A stretch of 64,000 nt of DNA from NCBI GenBank assembly GCA_029001845.1, contig JAREWP010000063.1, positions 1-64,000 of the forward strand, read 5' to 3'. Shown piece by piece: positions 1-64,000 of the stretch (position 1 is the stretch's first letter; each line of letters begins with the position of its first letter). Below the pieces are notes generated by a model, which saw only the letters and a program-made list of their open reading frames with translations, was not told the DNA's origin and did no database searches. The stretch comes from Candidatus Magnetocorallium paracelense. GTDB lineage: Bacteria > Nitrospirota > Thermodesulfovibrionia > Thermodesulfovibrionales > Magnetobacteriaceae. Both the position numbers and the translations under genes were made by a program.

Positions 1-755
1 TTAGAATCAACTCGGCAAAAGACGACGCCGCAGGTCTGGCCATTGCCACGAGAATGACTTCTCAGATCAGGGGACTTCACGTTGCCATCAGGAACTCAAA
101 TGACGGTCTTTCCATCGTACAGACAGCGGAAGGCGCAATGGACGAGATTGTCAACAATATCCAGAGGATAAGAGAGCTTGCCATACAGGCCAAGAGCGGA
201 CAATACTCGTCTTCGGACATTGGTTTTATGCAGGCCGAAGTAAACGCTCTGGTAAGTGAAGTCGGCAGAATAGCGCAGCAGTCCAAATTCAATGACATAT
301 CCATGCTCGATTCCACAGGCGGATATTCAAGGACAATTCATGTCAGTTACAAAGCAAGCGATCCCGGTATCGATATCAACATAGCCAATATAGACATCGA
401 TCAGTTGGGAAGCGGTACAAATACTCTGAACCTTTTGCAAACCGGTCAGACCTATGCACTGTCAACCGTGTCAAGTTCCATGAATACGACGGTGCAGATA
501 CTGGACGGCGCATTGAACACAATACTGACGGAGAAGGCGAATCTCGGAGCAGCGGCGAACAGGTTTTTAGCCACAGTCAGGAATCTGGACAATGTCATAG
601 AGACAACAGAGGCTGCAAGATCGAGAATACTGGATGCCGATCTGGCAATAGAGACGGCGAATCTGACAAAGCAATTGATTCTGCAACAGGCAGGCGTATC
701 CGTACTGGCGCAGGCAAACACAATGCCTCAAAACGTACTGTCACTGCTTCAATAG
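1..755 (+). CDS. fliC: flagellin A, 5' truncated by window edge
   Basis: Flagellin filament subunit. The reading frame is already open at base 3 (R-I-N-S-A-K-D-D), so the first roughly 35 residues, including the usual MGFVINTN start, lie outside the window. What remains covers the rest of the N-terminal D0/D1 helices, a very short central part ([14 protein letters not shown]) and the C-terminal D1/D0 helices ending in PQNVLSLLQ. By sequence it groups with flagellin B rather than with C-F: both have GLHVA, ELAIQ and DIGFMQAEVNALV where the others have GLNVA, ELAVQ and DISFMQ. It differs from all others in ANTMPQ instead of ANTLPQ near the end. The identification is secure; its own leader cannot be seen. 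Confidence 0.97.
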   Translation, partial: RINSAKDDAAGLAIATRMTSQIRGLHVAIRNSNDGLSIVQTAEGAMDEIVNNIQRIRELAIQAKSGQYSSSDIGFMQAEVNALVSEVGRIAQQSKFNDISMLDSTGGYSRTIHVSYKASDPGIDINIANIDIDQLGSGTNTLNLLQTGQTYALSTVSSSMNTTVQILDGALNTILTEKANLGAAANRFLATVRNLDNVIETTEAARSRILDADLAIETANLTKQLILQQAGVSVLAQANTMPQNVLSLLQ

Positions 756-884
756 AATCGTTCTTTATAAAGGCAGTAATCCGGTCAGGTCATTTTGACC
801 TGACTATGGTGAGAATCAATGTGAACAGGCAAAGAAAACCAAAAGCCTGTACAGGAGCAGGTAATGCTGTATGCAGATATAGAG

Positions 885-952
885 GGGTACAGTTGTATGT
901 CGCTACCCACAAAAAGAGCGGTAAAGATCACTCCCTCTTTAGAACTGTACCC
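885..952 (+). ncRNA. long stem-loop downstream of flagellin A
   Basis: A 10-bp perfect outer stem pairs GGGTACAGTT (885-894) with AACTGTACCC (943-952). Inside it a second stem pairs AAAGAG (913-918) with CTCTTT (935-940). Such a nested hairpin in a region without protein coding suggests a transcribed structure such as a processed 3' UTR or a small RNA. There is no following T-run, so it is not a standard terminator. Strand is assumed from the flanking flagellin genes. Confidence 0.35.
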
Positions 953-2108
953 TGAGTATAGAGGGGATCTATATGAAGCGGAACAGAAGAAACGATGAGA
1001 TTCCTGCAAAAGGAGTGTCCAAAGAAGATAACAGGCAAAAGGAATAAGTTGAAGAAATATTGCAACTTCTTTGATTACTACACTTACTAGTAATGGACAA
1101 AGACAAATGACTACAAATGCGGTTGGAGAGATACTGTAATGAATTCTATTTGCACGACTGTATCGAGACTGACAGTGTGTCAACCCTATACTTCGCAAGT
1201 GAATTTAAAGGGGATATGAAGAATAAAAATGTATGTAACCGTTGCAGGTATTCTGAGTTCAGGAGCAGGAGTCGGAATATAGAATAAAAAATATGTAAAG
1301 GCTAATCTTGTGGCGATTTTGATTGACTGAAGTCTTTGTGAAGTGGTTTTGACGTTTCCAATTCTGACTACTGATCACTGAATAGTAATAAAAGTACAAA
1401 GATAATTTACAAGGGAAGGAAGTGTCGAATGTCAACAATTCACTTGGTGTCTTTACAGTCGGAGAGGATATATGAATTGGGAGAGAGTATTTATTTATGA
1501 CTTTTAATAAGCAGAAGGATGTAGTAACAAAAGCATGATAATAAGGCTATATAAGTGTATGAGAATGCAAAGAAGAATTTCGTCATATAAACAGGGGAAT
1601 AACACACCCTAAATCCCTCACAAAGAGGGACTTAATAGCATGGAGCTACGATAAATCACGGGAGGTCTGCTGAACAGGCATGATAGTGTTCGCATATAAA
1701 CCAATGTCCCTGACTATATTCTTCTTATAAAGAGGAACAATAATGAGTTTTTATAAAACCATAAAAATAATAAATTTTAATTTCTACTACCAGAGAAAAG
1801 ATAATTCGCTGACAATGGAATATTAACAATCTTTATGAAGTTTTTGGATTTCAGACTTGAATTGGAACTACAGTAATACAGGAGGATATAAGACCCAGGA
1901 AAATTGGCGAGAGCTTCCAAGAGAAAAAGGAGTATTCAGAGATACTACTTTCTATCACACAATTCTGACTCCTGTTCTTTTTGGCTGAAACTAATTATTA
2001 AATAATATCGCAATAAGTTTAGGCAAGAGGCATATAAAGAGAGAGCTCCCTTACACACTAAGAAATACGGGAGTCTTTGAAATGAGCACCTCAATTTATC
2101 AAGATATT

Positions 2109-2239
2109 GTAACTACTTAGGTGTATAGACTGAAAACTATTAGCTAAAACATGTGTATCAATAAAACTTTACATGTTTTATTGACAACACTCACAAGTCA
2201 ATTGATTTTTTGCTTCAGCCTAAATACCTGAATAGTTAC
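2109..2239. repeat. R2 palindromic repeat, copy 1
   Basis: About 130 bp beginning GTAACTACTTAGGTGTATAG and ending in the inverted match CCTGAATAGTTAC, with CTTCAGCC inside the right arm. The same ends and internal sequence recur at 29395-29541 and 37773-37920, with fragments elsewhere. The long inverted ends and dispersal suggest a MITE-like non-autonomous element. Confidence 0.75.
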
Positions 2240-2616
2240 AAAAAAAATATTAATAGAGGAGAAGTATTTATGAACTAGTTGAAAGAGAGATTGTAACGGA
2301 ACCGGAGTTACAAAAAAAAGAATCGATATTGGCGGGCTGGATGGCGACTATTATGTTGAATAGAGGAAAGCCCTATAGCTGACAGAGAAATCTAAATGTA
2401 AACAAACTGACTCATGACGCTTGAAGCCATTGGTTCTGTGATTCTGTTAATGGAATCGTTTTAACACTGACCTGACTGTCTGAGTGTTTACAACGGATGT
2501 ATCTATAGGAATGTCGATAAAAAGAGTGAGTTATCAGCCTATAAGTGAATGACTACGGCGCATTTTGTCTGACAAGTGCAGATATGTTCAATTGATCTGC
2601 CGATAAAGCTCTCTTT

Positions 2617-2793
2617 TTGATTGGCTCAGGAAGAGCTGATCGACTCAGCTGCCCTAAATGCAGCCAAGGAAAGTGGCTTTATCCGGGATCAGTGTCCGAT
2701 CGCAACGAGTCGGAAGCTCGGTGGAAAAAGAGCGACATCTCTAAGGTGAAACATACCTGTGAGTCGCAAAGAGATGAAAATCCATCTTTTTTT
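2617..2793 (+). ncRNA. structured leader RNA with pseudoknot and terminator, upstream of flagellin B
   Basis: The segment is dense in nested complementarity. AGCTGA (2634-2639) pairs TCAGCT (2645-2650) inside a GGCT (2623-2626) / AGCC (2662-2665) closing helix. TCCGA (from 2695) pairs TCGGA with a 10-nt loop. GCGAC (2732-2736) pairs GTCGC (2763-2767) around AGGT (2744-2747) / ACCT (2755-2758). The hexamer ATCTCT (2737-2742), inside that helix, is complementary to AGAGAT (2770-2775) outside it, an H-type pseudoknot. AGAGAT overlaps AGATG (2772-2776), which pairs CATCT (2783-2787) followed by seven T, a terminator. Pseudoknot and terminator are mutually exclusive, the layout of a transcription-attenuating riboswitch or similar cis-element. 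It matches no class I recognise; the GEMM c-di-GMP consensus was looked for and not found. It could instead be an independent small RNA ending at the terminator. Confidence 0.55.
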
Positions 2794-2868
2794 AGCGCCA
2801 TTTTACCAGATACCACAGGCCGGCTGCCGACAATGAATGTTCGTAGAGCCGGGAATAATATAAAACCA

Positions 2869-2910
2869 CGATAGCCGGATGCTATCGGAAAAACTATTTT
2901 TACATGGAGG
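2869..2910 (+). promoter_or_regulatory. flagellin B leader: GGA-loop hairpin and ribosome binding site
   Basis: A perfect 7-bp stem CGATAGC/GCTATCG (2869-2887) presents the loop CGGAT. The Shine-Dalgarno GGAGG (2906-2910) follows 18 nt later and also holds a GGA. A GGA in a hairpin loop plus a second GGA in the ribosome binding site is the arrangement of CsrA-repressed leaders such as hag of Bacillus. The same hairpin, with compensating stem changes, lies at the same distance before flagellins C, D and E, and in a weaker form before F. Confidence 0.6.
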
Positions 2911-2916
2911 TAAAAA

Positions 2917-3777
2917 ATGGGATTCGTAATTAATACAAACGTTATGTCTTTAAACTCGCAAAGGAATTTAAGAAGAACGCAGGCGCCATTGGAAACGGCA
3001 ATGCAGAGGTTGTCATCGGGACTAAGGATCAACTCGGCAAAGGACGATGCAGCAGGGTTGGCAATCGCAACAAGAATGACATCGCAGATCAGGGGACTGC
3101 ACGTAGCTGTAAGAAATGCAAATGACGGCCTCTCTATCGTACAAACCGCAGAAGGCGCCATGGACGAAATAATAAATAATATTCAAAGAATAAGAGAGCT
3201 TGCCATACAGGCGAAAAGCGGTCAATACTCCGCATCGGACATCGGGTTTATGCAGGCCGAGGTAAACGCATTGGTATTGGAAAACAGCAGAATAGCCAAC
3301 CAGACAAAATTTAACGACAGAGACATTCTGAATGTAACCGGAGGTTATTCCCAGACAATTCACATCAGCTATAAAGCCAGTGATACAGGGATTAACATCA
3401 GCGTTGCAAATATAGATACAGACAGCATTGGAAACGGAACGAATACTTTGAACCAACTGGAAACAGGTCAGGCATATGCACTATCCACAGTAGCAAGTAC
3501 AATGCAGATAACAGTGAATATACTCGATGGCTCTCTAAATACATTGCTCACGGAAAAAGCGAGCCTGGGAGCATCGGCAAACAGATTCCTGGCTTCCATA
3601 AGGAACCTCGATAACATTATAGAAACGACAGAGGCGGCAAGGTCGAGAATACTCGATGCAGACCTGGCCATAGAAACGGCGAATCTCACAAAACAGTTGA
3701 TACTGCAGCAGGCAGGCGTGTCCGTACTGGCTCAGGCCAATACCTTACCTCAAAATGTTTTGTCACTACTTCAGTAA
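2917..3777 (+). CDS. fliC: flagellin B
   Basis: Flagellin of 286 residues, a short type consisting of the D0/D1 helical core with almost no exposed D2/D3 part. Start ATG follows GGAGG by 6 nt. The N-terminus [18 protein letters not shown] and C-terminus ending [10 protein letters not shown] are the coiled-coil halves of the filament core; the middle (about residues 125-185, GGYSQTIHISYKAS) is the only variable part. It groups with flagellin A (GLHVA, ELAIQ, DIGFMQ). Unique features are NSQRNLRRTQ at the start and LVLENSRIANQ in the hinge before the variable part. It would be exported by the flagellar type III apparatus, none of whose genes are in the window. It has the longest and most structured leader of the array. 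Confidence 0.98.
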   Translation: MGFVINTNVMSLNSQRNLRRTQAPLETAMQRLSSGLRINSAKDDAAGLAIATRMTSQIRGLHVAVRNANDGLSIVQTAEGAMDEIINNIQRIRELAIQAKSGQYSASDIGFMQAEVNALVLENSRIANQTKFNDRDILNVTGGYSQTIHISYKASDTGINISVANIDTDSIGNGTNTLNQLETGQAYALSTVASTMQITVNILDGSLNTLLTEKASLGASANRFLASIRNLDNIIETTEAARSRILDADLAIETANLTKQLILQQAGVSVLAQANTLPQNVLSLLQ

Positions 3778-3789
3778 ACAGATGATTTT

Positions 3790-3837
3790 GGATTGAGGGA
3801 TTGAGGGATTGAGGAATTGAGGAATTGAGGAATTGAG
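3790..3837 (+). repeat. 8-bp tandem repeat (GGATTGAG/GAATTGAG, six copies)
   Basis: Three copies of GGATTGAG followed directly by three of GAATTGAG, starting 13 bp after the flagellin B stop codon. Copy number of such short repeats can change by slippage; here it would alter only the 3' flank, not a reading frame. Confidence 0.95.
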
Positions 3838-3850
3838 TTTTACAAATTCT

Positions 3851-4122
3851 GCTGTTTAAGCAGCGACATTTCTCTTACTCCCTCTCCCCCTTCGAAGGGG
3901 GAGAGGGTTGGGGTGAGGGGGGTGCGGTATGGCACCTGATAAGGAATCGCATCTTTGCCCTTACCCAACCATCACTTTTCTCTCCTTATGGAGAGAAGAG
4001 TAAGAGAGAAAAAGACGGAGGAGTATCGACATTACGCTGACTGTACACTTTTGTACATCACGGTAACGATCTCTCTTTTAGAGAGACAGGGACAGTAAAG
4101 ACAATAACGCTGCCTGAGCAGC
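3851..4122 (+). repeat. flagellin spacer unit, copy 1
   Basis: Block bounded by GCTG..CAGC palindromes. It contains a CTCCCCC/GGGGGAG hairpin, a TCTCTC...GAGAGA hairpin with the following GACAG..CAGTAA, and a terminal GCTGCCTGAGCAGC. A clearly related block lies after flagellin C (5243-5502) and a shorter one after D (about 7090-7251), so the spacer seems to have been duplicated together with the genes. Confidence 0.6.
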
Positions 4123-4280
4123 TATAAGTAAATACAGGGCAGATGCAAAAGACGGTTTTTTAAAACACCCTCTGTTCCCCTTTTTTAAGGGAGAAGACAT
4201 TAAGGAGCATTCTTTATAAACATGCATTTATCGAATCAGAATCTGTAACGATTAAGAAAAGATATTTTATCTTTTATAAA

Positions 4281-4323
4281 AGACAGCGGGATGTTGTCTG
4301 TAAAATTTAAACTGCCATGGAGG
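4281..4323 (+). promoter_or_regulatory. flagellin C leader: GGA-loop hairpin and ribosome binding site
   Basis: AGACAGC/GTTGTCT (4281-4299) forms a 7-bp stem with one G-U pair and loop GGGAT. Read through, GGGATGT matches the 3' part of the CsrA SELEX consensus (RGGAUGU), with an ACA just upstream. GGAGG lies at 4319-4323. Immediately upstream is an 8-bp perfect inverted repeat AAAAGATA/TATCTTTT. Confidence 0.65.
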
Positions 4324-4329
4324 TAAGTT

Positions 4330-5190
4330 ATGGGATTTGTAATTAACACAAATGTAATGTCAATCAATGCTCAGAGGAACCTGCGTAAAACACAGGCCCC
4401 TCTGGAAACTGCGATGCAGAGACTCTCTTCAGGTCTCAGAATAAATTCGGCAAAAGACGATGCCGCAGGACTGGCCATCTCCACAAGAATGACCTCGCAG
4501 ATCAGGGGTCTCAATGTGGCTGTCAGAAACGCAAACGATGGTCTCTCTATCGTGCAGACCGCTGAAGGAGCTATGGACGAGATCATCAACAACATACAGA
4601 GAGTGAGGGAGCTGGCCGTGCAGGCAAAGAGCGGTCAGTACTCCGCATCGGACATCAGCTTCATGCAGACCGAGGTGAACGCCCTGGTTACGGAAATCAG
4701 CAGAATTTCCAATCAGACAAGATTTAACAATGTAGCTCTTCTGGACGCTTCAGGCGGTTACTCAGAGACGATCCATGTCAGTTATAAGGCCAGTGACAGC
4801 GGTATCACCATAAACATGGCCAACATGGACATCGATCAGTTGGGCAGCGGCACAACCTATCTCAACACTTTGCAGACAGGCCAGGCCTACGCCCTGTCGA
4901 CAATAGCCGCAAATATGCAGATAACCATGAATGTGCTCGACGATTCGCTAAATACACTGCTTACGGAAAAGGCTAATCTCGGTGCTCTGGCCAACAGATT
5001 TCAGGCTGCCATCAGAAATCTCGACAATATCGTGGAAACCACCGAAGCGGCAAGATCGAGAATCAAAGATGCAGACTTCGCTGTGGAAACAGCGAATCTC
5101 ACCAAGCAGTTGATACTACAACAGGCAGGCGTGTCTGTACTCGCTCAGGCCAATACATTGCCTCAAAATGTATTGTCACTGCTTCAGTAG
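4330..5190 (+). CDS. fliC: flagellin C
   Basis: Flagellin of 286 residues with the same D0/D1-only design as its neighbours. ATG follows GGAGGTAAGTT. It belongs to the C-F subgroup ([45 protein letters not shown]). It is nearly identical to flagellin D; the differences I see are mostly conservative and in the middle (for example TINMANMD against AINIANTD), which points to recent duplication or gene conversion. The leader and roughly 75 bp upstream of the start are also shared with D, so both are probably expressed under the same control. No poly-T terminator was recognised directly after the stop. Confidence 0.98.
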
Positions 5191-5242
5191 TGGGGAAGGC
5201 ATAAGGCTTTAGGATTAAAACATAAACCATTTTTCAGGTTAA

Positions 5243-5502
5243 GCTGCAAAAGCAGCGATCTATCTCTTACTCCCTCTCCCCCTTTGAAGGGGGAGAGGGT
5301 TGGGGTGAGGGAGTGCGGTATGGTACTCGATAAGGTAACGCATCACCGCCTTCACCCCTCACCTCTCCTTTTGAGGGGAGAGGTGAGGAGTGAAGACGGA
5401 GAAGCATTCACGTTTCAATAATTGTCATGTTCTACTGGGAACGGCAATCGTCTCTCATTTTGAGAGACAGAGGCAGTAAAAAAGCAATGCTGCTTAAGCA
5501 GC
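5243..5502 (+). repeat. flagellin spacer unit, copy 2
   Basis: Bounded by GCTGCAAAAGCAGC and GCTGCTTAAGCAGC. It shares the CTCCCCC..GGGGGAG hairpin and a GTCTCTCATTTTGAGAGACA hairpin with copy 1, in the same order. Confidence 0.65.
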
Positions 5503-5610
5503 TTAACTTAAAGATACAGGAGGTAAATTCTTAACAAATTGAGGTAAAAAATCGCGAACATCCGGTATAAAGCAGAAATAAGGAGTATGAATCTAAAAAA
5601 AAAGCGCATC

Positions 5611-5710
5611 GTCATTCCGGCGGAAGCCGGAATCCAGGCGTGTTTTAAACAACAAAACAAAAACCGACCCCTTATTTCAGACCCTGGATTTCGGTTTTCA
5701 CCGGAATGAC
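5611..5710. repeat. 100-bp inverted repeat with GTCATTCCGG ends
   Basis: Begins GTCATTCCGG and ends CCGGAATGAC, with inner arms GGAATCCAG and CTGGATTTC. This is a widely distributed bacterial palindromic repeat type. Only this copy is in the window. Confidence 0.8.
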
Positions 5711-5799
5711 AGTATCCTTTGGTTTTATTTTTAAAAGAAGGGGTGTCAAATTTATGCTACGCCGGGATAAGGATTTCTGAAGTGATTGTAATTAAAGCT

Positions 5800-5962
5800 A
5801 AAAAACAGCAGTCAGCTACCGGTGGTCAGCCTTCAGGCCGTGAAAGTATTGATGTTATGCAGATAATAAGCTTCACTTTATGGGTACATGTGTTCTGAAC
5901 CGTAAAGCGTTGCAATTTAAAAGCAGATTGCTGATGGCTGACAGCTAAATGCTCTTTTTTTA
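5800..5962. repeat. R1 palindromic repeat, copy 1
   Basis: Starts AAAAAACAGCAGTCAGCT and ends with GGCTGACAGCTAAATGC followed by a T-run. The core GATGTTATGC..AATAAGCTTCAC is shared with the other R1 copies. The arms pair over 25-35 nt when transcribed and are flanked by A and T runs, so the element could terminate transcription in both directions. Confidence 0.8.
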
Positions 5963-6088
5963 GGCTTTTTTTATCAACAGACACTGATCATAACAAATAT
6001 TTTTAATAAATCCGAGTTTATTCGGAATAAATGACAGCTAAAATCGGCATCTATTAACAGAATGAAAAGATATTTTATCTTTTATAAA

Positions 6089-6131
6089 AGACAGCGGGAT
6101 GTTGTCTATAAATTTACAGCCGCCAAGGAGG
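6089..6131 (+). promoter_or_regulatory. flagellin D leader: GGA-loop hairpin and ribosome binding site
   Basis: Same hairpin as flagellin C: AGACAGC/GTTGTCT (6089-6107) with loop GGGAT, then GGAGG at 6127-6131. Confidence 0.65.
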
Positions 6132-6137
6132 TAAGTC

Positions 6138-6998
6138 ATGGGATTTGTAATTAACACAAATGTTATGTCAATCAATGCTCAGAGAAACCTGCGTAAAACA
6201 CAGGCGCCATTGGAAACCGCCATGCAGAGACTCTCTTCAGGTCTCAGAATAAATTCGGCAAAAGACGATGCTGCGGGACTGGCCATTTCCACAAGAATGA
6301 CCTCTCAGATCAGAGGTTTGAATGTAGCGGTCAGAAACGCAAACGATGGTCTCTCTATCGTGCAAACCGCAGAAGGCGCCATGGACGAGGTTATCAACAA
6401 TATCCAGAGAATAAGAGAGCTCGCCGTTCAGGCAAAGAGCGGTCAATACTCCGCATCGGACATCAGCTTCATGCAGACCGAGGTAAACGCCCTGGTTACG
6501 GAAATCAGCAGAATTTCCAATCAGACAAGATTTAACAATGTAGCTCTTCTGGATGCTTCAGGCGGTTACTCCGAGACGATCCATGTCAGCTTTAAGGCCA
6601 GTGACACCGGTATCGCCATCAACATAGCGAATACCGACATCGATCAGCTTGGCAGCGGTACAACCTATCTCAACACGCTTCAAACCGGGCAGGCTTACGC
6701 CCTGTCGACAATAGCCGCCAATATGCAGATCACCATGAATGTACTCGACGATTCGCTCAATACGCTGCTTACCGAGAAAGCCAATCTCGGTGCTCTGGCT
6801 AACAGATTTCAGGCTGCCATCAGAAATCTCGACAATATTGTAGAGACAACGGAAGCGGCAAGATCGAGAATCAAAGACGCAGATTTTGCTATAGAAACAG
6901 CGAATCTCACAAAGCAGTTGATACTGCAACAGGCAGGCGTGTCCGTACTGGCCCAGGCCAATACGTTGCCTCAAAATGTTTTGTCACTGCTTCAGTAG
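6138..6998 (+). CDS. fliC: flagellin D
   Basis: Flagellin of 286 residues, D0/D1 core type, start ATG after AAGGAGGTAAGTC. Differences from flagellin C that I can see include VINNIQRIREL instead of [18 protein letters not shown] instead of HVSYKAS, and AINIANTD in the short central part. From residue 190 onward the proteins are almost the same. Its variable middle is closest to flagellin E ([15 protein letters not shown] in both), so it looks intermediate between C and E, as expected if unequal crossing-over has shuffled this array. Confidence 0.98.
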   Translation: MGFVINTNVMSINAQRNLRKTQAPLETAMQRLSSGLRINSAKDDAAGLAISTRMTSQIRGLNVAVRNANDGLSIVQTAEGAMDEVINNIQRIRELAVQAKSGQYSASDISFMQTEVNALVTEISRISNQTRFNNVALLDASGGYSETIHVSFKASDTGIAINIANTDIDQLGSGTTYLNTLQTGQAYALSTIAANMQITMNVLDDSLNTLLTEKANLGALANRFQAAIRNLDNIVETTEAARSRIKDADFAIETANLTKQLILQQAGVSVLAQANTLPQNVLSLLQ

Positions 6999-7089
6999 AG
7001 GGGAAAGGCATGAGGCATAAAGATTAGAGCGTAATCGATTTACACTTTTATGTTCAATCGAATTTGACATACAGGAATTTCCGGGAAAT

Positions 7090-7251
7090 TCTCCTTACAT
7101 ATCCTCTTCCCTTGGGGGGAGAGGAGTAAGGAGAGGGGTGAAGGCAGGAAGCACTAACGTTCCGGTAACTATAACGCCTTTACCACTTGCTGCAATCATT
7201 TCTCATTTTGAGAAACAGAGGGCAGTAGGAAAACAACGCTGCTTAAGCAGC
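7090..7251 (+). repeat. flagellin spacer unit, copy 3 (partial)
   Basis: Shares TCTCATTTTGAGAAACAGAG, then GGCAGTA, and ends in the same GCTGCTTAAGCAGC as copy 2. The left palindrome is missing. Confidence 0.5.
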
Positions 7252-7264
7252 GACTTTTTCTTAC

Positions 7265-7320
7265 TCCCTCTCCCCTCAAGGGGAGAGGAGACTTAAAAGG
7301 AATTTTTTTGAAATTCCTAT
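7265..7320. repeat. R3 repeat, short copy
   Basis: CTCTCCCCTCAAGGGGAGAG hairpin followed by GAGACTTAAAAGGAATT and a GGAATT..AATTCC palindrome. The same pair of hairpins recurs at 51449-51500, 57162-57245 and 58207-58330. Confidence 0.7.
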
Positions 7321-7321
7321 A

Positions 7322-7791
7322 AATATATTATATCGATTATACAATCGAATTACATATAACAAATATTTAGATATTTAGAATGCAAAGGAGGTCTATACCC
7401 TATGTAATGACATGATGTTAAATCACGCATCGACATCTTAGTTGTCAGGTACGCACTCATTAAAGTCCTTATTATAGAGAAAAAGTGTAAGTTCTCGATA
7501 AGTCGAGACTTTCTAAAGGTCACATCCTGTAACTGAGTACTTACAATTGTAAACAACACTATTTCCCCCTTTTTTTAAGAGGGAGTACAGTAAGGAGCTT
7601 TGATTTTATAGAGAAACAGATCACAACAGAATTCTTTATTATTACTGTTTATCCACATAAATCTACAACTAAAATCGGTATTCATTAAAGGAGGTAATTT
7701 TTGAACCTTATATATAGCTTATACAAAATAAAACGGAAGGAGGTCTTTATTCACATATATGAACGATAAGGACATTTTGTTTAACCAAAAA
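7322..7791. other. spacer before flagellin E with strong but empty ribosome binding sites
   Basis: No ordinary gene. AAAGGAGGT at 7384-7392 is followed at good spacing by ATG TAA (7402-7407), a start codon next to a stop. AAAGGAGGT at 7687-7695 and AAGGAGGT at 7737-7744 lead to the two tiny frames listed separately. Confidence 0.5.
7701..7769 (+). CDS. possible 22-residue leader peptide upstream of flagellin E
   Basis: TTG start 5 nt after a perfect AAAGGAGGT (7687-7695); the product begins LNLIYSLYKIK (Met at position 1 if used). Its stop (7767-7769) overlaps the start of the next tiny frame at 7759, the geometry of translational coupling. Nothing but position and ribosome site supports it. 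Confidence 0.25.
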   Translation: MNLIYSLYKIKRKEVFIHIYER

Positions 7792-7854
7792 GATAGCAAG
7801 ATGTTATCAAAAAACAGTGTTACCCTACATGGAGGTAAGTCATGGGATTTGTAA
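7759..7854 (+). CDS. possible 31-residue leader peptide overlapping the flagellin E start
   Basis: ATG preceded by AAGGAGGT (7737-7744, spacing a little long at 14 nt). The frame begins MNDKDILFNQK and runs through the leader hairpin and the flagellin ribosome site, stopping 13 nt inside flagellin E in another frame. Its first residues resemble those of the frame at 8927 (MNRRDILIYLK). The nucleotide sequence is itself shared between leaders, so the peptide may not be the selected feature. Confidence 0.3.
   Translation: MNDKDILFNQKDSKMLSKNSVTLHGGKSWDL
7792..7835 (+). promoter_or_regulatory. flagellin E leader: hairpin without GGA loop
   Basis: GATAGC/GTTATC (7792-7808) with loop AAGAT, then GGAGG at 7831-7835. 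Position and stem correspond to the hairpins of B-D, but the loop has lost the GGA. Confidence 0.55.
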
Positions 7855-8702
7855 TCAATACAAATGTAATGTCCATCAACGCTCAGAGGAACCTGCGTAA
7901 AACACAGGCTCCCCTGGAAACAGCTATGCAGAGGCTCTCTTCAGGTCTGAGAATAAACTCCGCCAAAGACGACGCCGCAGGGCTGGCCATTTCCACAAGA
8001 ATGACATCTCAGATCAGAGGTCTGAATGTGGCGGTTCGAAACGCAAACGACGGTCTCTCTATCGTGCAGACCGCAGAGGGCGCTATGGATGAGGTTATCA
8101 ACAACATCCAGAGAATAAGAGAGCTCGCCGTTCAGGCAAAGAGCGGTCAATACTCCGCCTCGGACATTAGCTTCATGCAGACTGAAGTAAACGCCCTGGT
8201 TACGGAAATCAGCAGAATTTCCAATCAGACAAGATTTAATAACATAGCCATTTTGGACGCAACAGGCGGTTACTCCGAGACAGTCCATATCAGTTATAAG
8301 GCCAGCGACACCGGCATCGCCATCAATATAGCGAATACCGACATCGATCAGCTTGGCAGCGGCACAACCTATCTCAACACTCTTCAGACCGGGCAGACCT
8401 ACGCCCTGTCTACGGTAGCCGCAAATATGCAGGTAACCATGAATGTACTCGACGACTCGCTTAATACGTTGCTCAACGAAAAAGCGAACCTCGGTGCTCT
8501 GGCCAACAGATTTCAGGCTGCCATCAGAAATCTCGACAATATTGTGGAAACAACCGAATCGGCCAGGTCCAGAATCAAAGACGCAGACTTTGCAGTGGAA
8601 ACGGCGAATCTCACGAAACAGTTGATACTGCAGCAGGCAGGTGTGTCAGTACTGGCCCAGGCCAATACGCTGCCTCAGAACGTTTTGGCTTTATTGCAGT
8701 AA
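7842..8702 (+). CDS. fliC: flagellin E
   Basis: Flagellin of 286 residues, same D0/D1 design, ATG after GGAGGTAAGTC. It differs from D mainly in the hinge (NNIAILDATGG against [11 protein letters not shown]), VHISYKAS, and LLNEKANL for LLTEKANL. It has a unique ETTESARSR where the others have ETTEAARSR, and ends LPQNVLALLQ, shared only with F. Its leader hairpin keeps the stem but not the GGA loop, so it may escape the control inferred for B-D. Confidence 0.98.
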   Translation: MGFVINTNVMSINAQRNLRKTQAPLETAMQRLSSGLRINSAKDDAAGLAISTRMTSQIRGLNVAVRNANDGLSIVQTAEGAMDEVINNIQRIRELAVQAKSGQYSASDISFMQTEVNALVTEISRISNQTRFNNIAILDATGGYSETVHISYKASDTGIAINIANTDIDQLGSGTTYLNTLQTGQTYALSTVAANMQVTMNVLDDSLNTLLNEKANLGALANRFQAAIRNLDNIVETTESARSRIKDADFAVETANLTKQLILQQAGVSVLAQANTLPQNVLALLQ

Positions 8703-8716
8703 TAGGAAATTTATAT

Positions 8717-8746
8717 GGAACGGGCAAAGAACGCTTTACCCGTTCC
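8717..8746 (+). terminator. hairpin after flagellin E
   Basis: GGAACGGG/CCCGTTCC with an inner AAAG/CTTT extension, 14 bp after the stop codon. No T-run follows, so it may protect the 3' end or be a factor-dependent terminator. Confidence 0.55.
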
Positions 8747-8926
8747 GCCACTGCACTATGTTTCATTACAACCGTTCGCGATTTATGGTTTGCGGTTGAT
8801 GAATATGGGCAGGAAGGAGGAAGGCTATAAATTACATCAGTCAACCATTAACCGGAGATCGTGCAAGTTTGAAAAGAATTTACAGAGTTTATCTAAAAAA
8901 TATATTAAAGGAGGTCTTTTAAAACT

Positions 8927-8983
8927 ATGAACAGGAGGGATATTTTAATCTACTTAAAAAGAATGGCTAAAAGCTATCTTTAA
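8927..8983 (+). CDS. possible 18-residue leader peptide upstream of flagellin F
   Basis: ATG 11 nt after a perfect AAAGGAGGT (8907-8915). The product starts MNRRDILIYLKRMAK and ends just before the flagellin F ribosome site, overlapping the leader hairpin. Ribosomes translating it would unfold that hairpin, which could give translational control. Speculative. Confidence 0.35.
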   Translation: MNRRDILIYLKRMAKSYL

Positions 8984-9002
8984 AAACCATTACACAAGGA
9001 GG
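8963..9002 (+). promoter_or_regulatory. flagellin F leader: degenerate hairpin and ribosome binding site
   Basis: ATGGC/GCTAT (8963-8977, one G-U pair) with loop TAAAA, then AAGGAGG ending at 9002. Spacing to the start codon is the same as in the other leaders, but the stem is shorter and the GGA is absent. Confidence 0.45.
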
Positions 9003-9008
9003 TAAGTC

Positions 9009-9869
9009 ATGGGATTTGTAATCAATACGAACGTCATGTCTATTAACGCACAGAGGAATCTGCGTAAAACACAGGCGCCTCTTGAGTCGGCAATGCAAAG
9101 ATTGTCCTCCGGTTTGAGAATCAATTCGGCCAAGGACGATGCGGCGGGTCTTGCAATCGCCACAAGGATGACCTCTCAGATCAGAGGTCTGAACGTAGCG
9201 GTTCGAAACGCCAATGACGGTTTGTCCGTTGTACAGACCGCCGAAGGCGCAATGGATGAAATCATAAACAACATCCAGAGAGTCAGAGAACTTGCAGTAC
9301 AGGCCAGAAGCGGTCAGTACTCAGCATCGGACATCAGCTTCATGCAGGCCGAAGTAAACGCTCTTGTAACCGAGATAAGCAGAATATCGACGCAGACGAG
9401 ATTTAACGACATTTCCATTCTCGATGCAACAGGCGGTTATAACCAGACAATACACATCAGTTATAAGGCCAGTGACACGGGAATAAGCGTTAATATCTCC
9501 AATATGGACATCGATCAGTTGGGCAGTGGCAGTAACTATCTCAATACACTTCAGACAGGGCAGACCTATGCATTGTCAACAGTAGCTGCCACAATGCAGA
9601 CGACGATGAACATACTGGACGGAGCGTTGAATACTCTGCTTAACGAAAAGGCCAATCTCGGCGCCCTGGCCAACAGATTTCAGGCTGCTATCAGAAATCT
9701 GGACAACATTGTGGAAACAACCGAAGCCGCAAGATCCAGAATCAGCGATGCCGACTTTGCAGTGGAAACTGCAAATCTCACAAAGCAACTGATACTACAG
9801 CAGGCAGGTGTGTCCGTATTGGCCCAGGCCAATACATTGCCTCAAAACGTTTTAGCACTGTTACAATAA
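9009..9869 (+). CDS. fliC: flagellin F
   Basis: Flagellin of 286 residues and the last of the array. ATG follows AAGGAGGTAAGTC. It is the most diverged of the C-F subgroup: LESAMQRLSS, AIATRM (as in A and B, where C-E have AISTRM), QARSGQYS, and a central GGYNQTIHISYKAS with ISVNISNMD. The end LPQNVLALLQ matches E. Its mixed similarity to both subgroups suggests recombination within the array. A strong stem-loop closes the transcription unit. Confidence 0.98.
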   Translation: MGFVINTNVMSINAQRNLRKTQAPLESAMQRLSSGLRINSAKDDAAGLAIATRMTSQIRGLNVAVRNANDGLSVVQTAEGAMDEIINNIQRVRELAVQARSGQYSASDISFMQAEVNALVTEISRISTQTRFNDISILDATGGYNQTIHISYKASDTGISVNISNMDIDQLGSGSNYLNTLQTGQTYALSTVAATMQTTMNILDGALNTLLNEKANLGALANRFQAAIRNLDNIVETTEAARSRISDADFAVETANLTKQLILQQAGVSVLAQANTLPQNVLALLQ

Positions 9870-9879
9870 TCCCTTGGGA

Positions 9880-9905
9880 GATGGGTAAAGGCAGCTTTAC
9901 CCATC
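9880..9905 (+). terminator. terminator-like hairpin closing the flagellin array
   Basis: Perfect 11-bp stem GATGGGTAAAG/CTTTACCCATC with loop GCAG, 11 bp after the flagellin F stop. The downstream run is A-rich rather than T-rich, so termination is likely but not certain. Confidence 0.6.
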
Positions 9906-9998
9906 CCCACATAAAAAACCTCAAATGGCATATTCATTGGTATTTGTTATCTTATATCAATTTTATTTTTATAAATTACAATCTATCTTTTATCAAAA

Positions 9999-10023
9999 GG
10001 CGGGAGAATCTGCAGCTCCCGCC
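9999..10023 (-). terminator. terminator of pepF
   Basis: GGCGGGAG/CTCCCGCC stem, 25 bp beyond the pepF stop. On the minus strand the stem is followed by TTTTGAT, consistent with intrinsic termination. Confidence 0.6.
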
Positions 10024-10047
10024 TACTTCCTCTCTCCTGAAGTTCAA

Positions 10048-11856
10048 TTACAATCGGGAAAAATCGACGATCAAACGGTCTACAAGGTTTCCGAAATAAG
10101 AGATACAGCTTTCCACCGGTGCAGGAGAGCTCAAATCGATGCCTGCCTCGATCAGCTCATCGAGAGGAAACTTACTTCCGCCAAGCTTCAGGAAATTTAA
10201 ATAGTTGTCCCGAGCCGATGCATCTCCTTCGGCCACTCCGCCGGCAAGGGCTATGGCTGCAGAGATGCCCGTTGCATACTTATACACATAATAGGATGTA
10301 TAAAAGTGAGGTATTCTGAGACACTCCAGGGCAAGCACATTGTCAATCACCATACTTTCGCCAAAGTAAACATCCAGAAGTTCTCTGTATGTCGTCGTTA
10401 ACGTCTCAAGAGTCAGAGGTGTGTTTGACTCGGCTGTTTCGTGAATTACCTTTTCGAATTCAGCGAACATGGTTTGCCTGAAAAGAGTTCCTCTTATATT
10501 ATCTATCTCTCTGTTTACAATATAAGCCTCCATCCTGGGATTGTCTTTGTAAATAGAAAGGAGATACCTGCTTAATAAATTCTCGTTAAAAGTGGACGCC
10601 ACCTCTGCGACAAAAATTGTGTAGCTGTGATCGATATAGGGCTGATGCCCGTTGGAGTAGTAGGAGTGCATCGAATGACCGGCCTCGTGAATCAATGTAA
10701 AGAGGCTGTTGATATTATTCTCCTCGTAATTCATTAAAATATAGGGTTGAGAGTCGTAGGTACCCGAACTGTAAGCGCCGCTTCTTTTGCCTCTGTTTTC
10801 ATAGCGGTCCACCCAGCCTCCTTTAAGTCCTTCTTCCAATATGGAGGTATACTCGCTACCGAGAGGAGACAGTGCCGTCACACATATATCGACTGCCTCA
10901 TCATAGGACATATGAAACTCTATTTCCCCTATTATGGGAACATAGGTATCGTAGAAATGAAGATCGTCAAGCCCCAGAGCCTTTTGCCTGAAATCTAAAT
11001 ATTTAAATAAAGGACCAAGGTTTTGCTTAACCCTTTCAATCAAATTATTATAAACCGATTCCGAAATATTATCGCCAAACAATGCAGCAGACAAAGAGCT
11101 CTCAAACCCCCTTACTCTGGAGTAAAAAATATCCTTTCGCACTGAATGAGACAGAGTCGCGGCAATCGTATGTTTATGATTCTCATATGATTTGTAGTAT
11201 TGAAAAAAAGCCTCCTTTCTGACCTCCCGGTTCGGGTTTATTAAAAAGGTGCTAAAATTACCATGGCTTAATTCGATTTCCTCTCCCCTGTTATCCGATA
11301 TCGTTCCAAATCTCATATCTACGTTGTCCAGTTGAGAAAAAACCTGAGAAGGGGCATCAGCCACCTCTTTGCTCATTGATAAAATTCTCTCAACCTCTTC
11401 GCTGCGCGTATGAGGTTTATATCGCAACACTTTTTCAAGGAAGAAGGCATATTCCCTTAAACTCTCCTCTTCGATAAAGGATTTTATCATATCATCCGGA
11501 ACAGATTGTATTTCAGGGGTAATAAAACTCGACACCTCCGATGCCCGAGTATAGAGATTAAGAGCCCTTTGATACATGCCGGAATACTTCTGATCCGATT
11601 TATCTTCATCGTTTTTTAAATGAGCGAAACCATAGAGCCCTTCTATTTTACGAATAAGCGACAAATGAAATTCCATTGCTTCCTTAAACAGAGCTGCCGA
11701 TTCGCCTAGCCTTCCTTTATATCCTGCATAGGAATCAAGTTTTCTCTCCACTTCGGAAAACACCTCATCCCACAAAGTGTCAGAGGAGAACAAACTGTCG
11801 AGATTCCATTTATGTTCATCAGGTATATCTTTTCTTTCCGGTATCCTTTGAGCCAT
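10048..11856 (-). CDS. pepF: oligoendopeptidase F (M3B zinc metallopeptidase)
   Basis: Cytoplasmic zinc endopeptidase cutting short peptides. The HEAGH motif (in FTLIHEAGHSMHSYYS, around residue 390) supplies the two zinc histidines and catalytic glutamate, and the downstream FVAEVASTFNE region carries the third ligand glutamate, as in the M3 family. I start it at the ATG giving MAQRIPERKDIPDEH (602 residues), because AAGGAG lies at good spacing before it and the length then fits PepF. An in-frame ATG 28 codons upstream lacks a ribosome site and adds a non-family sequence. It stands alone, convergent with the flagellin array and separated from it by two hairpins. No operon partner is visible, so housekeeping peptide turnover is the simplest role. 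Confidence 0.95.
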   Translation of the reverse strand: MAQRIPERKDIPDEHKWNLDSLFSSDTLWDEVFSEVERKLDSYAGYKGRLGESAALFKEAMEFHLSLIRKIEGLYGFAHLKNDEDKSDQKYSGMYQRALNLYTRASEVSSFITPEIQSVPDDMIKSFIEEESLREYAFFLEKVLRYKPHTRSEEVERILSMSKEVADAPSQVFSQLDNVDMRFGTISDNRGEEIELSHGNFSTFLINPNREVRKEAFFQYYKSYENHKHTIAATLSHSVRKDIFYSRVRGFESSLSAALFGDNISESVYNNLIERVKQNLGPLFKYLDFRQKALGLDDLHFYDTYVPIIGEIEFHMSYDEAVDICVTALSPLGSEYTSILEEGLKGGWVDRYENRGKRSGAYSSGTYDSQPYILMNYEENNINSLFTLIHEAGHSMHSYYSNGHQPYIDHSYTIFVAEVASTFNENLLSRYLLSIYKDNPRMEAYIVNREIDNIRGTLFRQTMFAEFEKVIHETAESNTPLTLETLTTTYRELLDVYFGESMVIDNVLALECLRIPHFYTSYYVYKYATGISAAIALAGGVAEGDASARDNYLNFLKLGGSKFPLDELIEAGIDLSSPAPVESCISYFGNLVDRLIVDFSRL

Positions 11857-12001
11857 ATTCAAAAACTCCTTTTTATAAATCCGAGCGTCAAAAACACCAG
11901 GTTTTTTTATCCGCCCCTTATATGCAATCGATAACTGCACATCTCAAAATGATATTTTACCTCATTTCGATAAAAAATTATCCTGTTAAACCGTTGTAAA
12001 A

Positions 12002-12060
12002 TTAGGCGCTCATTAGGTATTAGGCTGAAGACTGAAGGCACGCAACTAAATTTTCTGTTG
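12002..12060. repeat. R2 fragment
   Basis: TTAGGTATTAGGCTGAAGAC and neighbouring bases match the left arm of R2; the right arm is missing. Confidence 0.4.
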
Positions 12061-12108
12061 GTCGCAAAAAAATTAGAAAAAATGACTAATAATCGATAAT
12101 ATCCCCAA

Positions 12109-12681
12109 TTATTTTTCTTGAGATTGGGTGGTACGATATTCCGGCAGTTTCGGGTACATATCTTTTAGTGAAAGATATTGGCTGTCTTTAGGAGAAAGAA
12201 GGGGATTTTCGATTTGCCACCGGATGCCTATATCGGGGTCTGACCAGAGAATTCCGTATTCATCGTCAGGGTTGTAAATATCGGTGCATATATAAATTAC
12301 ATGAGCTTCATTGCTTAAAACGGCAAAGCCGTGGGCAAAGCCTTTCGGTATATAAACCTGTTTTTTATTTCCTGAAGAGAGAATCACGCCTGTCCATCGG
12401 CCAAAGTGAGGAGAACCTCTCATTATATTTACCGCCACATCGAAAATCTTTCCCTTAAGAACATAAACCAGCTTACCCTGGGGGTTTTTAAGTTGATAAT
12501 GAAGGCCACGAAGAACGTTTTTTTTTGAAAAAGAGTGGTTGCACTGCAAAAAGGTCTCATTCAGATTTTTCTCCATATATTTTGATTGATTGTAAGTTTC
12601 CAAAAAGAAACCTCTTCTGTCTCTAAATACAACCGGTTCGATTACTTTCACTCCAGGTAAATCAGTATCGATAAATCTCAA
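12109..12681 (-). CDS. rfbC: dTDP-4-dehydrorhamnose 3,5-epimerase
   Basis: Epimerase of dTDP-L-rhamnose synthesis (the RmlC step), a cupin of 190 residues, the usual length. Visible family motifs are RDRRGFFLETYNQ (residues 22-34), the catalytic-histidine region VLRGLHYQ, GKLVYVLKGKIFDVAVN, and PKGFAHGFAVLS. The start is TTG: AAAGGAGG sits 5 nt upstream, and no ATG gives a family-like N-terminus. The other rhamnose genes (rfbA, rfbB, rfbD) are not in the window, so it is either separate from the pathway or part of a scattered surface-sugar set. R1 copy 2 lies upstream of its start. The product would feed O-antigen, exopolysaccharide or flagellin glycans. Confidence 0.95.
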   Translation of the reverse strand: MRFIDTDLPGVKVIEPVVFRDRRGFFLETYNQSKYMEKNLNETFLQCNHSFSKKNVLRGLHYQLKNPQGKLVYVLKGKIFDVAVNIMRGSPHFGRWTGVILSSGNKKQVYIPKGFAHGFAVLSNEAHVIYICTDIYNPDDEYGILWSDPDIGIRWQIENPLLSPKDSQYLSLKDMYPKLPEYRTTQSQEK

Positions 12682-12784
12682 GGGCTCCTCCTTTCTATGA
12701 GCGAGTATTCAGCAAAGGACGTCTTGTCATCAAAATCGTAATCAATATACTTTATGAGCAGGGTATTGGAAGAAGTAATTAATC

Positions 12785-12932
12785 TAAAAAAAGCAGTCAA
12801 CTGTCAGCCTTCAGCTAAAGAAAGAATTGATGTTATGCCAATAATAAGCTTCACCCTTTAAGTTAATGACATTGAAATGTTGCTATGTAAGAAGCTGATA
12901 GCTGAAGGCTGACAGTTGACTGCTTTTTTTAG
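12785..12932. repeat. R1 palindromic repeat, copy 2
   Basis: AAAAAAGCAGTCAACTGTCAGC to GCTGACAGTTGACTGCTTTT with long pairing arms. It ends 18 bp before the gspM stop codon, on its downstream side, so it probably serves as the terminator of the gsp operon. Confidence 0.85.
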
Positions 12933-12950
12933 TTTTACCGATCCCCACAC

Positions 12951-13442
12951 TCATTCGGTGCGCTTTATAAAAGAGATATCCATTGACAGGTCAAAACTGT
13001 TCTGAGCTTCAAAGTCTTTCTTCAACTTAAAAGTTTTTATTAACAGACATGCAGGCAAAGTATCGATTTTGTAGAGTAAACCGACAATACTGTTTAAATC
13101 GAGGTTATCTATCCTTAAAAATGCAGTTTCCTCTATATAATCACCCACTCTCTTCTGATCGCCGGGCTTTAAAGACGATACTTTCTCCTTTATCGCGAGA
13201 GATTTTGTTATTTCCTCTATCACATGGAGTGCTCCCTTATAATTACTTATATCTATCTTGCTTTTATACTCTTCCGATGCTTCCTTTGTTATTACATACT
13301 CTCCTATCAGATCCGAGAACTTGTTGTAACCTGATTCCGCTTTATACAAGGCATCTCTCTTTTTGGAAAGCTCATTCAGCAAAACAAGAGGAAGGGCCAG
13401 AGAGAGGACCAATGTAATTACGATGATAACTCTTTTATTCAT
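12951..13442 (-). CDS. gspM: type II secretion system protein M-like
   Basis: 163 residues: a short cytoplasmic start (MNKRV), one transmembrane helix (VIIVITLVLSLALPLVLL, residues 4-23), a coiled-coil stretch, then a periplasmic ferredoxin-like part containing SLKPGDQKR. GspM proteins have little sequence conservation. I assign it from size, topology and its place as the last gene of the gspI-J-K-L run. In the T2SS it would partner GspL at the inner-membrane platform. It lies 67 bp after gspL on the same strand, probably in one operon, with R1 copy 2 as the likely terminator. Confidence 0.75.
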   Translation of the reverse strand: MNKRVIIVITLVLSLALPLVLLNELSKKRDALYKAESGYNKFSDLIGEYVITKEASEEYKSKIDISNYKGALHVIEEITKSLAIKEKVSSLKPGDQKRVGDYIEETAFLRIDNLDLNSIVGLLYKIDTLPACLLIKTFKLKKDFEAQNSFDLSMDISFIKRTE

Positions 13443-13509
13443 TATGTTATATTTATACTGAATTATTGTTTATCGTCCAATCCTGTCCGAATAGTTTCTA
13501 TATTTATTA

Positions 13510-14583
13510 TTACCCTTCAGGCAGGGACATCGATATGGCGAAAACGATCCCCCCGGCGGCGGAACTTCCTGTTTCGAGAACTCGTATGTTTTTGGAAATT
13601 TTCCTTAACCCGCTGCTTATATGCTCGACATCGCTCATACTGTCGGCTTCGCCCCTGATAACTACCAGGTCGTTTTTTATCTCGATTTCAAAAACAACAG
13701 CTCCAAAATCATTAATAAAAGAGAGAGCCTTAAAAAAATCCAGAGGTTTTATGCCTGTAAAAAGAACCTCCTCCTCTCTTGCCGTTTTTAGAGCCGACTT
13801 AAGGAGATAGAGTGTTTTACCTTTTACATTGCTGCTGTGAAATATTTCTTTATACGAGTCAGCCATTGAGCTTTTTATGGAGTCCCTCATTTTTTCTGCA
13901 GATAAAATATTATACCCTGCATAAAGAGAAATTGTAATAATTGTCATATAAAATAAGAGGGTCGCCGAAATGAACCACTTTCTCCCCTTTGCTGCATCTC
14001 CCCCGTAAGCAAGATCGCCTGACCTGAGATTTGCAACAGGCGATGTCATCTCATCGATAATATATGGGATCGATTCCTTTTCGGAAAGCTCGATCTCGCC
14101 ATTGACTATATTGTCGATACCGAGCCTCTCTAAACCGGCTCTCACATCGAGAGATGTTACGGCAACAGGATCGATCGAAAGGCGCTGACAACCATTCAAA
14201 AAATCCTTTAATACCTTCCTGTCCATAAAAAAGACAAAAACCTGGTATTTACCTGAAGAAGACATCTCATTTGTAACGGCGCAGTCATATACAACAGAAT
14301 CTACAGGTCTGGATATGATCCCGCCAAGTTCATAAGGAATGGTTGCTTTTAACTTCTCTCTGTCACAAAAAGGCATCTCCAATATTCTAAAATTCAGTAG
14401 GCTCACCGGTATGCCGAGATAATATTTGTCAGCAACAGGGAGAGAAACCGTGTCAGGCAGCCTGTAATCGCCTTCCGTCTCGATTCGGGCCGACTCAGTG
14501 AGATCGAATCGAGATGCTTTTTTATTAAAAAAATGAAAAAGAACGTAATTTTTTCTTACATCGATAAAACAAACCTTCATCAC
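13510..14583 (-). CDS. gspL: type II secretion system protein L-like
   Basis: 357 residues with GspL architecture: a cytoplasmic actin-like domain (about 1-200; for example MPFCDREKLKATIPYELGG resembles the GspL/PilM segment), one transmembrane helix (about 205-228, WFISATLLFYMTIITISL) and a periplasmic ferredoxin-like domain with VVIRGEADSMSDV. It links the GspE ATPase to the membrane platform. The first codon is GTG overlapping the gspK stop (GTGATG); the next codon is an ATG that could be used instead. Either way the overlap indicates translational coupling to gspK. GspE and GspF are not in the window. Confidence 0.85.
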   Translation of the reverse strand: MMKVCFIDVRKNYVLFHFFNKKASRFDLTESARIETEGDYRLPDTVSLPVADKYYLGIPVSLLNFRILEMPFCDREKLKATIPYELGGIISRPVDSVVYDCAVTNEMSSSGKYQVFVFFMDRKVLKDFLNGCQRLSIDPVAVTSLDVRAGLERLGIDNIVNGEIELSEKESIPYIIDEMTSPVANLRSGDLAYGGDAAKGRKWFISATLLFYMTIITISLYAGYNILSAEKMRDSIKSSMADSYKEIFHSSNVKGKTLYLLKSALKTAREEEVLFTGIKPLDFFKALSFINDFGAVVFEIEIKNDLVVIRGEADSMSDVEHISSGLRKISKNIRVLETGSSAAGGIVFAISMSLPEG

Positions 14584-15557
14584 AGCTCTTTCCAGTAAAG
14601 TATTCTCGATTCTCCTGACTCAAGGAGTACTGTAGAGGAAATGACCCTCTTCAGCTCTCTGAAAGAAGTAGTGGATACAATATTGAAACAGGAGCTTTTC
14701 ACTGTTATATTACCAATGAGCTTTGCCCCTACACCCTCCATGTCTGCGACCTTAATAATATCATATGACGCATTAAAAGGAGTATACTCCCTGTATGCAA
14801 GAATTTTTTCGCTCCTCTCGGAACCAAGTGTTGTCATCTCCTTACTATCGTTTTCATAAGAGATGCTTGCAAGCACGGGCATTGGAGCTGTATTGATATT
14901 TATCATGCCATCTCCGTAAACAGTAACATAGGAAGAGAGGCTTTTAAATATTTCGGAGTCGATCCCTTTGATATACATGAGCTCGTCCAATGTATAGAGA
15001 TAGTCATTTTTTACATACCCTTCGGAATCTCTGAAACGGGATATGTCGTCAGGGTCTATCCAGTCTGCAATATAATAGGCAATTTCCTCATTTAATGTCA
15101 GTTCTTTAAGAAGTGCTTGTAACGAAAAAATGGCGCTGCGATTGGGAAGACCATTTTCATAAACGATGGTATTAATATTGAATTTCGCCTGCTCATCGGA
15201 AATCGTTATTGTCATGATGTCTTCGGAATTCGCACTGTCGTCAGTAATGCCTGTATATCCTCGGGAATCTAACAGATATTTATCGAGATCCGTATATTTG
15301 ACGCCGGACAGATAATCTCCGATAAAATCAACAGCCAGAAATACGCCCGACTCGGCCTCGACAGACAATCTCATACCGTCTCTGTAATTATAGAGAGCAT
15401 TTGTTCCTACAAAAACGTCATACATAAAGACAACGGTCATCGCTGTGAGCAATCCCACGATCATAAGAGTCAGAATAAGAATATAACCGCTGTCGTGCTT
15501 AATTAACGGGCGATTGTTTAACCTTTTGGAATTTACATGAAGATATTGACAATACAT
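14580..15557 (-). CDS. gspK: type II secretion minor pseudopilin K
   Basis: 325 residues. After a positively charged leader comes the pseudopilin hydrophobic helix (GYILILTLMIVGLLTAMTVV, residues 25-44), then the large GspK globular domain with DEQAKFNINTIVYENG, ADWIDPDD and MININTAPMPVLASI, all typical of the family. GspK caps the pseudopilus tip with GspI and GspJ. The residue before the helix is the atypical HDSGYI rather than G-F-T-L-L-E, which is normal for GspK as it lacks the Glu at position 5. It overlaps gspL by 4 bp. Confidence 0.92.
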   Translation of the reverse strand: MYCQYLHVNSKRLNNRPLIKHDSGYILILTLMIVGLLTAMTVVFMYDVFVGTNALYNYRDGMRLSVEAESGVFLAVDFIGDYLSGVKYTDLDKYLLDSRGYTGITDDSANSEDIMTITISDEQAKFNINTIVYENGLPNRSAIFSLQALLKELTLNEEIAYYIADWIDPDDISRFRDSEGYVKNDYLYTLDELMYIKGIDSEIFKSLSSYVTVYGDGMININTAPMPVLASISYENDSKEMTTLGSERSEKILAYREYTPFNASYDIIKVADMEGVGAKLIGNITVKSSCFNIVSTTSFRELKRVISSTVLLESGESRILYWKEL

Positions 15558-15596
15558 TTAAACGATTAACAAAAACCTCCTCATTGACACAAGCAG

Positions 15597-16223
15597 CTAC
15601 CTGTCGTCTATCTTTGGAAATACACTCTCATATAAAGTAAGACTTTTTCCTTTAAGCAAAAACGTTAAAGTGATTTTAAGAGAATCGGGAATTTCATTGG
15701 TTAGCTTAGTATCCCAGGTCTTTACACTTCCGGCCTTCTTTAACATATCAATTGAAAATTCCTCTACCTCTTCCAACACGTCGACTTCCACAGGCTCGGA
15801 ATCTAAAAATACCCGGCTGATTTTTTTTTTCAGCACTGCCTTGCCTGAATCGTTTTCAATGAAATATGAAACATCCCTCAGACCGGCGCCGGGGCCTCCT
15901 ATCGTCGTGAAATGAAGGGACGATCTTTGCAATCCGTATTCGTCTCTGTCAATGACCTTAAAACGAGTAATATTACCGGCAGGTTTATAAAAGGTCGATT
16001 CAATTTCCATTCTCATGGTATTAAGCACCTCTCTGGCTGCCTGAAGCCTGAGCATGTAGTCGTCATTTCCGCTTATTGCTTTGTCAGACATGGACAATAC
16101 GCTGTACAAGGCCGTTAATATAAATGAGAACAGAGAGATGGAAATCAGTATTTCAAGAAGAGTAAAACCTTGACAATCTCTCTTTTTCATATAAGCAACG
16201 TTTCGATTACTCTTCATCGCCAT
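15597..16223 (-). CDS. gspJ: type II secretion minor pseudopilin J
   Basis: 208 residues with prepilin signal: a short basic leader ending CQG and then FTLLEILISISLFSFILTALYSV, so the prepilin peptidase would cut after the glycine and leave Phe at position 1 and Glu at +5. The C-terminal domain fits GspJ in size and in the pattern DYMLRLQAAREVLNTM. Two in-frame ATGs (MAM) are possible starts; both overlap the end of gspI, so coupling is expected. It forms the pseudopilus tip complex with GspI and GspK. Confidence 0.9.
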   Translation of the reverse strand: MAMKSNRNVAYMKKRDCQGFTLLEILISISLFSFILTALYSVLSMSDKAISGNDDYMLRLQAAREVLNTMRMEIESTFYKPAGNITRFKVIDRDEYGLQRSSLHFTTIGGPGAGLRDVSYFIENDSGKAVLKKKISRVFLDSEPVEVDVLEEVEEFSIDMLKKAGSVKTWDTKLTNEIPDSLKITLTFLLKGKSLTLYESVFPKIDDR

Positions 16224-16572
16224 TATAGTTAGAAATCCCCCTCCTCTTGTAACCCTTTATAGTCACCTCCTCCCCTTCTCCTTGCACAATGACTTCAACA
16301 ACCGAAGTCCCTTCGATCGAAGCTCCGGTCTCTTTTATGTCGTAACGAAATGCTCCATAGGGTTCCTCGAAATGTCCTTTACTCTCTGTCATAACGCTTC
16401 CCATAATAGTGTAATACTTCTCCCTTGCCAGCATTACAGCCACTGTAATGGTTTTATGACGTTCAAGAATGGCAAGATGATTGGTAATCGTATAAATAAC
16501 GGTATAGAGCAGTCCCCCGATAATTGCAATAGATATCAACACCTCTAAAAGAGTAAATCCGTTTTTTTTCAT
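16207..16572 (-). CDS. gspI: type II secretion minor pseudopilin I
   Basis: 121 residues starting MKKNGFTLLEVLISIAIIGG, a textbook type III signal sequence with cleavage after the glycine and Glu at +5. Small size and position before gspJ make GspI the best assignment; the motif AVMLAREKYYTIMGS suits it. It is the first gene of the visible block. Upstream, instead of gspG/H or gspC-F, there is only repeat-rich spacer, so the operon is either split or truncated here. Confidence 0.85.
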   Translation of the reverse strand: MKKNGFTLLEVLISIAIIGGLLYTVIYTITNHLAILERHKTITVAVMLAREKYYTIMGSVMTESKGHFEEPYGAFRYDIKETGASIEGTSVVEVIVQGEGEEVTIKGYKRRGISNYNGDEE

Positions 16573-16654
16573 CGATACACTTTGAATTTTTTATTGGCTG
16601 ACTTTCAATGTTATTAACTTAAGGAGCAAAGCACCTTAATTAAATTGTATTGGG

Positions 16655-16718
16655 TTGACATTCACAAGTCATTTGATATATTGCTTCAGCCTTAAGCTAA
16701 GTACTGAGTAGTAAACAA
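16655..16718. repeat. R2 right-arm fragment
   Basis: TTGACATTCACAAGTCATTT, then TTGCTTCAGCC and TACTGAGTAG match the right half of R2 copy 1. Confidence 0.55.
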
Positions 16719-16835
16719 AATTATAACACTCTTTTCTAAAAATATAAAACTGGATATCTCCGGCCTTTGGCAGGCTGAGAATAGGAAAAGAAATATAGTA
16801 TGAGGAGATAATACAGTATTTTGGAGGAATAAACT

Positions 16836-16996
16836 AAAAACAGCAGTCAGCTATCAGCGGTCAGCCTTCAGCCATGGAAAGTATTGATGTTATTCCAATA
16901 ATAAATTTCACCTTATGTGTGAATGTGTTTTGAACCATAAAGTATTGCAATTAGAAAGCTGAGAGCTGATGGCTGACTGCTAAATGCTTTTTTTTA
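16836..16996. repeat. R1 palindromic repeat, copy 3
   Basis: AAAAACAGCAGTCAGCTATC left arm, the shared GATGTTATTCCAATAATAAA core and a right arm GGCTGACTGCTAAATGC ending in a T-run. Close to copy 1 at 5800. Confidence 0.85.
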
Positions 16997-17255
16997 GATA
17001 AATATGATATCAAATTGAGCACATAAAAGATCGGGACATGCACCGGGTCTGAGCGCCTTAAGCAAGTCGGTATTGGTATTGACGGGCTTTACTTGATCGT
17101 GAATAGGACGATATTGTATACTTTTTATTTCCCAAGACTATAGTTCTGGTCAAATAAAAAGATATTGACAACCTGGTAGAAACTGCTTAATTACAAGCAT
17201 TTATATACAACCTAAAAGTGACAATTTAAGTATCAAGTCAAATGACCGGAACTAT

Positions 17256-17313
17256 ACAGGTCATTTAATTTTTTGCTTCAGCTTCAGTCTTTAGCCTAAA
17301 TACTGAGTAGTTA
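17256..17313. repeat. R2 right-arm fragment
   Basis: AGGTCATTTAATTTTTTGC, CTTCAG and CCTAAATACTGAGTAGTTAC match the right end of R2. The left end is absent. Confidence 0.55.
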
Positions 17314-17491
17314 CCTGCTTATTTCGTGAGCATTCAGTAAAGAGCGTCCAAAATTCAGCATGGGCGGCGCGGACAAACAAGTTTGTCCATACCACCCTCT
17401 TGATACAAAGATTTAAGAAAACAACGCCCTTAACTGAATACTCACTTTTTTACTAACGGTTCGTGAAAATTAAAAATTAAAGGAGGATTAA

Positions 17492-19591
17492 ATGGCTTTT
17501 AGTAATATAAATTTCAAAACGAAACTTTTATTTGGGTATGCTGTAATATTAGTAGCAATGATTATTATATCAACCGTTGTTTACAAAAACGTGAACTCTT
17601 TGATTAACAACTCAAAGTGGGTAGAGCACACTTACAAAGTGATCGGAGAGGCAGAGAAGCTTGTTGCTTCTCTTGTAGACCAAGAGACAGGAGTAAGAGG
17701 CTTTTTAGTAACCGGAATAGAAGAGTACCTTGAGCCCTACAATGGAGGCAAAAAAACCTTTGATGAGGCAATCGTCAAGCTTAAGAATACAGTGAGTGAC
17801 AACCCTGCCCAGGTCAGCCGACTGGAAAATATACAAAAAACTGCCAATACTCTTGATAAAGAGTTTTCAGTCGCTGCCATATCGAAAAGGAGAGAAGTCG
17901 TAAAAGGTGAAAATGCAGCAAATCACTTCAAAAAGGTGAGATCAAGAATTATTGGGAAACAAATATTTGACAGTCTGAGAGTCGTGCTTGGAGGAATAGA
18001 CAGCAAGCTTGAAAAATCCGGCGACCTCATGGGAAGATATCTCATCGCCTTAACCACAATGGATATGGTGAATATGGAGACCGGACAGCGTGGTTTTCTG
18101 CTTACAGGTTTGGAGGAATCACTCGAACCTTATCGAGGTGGGCAAGAATCACTGAACAAGCATCTTGCAGAACTTCAGGAGTATATAAGTAGCAATTCAC
18201 ATTTGGGGGTTACAGTCTCGGATATAAATGAAATAGAGAAGGTTGCCAAGTCATGGATGGAAAAGGCCGCCAATCCTGAAATCGACGCCCGGCGAGAGAT
18301 GAATAAAGTAGAGTTTACAATCGACGATATCGTTGAGTTTATGGGTAAAGGCACGGGAAAGAAATATATGGATCAGTTGAGAGGAATGCTTGGAGAGTTT
18401 ATACGGATTGAGGCAGGTCTGCTAAGTGTTAGGGCAAAGGAGGCGAATGCTATGGCAAGTCAAACGACCAATATTTCAATCTTCGGTACATTGATAGCTA
18501 TAATTCTCGGTGTTATTGTAGTGATCTTTATAACACGCTCCTTAATGGGACAACTGGGAGGTGAGCCTGCCCTTGTTCTTGACATAGCAAAGAAGATAGC
18601 AAACGGTGACTTGGCTGTAAGCTCAGATACTGACGCCGGCGGCAAAGGTCTGCTTAGTGCTATGAATGATATGAAAAAAAGCCTTAACGAAACCCTTGTC
18701 AATGTCATGCACTCGGCTAAAGAAGTAGCCAGGGCCAGCCAAGAGCTGAAGGACAGTTCCATCAGTATGACATCCGATATGTCCAGTCAGTCCGAAAAGG
18801 CGATGCAGTTAGCCACATCGTCGACTCAGATGTCACAATCAGTCTTAGATATAGCAAAAAACGCCTCGGAAATAGCAGAATCAGCATCCAACACCTCGAA
18901 TAATGCAAAAGAGGGAAAAGAAGTAGTTCAGGATTCAGTGACTGAGGTGGAGGCTATTGCCACTACAGTCAAGGAGTCAGCACAAATAATATCCTCTCTC
19001 GGGGAGCGATCAAAACAGATAGGTGAAATAGTAAATGTTATTAACGACATAGCTGACCAAACCAATCTCTTAGCCCTTAACGCTGCTATTGAAGCGGCCA
19101 GAGCGGGGGAGCAAGGCAGAGGTTTTGCAGTGGTTGCCGATGAGGTCAGAAAACTGGCTGAAAGAACCGGCACGGCGACGGCTGAGATAAGCACTATGAT
19201 CAAGGCCATTCAAACCGAGGTGGAAAAGGCTGTAAACTCGATGACAGAAGGCACGGCAAGGGTTGAAACAGGAGTTGAGCTTTCAACTCAAGCAGGCAAT
19301 TCCCTGGGCAGCATCGTAAACAGCGTAGAAAGTCTTCAAGGCATGGTCTCTCAGATAGCCTCAGCAACTGAAGAGATTTCATCAGTTTCAGAGCAAAACA
19401 GCCTGGACATAGATGAGATATCAAATATATCATCACAGGCACTGAGTAGTTTTGAAAAAATATCAACCTCTGCAAATAGTCTTGCCGAACTCTCGGATAA
19501 TCTACAAAAAATGGTTGGGCAATTCAATTTGGGTTTGGCTGAAAACACTTTTAGCTCACCATCTTCCGAAATGCAGCTAAGAATAGGATAA
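17492..19591 (+). CDS. methyl-accepting chemotaxis protein with two CHASE3-like sensor modules
   Basis: 699-residue inner-membrane chemoreceptor. A transmembrane helix (residues 10-30) is followed by two successive CHASE3-type four-helix modules, each carrying the family signature: [19 protein letters not shown] near residue 62 and [19 protein letters not shown] near 192. A second transmembrane helix (about 330-350), a HAMP region with [19 protein letters not shown] and the cytoplasmic coiled coil with the hairpin tip ([21 protein letters not shown]) follow. Such receptors control the CheA kinase and thus flagellar rotation, a natural fit with the flagellins nearby. The start is clear: AAAGGAGG 5 nt before ATG. 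No che genes adjoin it. The ligand cannot be told from sequence. Confidence 0.95.
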
Positions 19592-20090
19592 AACAAGTTT
19601 CTATTTTCACAGCTTTTATGTCACAAGAAGCGCCACATTGAGTTTAGGTATCTATAAAAATGTTGTTGAGACATTACATCTTCCGTTTTTTCCAAAAATC
19701 CGGCGGATTTTGAAAAACCAATGTTATGGACTGCATGTTGAGGACAAAACAGACAATCACCTCATGATTTTGCCTGTTTAGAGCATTATAAGCTTACATT
19801 ATAACTCTAATTTTAAGTTGAGCAAACAAAAAATTTTCTGATATCCTAATACACCCGCCTTTTTACGAATGACCACATTAAATTCATATGCACGGGTAGT
19901 TCTACTTGTCACATTATGATTGGGAAGCGACCATGGACAGGCGTCCCGCCTGTTCTTATATTGATAAACGTTGCTTTTTGGTTAATGTGACAATGAAGAA
20001 GTAGTTAAAAGGAGCTTGTAACAATCACCCAAGCTTTAATAAATAACTTATTATGATAATAAAAAATTTTATAAGGAGAAACGAAGCATT
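19592..20090. other. spacer without gene
   Basis: About 500 bp with no recognised gene. A CAGGCG..CGCCTG hairpin near 19935-19955 and the upstream region of the next gene (AAGGAGAAA just before its ATG) are the only features seen. Confidence 0.6.
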
Positions 20091-22898
20091 ATGAAAGACA
20101 TGTACTTTTTCAAGACAGGAGTTCTAATTCTTTTTTTTGTAATAGGCGTATTTACACAGTTGGAGGGCGCATGGAAAATTGAAATTATAGAACAAGATAA
20201 AGTTGGAACTACTTCATCAATAGCAATCGACTCATCAGATAAGATACACATCTGCTATTATGACGAGACTAACAAGAATCTTAAATATACAACCAACAAG
20301 TCAGGCTCATGGGATTCTTCTGTAATAGACAGTTCTGAAGATGTAGGAAACCCTTGTTCAATTGCTGTTGATTCTAATGACAAGATACATATAGCTTACG
20401 ATGATAATGAGAATGAGAATTTAAAATATGCATCAAACGTGTCAGGTTCATGGTCTATTGAAACAATCTACGAGGATGTTGGAATTAGTTTTGTTTCATT
20501 GGCTATTGATTCTGCAAACAACCTACATATAGGGTTTGGTAGTGGGTATTTAGATTACATGACAAACACTTCAGGAGAATGGGAATGGGAAGGAATAAAG
20601 AGCGCGGATAGCGCGGTGCTTACAGTAGATTCAAAAGGCAATGCGCATGCGGTTTCAAGGCGATTTCTTACTTCATACAATGTTTTTGTATACCATACAA
20701 ATGCTTCAGGCTCATGGGTTAGTGAAGACCTTGATTATGGTTCTTATCCACGTGATCTCGGGATTGCTGTAGATTCCTCGGATAATCCGCATATAAGCTA
20801 TAATTATTATGACTGGGACTCCATAAATTACACTACAAATGCTTCCGGCTCATGGGTTTATGAAACAATTGCTCAGGAAAAAGATAACAAGGGGCCTGGT
20901 AGATATAATGCAATCGTCTTAGACTCTAATAATATTGTCCATATCTGCTATTTTCATTATGGAGAGAAAGTCCTTTACTGCGTTGATGGTGTTTCAGGTA
21001 ATTGGAATGAACCTGTTGCAGTAGATGAAGACGACGGGAGATACCATTCAATCGCTTTAGACTCGAAAGATAATCTTCATATGAGCTATTATGACTACGG
21101 CACAGGAGAACTCAAATATGCCTATGAAAGTGCTGACCCAGACATTTCAGTATCCCCGACAAAGCTTGACTTTGGTACTGTAACGGTTGATAAATCATCT
21201 ACGAAGTTTGTAACAATTACAAATGATGGTGAAGGTGAGTTATTTATAGATAATGCTTACATAACAGGAACGAACGACGATGAATTTTCTGACTCTTCTT
21301 CCTGTGATTCCAGATATATAGAACCGGGAGAATCTTGTGAGGTAAAGGTTAGTTTTTCACCTGACTCTAAGGGAGATAAAACAGCAACTCTTAATATAAA
21401 GTCTGATGATCCTGATTCATCTACGGTAGAAGTGGATTTAGAGGGAACGGGAGAGGAAGAAGAGGTACTGGAACCAGACATATCAGTATCCACTACGAGT
21501 CTTAATTTCGGTACAGTTACAGTAGGCGCCACCTCTTCATCTAAATCCGTAAAAGTCAGTAATACCGGAGATGTTGACTTAGAGGTTAGTTATTCTATAA
21601 CAGGCGCTGATAGTAGTGATTTTTATGTATCTTCATCTACCTGTAGCAGCGATGTTTCTTCCGGAAGTTACTGTTATATCTATGTAAAGTTTTCACCTAA
21701 CTCGGAAGGTTCAAAGTCAGCAACTTTTAAAATAGAGTCAAACGATCCTGATGAAAGCACTGTCAACATTTCATTATCAGGCACTGGAGAAGAAGAGGAA
21801 GATGATTCAGATAGTGGAGATGACGGAGATAACGGCAGCAATGATGATGATGGAGATTACAATGTCGGAGATGTAATAGAATCCTTTGACTCTCCAGGTC
21901 CTTGGTCTAGAGGCTTAACCTTTGATGGGACATATCTTTGGAATGCTGATTCTAATGATGATAAGATATATAAATTAGATACAAGTGGTAATATTATTGA
22001 TTCCTTTGACTCTCCTGGTTCTTATTCTAGAGACTTAGCCTATGATGGAACTTATCTTTGGCATGTTGATTGGTCAGCCGACAAGATATATAAATTAGAT
22101 ACAAATGGTAATTTAATTGATTCCTTTGATTCTCCAGACTCTTCTCCTGACGGTTTAACCTTTGATGGCACATATCTTTGGCATACTGATGCCGGTGCTG
22201 ACAAGATTTACAAATTAGACACAAATGGTAATGAAATAGATTCATTTGACTCTCCTGGCTCTGTTCCTGAAGGATTAGCCTATGATGGGACATATCTTTG
22301 GCATGCTGATTCTAATGATGGTAAGATATATAAATTAGATACAAGTGGTAATATTATTGATTCCTTTGACTCTCCTGGTTCTTCTCCTCAAGGCTTAGCC
22401 TATGATGGAACTTATCTTTGGAATGCTGATTTTGGTGATGATAAGATATACAAGATATACATAGGAGAAAATGAAGATGAAGGTGATGGTGACGATTCAA
22501 ATGGTATGATTACCGATTTTTTTGGTATAACATCGGATTATACAAATGATTCTGATAACTATTGTTTTAATGCTGAAGAACAAACAAGCTTTGACTGGGG
22601 AGATAATATTGCATTTAGTCTGTTTTGGAGGGATAAAGCTGAAGCAGATGGGGTTAATGAATATGAGATAGAGATAGAGGTTACACTTCCATCAGGAAAA
22701 GAAATGGATATATGTTCAGGATCATATGAGTTTACAGGATTAAAGTCCGGAGCAGAATACAACTTTTGTTTTGCATGTACCAAACAGACACCTTTAAGCG
22801 GAAATTCCGGTATGACTGTTGAATGGGAAGGAGACATCGAGCAAGTAGATGAGGATGATTCCGCAACAGGTGTGTTCAACGCAATAACTCTTGATTAG
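20091..22898 (+). CDS. secreted beta-propeller/ASH-domain repeat protein
   Basis: 935 residues, exported (signal peptide about 1-25, hydrophobic TGVLILFFVIGVF). Residues about 40-340 hold some seven repeats of the type IAVDSxDxxHIxY...LKYTTNxSGSW, likely one beta-propeller. Two ASH/choice-of-anchor D domains follow (about 348-460 and 465-565, each with LNFGTVTVG-like strands and a final LSGTG). Then come an acidic Asp/Glu-rich linker, five near-identical 40-residue repeats (about 597-795, IDSFDSPG...LAYDGTYLW...DKIYKLDT, a second propeller) and a unique cysteine-containing C-terminal domain. SD AAGGAGAAA, then ATG. No enzymatic motif is seen; surface adhesion or binding is likely. A strong terminator follows. 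Confidence 0.85.
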   Translation: MKDMYFFKTGVLILFFVIGVFTQLEGAWKIEIIEQDKVGTTSSIAIDSSDKIHICYYDETNKNLKYTTNKSGSWDSSVIDSSEDVGNPCSIAVDSNDKIHIAYDDNENENLKYASNVSGSWSIETIYEDVGISFVSLAIDSANNLHIGFGSGYLDYMTNTSGEWEWEGIKSADSAVLTVDSKGNAHAVSRRFLTSYNVFVYHTNASGSWVSEDLDYGSYPRDLGIAVDSSDNPHISYNYYDWDSINYTTNASGSWVYETIAQEKDNKGPGRYNAIVLDSNNIVHICYFHYGEKVLYCVDGVSGNWNEPVAVDEDDGRYHSIALDSKDNLHMSYYDYGTGELKYAYESADPDISVSPTKLDFGTVTVDKSSTKFVTITNDGEGELFIDNAYITGTNDDEFSDSSSCDSRYIEPGESCEVKVSFSPDSKGDKTATLNIKSDDPDSSTVEVDLEGTGEEEEVLEPDISVSTTSLNFGTVTVGATSSSKSVKVSNTGDVDLEVSYSITGADSSDFYVSSSTCSSDVSSGSYCYIYVKFSPNSEGSKSATFKIESNDPDESTVNISLSGTGEEEEDDSDSGDDGDNGSNDDDGDYNVGDVIESFDSPGPWSRGLTFDGTYLWNADSNDDKIYKLDTSGNIIDSFDSPGSYSRDLAYDGTYLWHVDWSADKIYKLDTNGNLIDSFDSPDSSPDGLTFDGTYLWHTDAGADKIYKLDTNGNEIDSFDSPGSVPEGLAYDGTYLWHADSNDGKIYKLDTSGNIIDSFDSPGSSPQGLAYDGTYLWNADFGDDKIYKIYIGENEDEGDGDDSNGMITDFFGITSDYTNDSDNYCFNAEEQTSFDWGDNIAFSLFWRDKAEADGVNEYEIEIEVTLPSGKEMDICSGSYEFTGLKSGAEYNFCFACTKQTPLSGNSGMTVEWEGDIEQVDEDDSATGVFNAITLD
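21877..22470 (+). repeat. 120-bp in-frame tandem repeat, five copies
   Basis: Each unit encodes 40 residues starting near SFDSPG and containing DGTYLW and DKIYKLDT. Nucleotide identity between units is high (for example TCCTTTGACTCTCC recurs every 120 bp), so copy number could change by recombination in frame. Confidence 0.95.
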
Positions 22899-22912
22899 GC
22901 TGTTAATTTTGA

Positions 22913-22948
22913 AGATGCCTGTCATCGGACAGGCATCTCTTTTTTTTT
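22913..22948 (+). terminator. intrinsic terminator
   Basis: AGATGCCTGT/ACAGGCATCT 10-bp stem with loop CATCGG and then CT plus eight T, 14 bp after the stop of the preceding gene. Confidence 0.93.
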
Positions 22949-22985
22949 TACTAAACCACCCTAATACAAAATATGAGGTGAAATT

Positions 22986-25900
22986 ATGTTAAACAGAGGA
23001 AGTAAAGCAAGTCTTTTTATAATATTATTAATTTTTGTAATATTTTCTCTCTACTCTCCTGACCAGTGTCTCTCTTCCGGAGGAGAATATTCATATGATA
23101 GATTATGGCCTGTTTTATATCAACCATGGTATTTTTTCCCCTATGCCATTGCGTCGGATAATGATGGAAATCTCTATATTGCCGATAATCAGAACCACAG
23201 AATCAGTAAATACAATTCAAGCGGCCAGTTTGTAACCACATGGGGGAGTGAAGGCGCAGATGAAGGTATGTTTGATAATCCAAAGGGGATCGCCCTGGAC
23301 CGGGAAGGATATATTTATGTAGCAGATTCAGGCAATGATCGTATCCAGAAATTTACTCCTGACGGGGAGTTTGTCGCTCTATGGGGAAAGAGCGGTTCAG
23401 GGGATGGTGAACTTGACAATCCTCTTGGTATTACATCCGATGAGTCAGGATTTATATATGTCGCTGACAGTAATAACAGTCGTATTGTTAAGTTTACGGA
23501 TAAAGGTGAATATCTGGCTGCAACAGGCGGATATGGAACAGGTAACGGTGAATTCAGTGTGCCCTATGGCATAGACCTTGACAAAGAGGGAAATATATAT
23601 GTAACAGACTATGGAAACAATAATATACAAAAATTTACTCGAAATGGCCTGTTTGTAACCAAATGGGGTTTCAAAGGAAGCGGAAACGGGGAGTTCTGGC
23701 TTCCTACCGGCATAGAGGTAAACAATAACGGTTTTGTTTTTATAGCCGACTCATTCAATAATCGTGTCCAGGTGTTTAACTCTGACGGGAAGTTTCTGAA
23801 AAGTGTCGGAGGCAGCGGGTGGTTGGACTATGGATTCGGAGACGGGGAATTTTACTGGCCCTTTGATATCGCTTTTGATCAGGATAAATATATATATGTG
23901 GCGGATATGGGCAACAACAGAATACAAAAGTTTACTGTTAACGGTGAATTTGTTACGAAGTGGGGCAGCATCGGAGTTGATAACGGCTCCTTTGCCAGAC
24001 CCTTAGGCATATCTGTTGATAAGGAGGGTTATGTGTATGTAACTGACTGGCAGAATCATCGTATACAGAAATTTTCCTCTGACGGCAGATTTATTTTGAG
24101 TTGGGGCAGTTACGGAAGTGGTCAGGGGGAGTTTGTTGCACCATCCGATACAGCAGTGGATTCGGATGGCAACGTCTATGTGACAGATACATCGAATTTC
24201 AGAATACAGAAATTTACCACTGAAGGAGTATTCATAAAGGAGTGGGGAGAGTTCGGAAAAGAACCCGGCAGTTTTTCCACTCCCAGGGGTATTGCTGTAG
24301 ATGATCAGGGTAACGTATATGTTACTGAAAATGATGTAACTTTTTTTGACAATCACAGAGTGCAGAAATTCACCGGAGACGGTCTGTTTGTCACCGGTTG
24401 GGGATCACTTGGCAGCGGAGAGGGGGAGTTCAACAATCCCAATGGTATCGCCATTGACAGTGACGGGATTGTGTCCGTGGCTGATACCGGAAACAACAGG
24501 ATTCAGAGATTTAATTCAGAGGGGATTTTTGTCGGTGTCACAGGCGAATACGGTACAGATGACGGGCAATTCGATTTTCCACATGGTTTGGATGTTGATA
24601 AGAGCGGCAATATCTATGTCACTGAAATGAATAATGCACGTATTCAGAAATTTTCCAAAACCGGCGAATTTATAACAAAGCTGGGTAGTCAGGGCAGTGA
24701 TCCTAATCAGCTAAACGGTCCAAGTAACATTGCAGTGGATGACAACGGAAGGATCTATGTTTCAGAGTATTTCAGCAATCGAATTCAGGTTTTTAAAGAG
24801 ACGGCGGTTTCTGACAACATAAAGGCCGTCATCGTGGCCGGAGGAGGGGCTTTCAGCGGTGACAATTTATGGGACTCAACTCTCCTGAATGCCAATTATG
24901 CCTATCGCACTCTTATTTATCAGGGCTTTACAAAGGAAAACATCTATTATCTTAATCCTGATAATAATGCTGATTTAGACAGTAACGGCCTGTTTGATGA
25001 TATTGATGCTGACTCTACTATTATGAATCTAAAAACAGCAATCACAGAATGGGCGACAGATGCCGACAGTGTGGTGTTATATATGATAGATCACGGAGGA
25101 GTCGACACCTTTCGTATGAATGAGAATGAGACTCTCTCATCTGATGAACTTGCTTCCTGGATCGATGAAATGCAAAGAAGCATCACCGGCGCAATAACGA
25201 TAGTATATGACGCCTGTGAATCAGGCACTTTTATATCAACCCTCACAGGACAAGAGAGAGTTGTGATAACAAGTACATCGCCCGGTGAGAGCGCCTATTT
25301 TATTGCCCAGGGAACGATATCATTTTCCAATTTTTTCTGGACTCAGATATTTAACGGATTGAGTGTCTGGGAGGCTTATCAGTCAGCCGGGGATGCAATG
25401 ACACTTACCACGGATTTTCAACATCCCATGATTGATGACAATGGAAACGGAACGGGCAATGATCCTGATGATGGTAGTTTGGCGTTAAGTGTATATATAG
25501 GCAGTGGAACGGAAATCTATGGTGATGCGCCGATTATAGGGTCCGTATCTCCTGAACAAACGATAAGCGGTACGACATCAGCTCTGATTTATGCTGACAA
25601 CGTAACGGATTCAGACGGAATTGCCCGTGTCTGGGCAATAATCAGACCACCATATTTCTCACAAGGTTCTTCTGAAAATCCGGTTGTTGAGCTCCCTACA
25701 ATTGAATTGACTCATGCAGGCGAAAACAGGTATGAAGGAGTATATAACAGCTTTAATATTACAGGCACTTACCAGATATCCATTTACGCCATAGACGGAG
25801 CAGGCAATACGGCTCAACCGGAACTCACAACAATATCCGTTGATTCTGATTTAACCAGAAAGGCGGTAATAGTGGCGGGAGACGTATATGGAAGCGACTT

Positions 25901-26885
25901 CTGGAGTGCTGTTGAGCACAGTACCCGCATGGCATATGAGACATTGAGTTTTCAGGGCTATGATGACAATGATATCTATTTATTAAGTCCTGTCGCCATT
26001 TCGGGTGTCAATGTCCTGCCTGCTGCTCCTGATTTAAGTAACCTTGAGTATGTATTAACGGAATGGGCCTCTGTGGATACGGAAGACCTTGTTCTATACT
26101 TAACAGGCCGGGGCGGAGACGGATATTTTGAGATTAACGGTGTTGATTACCTTTATGCCTCAGTGCTGGGCCTGTGGCTTAATGACCTTCAGAGCCTGAT
26201 CTCCGGAACAGTAACCGTAATATACGATGCAAGCCTGTCAGCCGGCTTTCTCCCTGCATTGACGCCACAGCTTGGCAAGGAACGTATTGTTATTGCAAGT
26301 ACAGGTGACAATGAGGCAGCTTGTTTTCTCTCCAATGGTGATATTTCATTTTCCTCTTACTTCTGGATGGAGGTCTCAAACGGAGCAAGTGTCAATGACT
26401 CTTTTGATTATGCAGGCAATGCCATTTCGTTCACCTGTAAGGAACAAATTCCTCAATTGGATGACAATGGCAATGGAATTGGCAATGAAAAGACAGACGG
26501 AATAGTGGCTGATAATTACCTGCTCGGATTCGGGATAATGTTGGGAGGAGATGCACCCATAATCGGCGCTGTTTCTCCGAACCAGACTCTTTATGGGGAG
26601 TTATCGGCAGTTATAAATGCCGATAATGTAACTACAACAGGGACGATTGCAAGGGTGTGGGCTGTCATAAGGCCTCCTGACTTTAACTCTCTGTCCAAGG
26701 ATGAACCTCTTATTGAATTGCCGGAATTTGAGCTTACAGGTAATGTGGATGAAGGTTATGAAGGTGTCTATGAAAATTTCTCGGTTACAGGCGCCTATGA
26801 AATAAGTGTATACGCCAAAGACGGAAATGGTAATGTTTCATTACCTAAAACCACTAAAGTAATCCAGGAATGGAGTAAGAATTAG
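22986..26885 (+). CDS. secreted NHL-repeat protein with two caspase-like (clan CD, C13-type) domains
   Basis: 1299 residues with a signal peptide (SLFIILLIFVIFSLYS, residues 10-25). Twelve NHL repeats (about 40-600, such as IALDREGYIYVADSGNDRIQKF shortened) would form two six-bladed propellers. At about 613-800 lies a caspase/legumain-like domain: KAVIVAGGG, catalytic His in MIDHGG (about 701) and Cys in YDACESG (about 741). An Ig-like domain (PIIGSVSPEQT) follows, then a second caspase-like domain (958-1130) in which the His motif reads LTGRGG and the Cys motif YDASLS: both catalytic residues are lost. A second Ig-like domain ends the protein. The start ATG follows GAGGTGAAATT. Probable role: secreted or surface protease with a pseudo-protease partner domain; substrate unknown. 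Confidence 0.88.
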   Translation: MLNRGSKASLFIILLIFVIFSLYSPDQCLSSGGEYSYDRLWPVLYQPWYFFPYAIASDNDGNLYIADNQNHRISKYNSSGQFVTTWGSEGADEGMFDNPKGIALDREGYIYVADSGNDRIQKFTPDGEFVALWGKSGSGDGELDNPLGITSDESGFIYVADSNNSRIVKFTDKGEYLAATGGYGTGNGEFSVPYGIDLDKEGNIYVTDYGNNNIQKFTRNGLFVTKWGFKGSGNGEFWLPTGIEVNNNGFVFIADSFNNRVQVFNSDGKFLKSVGGSGWLDYGFGDGEFYWPFDIAFDQDKYIYVADMGNNRIQKFTVNGEFVTKWGSIGVDNGSFARPLGISVDKEGYVYVTDWQNHRIQKFSSDGRFILSWGSYGSGQGEFVAPSDTAVDSDGNVYVTDTSNFRIQKFTTEGVFIKEWGEFGKEPGSFSTPRGIAVDDQGNVYVTENDVTFFDNHRVQKFTGDGLFVTGWGSLGSGEGEFNNPNGIAIDSDGIVSVADTGNNRIQRFNSEGIFVGVTGEYGTDDGQFDFPHGLDVDKSGNIYVTEMNNARIQKFSKTGEFITKLGSQGSDPNQLNGPSNIAVDDNGRIYVSEYFSNRIQVFKETAVSDNIKAVIVAGGGAFSGDNLWDSTLLNANYAYRTLIYQGFTKENIYYLNPDNNADLDSNGLFDDIDADSTIMNLKTAITEWATDADSVVLYMIDHGGVDTFRMNENETLSSDELASWIDEMQRSITGAITIVYDACESGTFISTLTGQERVVITSTSPGESAYFIAQGTISFSNFFWTQIFNGLSVWEAYQSAGDAMTLTTDFQHPMIDDNGNGTGNDPDDGSLALSVYIGSGTEIYGDAPIIGSVSPEQTISGTTSALIYADNVTDSDGIARVWAIIRPPYFSQGSSENPVVELPTIELTHAGENRYEGVYNSFNITGTYQISIYAIDGAGNTAQPELTTISVDSDLTRKAVIVAGDVYGSDFWSAVEHSTRMAYETLSFQGYDDNDIYLLSPVAISGVNVLPAAPDLSNLEYVLTEWASVDTEDLVLYLTGRGGDGYFEINGVDYLYASVLGLWLNDLQSLISGTVTVIYDASLSAGFLPALTPQLGKERIVIASTGDNEAACFLSNGDISFSSYFWMEVSNGASVNDSFDYAGNAISFTCKEQIPQLDDNGNGIGNEKTDGIVADNYLLGFGIMLGGDAPIIGAVSPNQTLYGELSAVINADNVTTTGTIARVWAVIRPPDFNSLSKDEPLIELPEFELTGNVDEGYEGVYENFSVTGAYEISVYAKDGNGNVSLPKTTKVIQEWSKN

Positions 26886-27214
26886 GCCTATATAGGGGGG
26901 CCGGCGTCAAATGGAGACCATTTCAAACCCGGGGGGAATCCACCGAAAACAAAACTATCAGACAGCCGATTACTTGGGGAATTACTGGTGACAGGGTGAA
27001 AACTTAATTGTTCTTATTCTTTGCTGTTTAAATTATCCTTAAAAAACAGCAGTCAGCTATCAGCGGTCAGCCTTCAGCACCAGCCTTATGTTTCTGGCGC
27101 CTTGGGGGGGGGAATGTCTTTTCCCCCTTTTCCCTATTTTTCCATATGTATACTATACAATATAGTGTACAGTCTCTTAAACCGGGCGTCGACTGATATA
27201 AAAGTTAAAGCAGC
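26886..27214. other. spacer with R1 fragment
   Basis: No gene recognised. A truncated R1 left arm (27041-27079) and a run of G at 27101-27112 next to CTTTTCCCCC are seen. The next gene has no clear ribosome site in this spacer. Confidence 0.5.
27041..27079. repeat. R1 left-arm fragment
   Basis: AAAAAACAGCAGTCAGCTAT plus CAGCGGTCAGCCTTCAGC, identical to the left end of R1 copy 3; the rest of the element is missing. Confidence 0.75.
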
Positions 27215-27952
27215 GTGAAATATCGTTTTTTAAAAAGAGCCCTTCTTCCAGGAAGCTGCAAAACATTCAACCGGAAAATCCGCGGATATAATTTTTATAT
27301 CGCTATTCTTAAGTTGCTGTCTGAAAGGCTATTTTCATCTTTTGTGGAAAGCAGCGTCAATTTGTCGGATACAGACAAGGACGGTGTAATAGATGAATGG
27401 GATGAATGCCCTGATTCAAGAATTGGGACCACAGTTGACAGCAATGGTTGCCCACGCGCATCTGATGAATGTTATACCGACATTAACCCCGCCGGGACAT
27501 GCGCTGATTCTGACCTTGACGGGGTGATAGACATGTGGGATGAATGTAACACGCAGACTCTGACATGCCCGTTTGTGTTCAGTAACGGTTGTTCCGTCTG
27601 TGCCGAAGCCGAACAGGATGAAAACAACAATATACATATACCGGTGCTTTTCGTAGACAAAGAGGGTCTCTTTGGAGCTGTGTATATATGGGCGGATTTG
27701 GAGTTTTTCGGGCTTTTGGAGGGATACCGATATTATAAACTCACCCGGTATGGCAAGACATCCGGCAGCGGCGAAGAGTGCATTGATGCTACGCTTACCG
27801 AGGATCTCAATATCTATTTGCCGGCACAGAGGCGGCCTGGTTTATCAGGTGGAGCTTGTTATGACTTTCATGTGAAGTATATCTTTGCCGGATATGATGA
27901 TGGCAGTCCTATTTTTCGATGGACAATACCCTATGAATTTGTGTGTTATTAA
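27215..27952 (+). CDS. protein with thrombospondin type 3-like calcium-binding repeats, possibly 5' truncated
   Basis: 245 residues as read from a GTG that has no good ribosome site. Two aspartate-rich TSP3-type repeats, DTDKDGVIDEWDECPDS (about 52-68) and DSDLDGVIDMWDEC (about 98-111), should bind calcium, and cysteines around them probably form disulfides, so the protein is extracytoplasmic. The C-terminal 120 residues (VYIWADLEFFG to FRWTIPYEFVCY) match nothing I know. The first 50 residues are basic and unlike a signal peptide. Repeat debris lies just upstream, so the original 5' end, with its signal peptide, may have been lost; this could be a pseudogene. Confidence 0.55.
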   Translation: MKYRFLKRALLPGSCKTFNRKIRGYNFYIAILKLLSERLFSSFVESSVNLSDTDKDGVIDEWDECPDSRIGTTVDSNGCPRASDECYTDINPAGTCADSDLDGVIDMWDECNTQTLTCPFVFSNGCSVCAEAEQDENNNIHIPVLFVDKEGLFGAVYIWADLEFFGLLEGYRYYKLTRYGKTSGSGEECIDATLTEDLNIYLPAQRRPGLSGGACYDFHVKYIFAGYDDGSPIFRWTIPYEFVCY

Positions 27953-28313
27953 GGTGGGGTAACATATGGCGAAGGTTAGTGCTCAGTTAGTGCCTGCTTC
28001 AAGCAGATGAGTTACAAAACTGTGTTTTAAGGTGCTTCTAATGAAACCTAAGAACCAGAGCAAATCAATCTTTCACAAAAAACTCTCTAACAATATATTT
28101 GCTATAGAATACTTATAAGACTGACAATCTCTGAATATGTAGTCCAAAGATTAAAATACATTATTATACGGCTTTAGTTTGTTAGCTGTAATTCAGACAC
28201 TATCTATAGCCACGACGGTGGCCTCAAAATAAAATATTATGCTATACTGCATTTTTCACAACCCATCCTGACAGAACAAACCTTTTCTATATGATAATTT
28301 TTATGGAGGAATT
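27953..28313. other. spacer without gene
   Basis: 361 bp with no supported gene. The only feature noted is the ribosome binding site (ATGGAGGAATT) of the following broken HU gene. Confidence 0.5.
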
Positions 28314-28455
28314 ATGACTAAGGCAGAGCTTGTTGACAGAATCTCGACAGAGGCTGATGTAACAAAAGCGGATGCTGAAAAAGCACTGAAAGCTCTACTG
28401 ACACCATTACAGAGACTCTCAAAAACGGAAACAGTATAACCTTAATACTGCACTA
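28314..28455 (+). pseudogene. HU-family DNA-binding protein gene, frameshifted and truncated
   Basis: An ATG after GGAGGAATT opens MTKAELVDRISTEADVTKAD..EKALKALL, unmistakably the HU N-terminal helices. Then the frame shifts: the expected continuation DTITETLKNGNSITLI is present in another frame, and the original frame stops at 28439. After ITLI the sequence no longer matches HU, so the DNA-binding arm half is missing. One indel plus loss of the 3' half makes it a dead gene, unless the 41-residue remnant is used. Confidence 0.85.
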
Positions 28456-28496
28456 TATTTTCTTCAGTCCTAATTACAAAAAACGAGGTGAAAACG

Positions 28497-29297
28497 ATGC
28501 TCAAACCCAATGATTTTTTTGACTTTAGCAACTTCGTTCACAAGGAGATTTTTGCCGGTTCCGATTTTGTTTGGGAAGCTTTGGGTAAGTTAAAACAATA
28601 CATAGGCGATACACTTAGGCCAAACCTCTTTTCAGGCGCCGGCAAGGGCCTGCTAACAATACCGGAAACCTGTGTGCTATATGACGATTCGATTATATAT
28701 GAAGATTTCGATTTTCATTTAGGTGACGCACTAAAGGGAGAACTGAAAATTTATTATAAAGGAGAGGAATTAAAGGGAGCTTCTCTTATCTGTAAAGGTT
28801 CGGCCTTTGCAGGCAGTAGAATATATATAGGCCGGGGCAGTATAGTGGAGCCCGGAGCAATGATTAAAGAACCGACTATCATTGGCGACAACTGCGAGAT
28901 ACGCCAGGGCGCCTATATCCGAGGGGGATGTATCATCGGGAATAAATGCGTAGCAGGACACACCACTGAGATGAAGAACGCTATAATGCTAGATGATGCA
29001 AAGGCCGGGCATTTTGCCTATATAGGGGACAGTATACTGGGAAATAATGTCAACCTCGGCGCCGGAACTAAAATTGCAAATCTTACGTTTATGAAACAAG
29101 AGATAACCCTCAGAATAAAAGGGGCTGTTTATAAAACAGGCATGAGAAAATTCGGCGCGATTCTCGGCGATAATGTAAATACAGGTTGTAATTCGGTTAC
29201 CAGTCCGGGAACGTTGGCAGGACGAGACTCTGTAATTTTCCCCTGTATAAATGTAAAAGGAGGGTTTTACGAAAAACGCAGCATTATCAGAGAGTGA
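28497..29297 (+). CDS. left-handed beta-helix (hexapeptide repeat) sugar nucleotidyltransferase-like protein
   Basis: 266 residues. After an unusual N-terminal region (about 1-95, FVHKEIFAGSDFVWEALGKL) come many hexapeptide repeats from about 100 to 250 (RIYIGRGSIVEPGAMIKEPTI cut here, then CEIRQGAYIRGGCIIGNKC, SILGNNVNLGAGTKIAN). This resembles the C-terminal acyltransferase domain of GlmU and the C-terminal part of UDP-sugar pyrophosphorylase-like proteins. The nucleotidyltransferase Rossmann domain is absent, so only an acyltransferase or a structural role is expected. The ATG at 28497 is preferred to the upstream GTG because GAGGTG is its ribosome site. Function within nucleotide-sugar or cell-envelope synthesis is inferred from family only. 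Confidence 0.75.
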   Translation: MLKPNDFFDFSNFVHKEIFAGSDFVWEALGKLKQYIGDTLRPNLFSGAGKGLLTIPETCVLYDDSIIYEDFDFHLGDALKGELKIYYKGEELKGASLICKGSAFAGSRIYIGRGSIVEPGAMIKEPTIIGDNCEIRQGAYIRGGCIIGNKCVAGHTTEMKNAIMLDDAKAGHFAYIGDSILGNNVNLGAGTKIANLTFMKQEITLRIKGAVYKTGMRKFGAILGDNVNTGCNSVTSPGTLAGRDSVIFPCINVKGGFYEKRSIIRE

Positions 29298-29394
29298 AAA
29301 GGTTTGGCTGCAATATTATCGATTCCTTCACTTTTAGCCAGTGTACTGTGACATAAGTCATGGAACTGCGTCGAATTTTATATTACTCTTATTC

Positions 29395-29541
29395 TAACTA
29401 CTACAAGGTGTATAGACTGAAGGCTGAAGATTGTCAGGTAAAGCATAGGTTATTTATAAAACTGTAACATTTTTATTGATCAACGCACAAAATTCATTTG
29501 AATTTTTACTTCAGTCTTCAGCCTAAATACCTGAGTTGTTA
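29395..29541. repeat. R2 palindromic repeat, copy 2
   Basis: TAACTACTACAAGGTGTATA at the left and CCTAAATACCTGAGTTGTTAC at the right (shown to 20 bases each), with CTGAAGGCTGAAG and CTTCAGTCTTCAG arms. It ends 5 bp before the ribosome site of the next gene. Confidence 0.85.
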
Positions 29542-29558
29542 CAATGGAGGTTCTAAAA

Positions 29559-29822
29559 ATGAACAAAACGAATTACAGGCTTTTCATCGTTCTTTTTATT
29601 GTATTTATTATCCAAACATATTTTTTACATGCACAATCTGCATTTGCAGAGAATTATGAAGGATACTATGTAAGCGCTTTGGCCGGCGGCGATAGCAGAG
29701 AACAGGTTGGAATCAATGTCTTCGATCAATCGGAGGGTATTGGCTACAGAGCAGGGGGCGCTTATTATGAATGGCATAAGATGATGAAAGGCGTTTACGG
29801 GGCCATGCTCTCTCCGTTTTAA
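29559..29822 (+). CDS. small exported protein
   Basis: 87 residues from the ATG with GGAGG upstream (29545-29549). Signal peptide: LFIVLFIVFIIQTYFLHAQSAFA (cut here), with probable cleavage after AFA near residue 30, leaving about 57 residues. The mature part (EGYYVSALAGGDSREQVG) resembles no family I know and ends abruptly with MLSPF, so it may be a remnant of a longer outer-membrane-type protein. It lies 71 bp before the YD-repeat gene on the same strand and may be cotranscribed with it. Confidence 0.55.
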   Translation: MNKTNYRLFIVLFIVFIIQTYFLHAQSAFAENYEGYYVSALAGGDSREQVGINVFDQSEGIGYRAGGAYYEWHKMMKGVYGAMLSPF

Positions 29823-29893
29823 GACGAGATCCTTCCAGGAGCTTATTTCCACAGGTCTTGTATTCAAAAATATTTTATATTCAGGAGGTCAAA

Positions 29894-30460
29894 ATGAGAT
29901 ATTCACTTTTTCTCTGTTTCGTTACGATTCTGATATTAACGGTTCCGATAACTGCCATAACAGCGGAAGTCAACTACTCTTACGACAATGCAGGTAGATT
30001 AATCAGAGCCGATTATGGCGACAAGGTCATTACTTACACTTATGATAATAACGGTAACCTTTTATTGAAAAAGATATCGAATAAAATGATTATCGAAGAA
30101 TACAGTGAGGATATTTCTTATGTCGGTTCCTGGAAGAACATCTCCTGCGACGCTTGCAGCGGAGGTTCGCTGAAATACTCGGATGAAGCTGGCGCATGGG
30201 CCGGATTAAGGTTTTACGGGACCGATATTATCTGGATTTACACAAAGGCTGACTTGACCGGTATTGCGAATATCTATATAGACAACATATTGCACGACAC
30301 AATCGACCTCTATTCCGAGGAGTTTCAATACGGATCGTCTACAGTAATAAGCGGACTGGATCTCGCTTGGCACACAATCAGGATAGAAGTAACGGGGACA
30401 AAAAAGGAGGTCTCCAAAAGTACTTATATTACTATAGACGCCTTTGAGGTACTGGAGTAG
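29894..30460 (+). CDS. exported YD-repeat protein with beta-sandwich domain
   Basis: 188 residues from the ATG that follows CAGGAGGTCAAA (an upstream in-frame ATG lacks a ribosome site). Signal peptide MRYSLFLCFVTILILTVP.. ends near TAEV (residue 25). One and a half RHS/YD repeats follow (YSYDNAGRLIRADY, YTYDNNGNLLLKK), then a C-terminal domain of about 110 residues (WKNISCDACSGGSLKYSD to TIDAFEVLE) with the look of a galactose-binding-type beta-sandwich. RHS proteins normally carry dozens of repeats; here a single pair suggests either a small binding protein or a shrunken RHS gene. R1 copy 4 follows 27 bp after its stop. Confidence 0.75.
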   Translation: MRYSLFLCFVTILILTVPITAITAEVNYSYDNAGRLIRADYGDKVITYTYDNNGNLLLKKISNKMIIEEYSEDISYVGSWKNISCDACSGGSLKYSDEAGAWAGLRFYGTDIIWIYTKADLTGIANIYIDNILHDTIDLYSEEFQYGSSTVISGLDLAWHTIRIEVTGTKKEVSKSTYITIDAFEVLE

Positions 30461-30841
30461 TCACTGTAAAAGAGATTATAATGATCTTAAAAAAAGCATT
30501 TAGCAGTCAGCTATCAGCTTTTTAATTGTAACACTTTACAGTTAAAACACATTCATCCATAAGGCGAAGCTTATTATTGGCATAACATCAATGTATTCCC
30601 TGGCTGAAGGCTAACCGCTGATAGCTGACTGCTGTTTTTAAGATTATATCTATCATTTTATCCTCGCCAACCCCAGGACAAAGACCATTCCAATCGAACA
30701 AACCATCCCCTTATCCCAGACCAGCAAATTCCGGTGAAAAATAGTTACTGTTTATTTATATTGAGAAAATAAGCTAAAATAACAGAATTATTTTCGGCTT
30801 ATTTTCGCCGACCTGATTTTTTTAAAAGGAGTTTTGTCTAT
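30461..30841. other. spacer dominated by R1 copy 4
   Basis: No gene apart from the repeat at 30488-30640. Directly upstream of the next gene is AAAAGGAG at about 30825, its ribosome site. Confidence 0.6.
30488..30640. repeat. R1 palindromic repeat, copy 4
   Basis: AAAAAAGCATTTAGCAGTCA left arm and GATAGCTGACTGCTGTTTTT right arm, with core GCTTATTATTGGCATAACAT. Orientation is opposite to copies 1-3. Confidence 0.85.
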
Positions 30842-31417
30842 ATGGACTATGCCGCCATATTCGGAAAATTTCTGACATTTCCTTTAATTTTTCTTGCATT
30901 GATATTCTTGCTGAAAAGAGAAATAAGGTCATTACTTTACAGAGCGACCGAGTATTTCGACAGACAACACTCGACAACCGACATTCCAAAAAAAATTGAA
31001 GAGCTGCTAAAACTTATAAATTCCACTGAAGTGCCTTTTCTTAGAGAGGATGATGAAGAATCCGAGCACGTGGGTAAACTTCCTGAAGGAAGATTCACAA
31101 AGCTTACCCAAATATCGCCTCAGGCGGCTATCGTAGAGTCGTGGATAGATGTTGAGCTTGCTTTGTTCGATCTTGGGAAATTCAAGGGATTACCAGGTAA
31201 AATGACATCAAAAGATATTGCCGATAATCTCGAAAAGAGCGGTGTATTAAAGCCTGTAGAGAAGCAAATAATCGATGAACTCAGATATATTTCGGAACAG
31301 ATAAGACTTAAGGAAAAGCGCGGCTATGTCAGTTCCCACGCCATTGCTTACAGAAGCATATTTCTTCGAATAACGGCGTCGCCCGATCAAATCAGGGCCA
31401 TAGAACAGGCGAAGTGA
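30842..31417 (+). CDS. membrane-anchored protein of unknown function
   Basis: 191 residues with one N-terminal transmembrane helix (FLTFPLIFLALIFLL, residues 10-24) and a cytoplasmic rest rich in charged helices (for example WIDVELALFDLGKFKGL near residue 105 and VEKQIIDELRYISEQIRLKEK near 141). The helical pattern resembles the DUF4145-type proteins found beside nucleic-acid enzymes, but the match is too weak to name. Clear ribosome site AAAAGGAG at good spacing. It stands alone between R1 copy 4 and a convergent GGDEF-EAL gene. Confidence 0.7.
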   Translation: MDYAAIFGKFLTFPLIFLALIFLLKREIRSLLYRATEYFDRQHSTTDIPKKIEELLKLINSTEVPFLREDDEESEHVGKLPEGRFTKLTQISPQAAIVESWIDVELALFDLGKFKGLPGKMTSKDIADNLEKSGVLKPVEKQIIDELRYISEQIRLKEKRGYVSSHAIAYRSIFLRITASPDQIRAIEQAK

Positions 31418-31514
31418 GCATATGGAATAACGAATATCGAACTTCGTTATTATACATCTGAAATCTCAATGTCAAAAACTTTCGAGCGTTCTATTTAACA
31501 GCCCTGACCTAAAC

Positions 31515-33941
31515 TCAGTCCCCATCGTTCAAGGTCTCTTCTTTTAAATATTCCGTACATTTGTCGGCCTGCAAAGGGATACTGAATAAATATCCCTGCA
31601 CTGTCTCGCATCCCATGAATCGCAACAGTTCGAGCTGATTTTGCGTCTCAACGCCTTCGGCGACTATTTTCATCTGAAGTGCGCGCCCCATCTCGATAAT
31701 TGTACGCACAATATTTTTCAGGCCATCGTCTATCGTAATATCTTTTATAAATTCCTGGGCTATTTTTAACTCGGATATCAACTTTTTGCCTCGTAAGTCG
31801 GCAAGAGATCTGAGAGAAGAGTATGCTGTACCGAAGTCATCGATAGAGAGCTTCACTCCCATAGAATTTAACTCCCGCAGCTTGACAATAAACTGATCAT
31901 TTTCCTTTCCCTCCTCCGGTCTGGCGATATTTTCCGTAAGCTCAAGCTTTAAAAACCCCGGTCGCAGCTCTGAGGCGGTTAAGGCAGTGCTCACACTGTC
32001 TATCAACCGTTTGCTTCTGAAATGTCTACCCGATATATTTACAGCGATAATGATTGGAGGCAGTCCCATGTCCTGCCAGATTTTGTTTTGCCTGCACGCC
32101 GTTTTAAGCACCCACTCGCTAATCGGCACGATAAGTCCGCTGTCCTCTGCTATAAGGATGAATTCCTTGGGAGAGAGATACTCAATCTTCTCGTTGTTGT
32201 TTTTATCCGACTGCCTCCATCTTATTAACGCTTCTACGCATACTGTTTTTGCAGGGTTATTGGAGTATTTATCCATCCCTGAATTTCCATGGGGGGCGAC
32301 AGCCTTACCTTCGAAGAAACTCAGCTCCTTGAAGTTTGAAACCATTCCTTTGAAGTGTGCTTCATTTATCAGTTCAGGAGGAAGATGGTATACCTGCTTC
32401 AGGTTCATATCTCCTAAAAAATACTCTCCAAAAAAAGCTTCCTGCGGCATTTTTATCAAAGTTGCAAAGTCTCTGGCTCTCTGAGGATGGAGGGCGTAAA
32501 AATCTCTGTTTTCCCTGTTGTAAATAATCACCGAATGATCCGGAAAAAAGGCGGGCACGCTGATTTGGGGCTGATAAAAGAGTTCGAATTCATCGTTTTC
32601 AAGAGCCTGTCGCAGCTTTTCCTCGGTTTTAAGTCTCAGATTTACACGTACATCCATCTCGAATTCAAAAAATTTATAACGATTACGACCGCTCTCTTTT
32701 GCTCCATACATAGCGATGTCTGCTTTTTTAATAAGCTCCTCTTCGCTATCGGCGCTTTTGGGATATAGAGAAATCCCGATACTTGTAGATATAAATTTAT
32801 TTTCATCTTTTATAAGAAAGGGCTTCCCTATTTCTTTCAGGATTTTTTCTGCAATAGGTACGGCATCATGGTCGTCATTAATAGCTTCCAGTAAAATAAT
32901 AAATTCATCGCCGCCAAGTCTGGCTACTGTGTCTGTTTCGCGTACACTCCTTTTCAGCCTTTCCGCTACAAGTTTCAGAAGTTCGTCTCCGGAACTGTGC
33001 CCCATTGTATCGTTGATTGCCTTAAAACCGTCAAGATCAAGAAAGAGTAAGGCAAGCCTGTCTTCCTCGCGACGACATCTTTTTAATGCCTCCTTTAATC
33101 TGTCCATCAAAAGCGTGCGGTTGGGAAGCCCTGTGAGTTCATCGAAATGAGCAAGTTTCCTGATATACTCTTCCCACTCCTTATGCTTTGTAATGTTTGT
33201 GCCAAAAGTGATCGTACCTATAATCTCATCGTTTTCATTTCGCCAGGGTTTAATCATGGTTGACTGACAGGACTTCTCTCCGCCATTCCCTATGTAACAT
33301 TCTTCAGTCCAGATCGGCTTCCCTGTTTTTATTACGCTCTCCTCTTTCGTACGGATTTGAACCGAGAGGTCGGAGTCGATGAGCTGGCTATCGGTTTTTC
33401 CAATAATCTCATTGGAGGGCAAACCGAAAAAATCAGCCTTTGTGTCGTTAACAGTATCGTATTCGTGGCGGAGGTTTTTAAAACTGATGGATATGGGGTT
33501 ATCTTCCAGAACGGACTGAAATTGTTTTGTTATTCCTAATATCCTGTCAGACGCTTTTTTGCGTCTCGTTACATCTATCATACACAGGAACAGTCCGATT
33601 ATTCTATTATCGGGATCGTTAACCGGCTGAAGACTGTAATCGCAATAGATGACTTTGTCCTCTGATTTTCCGGGATATACGAAGGGCTTTTCATAATCGG
33701 TGCATGTGTCACCATTGGCTGCGTTTTTTTTGAAAACAGCCTCCCTCTCTTTGTCAGGATAGAGGTCGAAAAAATTCTTGCCGACATAAGACTCCTCACT
33801 CCTGTTATCGGCTTCCGCGAATGCCTTATTTACCTTAATAAAATTAAAATCCCTGTCCAATAAAGCAAGCATGAGGTGGGATGTTGTAAAAAAAGCTTTA
33901 CATATATATTCGTCCCCTGATATGGTTTGTTCTTTATGCAT
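31515..33941 (-). CDS. PAS-PAS-GGDEF-EAL c-di-GMP turnover protein with an insertion in EAL
   Basis: 808 residues, no transmembrane helix. Two PAS domains (about 10-130 and 140-260), a GGDEF domain with the intact active-site loop RLGGDEF (about 342), and an EAL domain. In EAL, the signature strand YQPQIS (about 457) should be followed some 15 residues later by EAL; here EALIRW is at about 570, so roughly 95-100 extra residues sit between (PAFFPDHSVIIYNREN to YSNNPAKTV). Other phosphodiesterase residues are present: NISGRHF, ELTENIARP, IDDFGTAYSSL, VAEGVE. Both diguanylate cyclase and phosphodiesterase activities are possible. No clear ribosome site precedes the ATG. It is monocistronic and convergent with the gene before it. 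Confidence 0.92.
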   Translation of the reverse strand: MHKEQTISGDEYICKAFFTTSHLMLALLDRDFNFIKVNKAFAEADNRSEESYVGKNFFDLYPDKEREAVFKKNAANGDTCTDYEKPFVYPGKSEDKVIYCDYSLQPVNDPDNRIIGLFLCMIDVTRRKKASDRILGITKQFQSVLEDNPISISFKNLRHEYDTVNDTKADFFGLPSNEIIGKTDSQLIDSDLSVQIRTKEESVIKTGKPIWTEECYIGNGGEKSCQSTMIKPWRNENDEIIGTITFGTNITKHKEWEEYIRKLAHFDELTGLPNRTLLMDRLKEALKRCRREEDRLALLFLDLDGFKAINDTMGHSSGDELLKLVAERLKRSVRETDTVARLGGDEFIILLEAINDDHDAVPIAEKILKEIGKPFLIKDENKFISTSIGISLYPKSADSEEELIKKADIAMYGAKESGRNRYKFFEFEMDVRVNLRLKTEEKLRQALENDEFELFYQPQISVPAFFPDHSVIIYNRENRDFYALHPQRARDFATLIKMPQEAFFGEYFLGDMNLKQVYHLPPELINEAHFKGMVSNFKELSFFEGKAVAPHGNSGMDKYSNNPAKTVCVEALIRWRQSDKNNNEKIEYLSPKEFILIAEDSGLIVPISEWVLKTACRQNKIWQDMGLPPIIIAVNISGRHFRSKRLIDSVSTALTASELRPGFLKLELTENIARPEEGKENDQFIVKLRELNSMGVKLSIDDFGTAYSSLRSLADLRGKKLISELKIAQEFIKDITIDDGLKNIVRTIIEMGRALQMKIVAEGVETQNQLELLRFMGCETVQGYLFSIPLQADKCTEYLKEETLNDGD

Positions 33942-34224
33942 GTCGTCTGATGATTTAAAAAGCAGGCATTTTGTTCAGCCTCTGTTTTTCATAGTTCAGT
34001 TGTTTTTTTATATGGTCAGGCAGAATTAATAAGTGCCCTTAAATATATAGAATTTACATTAATTTAGTAAAGAGGTATAAAGTGTTAAGACACAAAAGAT
34101 GGAATATAAAAAATCGTGTCATTTTATTTAACAGCCTCTATCTGCTATACTATCCTCTCCATCCTTGGGGAACTTCAAAAACAAATACACCTGGAATAAA
34201 AAAGCTTATAAAAAGGAGTGTAAT

Positions 34225-37200
34225 GTGACGAGTAAAATTAATGACGACCTTATTCAGGATATAGTAAAGGCAAGGCTTACATCGCCTCATAGTGTTCTGG
34301 GACATCATTATAACAGCTCTGACAACTCCCTGTTTATACGGGCATTTATTCCTTATGCAGAGACTATCACTGTCCTTATGGGGGATAAAGAGAAGACCGT
34401 TACAAAATACCCGATGAAAAGAGTGCATGAAGAAGGTCTGTTCGAGGCTGTTCTCGACGGTTATAAAGGGGATGTGAAATATAAATTCGAAGTAGAAGAA
34501 GAGGGAGGCGGCAGTTATTCCGTTAATGATCCCTATGCCTTTACGGATTCTTTGTTTTCAGATAAAGATATCGAGACCTTTAAAAGGGGAGATTGCTTCG
34601 ATATTTACAGGAAACTGGGTTCCCACCTATATACTTACACCAACGTAAGGGGAGTCAACTTTTCCCTGTGGGCTCCCGGCGCTTCCAGGGTGAGTGTCGT
34701 GGGATCCTTCAACAGATGGGACGGCAGACGTCATCAAATGAGACTTCTTGGCGATTCGGGCATATGGGAGATATTCATTCCCGATCTGGTCGAAGGAGAC
34801 CTTTATAAATATGAGATTAAAACCGAAGGTGGAGACGTCTTTTTAAAGACAGATCCGTATGCTTTTCTTATCGAGCCCTGTCCCAATACTGCCGCTATTG
34901 TATCCAACCTATCGGATTATAAATGGAATGACAGCGAATGGATATCCAAAAATAACGGAATAACCGGCTGGAAGCTCCCGTTATCCGTTTACGATCTCGA
35001 TCTGAAAAACTGCGGAACCGCTGAAAACGTAAAGGAATTTACTCCTGAAAGATTTAGTGAAATAACAGAAAGAATCCTGCCTGTCATTAAGGAAAAAAAT
35101 TATACCCATATAGCGCTTTCGCCAACAGGAATACCGATAGATATACATGCCGGCATATATTCGATTAACTCTCGCAACGGAAGCCCCGACGATTTTAAAG
35201 CTTTTGTAGACAGTTGTCATTTGGCGGGAATCGGAGTCATCATAGATTGGCCTCCTTCGGCGATAAAGGGAACAGCTCGGGAACTCTCTTTTTTAGACGG
35301 GACGCCTTTATATGAAAAAGAGGGACATTCAGACAGGAGCGGTTTTGAGTTTAATTACGAACAAAATGAGGTAAGCTCCTTTTTGCTTTCAAATGCCGCT
35401 TACTGGAGAGATATTTTTCACGTAGATGCTTTACGAACCGACTCTTTGGCGTCGGACCTCTTTGTAAATGCAGTCAATCGCAGGGGCGAAGAATTCAACC
35501 CCATACACATGCTTGTACGTGATTACAACCCCAAAGAATCGCTTAGAAGCGAAGATAAAAAAGGTCTGATAAAGTACGGCCATAAAAATCCGCATTCCGT
35601 TCTTGGTATCCATTACCTTGATAAAATTAACTCCATGGTGATAAGGGCTTTCATCCCCGATACGGAGCATATGTATGTGATCGATGATATAAGAGATCAT
35701 ATTATATATGAGATGACCTCAGTCGACGATACAGGTATATATGAGTCAATCATTCCGGGCGGCTACCGTAACCTGAAATACCGTTTGCATGCAGTAGAGA
35801 AAGAGGGCGCCCCATTTACAATTCACGATCCCTATTCAGTAACGGACGTGATGCTGAGTGAGTTTGACAGGCATCTCTTCGCCCAGGGAAATCACTACAG
35901 AATTTTCGAAAAATTTGGAGCCCATAAAAAAGCGTACAAAGATATCCAAGGAGTCCACTTCTCTGTATGGGCGCCCAATGCAAAACGAGTGAGCCTTGTC
36001 GGTCCCTTTAATAAATGGGACGGCAGACGCCATCAAATGAGGCTTCTCGGGGCAGGCGGCATATGGGAGATATTCGTGCCGGGACTTTGCGAAGGCGATC
36101 TCTATAAGTATGAAATTATGGCTCAAAACGGTGATATATTTCTCAAGACCGATCCCTTCGCTTTTTATACGGAAGTCCCCCCCAATACGGCGAGCATCGT
36201 ACAGGATGTAACAGGGAAATATGAGTGGAAAGATTCGGAATGGATAGAAAAAAGAAGTAAAACCAATAATTGGGAGAGACCTGTTTCGATCTATGAGGTT
36301 CACCCCGGATCGTGGCAAAAGGGTCCTGACAATAGATTTTTAACATACAGAGAGCTTGCCGACAGGCTCATCCCCTATGTAAAGGATATGGGATTTACAC
36401 ATATAGAATTAATGCCCATTGCAGAGCATCCTTACGATCCCTCATGGGGCTATCAGGTAACCAATTTTTATGCGCCCACATCGAGATTCGGCAAGCCTGA
36501 GGACCTTATGGAATTTATCGACAGATGTCACCAAAACGATATAGGAGTGATTTTGGACTGGGTTACCGCGCACTTTCCCAAAGACGCTTTTGCCCTTGCC
36601 TGGTTCGACGGAACGTCTCTTTACGAACACTCCGATCCAAGACAGGGCGAACACAGAGACTGGGGAACTCTGATTTTTAATTATGGAAGGCATGAGATCG
36701 AAAATTTCTTGATATCCAATGCTCTTTTTTGGTTGGAAAAGTATCATTTCGACGGTTTAAGAGTAGACGCCGTAGCATCTATGCTCTATCTTGATTATTC
36801 CAGATCCGAAGGGGACTGGATTCCCAACAAATACGGGGGCAGAGAAAACCTGGACGCCATAGAGTTTCTGAAACATACAAATTACCTTGTTCACAAAGAG
36901 ATTCCCGGTGTAATGATGATTGCAGAGGAATCGACATCCTGGCCGGGAGTGACGAAACCCCTTGAACATGGCGGCCTGGGTTTTGGTTTTAAGTGGAATA
37001 TGGGATGGATGCACGATACTTTATATTATATGAGCAAAGACCCGGTCCATAGAAAATACCATCATAAAAATCTGACCTTCGGGATACTTTACGCATTCAG
37101 CGAAAATTTTGTTCTCTCTCTCTCCCATGACGAAGTAGTGCATTTAAAGGGATCGTTGTTAAAAAAGATGTCCGGCGACGACAGTCAGAAATTCGCTAAT

Positions 37201-37776
37201 CTCCGTATTTTGTATACTTTTATGTATACCCACCCCGGGAAGAAACTGCTATTTATGGGAGGCGAGTTCGGACAATGGGGTGAGTGGAATCATATGGCCG
37301 GACTGGAGTGGCATCTTCTTGAAAAGGCAGAACATAAAGGTATTCAAAATTATATCAGAGATCTTAACAGGCTGTATAAATCCATAAGGTGTCTTTTTGA
37401 AGTCGACTTTAAAAACAACGGATTTGAGTGGATAGACTCGGAAAACGCCGATGAAAACATTATAGCCTATTTGAGAAAAGGAAAGGATCCCAGAAACTGC
37501 GTGCTCATTATTTTGAATTTTTCTCCCCTTCCTCGTGATCGTTACAGGATCGGTGTGCCATTTCCTGTTTTTTACAGAGAGCTGTTAAACAGCGATGCAG
37601 AGGAATATGGAGGCAACGGTAATGTCCTTCCCGGCGGAGGAGCACAGGCAGAAGAAGTGTCATGGCACGGACAACCCTATTCATTATCACTTTTAATACC
37701 GCCCCTCGGCTCTGTGGTTTTAATGCCCATGCCACAGGAGACGGACGATTTTCAGAAAACTATTAAAAAACTGTAA
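34225..37776 (+). CDS. glgB: 1,4-alpha-glucan branching enzyme, fused tandem duplication
   Basis: 1183 residues from GTG (AAGGAG 6 nt upstream; the earlier in-frame ATG lacks one). Normal GlgB is about 730. Residues 446-1183 form a complete GlgB: N1 module (KNPHSVLGIHYL), CBM48 (VHFSVWAPNAKRVSLVGPFN), GH13 barrel with nucleophile Asp in DGLRVDAVAS, acid Glu in MMIAEESTSWPG and Asp in LSHDEVVHLKGS, and a C-terminal sheet. Residues 1-445 repeat N1 and CBM48 (NFSLWAPGASRVSVVGSFNR) and then a degenerate barrel (VDALRTDSLAS) that breaks off before the acid-Glu region. So one active site and two sets of glucan-binding modules. It forms alpha-1,6 branches in glycogen. Its stop codon falls within the left end of an R2 repeat. 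Confidence 0.93.
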   Translation: MTSKINDDLIQDIVKARLTSPHSVLGHHYNSSDNSLFIRAFIPYAETITVLMGDKEKTVTKYPMKRVHEEGLFEAVLDGYKGDVKYKFEVEEEGGGSYSVNDPYAFTDSLFSDKDIETFKRGDCFDIYRKLGSHLYTYTNVRGVNFSLWAPGASRVSVVGSFNRWDGRRHQMRLLGDSGIWEIFIPDLVEGDLYKYEIKTEGGDVFLKTDPYAFLIEPCPNTAAIVSNLSDYKWNDSEWISKNNGITGWKLPLSVYDLDLKNCGTAENVKEFTPERFSEITERILPVIKEKNYTHIALSPTGIPIDIHAGIYSINSRNGSPDDFKAFVDSCHLAGIGVIIDWPPSAIKGTARELSFLDGTPLYEKEGHSDRSGFEFNYEQNEVSSFLLSNAAYWRDIFHVDALRTDSLASDLFVNAVNRRGEEFNPIHMLVRDYNPKESLRSEDKKGLIKYGHKNPHSVLGIHYLDKINSMVIRAFIPDTEHMYVIDDIRDHIIYEMTSVDDTGIYESIIPGGYRNLKYRLHAVEKEGAPFTIHDPYSVTDVMLSEFDRHLFAQGNHYRIFEKFGAHKKAYKDIQGVHFSVWAPNAKRVSLVGPFNKWDGRRHQMRLLGAGGIWEIFVPGLCEGDLYKYEIMAQNGDIFLKTDPFAFYTEVPPNTASIVQDVTGKYEWKDSEWIEKRSKTNNWERPVSIYEVHPGSWQKGPDNRFLTYRELADRLIPYVKDMGFTHIELMPIAEHPYDPSWGYQVTNFYAPTSRFGKPEDLMEFIDRCHQNDIGVILDWVTAHFPKDAFALAWFDGTSLYEHSDPRQGEHRDWGTLIFNYGRHEIENFLISNALFWLEKYHFDGLRVDAVASMLYLDYSRSEGDWIPNKYGGRENLDAIEFLKHTNYLVHKEIPGVMMIAEESTSWPGVTKPLEHGGLGFGFKWNMGWMHDTLYYMSKDPVHRKYHHKNLTFGILYAFSENFVLSLSHDEVVHLKGSLLKKMSGDDSQKFANLRILYTFMYTHPGKKLLFMGGEFGQWGEWNHMAGLEWHLLEKAEHKGIQNYIRDLNRLYKSIRCLFEVDFKNNGFEWIDSENADENIIAYLRKGKDPRNCVLIILNFSPLPRDRYRIGVPFPVFYRELLNSDAEEYGGNGNVLPGGGAQAEEVSWHGQPYSLSLLIPPLGSVVLMPMPQETDDFQKTIKKL

Positions 37777-37920
37777 CTCTCAGGTACAAGGCTGAAGACT
37801 GAAGGCAAAAGCAAAAAATCATAAGTGCGTCGGCCAATAAAAAAACTTAATGTTTTATCAATAGCGCATGTATTAACCAGACTCTCTTCAGCCTTCAGTC
37901 TATACACCTAAGTAGTTACA
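37773..37920. repeat. R2 palindromic repeat, copy 3
   Basis: Left end GTAACTCTCAGGTACAAGGC; right end TATACACCTAAGTAGTTAC. Inner arms GGCTGAAGACTGAAGGC and CTTCAGCCTTCAGTC. The first bases supply the TAA stop codon of glgB. Confidence 0.85.
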
Positions 37921-37945
37921 AAAAACTATAAACAGGAGGAGTTAA

Positions 37946-39250
37946 ATGAGTGAACCGCAAAAAATGATTATTTACAATCTGTTTCCACTTCTTGCAGGAA
38001 AGTTCGATCAATGGGACAGCCATTTGGAGAGGGCTGCGGAAATGGGATTTAACTGGATTTTTGTCAACCCGATCCAGTATCCCGGTTTTTCGGGAAGCCT
38101 CTACTCGATTAAGGATTACTTCGCCTTTCACCAATTAATGATCAATGAAGAAAGCAAAGACGATCCCAAAACCCAGATAAAAAAGATGCTCAACCATGCC
38201 GATAAGCTGGGTCTTAAAGTCATGGTCGATCTTGTTATAAACCACTGCGCCGTTGACTCGGCCTATGTAAAGGACAGCCCCCAGTGGTTCGAGTGGGAAA
38301 ACGGACAGGTTGCACACCCCTTTTGCATGGAGAACGGTCATAAAGTAGTGTGGGGAGATCTTGCGAAATTCAATCACAGACATACGAACGATCCGGAAGG
38401 TCTTTATAAATTTTTTAAAAGCATCGTCGATTTTTTGGTTGACTGTGGTTTTTCCGGTTTTCGCTGCGACGCGGCCTATCAGTTACCGAGAAATCTCTGG
38501 GAGAGGCTGATTAAAGATACAAAACATAAGAATCCGGATATACTCTTTTTCGCAGAGACGCTGGGATGTACGGCCGATCAGACGAGAAGGACCGCTGAAG
38601 CAGGTTTTGATTATATCTTCAACAGCAGCAAATGGTGGGATTTCGAAGGACACTGGCTCATGGAGAATTATGAGCTCACAAGAAGTATCGCTCCCTCTAT
38701 CGGATTTCCCGAAAGTCACGATACCATACGCCTGTGCGAGGAGTATCACGGGAACATCAATGCTCTCAAACTGAGATATCTCTTTACAGCTCTTTTTTCC
38801 GGCGGAGTTATGATGCCTATCGGGTTTGAGTATGGTTTTCGGAGAAGTCTCCATGTCGTGAAATCAAGACCGGAGGATTGGGAGGACACAGGTAACGATC
38901 TGACAGGTTTCATAAAGAAAGTAAACGATATAAAGGGACAATATTCCATCTTCCATGAAGACTCCCCTACACAGAGACTGTATTGCTGCCACAATCCCAA
39001 TGTCGTCATCTTCTGGAAGGGCTCTACACGATCAAAGGAGGAGGCTCTTCTTATTTATAACAAAGATATCCATAATAAGCAAAATGTGTACATAGAAAGC
39101 CTGAGTCATTTTATACAGGCAGGCTCACCTCTTTCCGATGTCTCACCGGAATATCCGATGGAGTTTATACCGGAGCCTTTTTCATACGATTTAAATCCCG
39201 GACAGGGATTGATCTACGTGACAACGAGAGATGTGGACCGCGAATACTAA
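37946..39250 (+). CDS. GH13 alpha-amylase family enzyme, GlgE-like
   Basis: 434 residues starting at ATG after AGGAGGAG. It is a bare catalytic barrel with all GH13 regions: region I VMVDLVINH, region II nucleophile Asp in GFRCDAAYQLP, region III acid Glu in LFFAETLGCT, region IV SHD in FPESHDT. The stretch from FAETLGCT through FNSSKWWDF to IAPSIGFPESHDT is characteristic of maltosyltransferase GlgE and its relatives, but GlgE is about 650-700 residues with N-terminal domains, which are missing here. Transfer or hydrolysis on alpha-glucans is likely; the exact reaction cannot be fixed. It lies downstream of glgB, separated only by an R2 element, so a joint glycogen-related role is plausible. 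Confidence 0.85.
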   Translation: MSEPQKMIIYNLFPLLAGKFDQWDSHLERAAEMGFNWIFVNPIQYPGFSGSLYSIKDYFAFHQLMINEESKDDPKTQIKKMLNHADKLGLKVMVDLVINHCAVDSAYVKDSPQWFEWENGQVAHPFCMENGHKVVWGDLAKFNHRHTNDPEGLYKFFKSIVDFLVDCGFSGFRCDAAYQLPRNLWERLIKDTKHKNPDILFFAETLGCTADQTRRTAEAGFDYIFNSSKWWDFEGHWLMENYELTRSIAPSIGFPESHDTIRLCEEYHGNINALKLRYLFTALFSGGVMMPIGFEYGFRRSLHVVKSRPEDWEDTGNDLTGFIKKVNDIKGQYSIFHEDSPTQRLYCCHNPNVVIFWKGSTRSKEEALLIYNKDIHNKQNVYIESLSHFIQAGSPLSDVSPEYPMEFIPEPFSYDLNPGQGLIYVTTRDVDREY

Positions 39251-39370
39251 CGAATAGCCCTAAGAAAATGTTTATAACGGGCAGAGCGAATTAACGCTCT
39301 GCCATGAACCTTTCTATCCACAGAATCGGAATCGTTGACAGGTTGCGCCTTTTTCTGTTATTTTTACCTC

Positions 39371-40165
39371 ATGAGAGCTCTTGGGACAATCATGGCAGTA
39401 TCCGTTATCTGTATGTTTTGGGGCGCTCCTTTGATGGCGTTTGATGTGAAAGGTCTTCAGCCGATTCAACCTGACGGCGTGTTTTCTACGTTTTCGACAA
39501 GACCAAGAGCGACAGGTACTCTTTCCTATGCCATTGAAGTGGAAAAGTCCATAGATCCGGACTTTTACAGATTATCGTCCGCCTTTTCCTACGGTCCGGC
39601 GGAAAATTTCGAGCTGGACATGACAATACCCTATCGTATGGATTCCGATGAGGCAGGCGCCGGTTTCGAGGATATATCTCTGGGGCTTAAACACAGATTT
39701 ATTAAAGAAAACACATACACTCCGGAGCTGGCGTATTTGTTGACCTATTCTCCTTCCATTGGAAAAGAGGAGATATCGATGGACGGCCGTTATGGAATCG
39801 GCATTATCACCTCCAAGAAAATCGGACCCTTTATGACACATCTCAATATTTTTTATCATGATACAGAAAACAGCGATCTCCACGAAGAGCTCGATCTCAG
39901 GCTGGGATTCGATCTGTCAGCAACTCATAATCTCAATTTGTTGGGAGAAGTTCTGATTAAGAACAGCCATTTCACCAGTAATGTTGATTCCATAGAGGGA
40001 AGAATCGGCTACAGATACAGACCTGCCGATTTCCTCTATACAAATTTTGGACTTGGCTATGACTTTAAAAACCGGTCTCCCGAATTGAGACTCTTTCTAT
40101 CCTTCACATTCACCTATCCTGAAAAGAAGGCGGAAGTCAAGAGAATTTACGAGCAGGAAGAGTGA
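39371..40165 (+). CDS. outer-membrane beta-barrel protein
   Basis: 264 residues from ATG (MRALGTIMAVSV). Signal peptide with likely cleavage after MAFD or nearby (residue 22-24). The mature protein has alternating amphipathic strands (FELDMTIPYRM, ISLGLKHRFI, ELAYLLTYSPS, YGIGIITSKKIG) resembling the meta-pathway/alpha-amylase-adjacent transporter barrels. No ribosome site is evident. It ends 4 bp before tatB, so it is probably the first gene of a barrel-tatB-tatC unit; whether it depends on Tat is unknown (no twin arginine). Confidence 0.75.
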   Translation: MRALGTIMAVSVICMFWGAPLMAFDVKGLQPIQPDGVFSTFSTRPRATGTLSYAIEVEKSIDPDFYRLSSAFSYGPAENFELDMTIPYRMDSDEAGAGFEDISLGLKHRFIKENTYTPELAYLLTYSPSIGKEEISMDGRYGIGIITSKKIGPFMTHLNIFYHDTENSDLHEELDLRLGFDLSATHNLNLLGEVLIKNSHFTSNVDSIEGRIGYRYRPADFLYTNFGLGYDFKNRSPELRLFLSFTFTYPEKKAEVKRIYEQEE

Positions 40166-40169
40166 TAGC

Positions 40170-40472
40170 ATGTTCGATCTGGGTTTTCAGGAATTGGTTC
40201 TCATTTTTGTTGTGTCCCTGCTTGTGTTGGGTCCTAAAAAACTCCCTGAATTCGGGAGAACCCTTGGAAAGGGCATGGCCGAGTTCAGACGGGCCTTTCA
40301 CGGGCTAAGGGCTTATATGGACTCCGAAATAAAGGATATACAGAATCCTGTCAAAAGTGAGTACCTTGCCGTAAAGGACGAAATATTGAGCACAAAAGAG
40401 AGTGTCCTTACTACCGGTGAGCAGGACAAGGATACAAAGAAACAGCCCTTATCTCCTAAAGAAGAGGAATGA
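40170..40472 (+). CDS. tatB: Sec-independent translocase TatA/TatB family protein
   Basis: 100 residues: short periplasmic start (MFDLGFQEL), one transmembrane helix (VLIFVVSLLVLGPKKLPEFG), the hinge GPKKLPE, an amphipathic helix (GKGMAEFRRAFHGL) and a charged tail. Glu in FQELVLIF favours TatB over TatA, and so does the longer tail; a dual-function TatA cannot be excluded. It lies 4 bp after the barrel gene and 100 bp before tatC. Confidence 0.9.
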   Translation: MFDLGFQELVLIFVVSLLVLGPKKLPEFGRTLGKGMAEFRRAFHGLRAYMDSEIKDIQNPVKSEYLAVKDEILSTKESVLTTGEQDKDTKKQPLSPKEEE

Positions 40473-40572
40473 ACCTGCATCGCAGTCATCTCTTAAAAGC
40501 ACAATAGAACGCTTTGCTATAAAATATTTTGAATCCCTTTGAATCAATTTTCAGGTTAAAGTTAAACAGCAT

Positions 40573-41376
40573 ATGGACAATGAAAAACAGATGCCCTTTA
40601 CCGAGCATCTCGGCGAGCTGAGACGGAGAATCCTTATATCCATTGCATCTGTTTTTGTCATATTCCTCTGTACATTTCACTTTTCAGAATACATATTCGA
40701 AGCAATCACCCTGCCAATGAAGGAGGATATATTCTTTTCTCTTGACCCCCCTTTTGTACAGTTCGTCCCTAAAAATGTAGAGCAGACATCCCTGGTTTTT
40801 CTAGCCCCTGCCGAGGCGTTCTGGATGCACCTTAAAATATCTTTGATGACAGCCCTCGCTATTTGTATCCCTGTCATTTTATACCAGATTTGGCAATTTA
40901 CGGCCCCTGGATTGTTGCAACATGAGAGGAAATATTTTCTTCCATTTATATTTGCCGGTACTTCACTCTTTATGATCGGCGCCTTTTTTTGTTTTATTTT
41001 AGTTCTACCCTTTGCAATGGGTTTTTTGCTTACTTACAAGACAGGTTCTCTCACGCCAATGATATCGGTAGGCAGCTACGTGGATTTCACTCTTAAATTC
41101 ATACTTGCCTTTGGCGTGGTTTTTGAGCTTCCGATAGCTCTGATTTTTCTGACCAAGATCGGTGTAGTAACTCCTGCAAAGCTGAGAAAAAACAGAAAAT
41201 ACGCAATTATTATGGCATTTGTCGCAGCCGCCATGTTGACACCTACGCCTGATGCTTTTAATCAGACTCTGATGGCCGGCCCCATAATTGTCCTCTACGA
41301 GCTTGGCATTCTGGCATCGGTTCTCTTTTACAAAGAGAGAAAACCTGAGGATGAGAAGAGTATTGTCCCGGAGTAA
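40573..41376 (+). CDS. tatC: Sec-independent protein translocase TatC
   Basis: 267-residue inner-membrane protein with the six-helix TatC fold. The N-terminal MPFTEHLGELRRRI motif that binds twin-arginine signals, the conserved FxAPxEAFW (LVFLAPAEAFWMHLK), YQIWQFTAPGL and the late PTPDAFNQTLMAGP segment are all present. With TatB it forms the signal-peptide receptor for folded, often cofactor-bearing, proteins. Followed 4 bp later by a small gene. Confidence 0.96.
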   Translation: MDNEKQMPFTEHLGELRRRILISIASVFVIFLCTFHFSEYIFEAITLPMKEDIFFSLDPPFVQFVPKNVEQTSLVFLAPAEAFWMHLKISLMTALAICIPVILYQIWQFTAPGLLQHERKYFLPFIFAGTSLFMIGAFFCFILVLPFAMGFLLTYKTGSLTPMISVGSYVDFTLKFILAFGVVFELPIALIFLTKIGVVTPAKLRKNRKYAIIMAFVAAAMLTPTPDAFNQTLMAGPIIVLYELGILASVLFYKERKPEDEKSIVPE

Positions 41377-41379
41377 AGC

Positions 41380-41691
41380 ATGACCGATTTCAGGGGGAAA
41401 AGTCTAAAAGCGATTATCAAAGACGTAGGCGAAGGATACATAACAATAAACCCTATCTTTCTTAAGTCCGTTAAAAACGATCAGTTAAAGCCCTTTCTCG
41501 ATGAAATCAATAAATACTCGGCAGAGTTAAGGTCTCAGAAATTCCCGTATAACGATACAAAATTAATAAGAGAGAGAAACATGAGATTGCAAAGGCTGAG
41601 TTCCGCCTCCTTTATTATAAGAAATTATGCAAAGGAGAGAAGGATACGATTCGACGGAGACAGTAGGCTCCCGGGCAGAAAGAGATGGTAA
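41380..41691 (+). CDS. small basic protein of unknown function in the tat operon
   Basis: 103 residues, 3 bp after the tatC stop, same strand, no ribosome site of its own, so translational coupling is expected. The product is hydrophilic and basic near the end (IIRNYAKERRIRF, LPGRKRW), with no signal peptide or membrane helix. I do not recognise the family. Confidence 0.65.
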   Translation: MTDFRGKSLKAIIKDVGEGYITINPIFLKSVKNDQLKPFLDEINKYSAELRSQKFPYNDTKLIRERNMRLQRLSSASFIIRNYAKERRIRFDGDSRLPGRKRW

Positions 41692-41768
41692 AGACTGTTT
41701 TCTTAACTGACTGCTGACAACTAAATGTTTTTTAAGGAGCGAAGCACCTTAAGTTAATGGTATTGAGT

Positions 41769-44213
41769 TTAACGTTCCAATAACCTTTTTGTAATACCCT
41801 GCATAACCAAAAGGGAGAGTTCAGGGTTTGTATACAAAATATTTTTAAAAGAATTTCCAGATAATTTAATAGTCAACAAGTTGGCGCCTGCAACAACGGA
41901 AGCTGTTCTCGGTATATCACATACTACCGAAATTTCTCCTATAACATCTCCCTCTTTAACGGTAGAGATTCTTTCATCGCTGCCGTCTTTTGAGGTAATA
42001 ATGATATCCGCCGATCCTTCGATTATTATATACAGAGAGTCACCAATGTCGCCACTTTTGACGAGAGTCTCGTTTTTTGAAAATCTTACCTCCTCCATGG
42101 CCTTAGCCAGGGAGTCGAGTTCCGTCTCGTCCAGCGTTTGGAAAAGCTTAATGTTGTGCAAATATATATGTCGCTGTATGATTGTCGTATTCGACTGCCG
42201 GCTGGAGTTTTCATAGAGTTTATTTATAACGTCTTCGATCAAATAACTTCGAACAGTGTCAAAACTAAAATCGAACGTAATTTTCATTTCTGCGGCAATG
42301 TACAGCGAGGTTGCAACGATATATTCGTTTTTTTTATAACTGCTTAGTAGATTGTTCAAAACTTTGTGATAGTTTATGGTTTCTCCGGTGTTTTTATCGG
42401 CTTTATATATATTTTGAAATAACGTTTCTACGGAACGTGAGATATCTTCATTGAAAACTCCTCCGATTGTTTTATGCAGCGTCTCCTCATCGAAGTCTTT
42501 ATTGATTATTGAATACAGATTGTTTACAATCCTCTCATCTGCAATAAGTGCAAGGGTTGTTTTAAGTGCATTAAAAGATCTTACGATATCCGATCTAATT
42601 AAATGGCGCAGATACTTAATCGAGTACTTTGAGCTTGCCTGCAATTGCAGCACATATTTCGATTTTTCAACTAATTCATCTATTATTGGTTTAATTTTCG
42701 AATTTAAAACACTATCCAAGTCTGTCAGCTCGGAGATGATTGCCTTGTGCGTTGTATCTTCTATTTCATAAGTATCTTTAATGCCCTTTAAAACATCTGC
42801 CGATACATTTGGATTTTGAAGCGTTTTTTCCAGTACTTTTTTATATGAGTTAATTTGAAGTCTCTTTTCAACGGAGAAATCACTGCTTTCGGTGAAGAGT
42901 TCGTTGTCTTCGATCTTTAATTCATTGATTATTTTATTATGTTCCGTTGAACCGATTCCTGTTTGATCCCTCATTTTTTCAAGCATAACGATATTATCCT
43001 GATCCAGAATACCATTGCTTAATAAATCTTTCATTGTCTCTTTATATTTTTGAATTCGTACATTATATTGTTTTTCATTGAGAACATAGGTGTAGTATAT
43101 CTCTTGGAGATCTCTGGTCGGAGGTTCTTCATTTTTCAGCTTCTTTAAATATTGTTTTGCAAATCTGTCCTGAACAAAGTTTTTCTCTTTTCTGTGGATT
43201 TCATGCCATAAAACAATCGTTGAAATGACTATAACAATAAAATGGAAAAGAGCATACCAAGCCGGGAAATTGCTGTAAGACGGGGCGCCTGCAAATATAT
43301 AATAGATATTAAAAGCGCTAAAGGCTGCAACAGTAAATACGATATGAGTAATATCGCCTTGAGAAAACCCTTTTGTCGATGTGCTGTTTTGGAGCATTTT
43401 TTCAAAGTATAAAAACAGATAGTAACCAAAAAAGGAAAAAAAGAGTTGTGTTAGAACCAGGGCGGCCCATTTAGGGATAAAAGGCATAAAGAAAAACCCG
43501 GGATCGTTAATTTTATACAGCAGATTTTCTTCAACCGCCCAGAGGCCGCTGTAGTAGTAATCCCAACTTCCTGCATAGAGATAGTTGTAGAAGTAGAATG
43601 AAAAAACCAATCCCGGGAAAGCATATACCGTAAATCTTCTTGAGTTGACGCCCATCTCGCGCCAATGAGAGTTTTCCAAATCTATATCGGGGCAGTTTTT
43701 TTTGCAGGCCGTACATGTTTCACACTTCGATGTCTGAAAGGCGCCGTAACTATAACTGCCTGAGACACAATAGATCTTCTCTACGATTGAAACAGGACAG
43801 AGAAAGTTGCACCAGCTTTTGCCACTATATAAAATTCCGGTGAAAAAGGCCAGGAAGATCACCAATATAAAAAAACCTGCCAAAAAGTGCGTGTTTGAAT
43901 TCAAAACTGTGGCTCTGAGTATAAAAGCGACAAAGAGAAACCAGAACTGAAAAGCAAAAAAGTTTTCTTCGAACCATTTGGGAATCTTTCTTCTTTTGAA
44001 TTTTATATTTTGAGAAATCTTGGAAAAAAAAGCCAAAGGGCAGATACGCCTCCATGTATGATACCCGAAGAGTACAATAAAAACAGGAATAACCGGAACG
44101 ACCAATATCCATACATACACAGTTGCATCATACTTCATAAACAGCAGTATCTCAAGGCCTGCAAAAACAAGGAGAGTTGCTGTCTGTAGAATAAACTGTA
44201 CCTTTTTACTCAT
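41769..44213 (-). CDS. membrane 4Fe-4S protein with C-terminal cyclic-nucleotide-binding domain
   Basis: 814 residues from the ATG giving MSKKVQF (a TTG six codons earlier is also open). The N-terminal half has about six to eight transmembrane helices of the NapH/NosR/CcoG type: a CPLAFF cysteine in the first loop, WCNFLCPVSIVEKIY, and a ferredoxin motif CETCTACKKNCP near residue 165. A central cytoplasmic region (about 355-680) is helical with no known family. The last 125 residues form a cNMP-binding/CRP-like domain (LFQTLDETELDSLA, VKSGDIGDSLYIIIEG, the phosphate-binding GDVIGEISVVCDIPRTASV). So it couples a membrane redox module with a cyclic-nucleotide or regulatory sensor. The partner is unknown; two cyclases lie downstream in the window. 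Confidence 0.88.
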   Translation of the reverse strand: MSKKVQFILQTATLLVFAGLEILLFMKYDATVYVWILVVPVIPVFIVLFGYHTWRRICPLAFFSKISQNIKFKRRKIPKWFEENFFAFQFWFLFVAFILRATVLNSNTHFLAGFFILVIFLAFFTGILYSGKSWCNFLCPVSIVEKIYCVSGSYSYGAFQTSKCETCTACKKNCPDIDLENSHWREMGVNSRRFTVYAFPGLVFSFYFYNYLYAGSWDYYYSGLWAVEENLLYKINDPGFFFMPFIPKWAALVLTQLFFSFFGYYLFLYFEKMLQNSTSTKGFSQGDITHIVFTVAAFSAFNIYYIFAGAPSYSNFPAWYALFHFIVIVISTIVLWHEIHRKEKNFVQDRFAKQYLKKLKNEEPPTRDLQEIYYTYVLNEKQYNVRIQKYKETMKDLLSNGILDQDNIVMLEKMRDQTGIGSTEHNKIINELKIEDNELFTESSDFSVEKRLQINSYKKVLEKTLQNPNVSADVLKGIKDTYEIEDTTHKAIISELTDLDSVLNSKIKPIIDELVEKSKYVLQLQASSKYSIKYLRHLIRSDIVRSFNALKTTLALIADERIVNNLYSIINKDFDEETLHKTIGGVFNEDISRSVETLFQNIYKADKNTGETINYHKVLNNLLSSYKKNEYIVATSLYIAAEMKITFDFSFDTVRSYLIEDVINKLYENSSRQSNTTIIQRHIYLHNIKLFQTLDETELDSLAKAMEEVRFSKNETLVKSGDIGDSLYIIIEGSADIIITSKDGSDERISTVKEGDVIGEISVVCDIPRTASVVAGANLLTIKLSGNSFKNILYTNPELSLLVMQGITKRLLER

Positions 44214-44795
44214 GGCTTTTATGATACACAATAATCGTGATCTTATGAAGCTCCTTGTTGCTTTATTCTATAAACTATTCATTATTTATAAGGTATAGGT
44301 TAAAAAATTTTGTTGTTTTTTTGCGCACAATTTCATTTATAAGCGACTAAGTTGTTACAATTATTTTACATCTGCTTTCCGTGAGCATGCATATATTAAC
44401 AAATAGCGATATAAAAATCATATCTGAAAAAATAAAGAGGGCAAACCGAACCCGACAAGCGATCACCATACAAGTTTCAAGATATAAGGCAGAAGGCATA
44501 AGTTAATAAATCTCGGTGCTTTTTTGCACGCAATTTCACTTATAAGGGTCTGTTTTAATTGATGATTTTCTGTTGACGATTGGCGATTGGCATTTTTTTG
44601 GATCAACCGAAACCGGTATTTAAAAGAGCTTGAAACAACCCTCAAGCTGGAAATGGCCAAGATAAAAGCCAATATCCTTAATTGAATAGCAGGTATGTTG
44701 GCAGCCCGGGCCGCCATAGTTGCTACTCCGGTCAAACTGCTTTAATCCTCATTTCCCCAATCCCTCTTCCGCTCAATTTAGGTTATAATAAGCAT
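44214..44795. other. spacer without gene
   Basis: About 580 bp with an R2 end fragment (44325-44359) and duplicated phrases (TTTTTGCACGCAATTTCACTT at 44521 resembles 44330). No supported gene. The upstream ORF extension of the antitoxin (44682 onward) is read as non-coding, because the antitoxin family start is at 44796. Confidence 0.5.
44325..44359. repeat. R2 end fragment
   Basis: GCGCACAATTTCATTTATAA and GACTAAGTTGTTAC match the palindrome variant at 58146-58190. Confidence 0.4.
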
Positions 44796-45026
44796 ATGGA
44801 AACCGACACCGCACAAATAGACGAAATCAGCGAAATGCTGATCGGGCTGCCCGACAATACTCTTCGTGAGATCAAGACCTTTGTTGCTTTTCAACGTGAA
44901 AAACAGCGTAAGCATGAAGCCTTTGTTGAAGAAACACTTAAAGCTGAACGGGATGGTAATTATATTGACTGCAATTCAGCAGATGATTTTCTTTCCGCGA
45001 TTGAAACCGCAGTTGATGACAATTAA
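44796..45026 (+). CDS. antitoxin-like protein
   Basis: 76 residues starting METDTAQIDEISEMLIGL, helical and acidic, ending AIETAVDDN. The composition (acidic, short, immediately before a RelE/ParE-type toxin remnant with overlapping start) is that of a type II antitoxin; the exact family was not recognised. There is no good ribosome site. The start was chosen as the first methionine of the coherent helical part. Confidence 0.6.
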   Translation: METDTAQIDEISEMLIGLPDNTLREIKTFVAFQREKQRKHEAFVEETLKAERDGNYIDCNSADDFLSAIETAVDDN

Positions 45027-45312
45027 GCCCGAAAAACCTTTCTAAAGAAAGCCGGGAAGTTAGTAAAGAATAATCCACCCCTCAAAGAAGCATTCAGGAA
45101 CCTGCACAACAAGCTTTCAGCCAATTCTTTTGACTCTTCTCTTAAAACTCATCGGCTCCACGGAAAGCTTGACGGCAAATATGCCCTGCTCTCTAACTTA
45201 TGACCTGAGAATCGTTTTTAAGCTGACTGACAATACAGTTCATCTCCTTAACATCGGTACTCATGATAATGAATTCAGATCAAGCCAATATTCATTTTTA
45301 ATGTTTATATAG
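45016..45312 (+). pseudogene. RelE/ParE-superfamily toxin, two frameshifts
   Basis: An ATG overlapping the antitoxin stop begins MTIKPEKPF. A one-base deletion then moves to the frame of LKKAGKLVKNNPPLKEAFRN and HRLHGKLDGKYA. A one-base insertion moves to CSLTYDLRIVFKLTDN and HLLNIGTHD. Joined, this is a complete toxin of the YafQ/RelE type (LHGKLKG..CSLTYDLRIVF..LLNIGTHDEVY). As it stands it makes no functional toxin. Sequencing error is possible, but two separate shifts in one gene make decay likelier. Confidence 0.85.
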
Positions 45313-45695
45313 TTTACAATAAAATGAAAATTTCCGTAGTATCTTATCAGCTAGACTTTCTCCTGGACAACCTCAAAACGTTTACTCTCTTAGTAAACAA
45401 AGCTACCCCCTTATCTCAAATCTCCATATTGATAATAATCCGATATTTTAGTTAGAATCAATCCTTGACCTTGATGGAATTATCCCGGGTAGCCTGGAAA
45501 TTCAAGGAGAAGGTAAGTGGAAAGTACCTGAGATTGTATTAATAAGGAACAATATGATAAGGCCAAAAAAGGTTGTGAAAGGTTACCAATAATAACTATA
45601 TCTCTAAAAAATAGAGGAAATAGAATTGTTGTTTATCCTATAGAATGTTTTAGAAGCAAATAAATCATAAATTTTAACCATATTAAGGAGAGAAT
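45313..45695. other. spacer with a coding-like fragment
   Basis: No complete gene. From about 45455 one frame reads LESILDLDGIIPGSLEIQGE and then KWKVPEIVLIRNN before stopping near 45590. The composition looks protein-like but no start or family is seen; possibly the end of a decayed gene. Confidence 0.4.
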
Positions 45696-48600
45696 ATGGA
45701 ACGTTTTATACTGTTTAATTTGTTGTTTTTATTTTTAATACAGCCTATTACAACAAAAGCCTGGACACTGCCAGATACGGGGCAAACTCAATCTTTTACC
45801 GATACCTTTGGGGAAGATTCTGATTACACTATAAATCCTCCATCATATACTGACAATGGAGATGGAACTACTACGGATAATGTGACCGAATTGATGTGGC
45901 AACAGGAGTTTGACGATTACTATAACTGGTATGAAGCTTCAGGTACGTATGATGATGAGTTTAATCCTGACACAACAGATGTATGTGGAAACCTTTCTCT
46001 TGGCGGCTATACTGACTGGCGTCTGCCGTCAAAGAAGGAGCTTGTCACGATTGTGGATTATGAAGTGAATAGTCCCATGATAGATGAGAGTTATTTTCAA
46101 CTTGTTAATGGAGGACTTTATGACTATTGGACGTCCACTGCCAGCGCGATCAACAACTCTGAAGCGTGGAAACTGAACTTCTACGATTCCGATGGTAGAC
46201 TCTCCGACTACCCTAAGTCATTCAATGGGGCTACGCGGTGCGTGCGAGGCGGACAGTCTTGGTCATTTGATAATTTGGTAATTTCCGGTGCGGGAATAGT
46301 GACAGATAACAATTCCGGCTTAATGTGGCAGCAGGAGGACGACGGGACTGAGAAGGAATGGGAAGAGGCTATAGAGTATTGCGAGGGATTGAGTCTTGCA
46401 GGGTACAGTGACTGGCGGCTGCCTAATATCAAGGAGCTGGAATCTATAACAAATGATGAAGAGTATAATCCATCGATAAATGAGAGTTATTTTCCCAATA
46501 CGCAATCTGACTACTATTGGTCGTCCACTTCCTTTACCGACCTCTTCTACACCTTTCACGCGTGGGGAGTGGACTTCTACGATGGCCACGTCGGCATCTC
46601 CTATAAGTCGAACAGCAACTACGCCCGGTGCGTGCGAGGCGGACTGTCTTGGTTACTTGATATTACGCCGTCCTCATACGACTTTGGCAGTATTGATGCA
46701 GGCAGCAGCTCTAATACGCAAAGTTTTACTATCTCAAACTCCGGCAATGTTAATTTGGCTATAGGTACAATAGAGACAACCGGTACAAATGCCACTGAGT
46801 TTACAAAACAAAATGACAACTGCTCAAATACAACTGTATCAACATCATCAACTTGTACTGTCGATGTAGTGTTTTCACCAACATCTGCCGGGTCAAAAAG
46901 TGCATCACTTGATATCCCCTCAAATGCTCCGGACACCTCAACATTAAACGTAGCATTAACAGGTACCGGTACCACAGCTCAATACACTTTAACAGTATTA
47001 AAATCCGGTGCAGGATCAGGTACCGTAACAAGCTCACCCTCCGGTATAAACTGTGGTGCGGATTGCTCCGAGAGCTATAGCTCCGGGACATCGGTAACTC
47101 TTACAGCTTCACCGGATTCAGGTTCAGCCTTTGACAGTTGGTCAGGAGGCGGATGCAGTGGTACCGGAGATTGCTCGATATCAATCGGATCAAATACAAC
47201 TGTAACGGCAACATTTACCTCATGCTCATACAACCTCTCATCAACAGCGCAATCATTTACATCGTCAGGAGGAGAGGGATCGGTCAATGTAAGTGCAAAC
47301 AGTGGCTGCAGCTGGAGCGCCTCAAGCAATGACAGTTGGATAAGTATTACATCAGGTAGTAGTGGTACAGGGAGCTCAACGGTAAGTTACACAGCCTCTG
47401 AGAATACGAGCACAAGCTCTCGAACAGGTACAATGACAATCGCCGGGCATACATTTACCGTAACACAGGACGGTACGGCCTGTACATATTCAATATCTCC
47501 GACAAGCCGGAGTTTTGATACATCAGGAGGCAAAGGAAGCGTAACGGTGTCTGCATCGAACAGTACCTGCACCTGGGCAGCCTCTACAAACGAGTCCTGG
47601 ATAATCATAACATCGGGCAGCAGCTTGACGGGAAGCGGTGAAGTGAAATATTTCGTAGCGGAAAATACGGATATAAAAATCAGAACAGGGGCAATGGTAA
47701 TAGCTGACAAGACATTTATCGTAACTCAAAACGGTAACTCAGAAGCTTTTGCGCTGAGAGGCTACTGGGACTTTAACGAAGGCGCAGGAACAACTGCCGG
47801 TGACAGTTCGGGAAATGCATACAACGGCACAATCAACGGAGCTGAATGGATGGACAACGGAGCATGCGGATACGGGCTGAAATTTAAGGGAAGCGAGGAT
47901 TCAGTGGAGTTGCCCTACGGTGTGCTGAACGGATTAACGGATACGACATTCAGTGCCTGGGTAAAGACAACCGATAATGTGGGGGCAATCATTTCAGGAG
48001 CAAACAACGATGATTCCAATGAATTTCTGCTTTTTTATGAGACCGATTTTCTGATACCCATTATACAGGGGAATAAATTTTTCAGCACCAGAGGGATCAG
48101 CGACGGCCAGTGGCACTATGTGACCATGATAAAGGACAGTGCATTAAGCACAGTGCACATATATATAGACGGAGTACTGGATAATGCGGAGATTATCAGT
48201 ACGGGAACTCTGGAAATAGAACCCGGCGGGCTCTGGCTCGGAAGGGAGCAGGATTGTGTGGGGGGCTGCTTTGAAACAGACCAGGATTATAAAGGCAGTA
48301 TGGATGAAGTACGCGTATTTAACTACGTATTGAGTGAAGCAGAGATCCTGGCATACATGTCCGAATGTGAACCAACGGGTCATGGCGGAATATACTCACT
48401 TACAGTCGCCAAATCGGGAACAGGAAGCGGAATCATAGAGAGTACGCCTTCAGGGATACATTGCGGAGATGACTGTAAAGAGGGATACGATGAAGGCACG
48501 GAAGTCACATTAACGGCAACAGCCGATTCAGGCTCACTTTTTAGCGGCTGGTCCGGAGGAGAGTGCATCGGAACAACAGGCTGTACCGTAACAATGGACA

Positions 48601-50084
48601 GTGATAAAGAGGTAACCGCGGTATTTGTCGAGGGATCGACAACGGAAACAGTACCTGACAAGGCAATCATAGTGGCGGGTACCTATTCGACGACCGACAG
48701 TCTGTGGGAGTCCACTCAGAAGAATGCGGATAAGGCGTACAAGGCTCTGATATCCCAGGGATATGCAAAGGAAAAGATCACATACCTGACAGCAGGAGAA
48801 ACGGGGATCGATGTAGATAAAAACGGAGTATTTGACGACATCGACGGAAGCGCCACAAAGGAATCCATTAGAGAAGCACTCTTTCAATCCTCATTTGAAG
48901 AGGGCAATATTTTAATTTATTTTGTAGACCACGGAAATGACGGTACCTTTTGGGTAAACGAGAGAGAGGTGCTGTATGCGGCGGAACTGGATACATGGCT
49001 TGATATAATCGAAAAAAGACTGGCCGGAGAGATCATAGTGGTGTATGACGCCTGTATGTCCGGGAGTTTTGTAAATTTCCTTTTACCCATACAGGGAAAG
49101 AGAAGAATCGTAATAACCAGTACTGCCTCTGACGAGTATGCCAATTTTGTAAGTCAGGGAATCGTCTCTTTTTCCTATTACTTCTGGACAGAGATCCAAC
49201 ACAGCGGAGATTTATATGACTCCTTTGTATCAGCCGAAGGTGCTGTGGAGTTTAGTTTCAGTGAACAGCATCCTGAAATCGATGCCAACGGAAACGGAGT
49301 ATCAAACGAAAAGGAAGATATTATAATTGCTGGCGAGTATACAATCGGAATCGGCACGATCCACGGCATAGACGTACCTACAATAGAGAGCATATCGGAT
49401 CCGCAGACATTGTCAGGGGGAATGACCAATGCGACAATCACGGTGGAAGGAGTCAACTCCGCAGGAACCATAGCAGAGGTATGGGCGGTAATCGATCCGC
49501 CGAACTATGAGCCCCCGTCTCCGAGCGAGCCGGTAACCAATCTTCCCACTGTGAGTCTCACAAACAGAGGAGGCGGAACCTACTCATTTACCTACAGCGG
49601 ATATACTGTAACAGGGGATTATGAGATATCCGTATACGCCAAAGACACGGATGAAAACATATCGGAGCCAAAAACAACAACAATAACCCAAACCAGGGGG
49701 AACGAACTCCCGCCGGCCCCGGACATCAATGCTAACGGTTCCGACACTTCCATAACCATGGCTTCGGCAGACACACTCACACTTTCAGCGGCCCTTGATG
49801 CAGGAAGTTACAAAGGACAACAGGCAGAGCACTGGATATACATAGTGAGCCAGAGCGGATCATACTATTATTATTATGACATCTTAACAAGGGCAGGAAG
49901 ATGGTTGCCGGGGACAGAAGTGAGTTACAGCGGTAATTTAACCGGCTTTCCGTCAATGGATATATTAAATATATCAGGGTTGTCTCCCGGTCTGTATCTT
50001 GTTTATTTCAAGGTGGATTTTAATTTGAACGGATACCTTGACGACACATTATATTATGACAGCATAACGATAACAGTGGAATGA
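45696..50084 (+). CDS. giant secreted mosaic protein: DUF1566 x2, ASH, BACON x2, LamG-like, caspase-like domain
   Basis: 1462 residues; signal peptide FILFNLLFLFLIQPITTKA (2-22); AAGGAGAG before ATG. Modules in order: two DUF1566/Lcl domains (about 50-190 and 195-315, each with LMWQQE, a DWRLPS/N-K-EL motif and a final RCVRGG), an ASH domain (about 321-428), an InlB-type repeat (429-508, GSGTVTSSPSGINCG), two BACON domains (509-595, 600-685), a LamG/concanavalin-like domain (687-895, GYWDFNEGAGT), a second InlB-type repeat (899-980), a caspase-like domain (988-1215) with catalytic His in FVDHGNDG (about 1077) and Cys in YDACMSG (about 1116), an Ig-like domain, and a C-terminal beta domain. 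The caspase domain looks active. The DUF1566 ends carry DGR-type variable regions. Likely a surface or secreted protein combining recognition and proteolysis. Confidence 0.9.
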   Translation: MERFILFNLLFLFLIQPITTKAWTLPDTGQTQSFTDTFGEDSDYTINPPSYTDNGDGTTTDNVTELMWQQEFDDYYNWYEASGTYDDEFNPDTTDVCGNLSLGGYTDWRLPSKKELVTIVDYEVNSPMIDESYFQLVNGGLYDYWTSTASAINNSEAWKLNFYDSDGRLSDYPKSFNGATRCVRGGQSWSFDNLVISGAGIVTDNNSGLMWQQEDDGTEKEWEEAIEYCEGLSLAGYSDWRLPNIKELESITNDEEYNPSINESYFPNTQSDYYWSSTSFTDLFYTFHAWGVDFYDGHVGISYKSNSNYARCVRGGLSWLLDITPSSYDFGSIDAGSSSNTQSFTISNSGNVNLAIGTIETTGTNATEFTKQNDNCSNTTVSTSSTCTVDVVFSPTSAGSKSASLDIPSNAPDTSTLNVALTGTGTTAQYTLTVLKSGAGSGTVTSSPSGINCGADCSESYSSGTSVTLTASPDSGSAFDSWSGGGCSGTGDCSISIGSNTTVTATFTSCSYNLSSTAQSFTSSGGEGSVNVSANSGCSWSASSNDSWISITSGSSGTGSSTVSYTASENTSTSSRTGTMTIAGHTFTVTQDGTACTYSISPTSRSFDTSGGKGSVTVSASNSTCTWAASTNESWIIITSGSSLTGSGEVKYFVAENTDIKIRTGAMVIADKTFIVTQNGNSEAFALRGYWDFNEGAGTTAGDSSGNAYNGTINGAEWMDNGACGYGLKFKGSEDSVELPYGVLNGLTDTTFSAWVKTTDNVGAIISGANNDDSNEFLLFYETDFLIPIIQGNKFFSTRGISDGQWHYVTMIKDSALSTVHIYIDGVLDNAEIISTGTLEIEPGGLWLGREQDCVGGCFETDQDYKGSMDEVRVFNYVLSEAEILAYMSECEPTGHGGIYSLTVAKSGTGSGIIESTPSGIHCGDDCKEGYDEGTEVTLTATADSGSLFSGWSGGECIGTTGCTVTMDSDKEVTAVFVEGSTTETVPDKAIIVAGTYSTTDSLWESTQKNADKAYKALISQGYAKEKITYLTAGETGIDVDKNGVFDDIDGSATKESIREALFQSSFEEGNILIYFVDHGNDGTFWVNEREVLYAAELDTWLDIIEKRLAGEIIVVYDACMSGSFVNFLLPIQGKRRIVITSTASDEYANFVSQGIVSFSYYFWTEIQHSGDLYDSFVSAEGAVEFSFSEQHPEIDANGNGVSNEKEDIIIAGEYTIGIGTIHGIDVPTIESISDPQTLSGGMTNATITVEGVNSAGTIAEVWAVIDPPNYEPPSPSEPVTNLPTVSLTNRGGGTYSFTYSGYTVTGDYEISVYAKDTDENISEPKTTTITQTRGNELPPAPDINANGSDTSITMASADTLTLSAALDAGSYKGQQAEHWIYIVSQSGSYYYYYDILTRAGRWLPGTEVSYSGNLTGFPSMDILNISGLSPGLYLVYFKVDFNLNGYLDDTLYYDSITITVE
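46140..46261 (+). other. putative DGR-type variable region 1
   Basis: End of the first DUF1566 domain. A stretch of highly variable codons (46140-46235) lies on a constant frame of YW.ST, AW..NFYD and RCVRGG. It is followed by CGGTGCGTGCGAGGCGGAC, which recurs exactly at the second domain; the identity continues through GTCTTGG with one mismatch. DUF1566/Lcl C-type-lectin-like domains are known diversity-generating retroelement targets. Confidence 0.45.
46530..46651 (+). other. putative DGR-type variable region 2
   Basis: End of the second DUF1566 domain. In 46530-46625, 22 of 32 codons end in C, in a gene otherwise rich in A/T third positions. Codons such as ACC GAC CTC TTC TAC are what adenine-directed mutagenesis of AAC codons in a template would leave. 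The conserved GC-rich block CGGTGCGTGCGAGGCGGAC follows, a candidate initiation-of-mutagenic-homing site. Confidence 0.55.
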
Positions 50085-50089
50085 AGAGA

Positions 50090-50127
50090 TTGACGGGTTT
50101 CTCTTGATTTCAAGAGAAAACCGTCGA
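50090..50127 (+). terminator. hairpin after the mosaic protein gene
   Basis: TTGACGG/CCGTCGA and TTTCTCTTG/CAAGAGAAA stacked stems with loop ATTT, 5 bp after the stop codon. No T-run follows. Confidence 0.6.
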
Positions 50128-50236
50128 TAAACTCCAGAAAAGGATCAAGAGCTTAAACTTTATATTATAGAGCAGAATAGAGAGCTGAAGCCATTGAAAA
50201 AAAGTTGCTGAGTTGAAAAACAATGATACGCTATAG

Positions 50237-50455
50237 ATGCATGGGGATGACTCCATTATACTGCAAGGAGGAGCCAATGATATATTTAAAGTCAAGGAGC
50301 TTTTAGGGCATAAATCTATCTCTATGACAATACGGTATTCACATCATTCAACCGAAAGCTTGCGTCCAAGTATTAATGTTTTGGACAAGTATTACAAAAG
50401 TGTACACTTAAGCAGGCGGGACATTGACAAGAGTGCGGAAACCCTTGTAATATAA
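50237..50455 (+). pseudogene. tyrosine recombinase (integrase) C-terminal relic
   Basis: 72 residues. VKELLGHKSISMTIRYSHHS is the end of the tyrosine recombinase catalytic domain: the LGH motif and the nucleophile Tyr in RYSH are intact. Upstream, the catalytic Arg and the HxxR motif, and the whole N-terminal half, are missing. It ends 5 bp before the tRNA-Arg gene. Such a fragment beside a tRNA is the usual trace of an integrated element. Confidence 0.85.
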
Positions 50456-50460
50456 GGCAC

Positions 50461-50537
50461 GCCCCCTTAGCTCAGTAGGATAGAGCACAGGATTCCTAAT
50501 CCTGGTGTCGCAAGTTCGAATCTTGCAGGGGGCGCCA
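50461..50537 (+). tRNA. tRNA-Arg (anticodon CCT)
   Basis: Acceptor stem GCCCCCT/AGGGGGC, D arm GCTCAGTAGGATAGAGC, anticodon stem CAGGA/TCCTG with loop TTCCTAA (anticodon CCT), T arm GCAAGTTCGAATCTTGC and encoded GCCA end. All four arms pair. Confidence 0.97.
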
Positions 50538-50676
50538 TCAAAAATCATTTAAAATCAAATGATTGCATACCTTTACGGAAGTAAGGTGCAGGCTGACTTT
50601 TCAGTATCACCCCGGTCTCAGGGCTTCTATAGCTATAAGCATGTCAATAGTTAGGGATTTGATTGCAGATATGAAT

Positions 50677-50706
50677 AGAGACGCCCGGCCGGGGCCGGGC
50701 GTCTCT
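50677..50706. terminator. strong GC-rich bidirectional hairpin
   Basis: AGAGACGCCCGGCC/GGCCGGGCGTCTCT, a 14-bp perfect stem around GG. It lies 34 bp beyond the end of the minus-strand relic and downstream of the tRNA, so it may end transcription from both sides. Confidence 0.7.
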
Positions 50707-50739
50707 ATATTTCGGTACTGCCCTGATTAAAACAGCGTA

Positions 50740-51579
50740 CTATCTCATCATGGGACTTACTACAACATTATTATCCTCGTCATATTCGGCTACGATATTG
50801 TCAGCATCAATGACTACGATCAGATATTTCCCCGTAAGTCCCGCCGCCGTAAAGTTGACATTCAGGGTGGTTCCCTGACGTCCCTTTACATTGACACTTT
50901 TCTGAGCCTTGTACACATCATCGGAGCTGTATACGTCATCATTTGAAAAGTATCCTGTCAGTTTCACGGTACCTCTGAAATACTCGGGGCCGTTATTCTT
51001 GACAAGGAAAGTACCTTTTACCTGCAAGTTGTCTCTTCCGACTTTTTGCATTTCAAAGGACTGCCACTCTCCTGTAAGATCGATGCTGCTTGTGATTACT
51101 CCGACGCCTGACAATGGTACGCTGATGGTTGACTCATCGGATACTACATCCAGACTCGCGCTCTTTTCACCTTCCGTGGAAGGTACAAAGACGATCTCTA
51201 CAATACAACTCTGTGCAGGATCAAGAGTCTTCCATGAACAGGTATCGTTTACCATAAGGAATTCAAGACTGTTCATGCCCGATATCGCCAGTCCGCCCAG
51301 TGCATGGCTTATTACGCCTGTATTCTTGATTGTAAAGGTCTGATGGGATGAGTAAAATATGGAATGTGGAAAATCACCATGTCTAAACTTGCCCCTCATC
51401 TGCTTCGACCACCCCCGGTACCCGGTAATAAATGTGGGTAAAGATAAGCCCTTTGAAGGGGGAGAGGAGACTTCAAAGGAATTTCTTTGAAATTCTCTGT
51501 ACCAGGGCAACGTCCTTCGAGGGGTTTTTCTACATAGACTCATTATAGAAAAACACTGACACGCAGGACAGAGAAACAC
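50740..51579 (-). pseudogene. 5'-truncated ASH-CARDB protein
   Basis: From about residue 75 (SSHQTFTIKNTGVISHALGG) the frame holds most of an ASH/choice-of-anchor D domain (to LSGVG, about 160) and then a CARDB-like domain (WQSFEMQKVGRDNLQVKGTF to DEDNNVVVSPMMR). Before that the residues are unrelated, and 51449-51500 is an R3 repeat, so the frame only continues by chance into repeat DNA. There is no signal peptide, and the first ASH strands are missing: a relic of an exported protein like those at 20091 and 45696. The part after about 51345 is not native. Confidence 0.75.
51449..51500. repeat. R3 repeat, short copy
   Basis: CCCTTTGAAGGGGGAGAGGAG and GGAATTTCTTTGAAATTC (first 20 bases given), as in the other R3 copies. 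It sits at the breakpoint of the ASH-CARDB relic. Confidence 0.7.
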
Positions 51580-51705
51580 ATTGCATTAATGACATTATAT
51601 ATAAAAATGTGATAAACTGTTTTTGACAAAGTTTGAATTTCAAGCCGACGAGAAAGATTTTTTGTACACAGGCAGCCCAATTTAGAATATCCCGTAAGGT
51701 GGTTT

Positions 51706-53121
51706 ATGGAACAGGAATCGTTAATTTATAAAAATATACTCGAAAATATGAAGGACGGCGTTATGACAATCGATTTTGACGGTCGTATCATAACCTTTAA
51801 TCCGGCAGCCGAGAAAACCCTTGAAATATCCAGACACGAAATTATAGATAAAAATTATGGCGAAGTTTTCTTTGAATATGAGGAAAACGACGCCTTCAAC
51901 CAGACAATATTCGATGCAATATATGAAGCTTCCATAAATCATAACCAAATCGTCTCATTTAATACCGGCAGGGAGCTTAAAACCCTCTCATTAACAACGA
52001 CTTATCTTCAGACCGATGAAAAGGATATCGGTGTTATAGCGGTCTTCAGCGACATAACAGAACTGATCGAACTCAGAGATGCGCTAAAGGCCATGGAAAA
52101 AATAAAGAAGCTCAATAAGGATCTTGAAGTTCGTAATCGCTTTATCCGCGAAACCTTTGGAAGATATCTTTCCGATGATGTTGTAAACAGTCTGATAGAG
52201 CGTCCCGGCGGCCTTAAAATGGGAGGCGAGACTCAAACCGTTACAATTATGATGACCGACCTCAGGGGGTTTACTTCACTTTCCGAACGCCTTCAACCTC
52301 AGACAGTGGTTGAAATGTTAAATAACTATCTCGCCACTATGACAGAGATTCTTTTAAAGTACAAAGGAACGATAGACGAGTTTATCGGAGACGCCATACT
52401 TGCCGTTTTCGGAGCGCCTGTATACATGGAAGACCATGCAACAAGGGCTGTTGCCTGTGCAGTCGAAATGCAGATCGCCATGAAAGAGGTCAATCAATGG
52501 AATGTTTCGAAGGGATTTCCTGAAATTGAAATGGGAATCGGTATAAATACAGGTAATGTCGTCGTAGGAAACATCGGCTCAAAAAAACGTACAAAATATG
52601 GTGTTGTCGGCAGTTGCGTGAACCTGGCAGGCCGTATCGAATCGTTCACCACAGGCGGTCAGATTCTTATATCCGAGAGGACGAAACAGGAAACCGGAGA
52701 TATATTGAGCATTGAGAATCAAATAGAAGTCGAAATGAAAGGAGTGCGTCATCCGGTTACAATTTATGAAATCAATGGAATTAAAGGCAAACATGATCTT
52801 TCCATCAACTGTTCTGACGACGACTACTGCAAAACGATTAATAACGTTCCCGTACTTTTTCATTTCCTTGACGGTAAGCATGTCGAGACAGAGTGCCATG
52901 AGGGGACGATTATAAAAATGTCCAGAAAAAGCGCAATAATACATACATCGAAAAAAATAGATCTCTATAGTAATATTAAGTTGAGCTTTCAGGAATGCGC
53001 CAATGACGACAAATGCGGTTATATCTACGCCAAAGCGGTAAAAACGGACTCCGATGAGGAAATAATTATTAATATTTTATCCATAGATGCTGAAGCAATC
53101 GAGTTTCTGGGGTTGGAGTAG
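51706..53121 (+). CDS. PAS-class III nucleotide cyclase with PilZ-like C-terminus
   Basis: 471 soluble residues. PAS domain (about 1-118: NILENMKDGVMTIDFDG, GVIAVFSDITELIE), a short coiled coil, then a class III cyclase catalytic domain (about 165-345). Metal-binding Asp are in MMTDLRGFTSL and FIGDAILAVFGAP; the conserved GIGINTGNVVVGNIGS and YGVVGSCVNLAGRIES regions follow. This is the bacterial adenylate cyclase type with substrate-specifying Lys in KRTKYGV. The last 95 residues (LFHFLDGKHVETECHEGTI to FLGLE) resemble a PilZ barrel, but the RxxxR and D/NxSxxG c-di-GMP motifs are degenerate (KMSRKSA), so c-di-GMP binding is doubtful. The ATG follows AAGGTGG. R1 copy 5 begins 13 bp after the stop. 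Confidence 0.9.
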   Translation: MEQESLIYKNILENMKDGVMTIDFDGRIITFNPAAEKTLEISRHEIIDKNYGEVFFEYEENDAFNQTIFDAIYEASINHNQIVSFNTGRELKTLSLTTTYLQTDEKDIGVIAVFSDITELIELRDALKAMEKIKKLNKDLEVRNRFIRETFGRYLSDDVVNSLIERPGGLKMGGETQTVTIMMTDLRGFTSLSERLQPQTVVEMLNNYLATMTEILLKYKGTIDEFIGDAILAVFGAPVYMEDHATRAVACAVEMQIAMKEVNQWNVSKGFPEIEMGIGINTGNVVVGNIGSKKRTKYGVVGSCVNLAGRIESFTTGGQILISERTKQETGDILSIENQIEVEMKGVRHPVTIYEINGIKGKHDLSINCSDDDYCKTINNVPVLFHFLDGKHVETECHEGTIIKMSRKSAIIHTSKKIDLYSNIKLSFQECANDDKCGYIYAKAVKTDSDEEIIINILSIDAEAIEFLGLE

Positions 53122-53133
53122 ATATAATAATTA

Positions 53134-53281
53134 ACTAAAGCATTTAGCTGTCAGCCATCAGCTGTCAGCATTTTGATTACAACAGATTACAGCTTAAATT
53201 AAACTCACCCGTAAGGTGATGCTTATTTTAAGGAATTTCTTTAGCTGAAGGCTGATCGCTGACAGCTGACTGCCTTTTTTA
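53134..53281. repeat. R1 palindromic repeat, copy 5
   Basis: AACTAAAGCATTTAGCTGTC left arm and GACAGCTGACTGCCTTTTTT right arm, just after the cyclase stop. A probable terminator for that gene. Confidence 0.85.
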
Positions 53282-53362
53282 GGATTAAGTGTCTCAAGTG
53301 AACTTCATAAATACTGAAACCTGCGGCTGCATTTTTACTCATCACTCGAAATTACTTCAAAA

Positions 53363-54076
53363 ATGATTCTCCATATTAAAAGATACAACCCGGAAAAAGA
53401 TGAAAACTCTTTTTTCGAAAAATTTGAAATAGCCCCTCAAGAGGGTATGCGAGTACTGGATGCGCTTATACACATTAAAAACACTCGTGACGGCGCTCTT
53501 ACATTCAGACGCTCCTGCGCCCATGGAATTTGTGGTTCCTGCGCCATGAAAATTAACGGAGAGAACAGGCTGGCCTGTCAAACATTGATAGATACGTCGA
53601 AAAAAGAGATTTTCATCGAGCCTCTCCACTCATTTCCCGTAATCAGGGATTTGGTGACTGATATGTCGTTTTTTTTCGAGCTCAATGAACGAATCCTCCC
53701 CTTTTTGATAAATGACGAAACGCCGCCGGAACGTGAACGGTTTCAAAGTCAAGAGGAAGTGGAAGATATATCGGAGTCTATTACATGTATCATGTGCGGT
53801 TCCTGTACGTCGGCATGTCCCTCGCACCGGCACAACAGTAAATTCCCCGGACCGTCGGCCCTGCTGAAATCCTATCGTTTCATCTTCGATTCAAGAGACA
53901 AGGCTTTAAAAGAGAGAATAGGCATTATTAATAGGCCAGACGGTCTTTGGAAGTGCAGAACGATTCTTAACTGCACGGAAACCTGTCCTAAGAATATTCG
54001 AATAAACCACTACATTTCAAAATTAAAAAGATTTATCTGCACAAAACAATTTTCAATATTATCTGCTCTGCAATAA
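53363..54076 (+). CDS. sdhB: succinate dehydrogenase/fumarate reductase iron-sulfur subunit-like
   Basis: 237 residues with the SdhB/FrdB pattern. The plant-type [2Fe-2S] ligands lie in CAHGICGSCAMKINGENRLAC (first and last Cys about residues 53 and 73), followed by a CIMCGSCTSACPS cluster near 142 and CRTILNCTETCPKNIR near 200. These match the [4Fe-4S], [3Fe-4S] and second [4Fe-4S] arrangement. Neither the flavoprotein (sdhA) nor a membrane anchor is beside it, and no ribosome site is seen. Either the operon is split, or this serves another oxidoreductase. Its 3' end overlaps the convergent gene by 18 bp. Confidence 0.88.
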   Translation: MILHIKRYNPEKDENSFFEKFEIAPQEGMRVLDALIHIKNTRDGALTFRRSCAHGICGSCAMKINGENRLACQTLIDTSKKEIFIEPLHSFPVIRDLVTDMSFFFELNERILPFLINDETPPERERFQSQEEVEDISESITCIMCGSCTSACPSHRHNSKFPGPSALLKSYRFIFDSRDKALKERIGIINRPDGLWKCRTILNCTETCPKNIRINHYISKLKRFICTKQFSILSALQ

Positions 54077-57000
54077 ACTCAGGAAATCTTCTTCCCGTAC
54101 AGGTTTGCTAATGAGATAGCCCTGTACCTCATCGCAATCGAGCTTTTTTAATATCTCCAATTGTTCTTTTGTCTCCACTCCCTCGGCAATCACCTTCAGA
54201 CCAAGATTATGGGCCATATCTATGATTGTCTTTGCAATGACATGGTCGTCATTATTGTGGTTGATATCGTTAATAAAAGACTTATCGATCTTTAATTTAT
54301 GAAATGGGAGATGCTTTAAATAGCTCAGGGAGGAATACCCGGTGCCGAAATCGTCGATAGCAAGTTTAACACCAATACTGTTCAACTCTTTCAATATATA
54401 AATCGTCGACTCCATGTTATGCATCGATACGCTTTCCGTCAGCTCCAGTTCCAGCAATTGGGGATCCAATTCGGTTTCGAATAATATCTGAGACACCCTT
54501 TCGCTGAAATTATACTGTTGAAACTGATTATACGATATATTAACGGCAAGCACCAGAGTATGACTGTAGTTCTGCTGCCACATTTTGCTTTGCAAACACC
54601 CCTGCTGTAGCACCCAATCTCCAATTTGTACAATAAGGCCCAGCGATTCGGCGATGGAAATAAACTTATCCGGATAGATCATGCCGAATATCGGGTGATT
54701 CCACCTGATAAGAGCTTCTGCGCCCGTAATCAGACCTGTCCTGAGATTTATCTGCGGCTGATAATGCAATACAAACTCATCATTTGCCAGAGCATGCCGG
54801 ATATCCTGTTCAAGCTTACTGCTCTCCCTTAACTCTTTATCCATGGAATTGTTATAAGCGATAACATTATGACCGCCCGATGTTTTGGCATGATACATGG
54901 CAGTATCCGCCTTTTTTATGAGCATCTGCATATCATGACCATCTTCAGGGAAAAAACTCATGCCTATGCTCACGATGATGGAACAGGAGTGGTCGTTGAT
55001 TATTAAGGGTTTGGACAGGGAGTCTATTATTTTCTTGGCAATTTTTTTGCTGTTCTCTGAATCCTTCATTCTTGTGACAACCAGTACGAACTCGTCGCCT
55101 CCCACCCGTGAGACAGTATCGGTGTCTCTTACACATTCCAACAACCTGGAGGCAGTTGTTTTTAACAACATATCTCCTACTTCATGTCCGTATGTATCGT
55201 TAACACATTTAAAACGATCCAGGTCTATGTACATTATCGTTATTTTATCTCCGTAACGCTGGGATTCCTTGATTGCCTGATTCAAACGATCGAAAAGTAA
55301 AGAGCGGTTGGGAAGGGCTGTTAAAGGATCGTAGTTGGCCATAAATTCAAGTTTCTCATGGGTCCGTGACCTTTCTATAATGGTAGCCAATGTATCGGCA
55401 AAGGTCTGCAAAAACTGCTCTTCCACATGGTTTCTCTCATGCCCCTCGTTTAAATCGATATTCAGAAGCCCCAGTAATTTTTCCTTGGTTTTTATGGGAA
55501 TACAATAATGACCATGCGGCGGGATGCCTTCATATAATATCTCATGGCGCTCATCGATCTTGTCGGCAAACACCATCTCTCCGCTGGATGCGGCCAGTCC
55601 GCAGAGACATTTGCCAAGGGGAACTTCCTTGCAGGGCTGGAGAAGTTGCTGAGGAAAGTTTCTTCTTACCGTCATTTTCAAGGTGTTTGTATGGGGGTCG
55701 AAGAGGAAGATGCACCCTATGGATTTGGCTGACAGCCATGGTACGGAAAAGAGTAAATCCAGCGCAAGCTCCAGATATTCCCTAAGCTCGAGGTTTTTAA
55801 AGGAGAGTTTTAGAACCGAGCTGATTACGTGTTGTACTTCGAAACTTCTTTTTATCTGCTCAGTACGCTCCACCACCTTGCTCTCCAGTTTTTTATTTAA
55901 ATCGTCCATGTCATGAAATGACTTTTTCAATTGCGAGGCCATATCCTGAAAAGAGCCCGCCAGCGATCCGAACTCGTCATTACTCTCTATTTCCATCGGA
56001 TAATCCCAGTCCCCCTTTGTAAGAGACTTGGCGGCCCTGTCGAGTTTATCGATAGGTTGAAGTATGAGTTTCCTGAAACTCATTTTTAAGGTAATCGCCA
56101 GAAGCAATCCAAACAGTATGGCAGTGATATAGATCGTCCAATGTATCACATTAGAGACCTCGATCAAATCGTTTTCCTCTACGGCAACGGTTAGATACCA
56201 ATCCATCTCTTTTATAGGGCGAACGACAGCAAAATGAGGTTTGCCATGCTCTTTATATTGAATAATCCTGTTTTCTTTTATCAAACCTCTGCCAATATCA
56301 CTGATAAAATGGGAAAGCTCACTGTCCGATATATCTGTAGACTTGAGCTGCGTATTCATTTTGGCGCTTTTTTCCAATATGACTTTCATATAGTCAGGGT
56401 GGGCGATCAGGTTTCCCATGGAATCGGATAAAAAGGCCTCACCCCACCCTTCTGTTTTTGAAAGATTATTAATCTTGCTAAAAAGGTCATCCAAGATGAA
56501 GTCGCTGCCGGTTATCCCAATAAAAACATCATCTTTATATAGAGGAATAATCAGACTTGTCATCCATTTTTTCCATATGGAATCATAATACACAGGCGTC
56601 CATTTCGGTTGTTTTTCCGGGTTATTTTCGCTGTCTGCGACACTATAAAAAATATCGTAAACAAAGTTATGATCAGCCTCTGCTTCAAAGGCCCACTCAG
56701 GAGGCGTTATACGGAGGAAGTTATCTTTTGTAATGATATAAAAATTAAAAAAAGATTCCGTAACAACAGGCGCAGTATACTGCCATATATTTTCCGTACT
56801 CATAAAAACATGCTTAATATCCTCTGTCAGCTCATTCAGGTTGGATAAAAAGGCCCCGGAATAACCATCACTGTGTCTGACAGCACCGTCCTTACCTGCC
56901 TGAAGCTCTATGCTCCCCTGGCGATTAAGGGATAATCCGTTAAAAACGGTTTTATTGGCTGCAATACCTACTTTTAGTTTATTGCTTATCTCCTCTTCCA

Positions 57001-57178
57001 AAGCGTCTTTATATCTTTTACTAATAAGATTCAGCCTGTCAGTGGATTGAGACATCAGGAGCTTTGACTCAAGACTTTTTAAAATCGACCCTGTTAATAC
57101 ACTGACAACGATACAAATCAGAATGATTCGCACCAGTAATTTGTTTTGCAGCTTACGGTTTCGCTTCTCCACCGTCAC
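54059..57178 (-). CDS. Cache-HAMP-GAF-GGDEF-EAL c-di-GMP turnover protein
   Basis: 1039 residues. A first transmembrane helix (residues 14-31, VRIILICIVVSVLTG), a periplasmic double-Cache-like sensor (about 40-340), a second helix (about 343-365), HAMP (SFRKLILQPIDKLDRAAKSL), GAF (about 445-600, CGLAASSGEMVFADKI), GGDEF with intact RVGGDEF, and EAL with intact GAEALIRW, ELTESVSMH, IDDFGTGYSSL and HKLKIDKSF. Both synthesis and breakdown of c-di-GMP are possible. The start is GTG in MTVEKRNRKL; those bases are part of an R3 repeat, so the repeat provides the start region. It overlaps the sdhB end by 18 bp. Confidence 0.93.
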   Translation of the reverse strand: MTVEKRNRKLQNKLLVRIILICIVVSVLTGSILKSLESKLLMSQSTDRLNLISKRYKDALEEEISNKLKVGIAANKTVFNGLSLNRQGSIELQAGKDGAVRHSDGYSGAFLSNLNELTEDIKHVFMSTENIWQYTAPVVTESFFNFYIITKDNFLRITPPEWAFEAEADHNFVYDIFYSVADSENNPEKQPKWTPVYYDSIWKKWMTSLIIPLYKDDVFIGITGSDFILDDLFSKINNLSKTEGWGEAFLSDSMGNLIAHPDYMKVILEKSAKMNTQLKSTDISDSELSHFISDIGRGLIKENRIIQYKEHGKPHFAVVRPIKEMDWYLTVAVEENDLIEVSNVIHWTIYITAILFGLLLAITLKMSFRKLILQPIDKLDRAAKSLTKGDWDYPMEIESNDEFGSLAGSFQDMASQLKKSFHDMDDLNKKLESKVVERTEQIKRSFEVQHVISSVLKLSFKNLELREYLELALDLLFSVPWLSAKSIGCIFLFDPHTNTLKMTVRRNFPQQLLQPCKEVPLGKCLCGLAASSGEMVFADKIDERHEILYEGIPPHGHYCIPIKTKEKLLGLLNIDLNEGHERNHVEEQFLQTFADTLATIIERSRTHEKLEFMANYDPLTALPNRSLLFDRLNQAIKESQRYGDKITIMYIDLDRFKCVNDTYGHEVGDMLLKTTASRLLECVRDTDTVSRVGGDEFVLVVTRMKDSENSKKIAKKIIDSLSKPLIINDHSCSIIVSIGMSFFPEDGHDMQMLIKKADTAMYHAKTSGGHNVIAYNNSMDKELRESSKLEQDIRHALANDEFVLHYQPQINLRTGLITGAEALIRWNHPIFGMIYPDKFISIAESLGLIVQIGDWVLQQGCLQSKMWQQNYSHTLVLAVNISYNQFQQYNFSERVSQILFETELDPQLLELELTESVSMHNMESTIYILKELNSIGVKLAIDDFGTGYSSLSYLKHLPFHKLKIDKSFINDINHNNDDHVIAKTIIDMAHNLGLKVIAEGVETKEQLEILKKLDCDEVQGYLISKPVREEDFLSLLQSR

Positions 57179-57245
57179 CCCTCACCTTAATCCTCTCCCC
57201 TCAAGGGGAGAGGAGACTTAAAGGGAATTTCTTCGAAATTCCTAT
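57162..57245. repeat. R3 repeat, long copy
   Basis: CGCTTCTCCACCGTCACCCC at one end, then CTCCCCTCAAGGGGAGAGG and GGAATTTCTTCGAAATTCC. The first 17 bases form the start of the GGDEF-EAL gene on the other strand. Confidence 0.8.
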
Positions 57246-57275
57246 ATATTTAAGTTAATGCCCTATGGGCGGTTC

Positions 57276-57749
57276 TCATAAATCCAGCTCCATTGTTATA
57301 GCTTCATCTATTATATGAGAGCCATAGGGCTCTATTTTCTTAAAATTATACTCCCTGTAAAGCTCAATGGCCTTTTCCATAAAAGTAAGCGTCTGAAGTC
57401 TGAGTTTTTTATACTGCCTCTCCCTTGCATAATCGAGGGCCCTGTTAAGGAGTCCTTTGCCTATCCCGTTATTACGGAATTTAGGAAGTACAAAAAGTCT
57501 CGTTACTTCGCCAATATCTTCACTCAGATTTTTGATTCCTATGCAACCACAGGGCTCACCATTGCAAAAGACGATAATTAATCGTCCTTCCGGTTCCGTA
57601 AATTCGGCGCCAAGCCCGTCAAAGCCACCTGTAATGATCCGATAACAGACTTTGCAATTTATTGACAAAGAGACAGCATATTGTTCCAAAAGCTCTTTAA
57701 TTATCGCAAGATGTTCGGATATGTTTGCATTAATAAACTCTACAAACAT
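57276..57749 (-). CDS. GNAT family N-acetyltransferase
   Basis: 157 residues, a single GNAT domain. The acetyl-CoA pyrophosphate-binding loop is RNNGIGKGLL (R-x-x-G-x-G), preceded by the strand GEVTRLFVLPKF and followed by helix ALDYARERQYKKL and FMEKAIELYREYNFKKIE. The acceptor is unknown; such small enzymes acetylate amines, ribosomal proteins or antibiotics. It lies downstream of an R3 repeat and has no operon partner. The ATG has no obvious ribosome site. Confidence 0.88.
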   Translation of the reverse strand: MFVEFINANISEHLAIIKELLEQYAVSLSINCKVCYRIITGGFDGLGAEFTEPEGRLIIVFCNGEPCGCIGIKNLSEDIGEVTRLFVLPKFRNNGIGKGLLNRALDYARERQYKKLRLQTLTFMEKAIELYREYNFKKIEPYGSHIIDEAITMELDL

Positions 57750-57955
57750 TGTTCATAACTTTCATGACAGGTTATACAGTATAGAGACAAGAGTTCAAAT
57801 CATCAGGTTGATCGGATTTAGTTATTACAGCACACAGTCTTTGACGAAGTAAGCGTTCATGACCTTCCGGTTCACTACTAAGCGTGAAAATTTAACGATA
57901 CAAACCATTGTGAGAGTCACCTGCCCACAGGAGACCTCAACGGTTCATTTACAGG

Positions 57956-58144
57956 TTATTTGTCTTCATCCTCCTTTTCAGATGACGGATTTCCAATTAT
58001 GGTCAGCATACCGCTCTCTCCGGTGAACAATCCCGGTCCGGGTTTCATCTCTCTGTCCGATTGATAATCAAATGGTTCCGGCGTCGTGGAACATCCACAT
58101 AGAAATAATACGATTGTAAAAAGACATACATAAAAACTTTTCAT
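57956..58144 (-). CDS. small lipoprotein
   Basis: 62 residues. Signal peptide MKSFYVCLFTIVLFLCGCST has a lipobox (L-C-G-C, with the lipidated Cys at 18), so the mature protein is about 45 residues. The mature part YQSDREMKPGPGLFTGESGM is short, polar and of unknown role. No ribosome site is visible; it is flanked by repeat DNA. The next upstream gene on its strand is the porin. Confidence 0.7.
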   Translation of the reverse strand: MKSFYVCLFTIVLFLCGCSTTPEPFDYQSDREMKPGPGLFTGESGMLTIIGNPSSEKEDEDK

Positions 58145-58145
58145 T

Positions 58146-58190
58146 CTTAAAAACAGTAACTACTTAGGCCCTTATAAATGAAATTGTGAG
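58146..58190. repeat. R2 end fragment
   Basis: GTAACTACTTAGG followed by CCTTATAAATGAAATTGTGA. Left end of R2, joined to a different interior that also occurs at 44325. Confidence 0.5.
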
Positions 58191-58206
58191 CAAAAAAGCA
58201 CCAATA

Positions 58207-58330
58207 TTTTTAGGTGAGGGGGTGCAGTACGGTTCTCGATTTGTTAACGCTTCTCCACCGTCACCCCTCACCTTAGTTCTCTCCCCTCAAGGAGAGAGGA
58301 GACAGGAGGGAATTTCTACGAAATTCCTTA
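58207..58330. repeat. R3 repeat, long copy
   Basis: Contains CGCTTCTCCACCGTCACCCC, CTCCCCTCAAGGAGAGAGG and GGAATTTCTACGAAATTCC in the same order as the copy at 57162. GGTGAGGGGGTGCAGTACGG at its left also occurs in the flagellin spacers. Confidence 0.8.
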
Positions 58331-58506
58331 ATCGTTACGCCAAACCTGTTTGGTTCCGGCTACGCCGGGTTAGGTATATAGACTATAGGGTGAAGACTAT
58401 CAGGTTCTTAGGGCCTAAAAAGAAAAGACAATACAACCATAACGATCCTGATGATCCTGCCGGAAAAGTCTTAATGATTATTGTTACGTCCGGGCAGTGT
58501 CAAACA

Positions 58507-59811
58507 TTAAAACTTAACTCGAAAACCACTCATAATGGCATCGATCTCATCAAAATCGGAACCGGGCCTGTCGAGATCGTGATAACGATAGGCCAAAAAG
58601 TACTCCGTTCCCAGATTGGAGAAATCCTGGACAAAGTGTAATCCATAGGACTCTGCGTCATCTCTGTCTTCGTCAACATCATTATTTAAAGCATAATCAA
58701 TGGAAAACATCGATTCGCCGAATTTGAAAAAGCCTTTACGAAACCCCAGCTTTGCATAAAAAAAGGTCGGGTCGTCTCTGCCTGTAATTTCATAATCCCG
58801 CCATCCCCCGGCAACTGTCAGATTTAAACCACTGCTGTGCAAAACAGAGGCGGAACCGCTGTATTGATTATCTATATCTTTTTTGCTGCCTTCATTATTG
58901 GGGTCCGCCCAGGCAGCGGCAGCGGCAATTTTATAATCTCCCAATTTCGCACTATAGCGCAAAGCAACATCACCTCCACTGCCGGACAGTACTGACGCAG
59001 ACGCTTTAAAACCATAAAACGCAGGCGTGTCGTATCTGACCCGATCATCGCGGGTAAGTCCGTCAAAATTATTGAACACATCGTTAACATTGGTATCGGA
59101 CAACGAACCGGTGTCATTATCATAAAACAAAATTCCGCCGGACATGGCTGCGATCAAAGAGTAGGCCACAACATCGGTACCGGACAAATCGACTTCCGAT
59201 GAACCGTTGGAAGCAGTATCGCCTTTACCGACAGAGAGTTTCCCGAACTTTTTCGAATCTACAAACACATCGATGTGACGATCGGTAAAGCTGTCTCCTT
59301 CAACATTGTTTTTATCTATCTGACTTACAACATCGCTTGGATTCTGCTGGTATTCGAGCTCTACTTTCATTCCCACAGTGGTATCGTCATTTGCTTTGAC
59401 CTTTCCAAGAACTCCCAGCCTTGAAGATGTCGTATCATTATCTACAGAGAAAGTTTCCGAACTGTCACCGTCACTGACGTACATGAAAGCACGGTTCACC
59501 TGACCGTAAAGCTGAACACTGACTTTATCGCTTCGTGAGCGAACGATCTCTGAAGAGCCCGAGGCAGAGGCTGATTCAGTGGAAGTTTCATCAGGTTTTT
59601 TAAGGGTTTTTGTCAGTACCTCCAATTGCTTTCTCAACTCTTTAATATCTTTGGCCTGTGCATCGATCTGTTCCTGTTGCATTTGAATAATCCGTTCCAT
59701 ACGATTCAGCATTTCCTCATCTACAGCATATACCCGATCTGCAAAAAGCAAAGAAAACACGATTGCAATAAAAAGCAAAATCTTTATTCCCTTTCCTGAT
59801 TCCATAGTCAT
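58507..59811 (-). CDS. porin-like outer-membrane protein with periplasmic coiled coil
   Basis: 434 residues from the ATG with GGAGGGG upstream; earlier in-frame ATGs are in unrelated DNA. Signal peptide (MTMESGKGIKILLFIAIVFS.. to VYA), a coiled coil (MLNRMERIIQMQQEQIDAQ to KQLEVLTKTLKK, about residues 30-70) typical of porins that are tethered through the periplasm, then a 16-strand-type beta-barrel (VQLYGQVNRAFMYVSDG, SSRLGVLGKV, GMKVELEYQQNPS, GFKASASVLSG, FFYAKLGFRKGFFKFG). It ends in F (MSGFRVKF), as OMPs do. It would allow small-solute diffusion; selectivity is unknown. Confidence 0.9.
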   Translation of the reverse strand: MTMESGKGIKILLFIAIVFSLLFADRVYAVDEEMLNRMERIIQMQQEQIDAQAKDIKELRKQLEVLTKTLKKPDETSTESASASGSSEIVRSRSDKVSVQLYGQVNRAFMYVSDGDSSETFSVDNDTTSSRLGVLGKVKANDDTTVGMKVELEYQQNPSDVVSQIDKNNVEGDSFTDRHIDVFVDSKKFGKLSVGKGDTASNGSSEVDLSGTDVVAYSLIAAMSGGILFYDNDTGSLSDTNVNDVFNNFDGLTRDDRVRYDTPAFYGFKASASVLSGSGGDVALRYSAKLGDYKIAAAAAWADPNNEGSKKDIDNQYSGSASVLHSSGLNLTVAGGWRDYEITGRDDPTFFYAKLGFRKGFFKFGESMFSIDYALNNDVDEDRDDAESYGLHFVQDFSNLGTEYFLAYRYHDLDRPGSDFDEIDAIMSGFRVKF

Positions 59812-60372
59812 AACGTGCCCCTCCTTTTTAAATAGTACCCATTTTAATAAATGACTCGGTTCGATAGAAAACTGATGAAAAAGTAAAACGAAACAGAAAA
59901 AAATATAAAACGATAGAGTTTCATATTTTAAAATGCAAAAAATAGAACGCAGATGACGCAGATTTTCGGGATTTACGCAGATTAGTAACTTAAGGAAAAA
60001 TATTCTATGCAAAAGGACAACAATATTTTTTTTACTTACGCCTGTCGCCTTTGTCGGCAACCGTATCTAAATGACAGCTTGTCGGATTAGTTTAACAAAA
60101 AATCCTGAAAATCATGTTAATCTGCCTTCTATTTGAATTTATTTTTCTGAAAAACTACATAGTTAAGAAATTGGAAACCGCTAAAGTATAGCACAACAGG
60201 ATAAAAGATTGATATAAGCGTATATGGCAATAATTTAACGCAGATTTAGTCGCTTATAAGTTAAGCTTTTGTCATAATGAAACAACAAGAAAACCATTTA
60301 TAAAATCAAAACAAGTTTTTTATAATACCTCAACAAATTTTATGGTAGTATTTGATCGATCAGTCGGTATAT
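59812..60372. other. spacer without gene
   Basis: About 560 bp. Near 59945-59990 the short repeats AACGCAGATGACGCAGATTT and TTTACGCAGATTAG appear. No gene supported. The promoters of the divergent porin and cyclase genes must be here, but none is clear. Confidence 0.6.
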
Positions 60373-61599
60373 ATGATTACTGAACTTGACAACAGGATTT
60401 ATGGAACCAATAAAAGCAGAATAATCGAAGAATTTTTTTCCAACAGCGCCCATTTCCCAATAGTATTAATTTTTGTTGAGCTCTTTACGGAAGGTTTTTA
60501 TGAGTTTATAAGAGAACCTGACTTATATGCCATATCTTTCTCTGCCCTTTTACAGGCACATTTCATCGGAAATCGTTATTCCAACAGTTATAAACGACAA
60601 CTTTTTGGAAATCTCATCGGTCCGTCGGTATACACCATATTCGAAGTTCCGATTGAGGGGCTTGTAAGTTTTCTCTCCAATCCAATTCACACTGCATATT
60701 GGTGTTTCTCATTGACTATCGGAATATCTCGAAGCATTCAATTGCATACTTCAGGCAATATTCATAGTTGCTTCATAATTATCGAAAATATTGTTCGCAC
60801 AAATATACTTTTCGTCGGTTACTGGATTTTCGAGGTAATGACAGAGGACAAATATACAGATGTAAGTATATTTTTTTCCAATATGAGCCATTTGTATATT
60901 TTTATAGTGATCACCTTGTCAGGTCTTATCATAGGTGTATCAAAAACCACGAACAAACAATATATGGATCTCCTTAGAAGAACGGCAACGCAATTAAAGG
61001 AGTACTCTCAGTGGTTGTTAGGCGATATTCTTCTTACTCAGGCAGTAACCGATCCATTATCCCTTTCTTTACAAAGGATAAACAGATATGTTCTATTCAT
61101 GGACATAAGGGGTTTTACTAAGTGGTGCGAGTCACAGATGCCTGAAGATGTGGTCAAGGTAGTAAACAACTATTATTTAACTGCTGAAACTGTCTGGTCA
61201 AAGTTTCCCGTAATTAAGACAAAACTTACAGGTGATGAGGTGTTAATAGTCTTTTCTTCCGGTGATACAGCCTTGAAAGCAGCGTTATTGTTGAGGGAAA
61301 GAATCGAAGATTTCCTGGGGTCATTCGGTCTGTCGGCAGGAATAGGTGTTCATTCAGGCCCTCTTATCGAGGGACTGGTAGGCAGTAAAAAGGTAAAGGC
61401 CTACGATATTATAGGCGATACGGTAAATACGGCAAAGAGACTTTGCGACAATGCAATCGGCGGCGAGATATTGATTTCTGACGGGTTCCCTGAGAAGTTG
61501 AGGAAACAAACTGCTTTTAGTGGTCAAAGAGAGATAATGGTAAAGGGGAAAAACAGTCCCATAAAGGTTTATTCGGTGAAGGGACTTAAGGAAAATTAA
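60373..61599 (+). CDS. membrane-bound class III nucleotide cyclase
   Basis: 408 residues from ATG (MITELDNRIYGTN). About six hydrophobic helices in the first 200 residues (for example FPIVLIFVELFTEGFYEF, LYIFIVITLSGLIIGVS) form a membrane sensor part of no family I recognise. The C-terminal cyclase domain has metal Asp in LFMDIRGFTKW and KLTGDEVLIVFSS, then IGVHSGPLIEGLVGS, YDIIGDTVNTAKRL. The substrate-specifying Lys (KKVKAYDI) points to ATP. The domain is shorter than in the other cyclase at 51706. No ribosome site is evident. A DUF456 relic follows directly. Confidence 0.88.
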   Translation: MITELDNRIYGTNKSRIIEEFFSNSAHFPIVLIFVELFTEGFYEFIREPDLYAISFSALLQAHFIGNRYSNSYKRQLFGNLIGPSVYTIFEVPIEGLVSFLSNPIHTAYWCFSLTIGISRSIQLHTSGNIHSCFIIIENIVRTNILFVGYWIFEVMTEDKYTDVSIFFSNMSHLYIFIVITLSGLIIGVSKTTNKQYMDLLRRTATQLKEYSQWLLGDILLTQAVTDPLSLSLQRINRYVLFMDIRGFTKWCESQMPEDVVKVVNNYYLTAETVWSKFPVIKTKLTGDEVLIVFSSGDTALKAALLLRERIEDFLGSFGLSAGIGVHSGPLIEGLVGSKKVKAYDIIGDTVNTAKRLCDNAIGGEILISDGFPEKLRKQTAFSGQREIMVKGKNSPIKVYSVKGLKEN

Positions 61600-61626
61600 A
61601 AAACTCAATGGAACAAAAAACGGGAT

Positions 61627-61862
61627 ATGGGGAGCACGATAGGAGTCATTGCGGGAATAATCTTTTTTGCACCATTTGGAATTATAATCGGACCCTTTAA
61701 AATGTGATAGGAGCCCTTATCGGTGAAATGATTGGCGGAAAAAAACTTTCCGAAGCATTAAAGCCTGCATTCGGCTCTTTCATCGGATTTCTTTTTGGTA
61801 CGGCAATAAAACTCTCCCTGACATTGGTAATGGGATATCATTTTGTTGTAAATATTTTATGA
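61627..61862 (+). pseudogene. DUF456-type membrane protein, frameshifted 3' remnant
   Basis: STIGVIAGIIFFAPFGIIIGP followed, in a different frame after a stop, by GALIGEMIGGKKLSEALKPA, then GSFIGFLFGTAIKLSLTLVM. Together these match the C-terminal half of the glycine-rich DUF456 family; the N-terminal half is missing. A relic. Confidence 0.75.
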
Positions 61863-61899
61863 GCTGCGGACGTTAGCTTATCATCAACCACGACAACCT

Positions 61900-62059
61900 A
61901 AAAAAAGCATATAGCTGTCAGCCATCATCTGTCAGCTTTTTAATTGGAACACTTTACAGTTCAAAACACATTCACCCGTAAGGGAAAGCTTATAATTGGC
62001 GTAATATCAATACTTTCCTTAGCTGAAGGCTGAACGCTGACAGCTGACTGCTGTTTTTA
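61900..62059. repeat. R1 palindromic repeat, copy 6
   Basis: AAAAAAGCATATAGCTGTCA and GACAGCTGACTGCTGTTTTT arms with the core shared with copy 4. It ends 4 bp before the stop codon of the minus-strand gene, so it is placed as its terminator. Confidence 0.9.
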
Positions 62060-62062
62060 TAT

Positions 62063-63370
62063 TCAACGTTCTTTACTCTGCTCTAAAATAAAATACAATC
62101 CCTTTGTAACCTCCAGGATATTACCGAGATGAACTCTGTATTCATCCGTCACCTCAACGCCTTTATCCATTAGAGCTGCCAAATGAGTTTCCCACTCCCA
62201 ATGGCCCCATGCGCCCTTGTTTCTTTTGACAAACGCTGCACTGGCCCTGCTGACAACAGAAACGATATGATCGATATTTTCAGTGGGTTGATTTGGTGTA
62301 TATAACGCTGACAACGATTCAGACAACAATCCGAGATTCAACTGTATTCGCTCCGAAATATCAAAGCCCTCTTTTTGTAAATTATGAATAAATACGCTCC
62401 ACTTCTCGATATTCCCGGACGTTCTGTTTAAGATCAGAAACTGAACAGTATGTTCTATTAAATTATCCACTGTTATATCGAGTTTCGAGTTGATAAAATA
62501 TTGTTTCCCTCCCGAGTTTTTCGCCACATACATGGAAGTATCGGCGTTTTTTATTAAAGTCTCCAAGTCGGCTCCGTCGCTTGGAAAAATACTTATCCCT
62601 ATACTTACACCAATCGAGCATGTAAATTCACTGAAATCGAAAGGTTCCCCAAGTTGTGTAATGATCTTCCGAGCTACGATTTCCACATCTTTGATGGAAG
62701 ATAAATCGGAAAGAATGATGTTGAATTCATCGCCTCCGATACGCGCCACAGTATCCGACTTTCGCACACAGTCACTGAGTCTTCCGGCAACTTCACAGAG
62801 TAGTTTATCCCCTGCATCATGACCGAAATTATCGTTAACAGGTTTAAAATTATCGAGGTCTAAAAATAGTAAGGCAAACATTCTGTTGCATCTTTTGCTG
62901 TTATTAATTAACTGATTCAATCGGTCAATAAACACATTTCTGTTTGGAAGACCGGTGAGAGAATCGAAATAGGCCATCTTGTTTAAATCGCTTTGTAGTT
63001 TATGTTTATGCAAAGCGATTTCAATATTGGAATATAACTCTCTGTCTTCAAATGGTTTGATGATATAACCAAAGGGCTCTGTCGATTTTGCTCGTTTAAG
63101 TATCTTTTGATCGGAATGAGCAGTAAGATAAATAACGGGAATATTGAATTGTGAATAAATTCTTTCGGCAGATTCGATTCCGTCCATTTTTCCCGCCAGC
63201 ATAATGTCCATTAAAACGAGATCGGGTTTATCTTCTTCTGCTTTTTTAATGGCCTCTTCGCCGGAATTTACGACCGATGTTACAATGTACCCCAAGTCCT
63301 CGAGCGTTAATTCCAGATCGGAAGCGACGACTTCTTCATCTTCTACAATTTGAATTCTTTTACCTGTCAT
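62063..63370 (-). CDS. REC-GGDEF response regulator (diguanylate cyclase)
   Basis: 435 residues starting MTGKRIQIVEDEEVV. The receiver domain (about 1-125) has the acid pair EDEE, the phospho-acceptor Asp in LVLMDIMLAG (about 58), T in IYLTAHS and K in FGYIIKPFED. The GGDEF domain (about 140-300) has the intact active site RIGGDEFNIIL and a catalytic loop; an upstream RxxD-type inhibitory site was not seen. The last 125 residues are helical and match no family known to me. The protein would make c-di-GMP on phosphorylation. The kinase fragment at 63660 lies upstream on the same strand and is the likely partner. R1 copy 6 ends the gene. Confidence 0.92.
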   Translation of the reverse strand: MTGKRIQIVEDEEVVASDLELTLEDLGYIVTSVVNSGEEAIKKAEEDKPDLVLMDIMLAGKMDGIESAERIYSQFNIPVIYLTAHSDQKILKRAKSTEPFGYIIKPFEDRELYSNIEIALHKHKLQSDLNKMAYFDSLTGLPNRNVFIDRLNQLINNSKRCNRMFALLFLDLDNFKPVNDNFGHDAGDKLLCEVAGRLSDCVRKSDTVARIGGDEFNIILSDLSSIKDVEIVARKIITQLGEPFDFSEFTCSIGVSIGISIFPSDGADLETLIKNADTSMYVAKNSGGKQYFINSKLDITVDNLIEHTVQFLILNRTSGNIEKWSVFIHNLQKEGFDISERIQLNLGLLSESLSALYTPNQPTENIDHIVSVVSRASAAFVKRNKGAWGHWEWETHLAALMDKGVEVTDEYRVHLGNILEVTKGLYFILEQSKER

Positions 63371-63382
63371 TTTGTATAATCC

Positions 63383-63514
63383 CAAAAACAGCAGTCAGCT
63401 CTCTGTTTTCAACGTTTTACATGAAAGTTTGCAAATCACTTTTAGGTGAGCGCTGTTTTTAACGTAACGCTTTGATTTTCCTAAGCTGACTGCTGATCGC
63501 TAATTGCTGTTTTA
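63383..63514. repeat. R1 palindromic repeat, copy 7
   Basis: CAAAAACAGCAGTCAGCTCT left arm, AGCTGACTGCTGATCGCTAA right arm, with a diverged core. It separates the kinase from the regulator gene and could reduce read-through. Confidence 0.75.
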
Positions 63515-63540
63515 GCTTAATTGATACCCCAAACACAAGG

Positions 63541-63645
63541 TTATGTAGGGGCAGACCTGCCTGTCTGCCCAGGCGGTGGCGATAGAGCAAACGCGCCGGA
63601 GTACCGACCGCGGCCGAGGCGAACACAGAGGTTCGCCCCTATGAA
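63541..63645. repeat. GGGGCAGAC/GTCTGCCC repeat (R4)
   Basis: TAGGGGCAGACCTGCCTGTC, GCCCAGGCGGTGGCGATAG and GAACACAGAGGTTCGCCCCTA: a GC-rich palindromic sequence distinct from the A/T-rich neighbours, with TAGGGGC and GCCCCTA as its inverted ends. Confidence 0.7.
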
Positions 63646-63659
63646 AATTGTTTATACTC

Positions 63660-64000
63660 TCATGCTTCGCAGTGACTTTCGTTAGTCTTTACTCCTTTGA
63701 AGTCTGCAATAACTTCCATACCGTCATTGCTGCGCAAAGTCCACTCTCCGTTTAACTGTTTTAAAAAAGTTTTAATAAGGTGTATGCCTAACGTTTTGGG
63801 CTTTTCCAATTCAACGTCATCAGGTATCCCGATTCCGTTATCTCTATATCGTAATCGAAACCTTTCATTGCCGGCTCTGTGTAATTGAATAGTGATTATA
63901 CCATTTTTGTCCTTTGGGAAAGCGTATTTTATGGAATTGGTAATAAGCTCATTAAGAATTAATCCAAGGGGTATTGCCGTATCGATCGTAAAATAGATTT
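63660..64000 (-). CDS. sensor histidine kinase, C-terminal ATPase domain (partial)
   Basis: At least 113 residues, 5' end beyond the window. IPLGLILNELITNSIKYAFP is the N-box of the HisKA_2/HWE-type kinases. The G1 box DNGIGIP follows, then LGIHLIKTFLKQLNGEWTLRS. The upstream sensor and phospho-acceptor histidine are not seen. Its position just upstream of the REC-GGDEF gene, on the same strand, suggests it phosphorylates that regulator, although the R1 copy between them may limit cotranscription. Confidence 0.9.
   Translation of the reverse strand, partial: IYFTIDTAIPLGLILNELITNSIKYAFPKDKNGIITIQLHRAGNERFRLRYRDNGIGIPDDVELEKPKTLGIHLIKTFLKQLNGEWTLRSNDGMEVIADFKGVKTNESHCEA

Follow-up and report, generated by a model that had tools for sequence, protein, structure and literature searches.

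Among the closest known counterparts of the gene analysed here are the remote targets of diversity-generating retroelements (DGRs). In Treponema denticola, the targets of the TvpA family are C-type-lectin-like, remote and written by one template, and isolates without the core reverse transcriptase (RT) and template repeat (TR) keep recognisable variable regions (VRs), which were interpreted as remnants (PMC4891356). Each isolate carries two to seven targets and the TvpA VR is C-terminal (PMC4891356), whereas the VRs of the present gene are internal, paired in one open reading frame (ORF), located in DUF1566 domains and found in a different lineage. In cyanobacteria, remote variable proteins form a dispersed set of numerous CLec paralogues whose VR/TR homology varies, but their VRs lie almost exclusively near the 3' termini and their domain partners are different (PMC7517822). 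DGR 4/5 of Thiohalocapsa PB-PSB1 likewise has several VR-bearing lectin domains in tandem within one gene and lacks the RT at the locus; its targets hold three CLec domains in a row, which are diversified in trans, and the VR matches a template elsewhere (PMC10907252). There, a vWA domain precedes the CLec domains, the setting is that of a conflict system and the genome has a usable template (PMC10907252), while the tails of the present 1462-aa modular protein lie towards its N-terminus and no template was found. Homing in Bordetella phage BPP-1 depends on an element immediately 3' of the VR (PMC3240598), and VRs at large have been described as near-universally C-terminal, a placement attributed to a requirement for non-coding cis signals 3' of the VR (PMC8144416). 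Remote targets, tandem VR-bearing lectin domains, action in trans and core-less strains with targets are already published (PMC4891356; PMC7517822; PMC10907252). As far as the literature searched shows, the novelty is that VRs in this lineage are regularly internal and paired, a placement that conflicts with the rule that VRs lie at gene 3' ends.

The window, a stretch of 64,000 nucleotides from Candidatus Magnetocorallium paracelense, contains on its + strand a target-type gene of 1462 aa (45696–50084), delineated from the ORF listing and Pfam. Its N-terminus is hydrophobic and, by eye, signal-peptide-like. Pfam assigns to the protein two Lcl_C/DUF1566 domains, Ig-like HYDIN/ASH, two Flg_new_2 (InlB B-repeat) domains, BACON, Laminin_G_3 and a Peptidase_C13-like, caspase-fold domain (48888–49139, + strand, E = 5.6e-10). 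The C-type-lectin-like Lcl_C domains lie on the + strand at 45864–46247 (PF07603, E = 7.6e-26) and 46293–46637 (PF07603, E = 1.2e-36). The AlphaFold model of the second (pLDDT 79) was matched by Foldseek to the C-terminal domain of Legionella Lcl (PDB 8q4e, E = 1.8e-4), which ranked best in the structure search of the PDB, with C-type lectins next. The two PF07603 domains and these matches place both VRs in the C-type-lectin-type fold of DGR variable proteins, while the Legionella pneumophila domain has the same fold and family, and family membership alone is no evidence of DGR diversification.

Both domains close in a variable tail of 37 codons, namely VR1 (YWTSTASAINNSEAWKLNFYDSDGRLSDYPKSFNGAT, 46125–46235, + strand), delimited by tail comparison and codon-position tests, and VR2 (YWSSTSFTDLFYTFHAWGVDFYDGHVGISYKSNSNYA, 46515–46625, + strand), identified from codon statistics. 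Each is followed by the same 19-nt block, CGGTGCGTGCGAGGCGGAC, whose first copy (46236–46254, + strand) codes for RCVRGG and forms the IMH-like constant 3' end of VR1, the second (46626–46644, + strand) being an exact match, as the preliminary description had reported. Chance expectation of the block in the window is 0, no third exact copy was found by a genome-wide search of the 6.0-Mb assembly, and at 3 mismatches the sole genome matches are two other DUF1566 genes. A homologous block, with 1 mismatch, closes the VRs adjoining a DGR RT in another genome of the same order (G101), and a constant GC-rich, IMH-like block is found at the 3' end of both window VRs. With 1275 aa following VR1 and 1145 aa following VR2, the tails are internal, again as first described, and the usual, although not strictly defining, position at the gene 3' end is not seen.

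The count of 22 C-ending codons among 32, noted at the outset, was reproduced exactly for 46530–46625. Over the whole of VR2, C occupies 62% of third positions (C3 = 0.62) against 24% in the remainder of the gene, a level unmatched in 14,618 spans of 37 codons across the ORFs of the 64 kb; VR1 is weaker, its 41% being reached by 3.4% of spans. The same genome carries on contig C93 a 499-aa gene (L011:1496-2995) with two VR-like DUF1566 tails, whose codon-position signature is stronger than that of the window pair. High C3 alone was dropped as proof of a DGR VR, since VR1 and the C93 tails are only moderately high. At the columns where templates have Asn, NNC or NNT codons make up 91–100% in true VRs, 87–94% in VR2 and the C93 tails (VR2 0.89), and mostly 59–79% in the unrelated DUF1566 tails of this genome; VR1 taken singly is not distinguishable (NNY 0.70, C3 0.41).

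Two VRs written from one AAC/AAT-rich template should differ at the first two codon bases but share base 3, and the pair can therefore be examined without the template. Base-3 identity between the VR1 and VR2 tails is 0.69 versus 0.56 at bases 1–2, whereas the part of the same two domains before the tails gives 0.41 versus 0.63; the tail pattern runs opposite to normal evolution. In the 22 codons that encode different residues, base 3 is shared in 64% versus 35% on permutation (p = 0.0007), a test that rests on few codons and, with about seven tandem pairs examined, has a corrected p near 0.005 for the window. An ungapped alignment gives the same direction. For the C93 pair the base-3 identity is 0.83, and different-residue codons share base 3 in 86% versus 45% permuted (p < 5e-5); no significant signal was obtained with this different-residue test for the tandem pairs C90, C97 and C48 of this genome, or for G150 and L111. 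True DGR pairs reach base-3 identities of 1.00 (G101), 1.00 (G078) and 0.94 (G074b of G074), with 0.73–0.76 at bases 1–2, and the window values fall within the range of the relatives' internal pairs, for example those of G072. VR1 and VR2 are separated by indels as well as substitutions. Such a reversed codon-position signature offers a way to spot orphan VRs that lack a template.

The window genome was assembled into 6.0 Mb on 103 contigs, with an estimated completeness of 99.6%. An RVT_1 search recovered seven RTs, several at contig ends and all on contigs other than that of the window, in agreement with the initial observation that the window holds neither RT nor template. All seven were excluded as DGR RTs, none having the [IVL]GxxxSQ motif; motif and family models assign them to group II intron RTs (some broken), a group II-like RT with a TPR-like C-terminus, an RT-Cas1 fusion (contig C33, L003) and a retron-type RT (contig C76, L004). 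The DGR RT of G101, used as query against this genome, gave weak matches alone, to two of these seven RTs (at C44 and C33). Avd had no match in the window genome, and the same search found it in G074, G077, G078, G101 and G126. No template repeat was found there with the block at up to 3 mismatches, with blastn or with a profile built from template and VR DNA (R1), DUF1566 genes alone being matched; the twelve places hit by R1, which picks up ordinary DUF1566 domains too, are all DUF1566 genes. The search in IMG/VR returned 0 exact matches to CGGTGCGTGCGAGGCGGAC and no relative of the window Lcl_C domain. The G101 RT has three viral relatives there, at least one of which lies beside a DUF1566 gene and a template-like stretch rich in Asn, and none of the three carries the block. 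A match to the block in G021 was discarded as a chance match in an unrelated gene.

Absence of RT and template from the genome had been listed in the preliminary description among the findings that would refute the DGR reading. Neither was found, yet this is not taken as a refutation, because in the same bacterial family the machinery and its template write remote, internal and paired DUF1566 VRs. Searching with the block at up to 2 mismatches led to G101, in which a DGR RT with the motif GLPIGNLTSQ lies between two DUF1566 VRs. DGR RTs of this kind occur in the same-family genomes G074, G075 and G078, and DGR cores with DUF1566 targets in G074 and G078 of the same family and in G101 and G126 of the same order; G074 and G078 hold template/VR pairs of DUF1566 type, and relatives from the protein search include Thermodesulfovibrionia (Nitrospirota) MAGs. 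G077 has kept a template and Avd, with no RT found. One of its loci (L176:2344-7382, contig C29) carries a VR gene, Avd, the template and a 1183-aa gene with an internal VR; the local VRs look fresh, and no RT was found at its usual place or in the rest of that genome.

VRs were detected by a motif pattern, which overlooks some tails. Six same-family genomes each gave at least 10 VR-like tails in an order-wide profile search, and G074, G072 and G077 each gave at least 19. In G074, 17 VRs spread over 10 contigs match one template; many of these VRs are internal and paired in one ORF, and the tails range from fresh to decayed, with 24–63% of template adenines and 2–19% of other bases changed. 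When the better-preserved VRs of G074, G075, G077 and G078 were pooled, 42% of template adenines and 5.7% of other bases were changed, the G075 tails being scored against G074 templates. Some of the freshest VRs are internal, for example one in G077 (19/38 A changed versus 1/88 other bases; 997 aa follow) and one in G074 (17/38 versus 3/88; 1889 aa follow). More than 100 aa follow 40 of the 66 VR-type tails in five same-family genomes (G074, G075, G077, G078 and G072). Two VR-type tails occur together in sixteen ORFs of family f1, where they are mostly internal and mostly show base-3 identities of 0.6–1.0. The target-type genes of G072 (L185, L189) combine two Lcl_C domains with Peptidase_C13, as the window gene does. 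The family thus carries VRs inside long genes, often two per ORF, over many contigs, and contig-based searches miss such remote targets.

As in BPP-1, where a GC-rich IMH-like block closes the VR and an element lies immediately downstream (PMC3240598), a putative element, ATTTGATAATTTGGTAATTT, follows VR1 (46265–46284, + strand), recognised by motif pattern and lying in frame in the coding sequence. Its degenerate counterpart after VR2, TCTTGGTTACTTGATATTACG (46647–46667, + strand), identified by motif comparison, fails the pattern. The ATTTG-repeat motif is present after window VR1 and after C93a, with a shuffled expectation of 0–1.5%, and it follows 36 of 69 VR-type tails of family f1 (17/25 terminal and 19/44 internal), 0 of 5 templates and 0 of 11 low-C3 DUF1566 tails of the window genome. 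It is non-coding after terminal VRs and translated after internal ones, so the downstream element occurs also as coding sequence. We infer that the motif acts in targeting, but terminal-VR genes may also have derived from internal-VR genes through a stop codon. In G078, a VR 36 nt longer than its template has an in-frame TGA directly 3' (L087:10436-10600, contig C72), and an open frame with typical target domains continues beyond that TGA. BPP-1 needs a hairpin after its VR (PMC3240598), whereas the element seen here consists of AT-rich ATTTG repeats, in frame when the VR is internal. No hairpin of at least 7 bp follows the window VRs (best stems 4 and 3 bp), and in family f1 such hairpins follow 8/25 terminal versus 2/44 internal tails; most of the relatives' fresh internal VRs are likewise without one. 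When the 57-nt stretch ending 45 nt past the VRs was tested by generic folding, z was not significant.

Taken with the anatomy of the gene, the core absent from the assembly, the codon-position signature and the same-family DGRs with the same target architecture, the gene at 45696–50084 is probably an orphan remote DGR target, whose core was lost or left unassembled and whose VRs have begun to drift. The DGR origin of the tails proposed in the preliminary description is well supported by the comparative evidence, but its suggestion of a current remote target finds no support at a base-3 agreement of 0.69. Since this identity is well below 1.0 and indels are present, writing has probably stopped. 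In an ancestor, an AAC/AAT-rich template would have been reverse-transcribed by an error-prone DGR RT together with Avd, its adenines being randomised, and the mutated cDNA would have replaced the tails of both lectin-like domains. Targeting would have relied on the GC-rich block at the 3' end of the tail and probably also on the AT-rich element after it. The outcome would be a secreted modular protein, presumably surface-located and ligand-binding, in which two binding surfaces vary independently of each other and precede the adhesin-like and C13-peptidase-like domains. Later in the lineage, RT, Avd and template would have ceased to be detectable, and the tails would have drifted by ordinary mutation; the core appears to have been lost rather than missed by the assembly.

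That the gene is a currently active target, its core present in the species but unassembled or unbinned because template/VR repeats break assemblies, is unlikely, although it is the likeliest of the alternatives. It fits the 103 contigs with several RT genes at contig ends, the cassette of G077, where template and Avd were found but an RT was not, and VR2, which alone looks fresh; yet RT, Avd and template left no trace in an assembly estimated to be 99.6% complete, and co-written VRs would be expected to agree at nearly all third bases, as they do in G101, G078 and G074b. Horizontal import of a tandem domain already diversified in a DGR-bearing bacterium, and never written in this lineage, is less probable still. 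VR2 and the VRs of G101, which belongs to another family, agree at 69–74% of third bases, against 33–48% in the upstream parts, and the blocks are one base apart; comparable cross-family agreement is, however, common among the DGR VRs compared, the same architecture recurs in same-family genomes, and VR-like tails at two more loci of the window genome (C93 and, less clearly, C73) indicate that diversification was not confined to one import. The mean difference between base 3 and bases 1–2 against foreign DGR VRs was dropped as a classifier, some tails of uncertain status scoring alike. Ordinary positive selection on lectin-loop residues with gene conversion of the tail ends between tandem domains, without any retroelement, is already disfavoured and very improbable: DUF1566 tails vary in every member and DNA exchange would account for the shared block, but selection would not spare base 3 while altering the other two in 22 codons, conversion would homogenise the variable codons too, the same-genome controls lack the signature and the pattern equals that of same-family DGR pairs.

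With the orphan target as the preferred reading, the window genome gives a view of such a set of VRs after the retroelement has gone. More tentatively, one template of the family DGR might serve a genome-wide set of lectin domains, many paired and internal in large secreted proteins, because coding sequence can accommodate, in frame, the target signal that lies 3' of the VR; the window gene would then be an orphan of such a set, with one or more sites that still look intact, and renewed diversification would be possible if such a DGR re-entered the genome. The window also contains, at 2917–9869 on the + strand, a run of five 286-aa ORFs that are 83–97% identical and by sequence resemble flagellins. 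Elsewhere in the order, the ORF of the G101 DGR RT (L051:5878-7263) continues beyond the RT into a region that, by eye, resembles a MutS N-terminal domain, and other DGRs (L091–L097; G032, G031, G028, G113, G155 and G124) have non-DUF1566 templates and VRs, FGE/CLec-like by eye.
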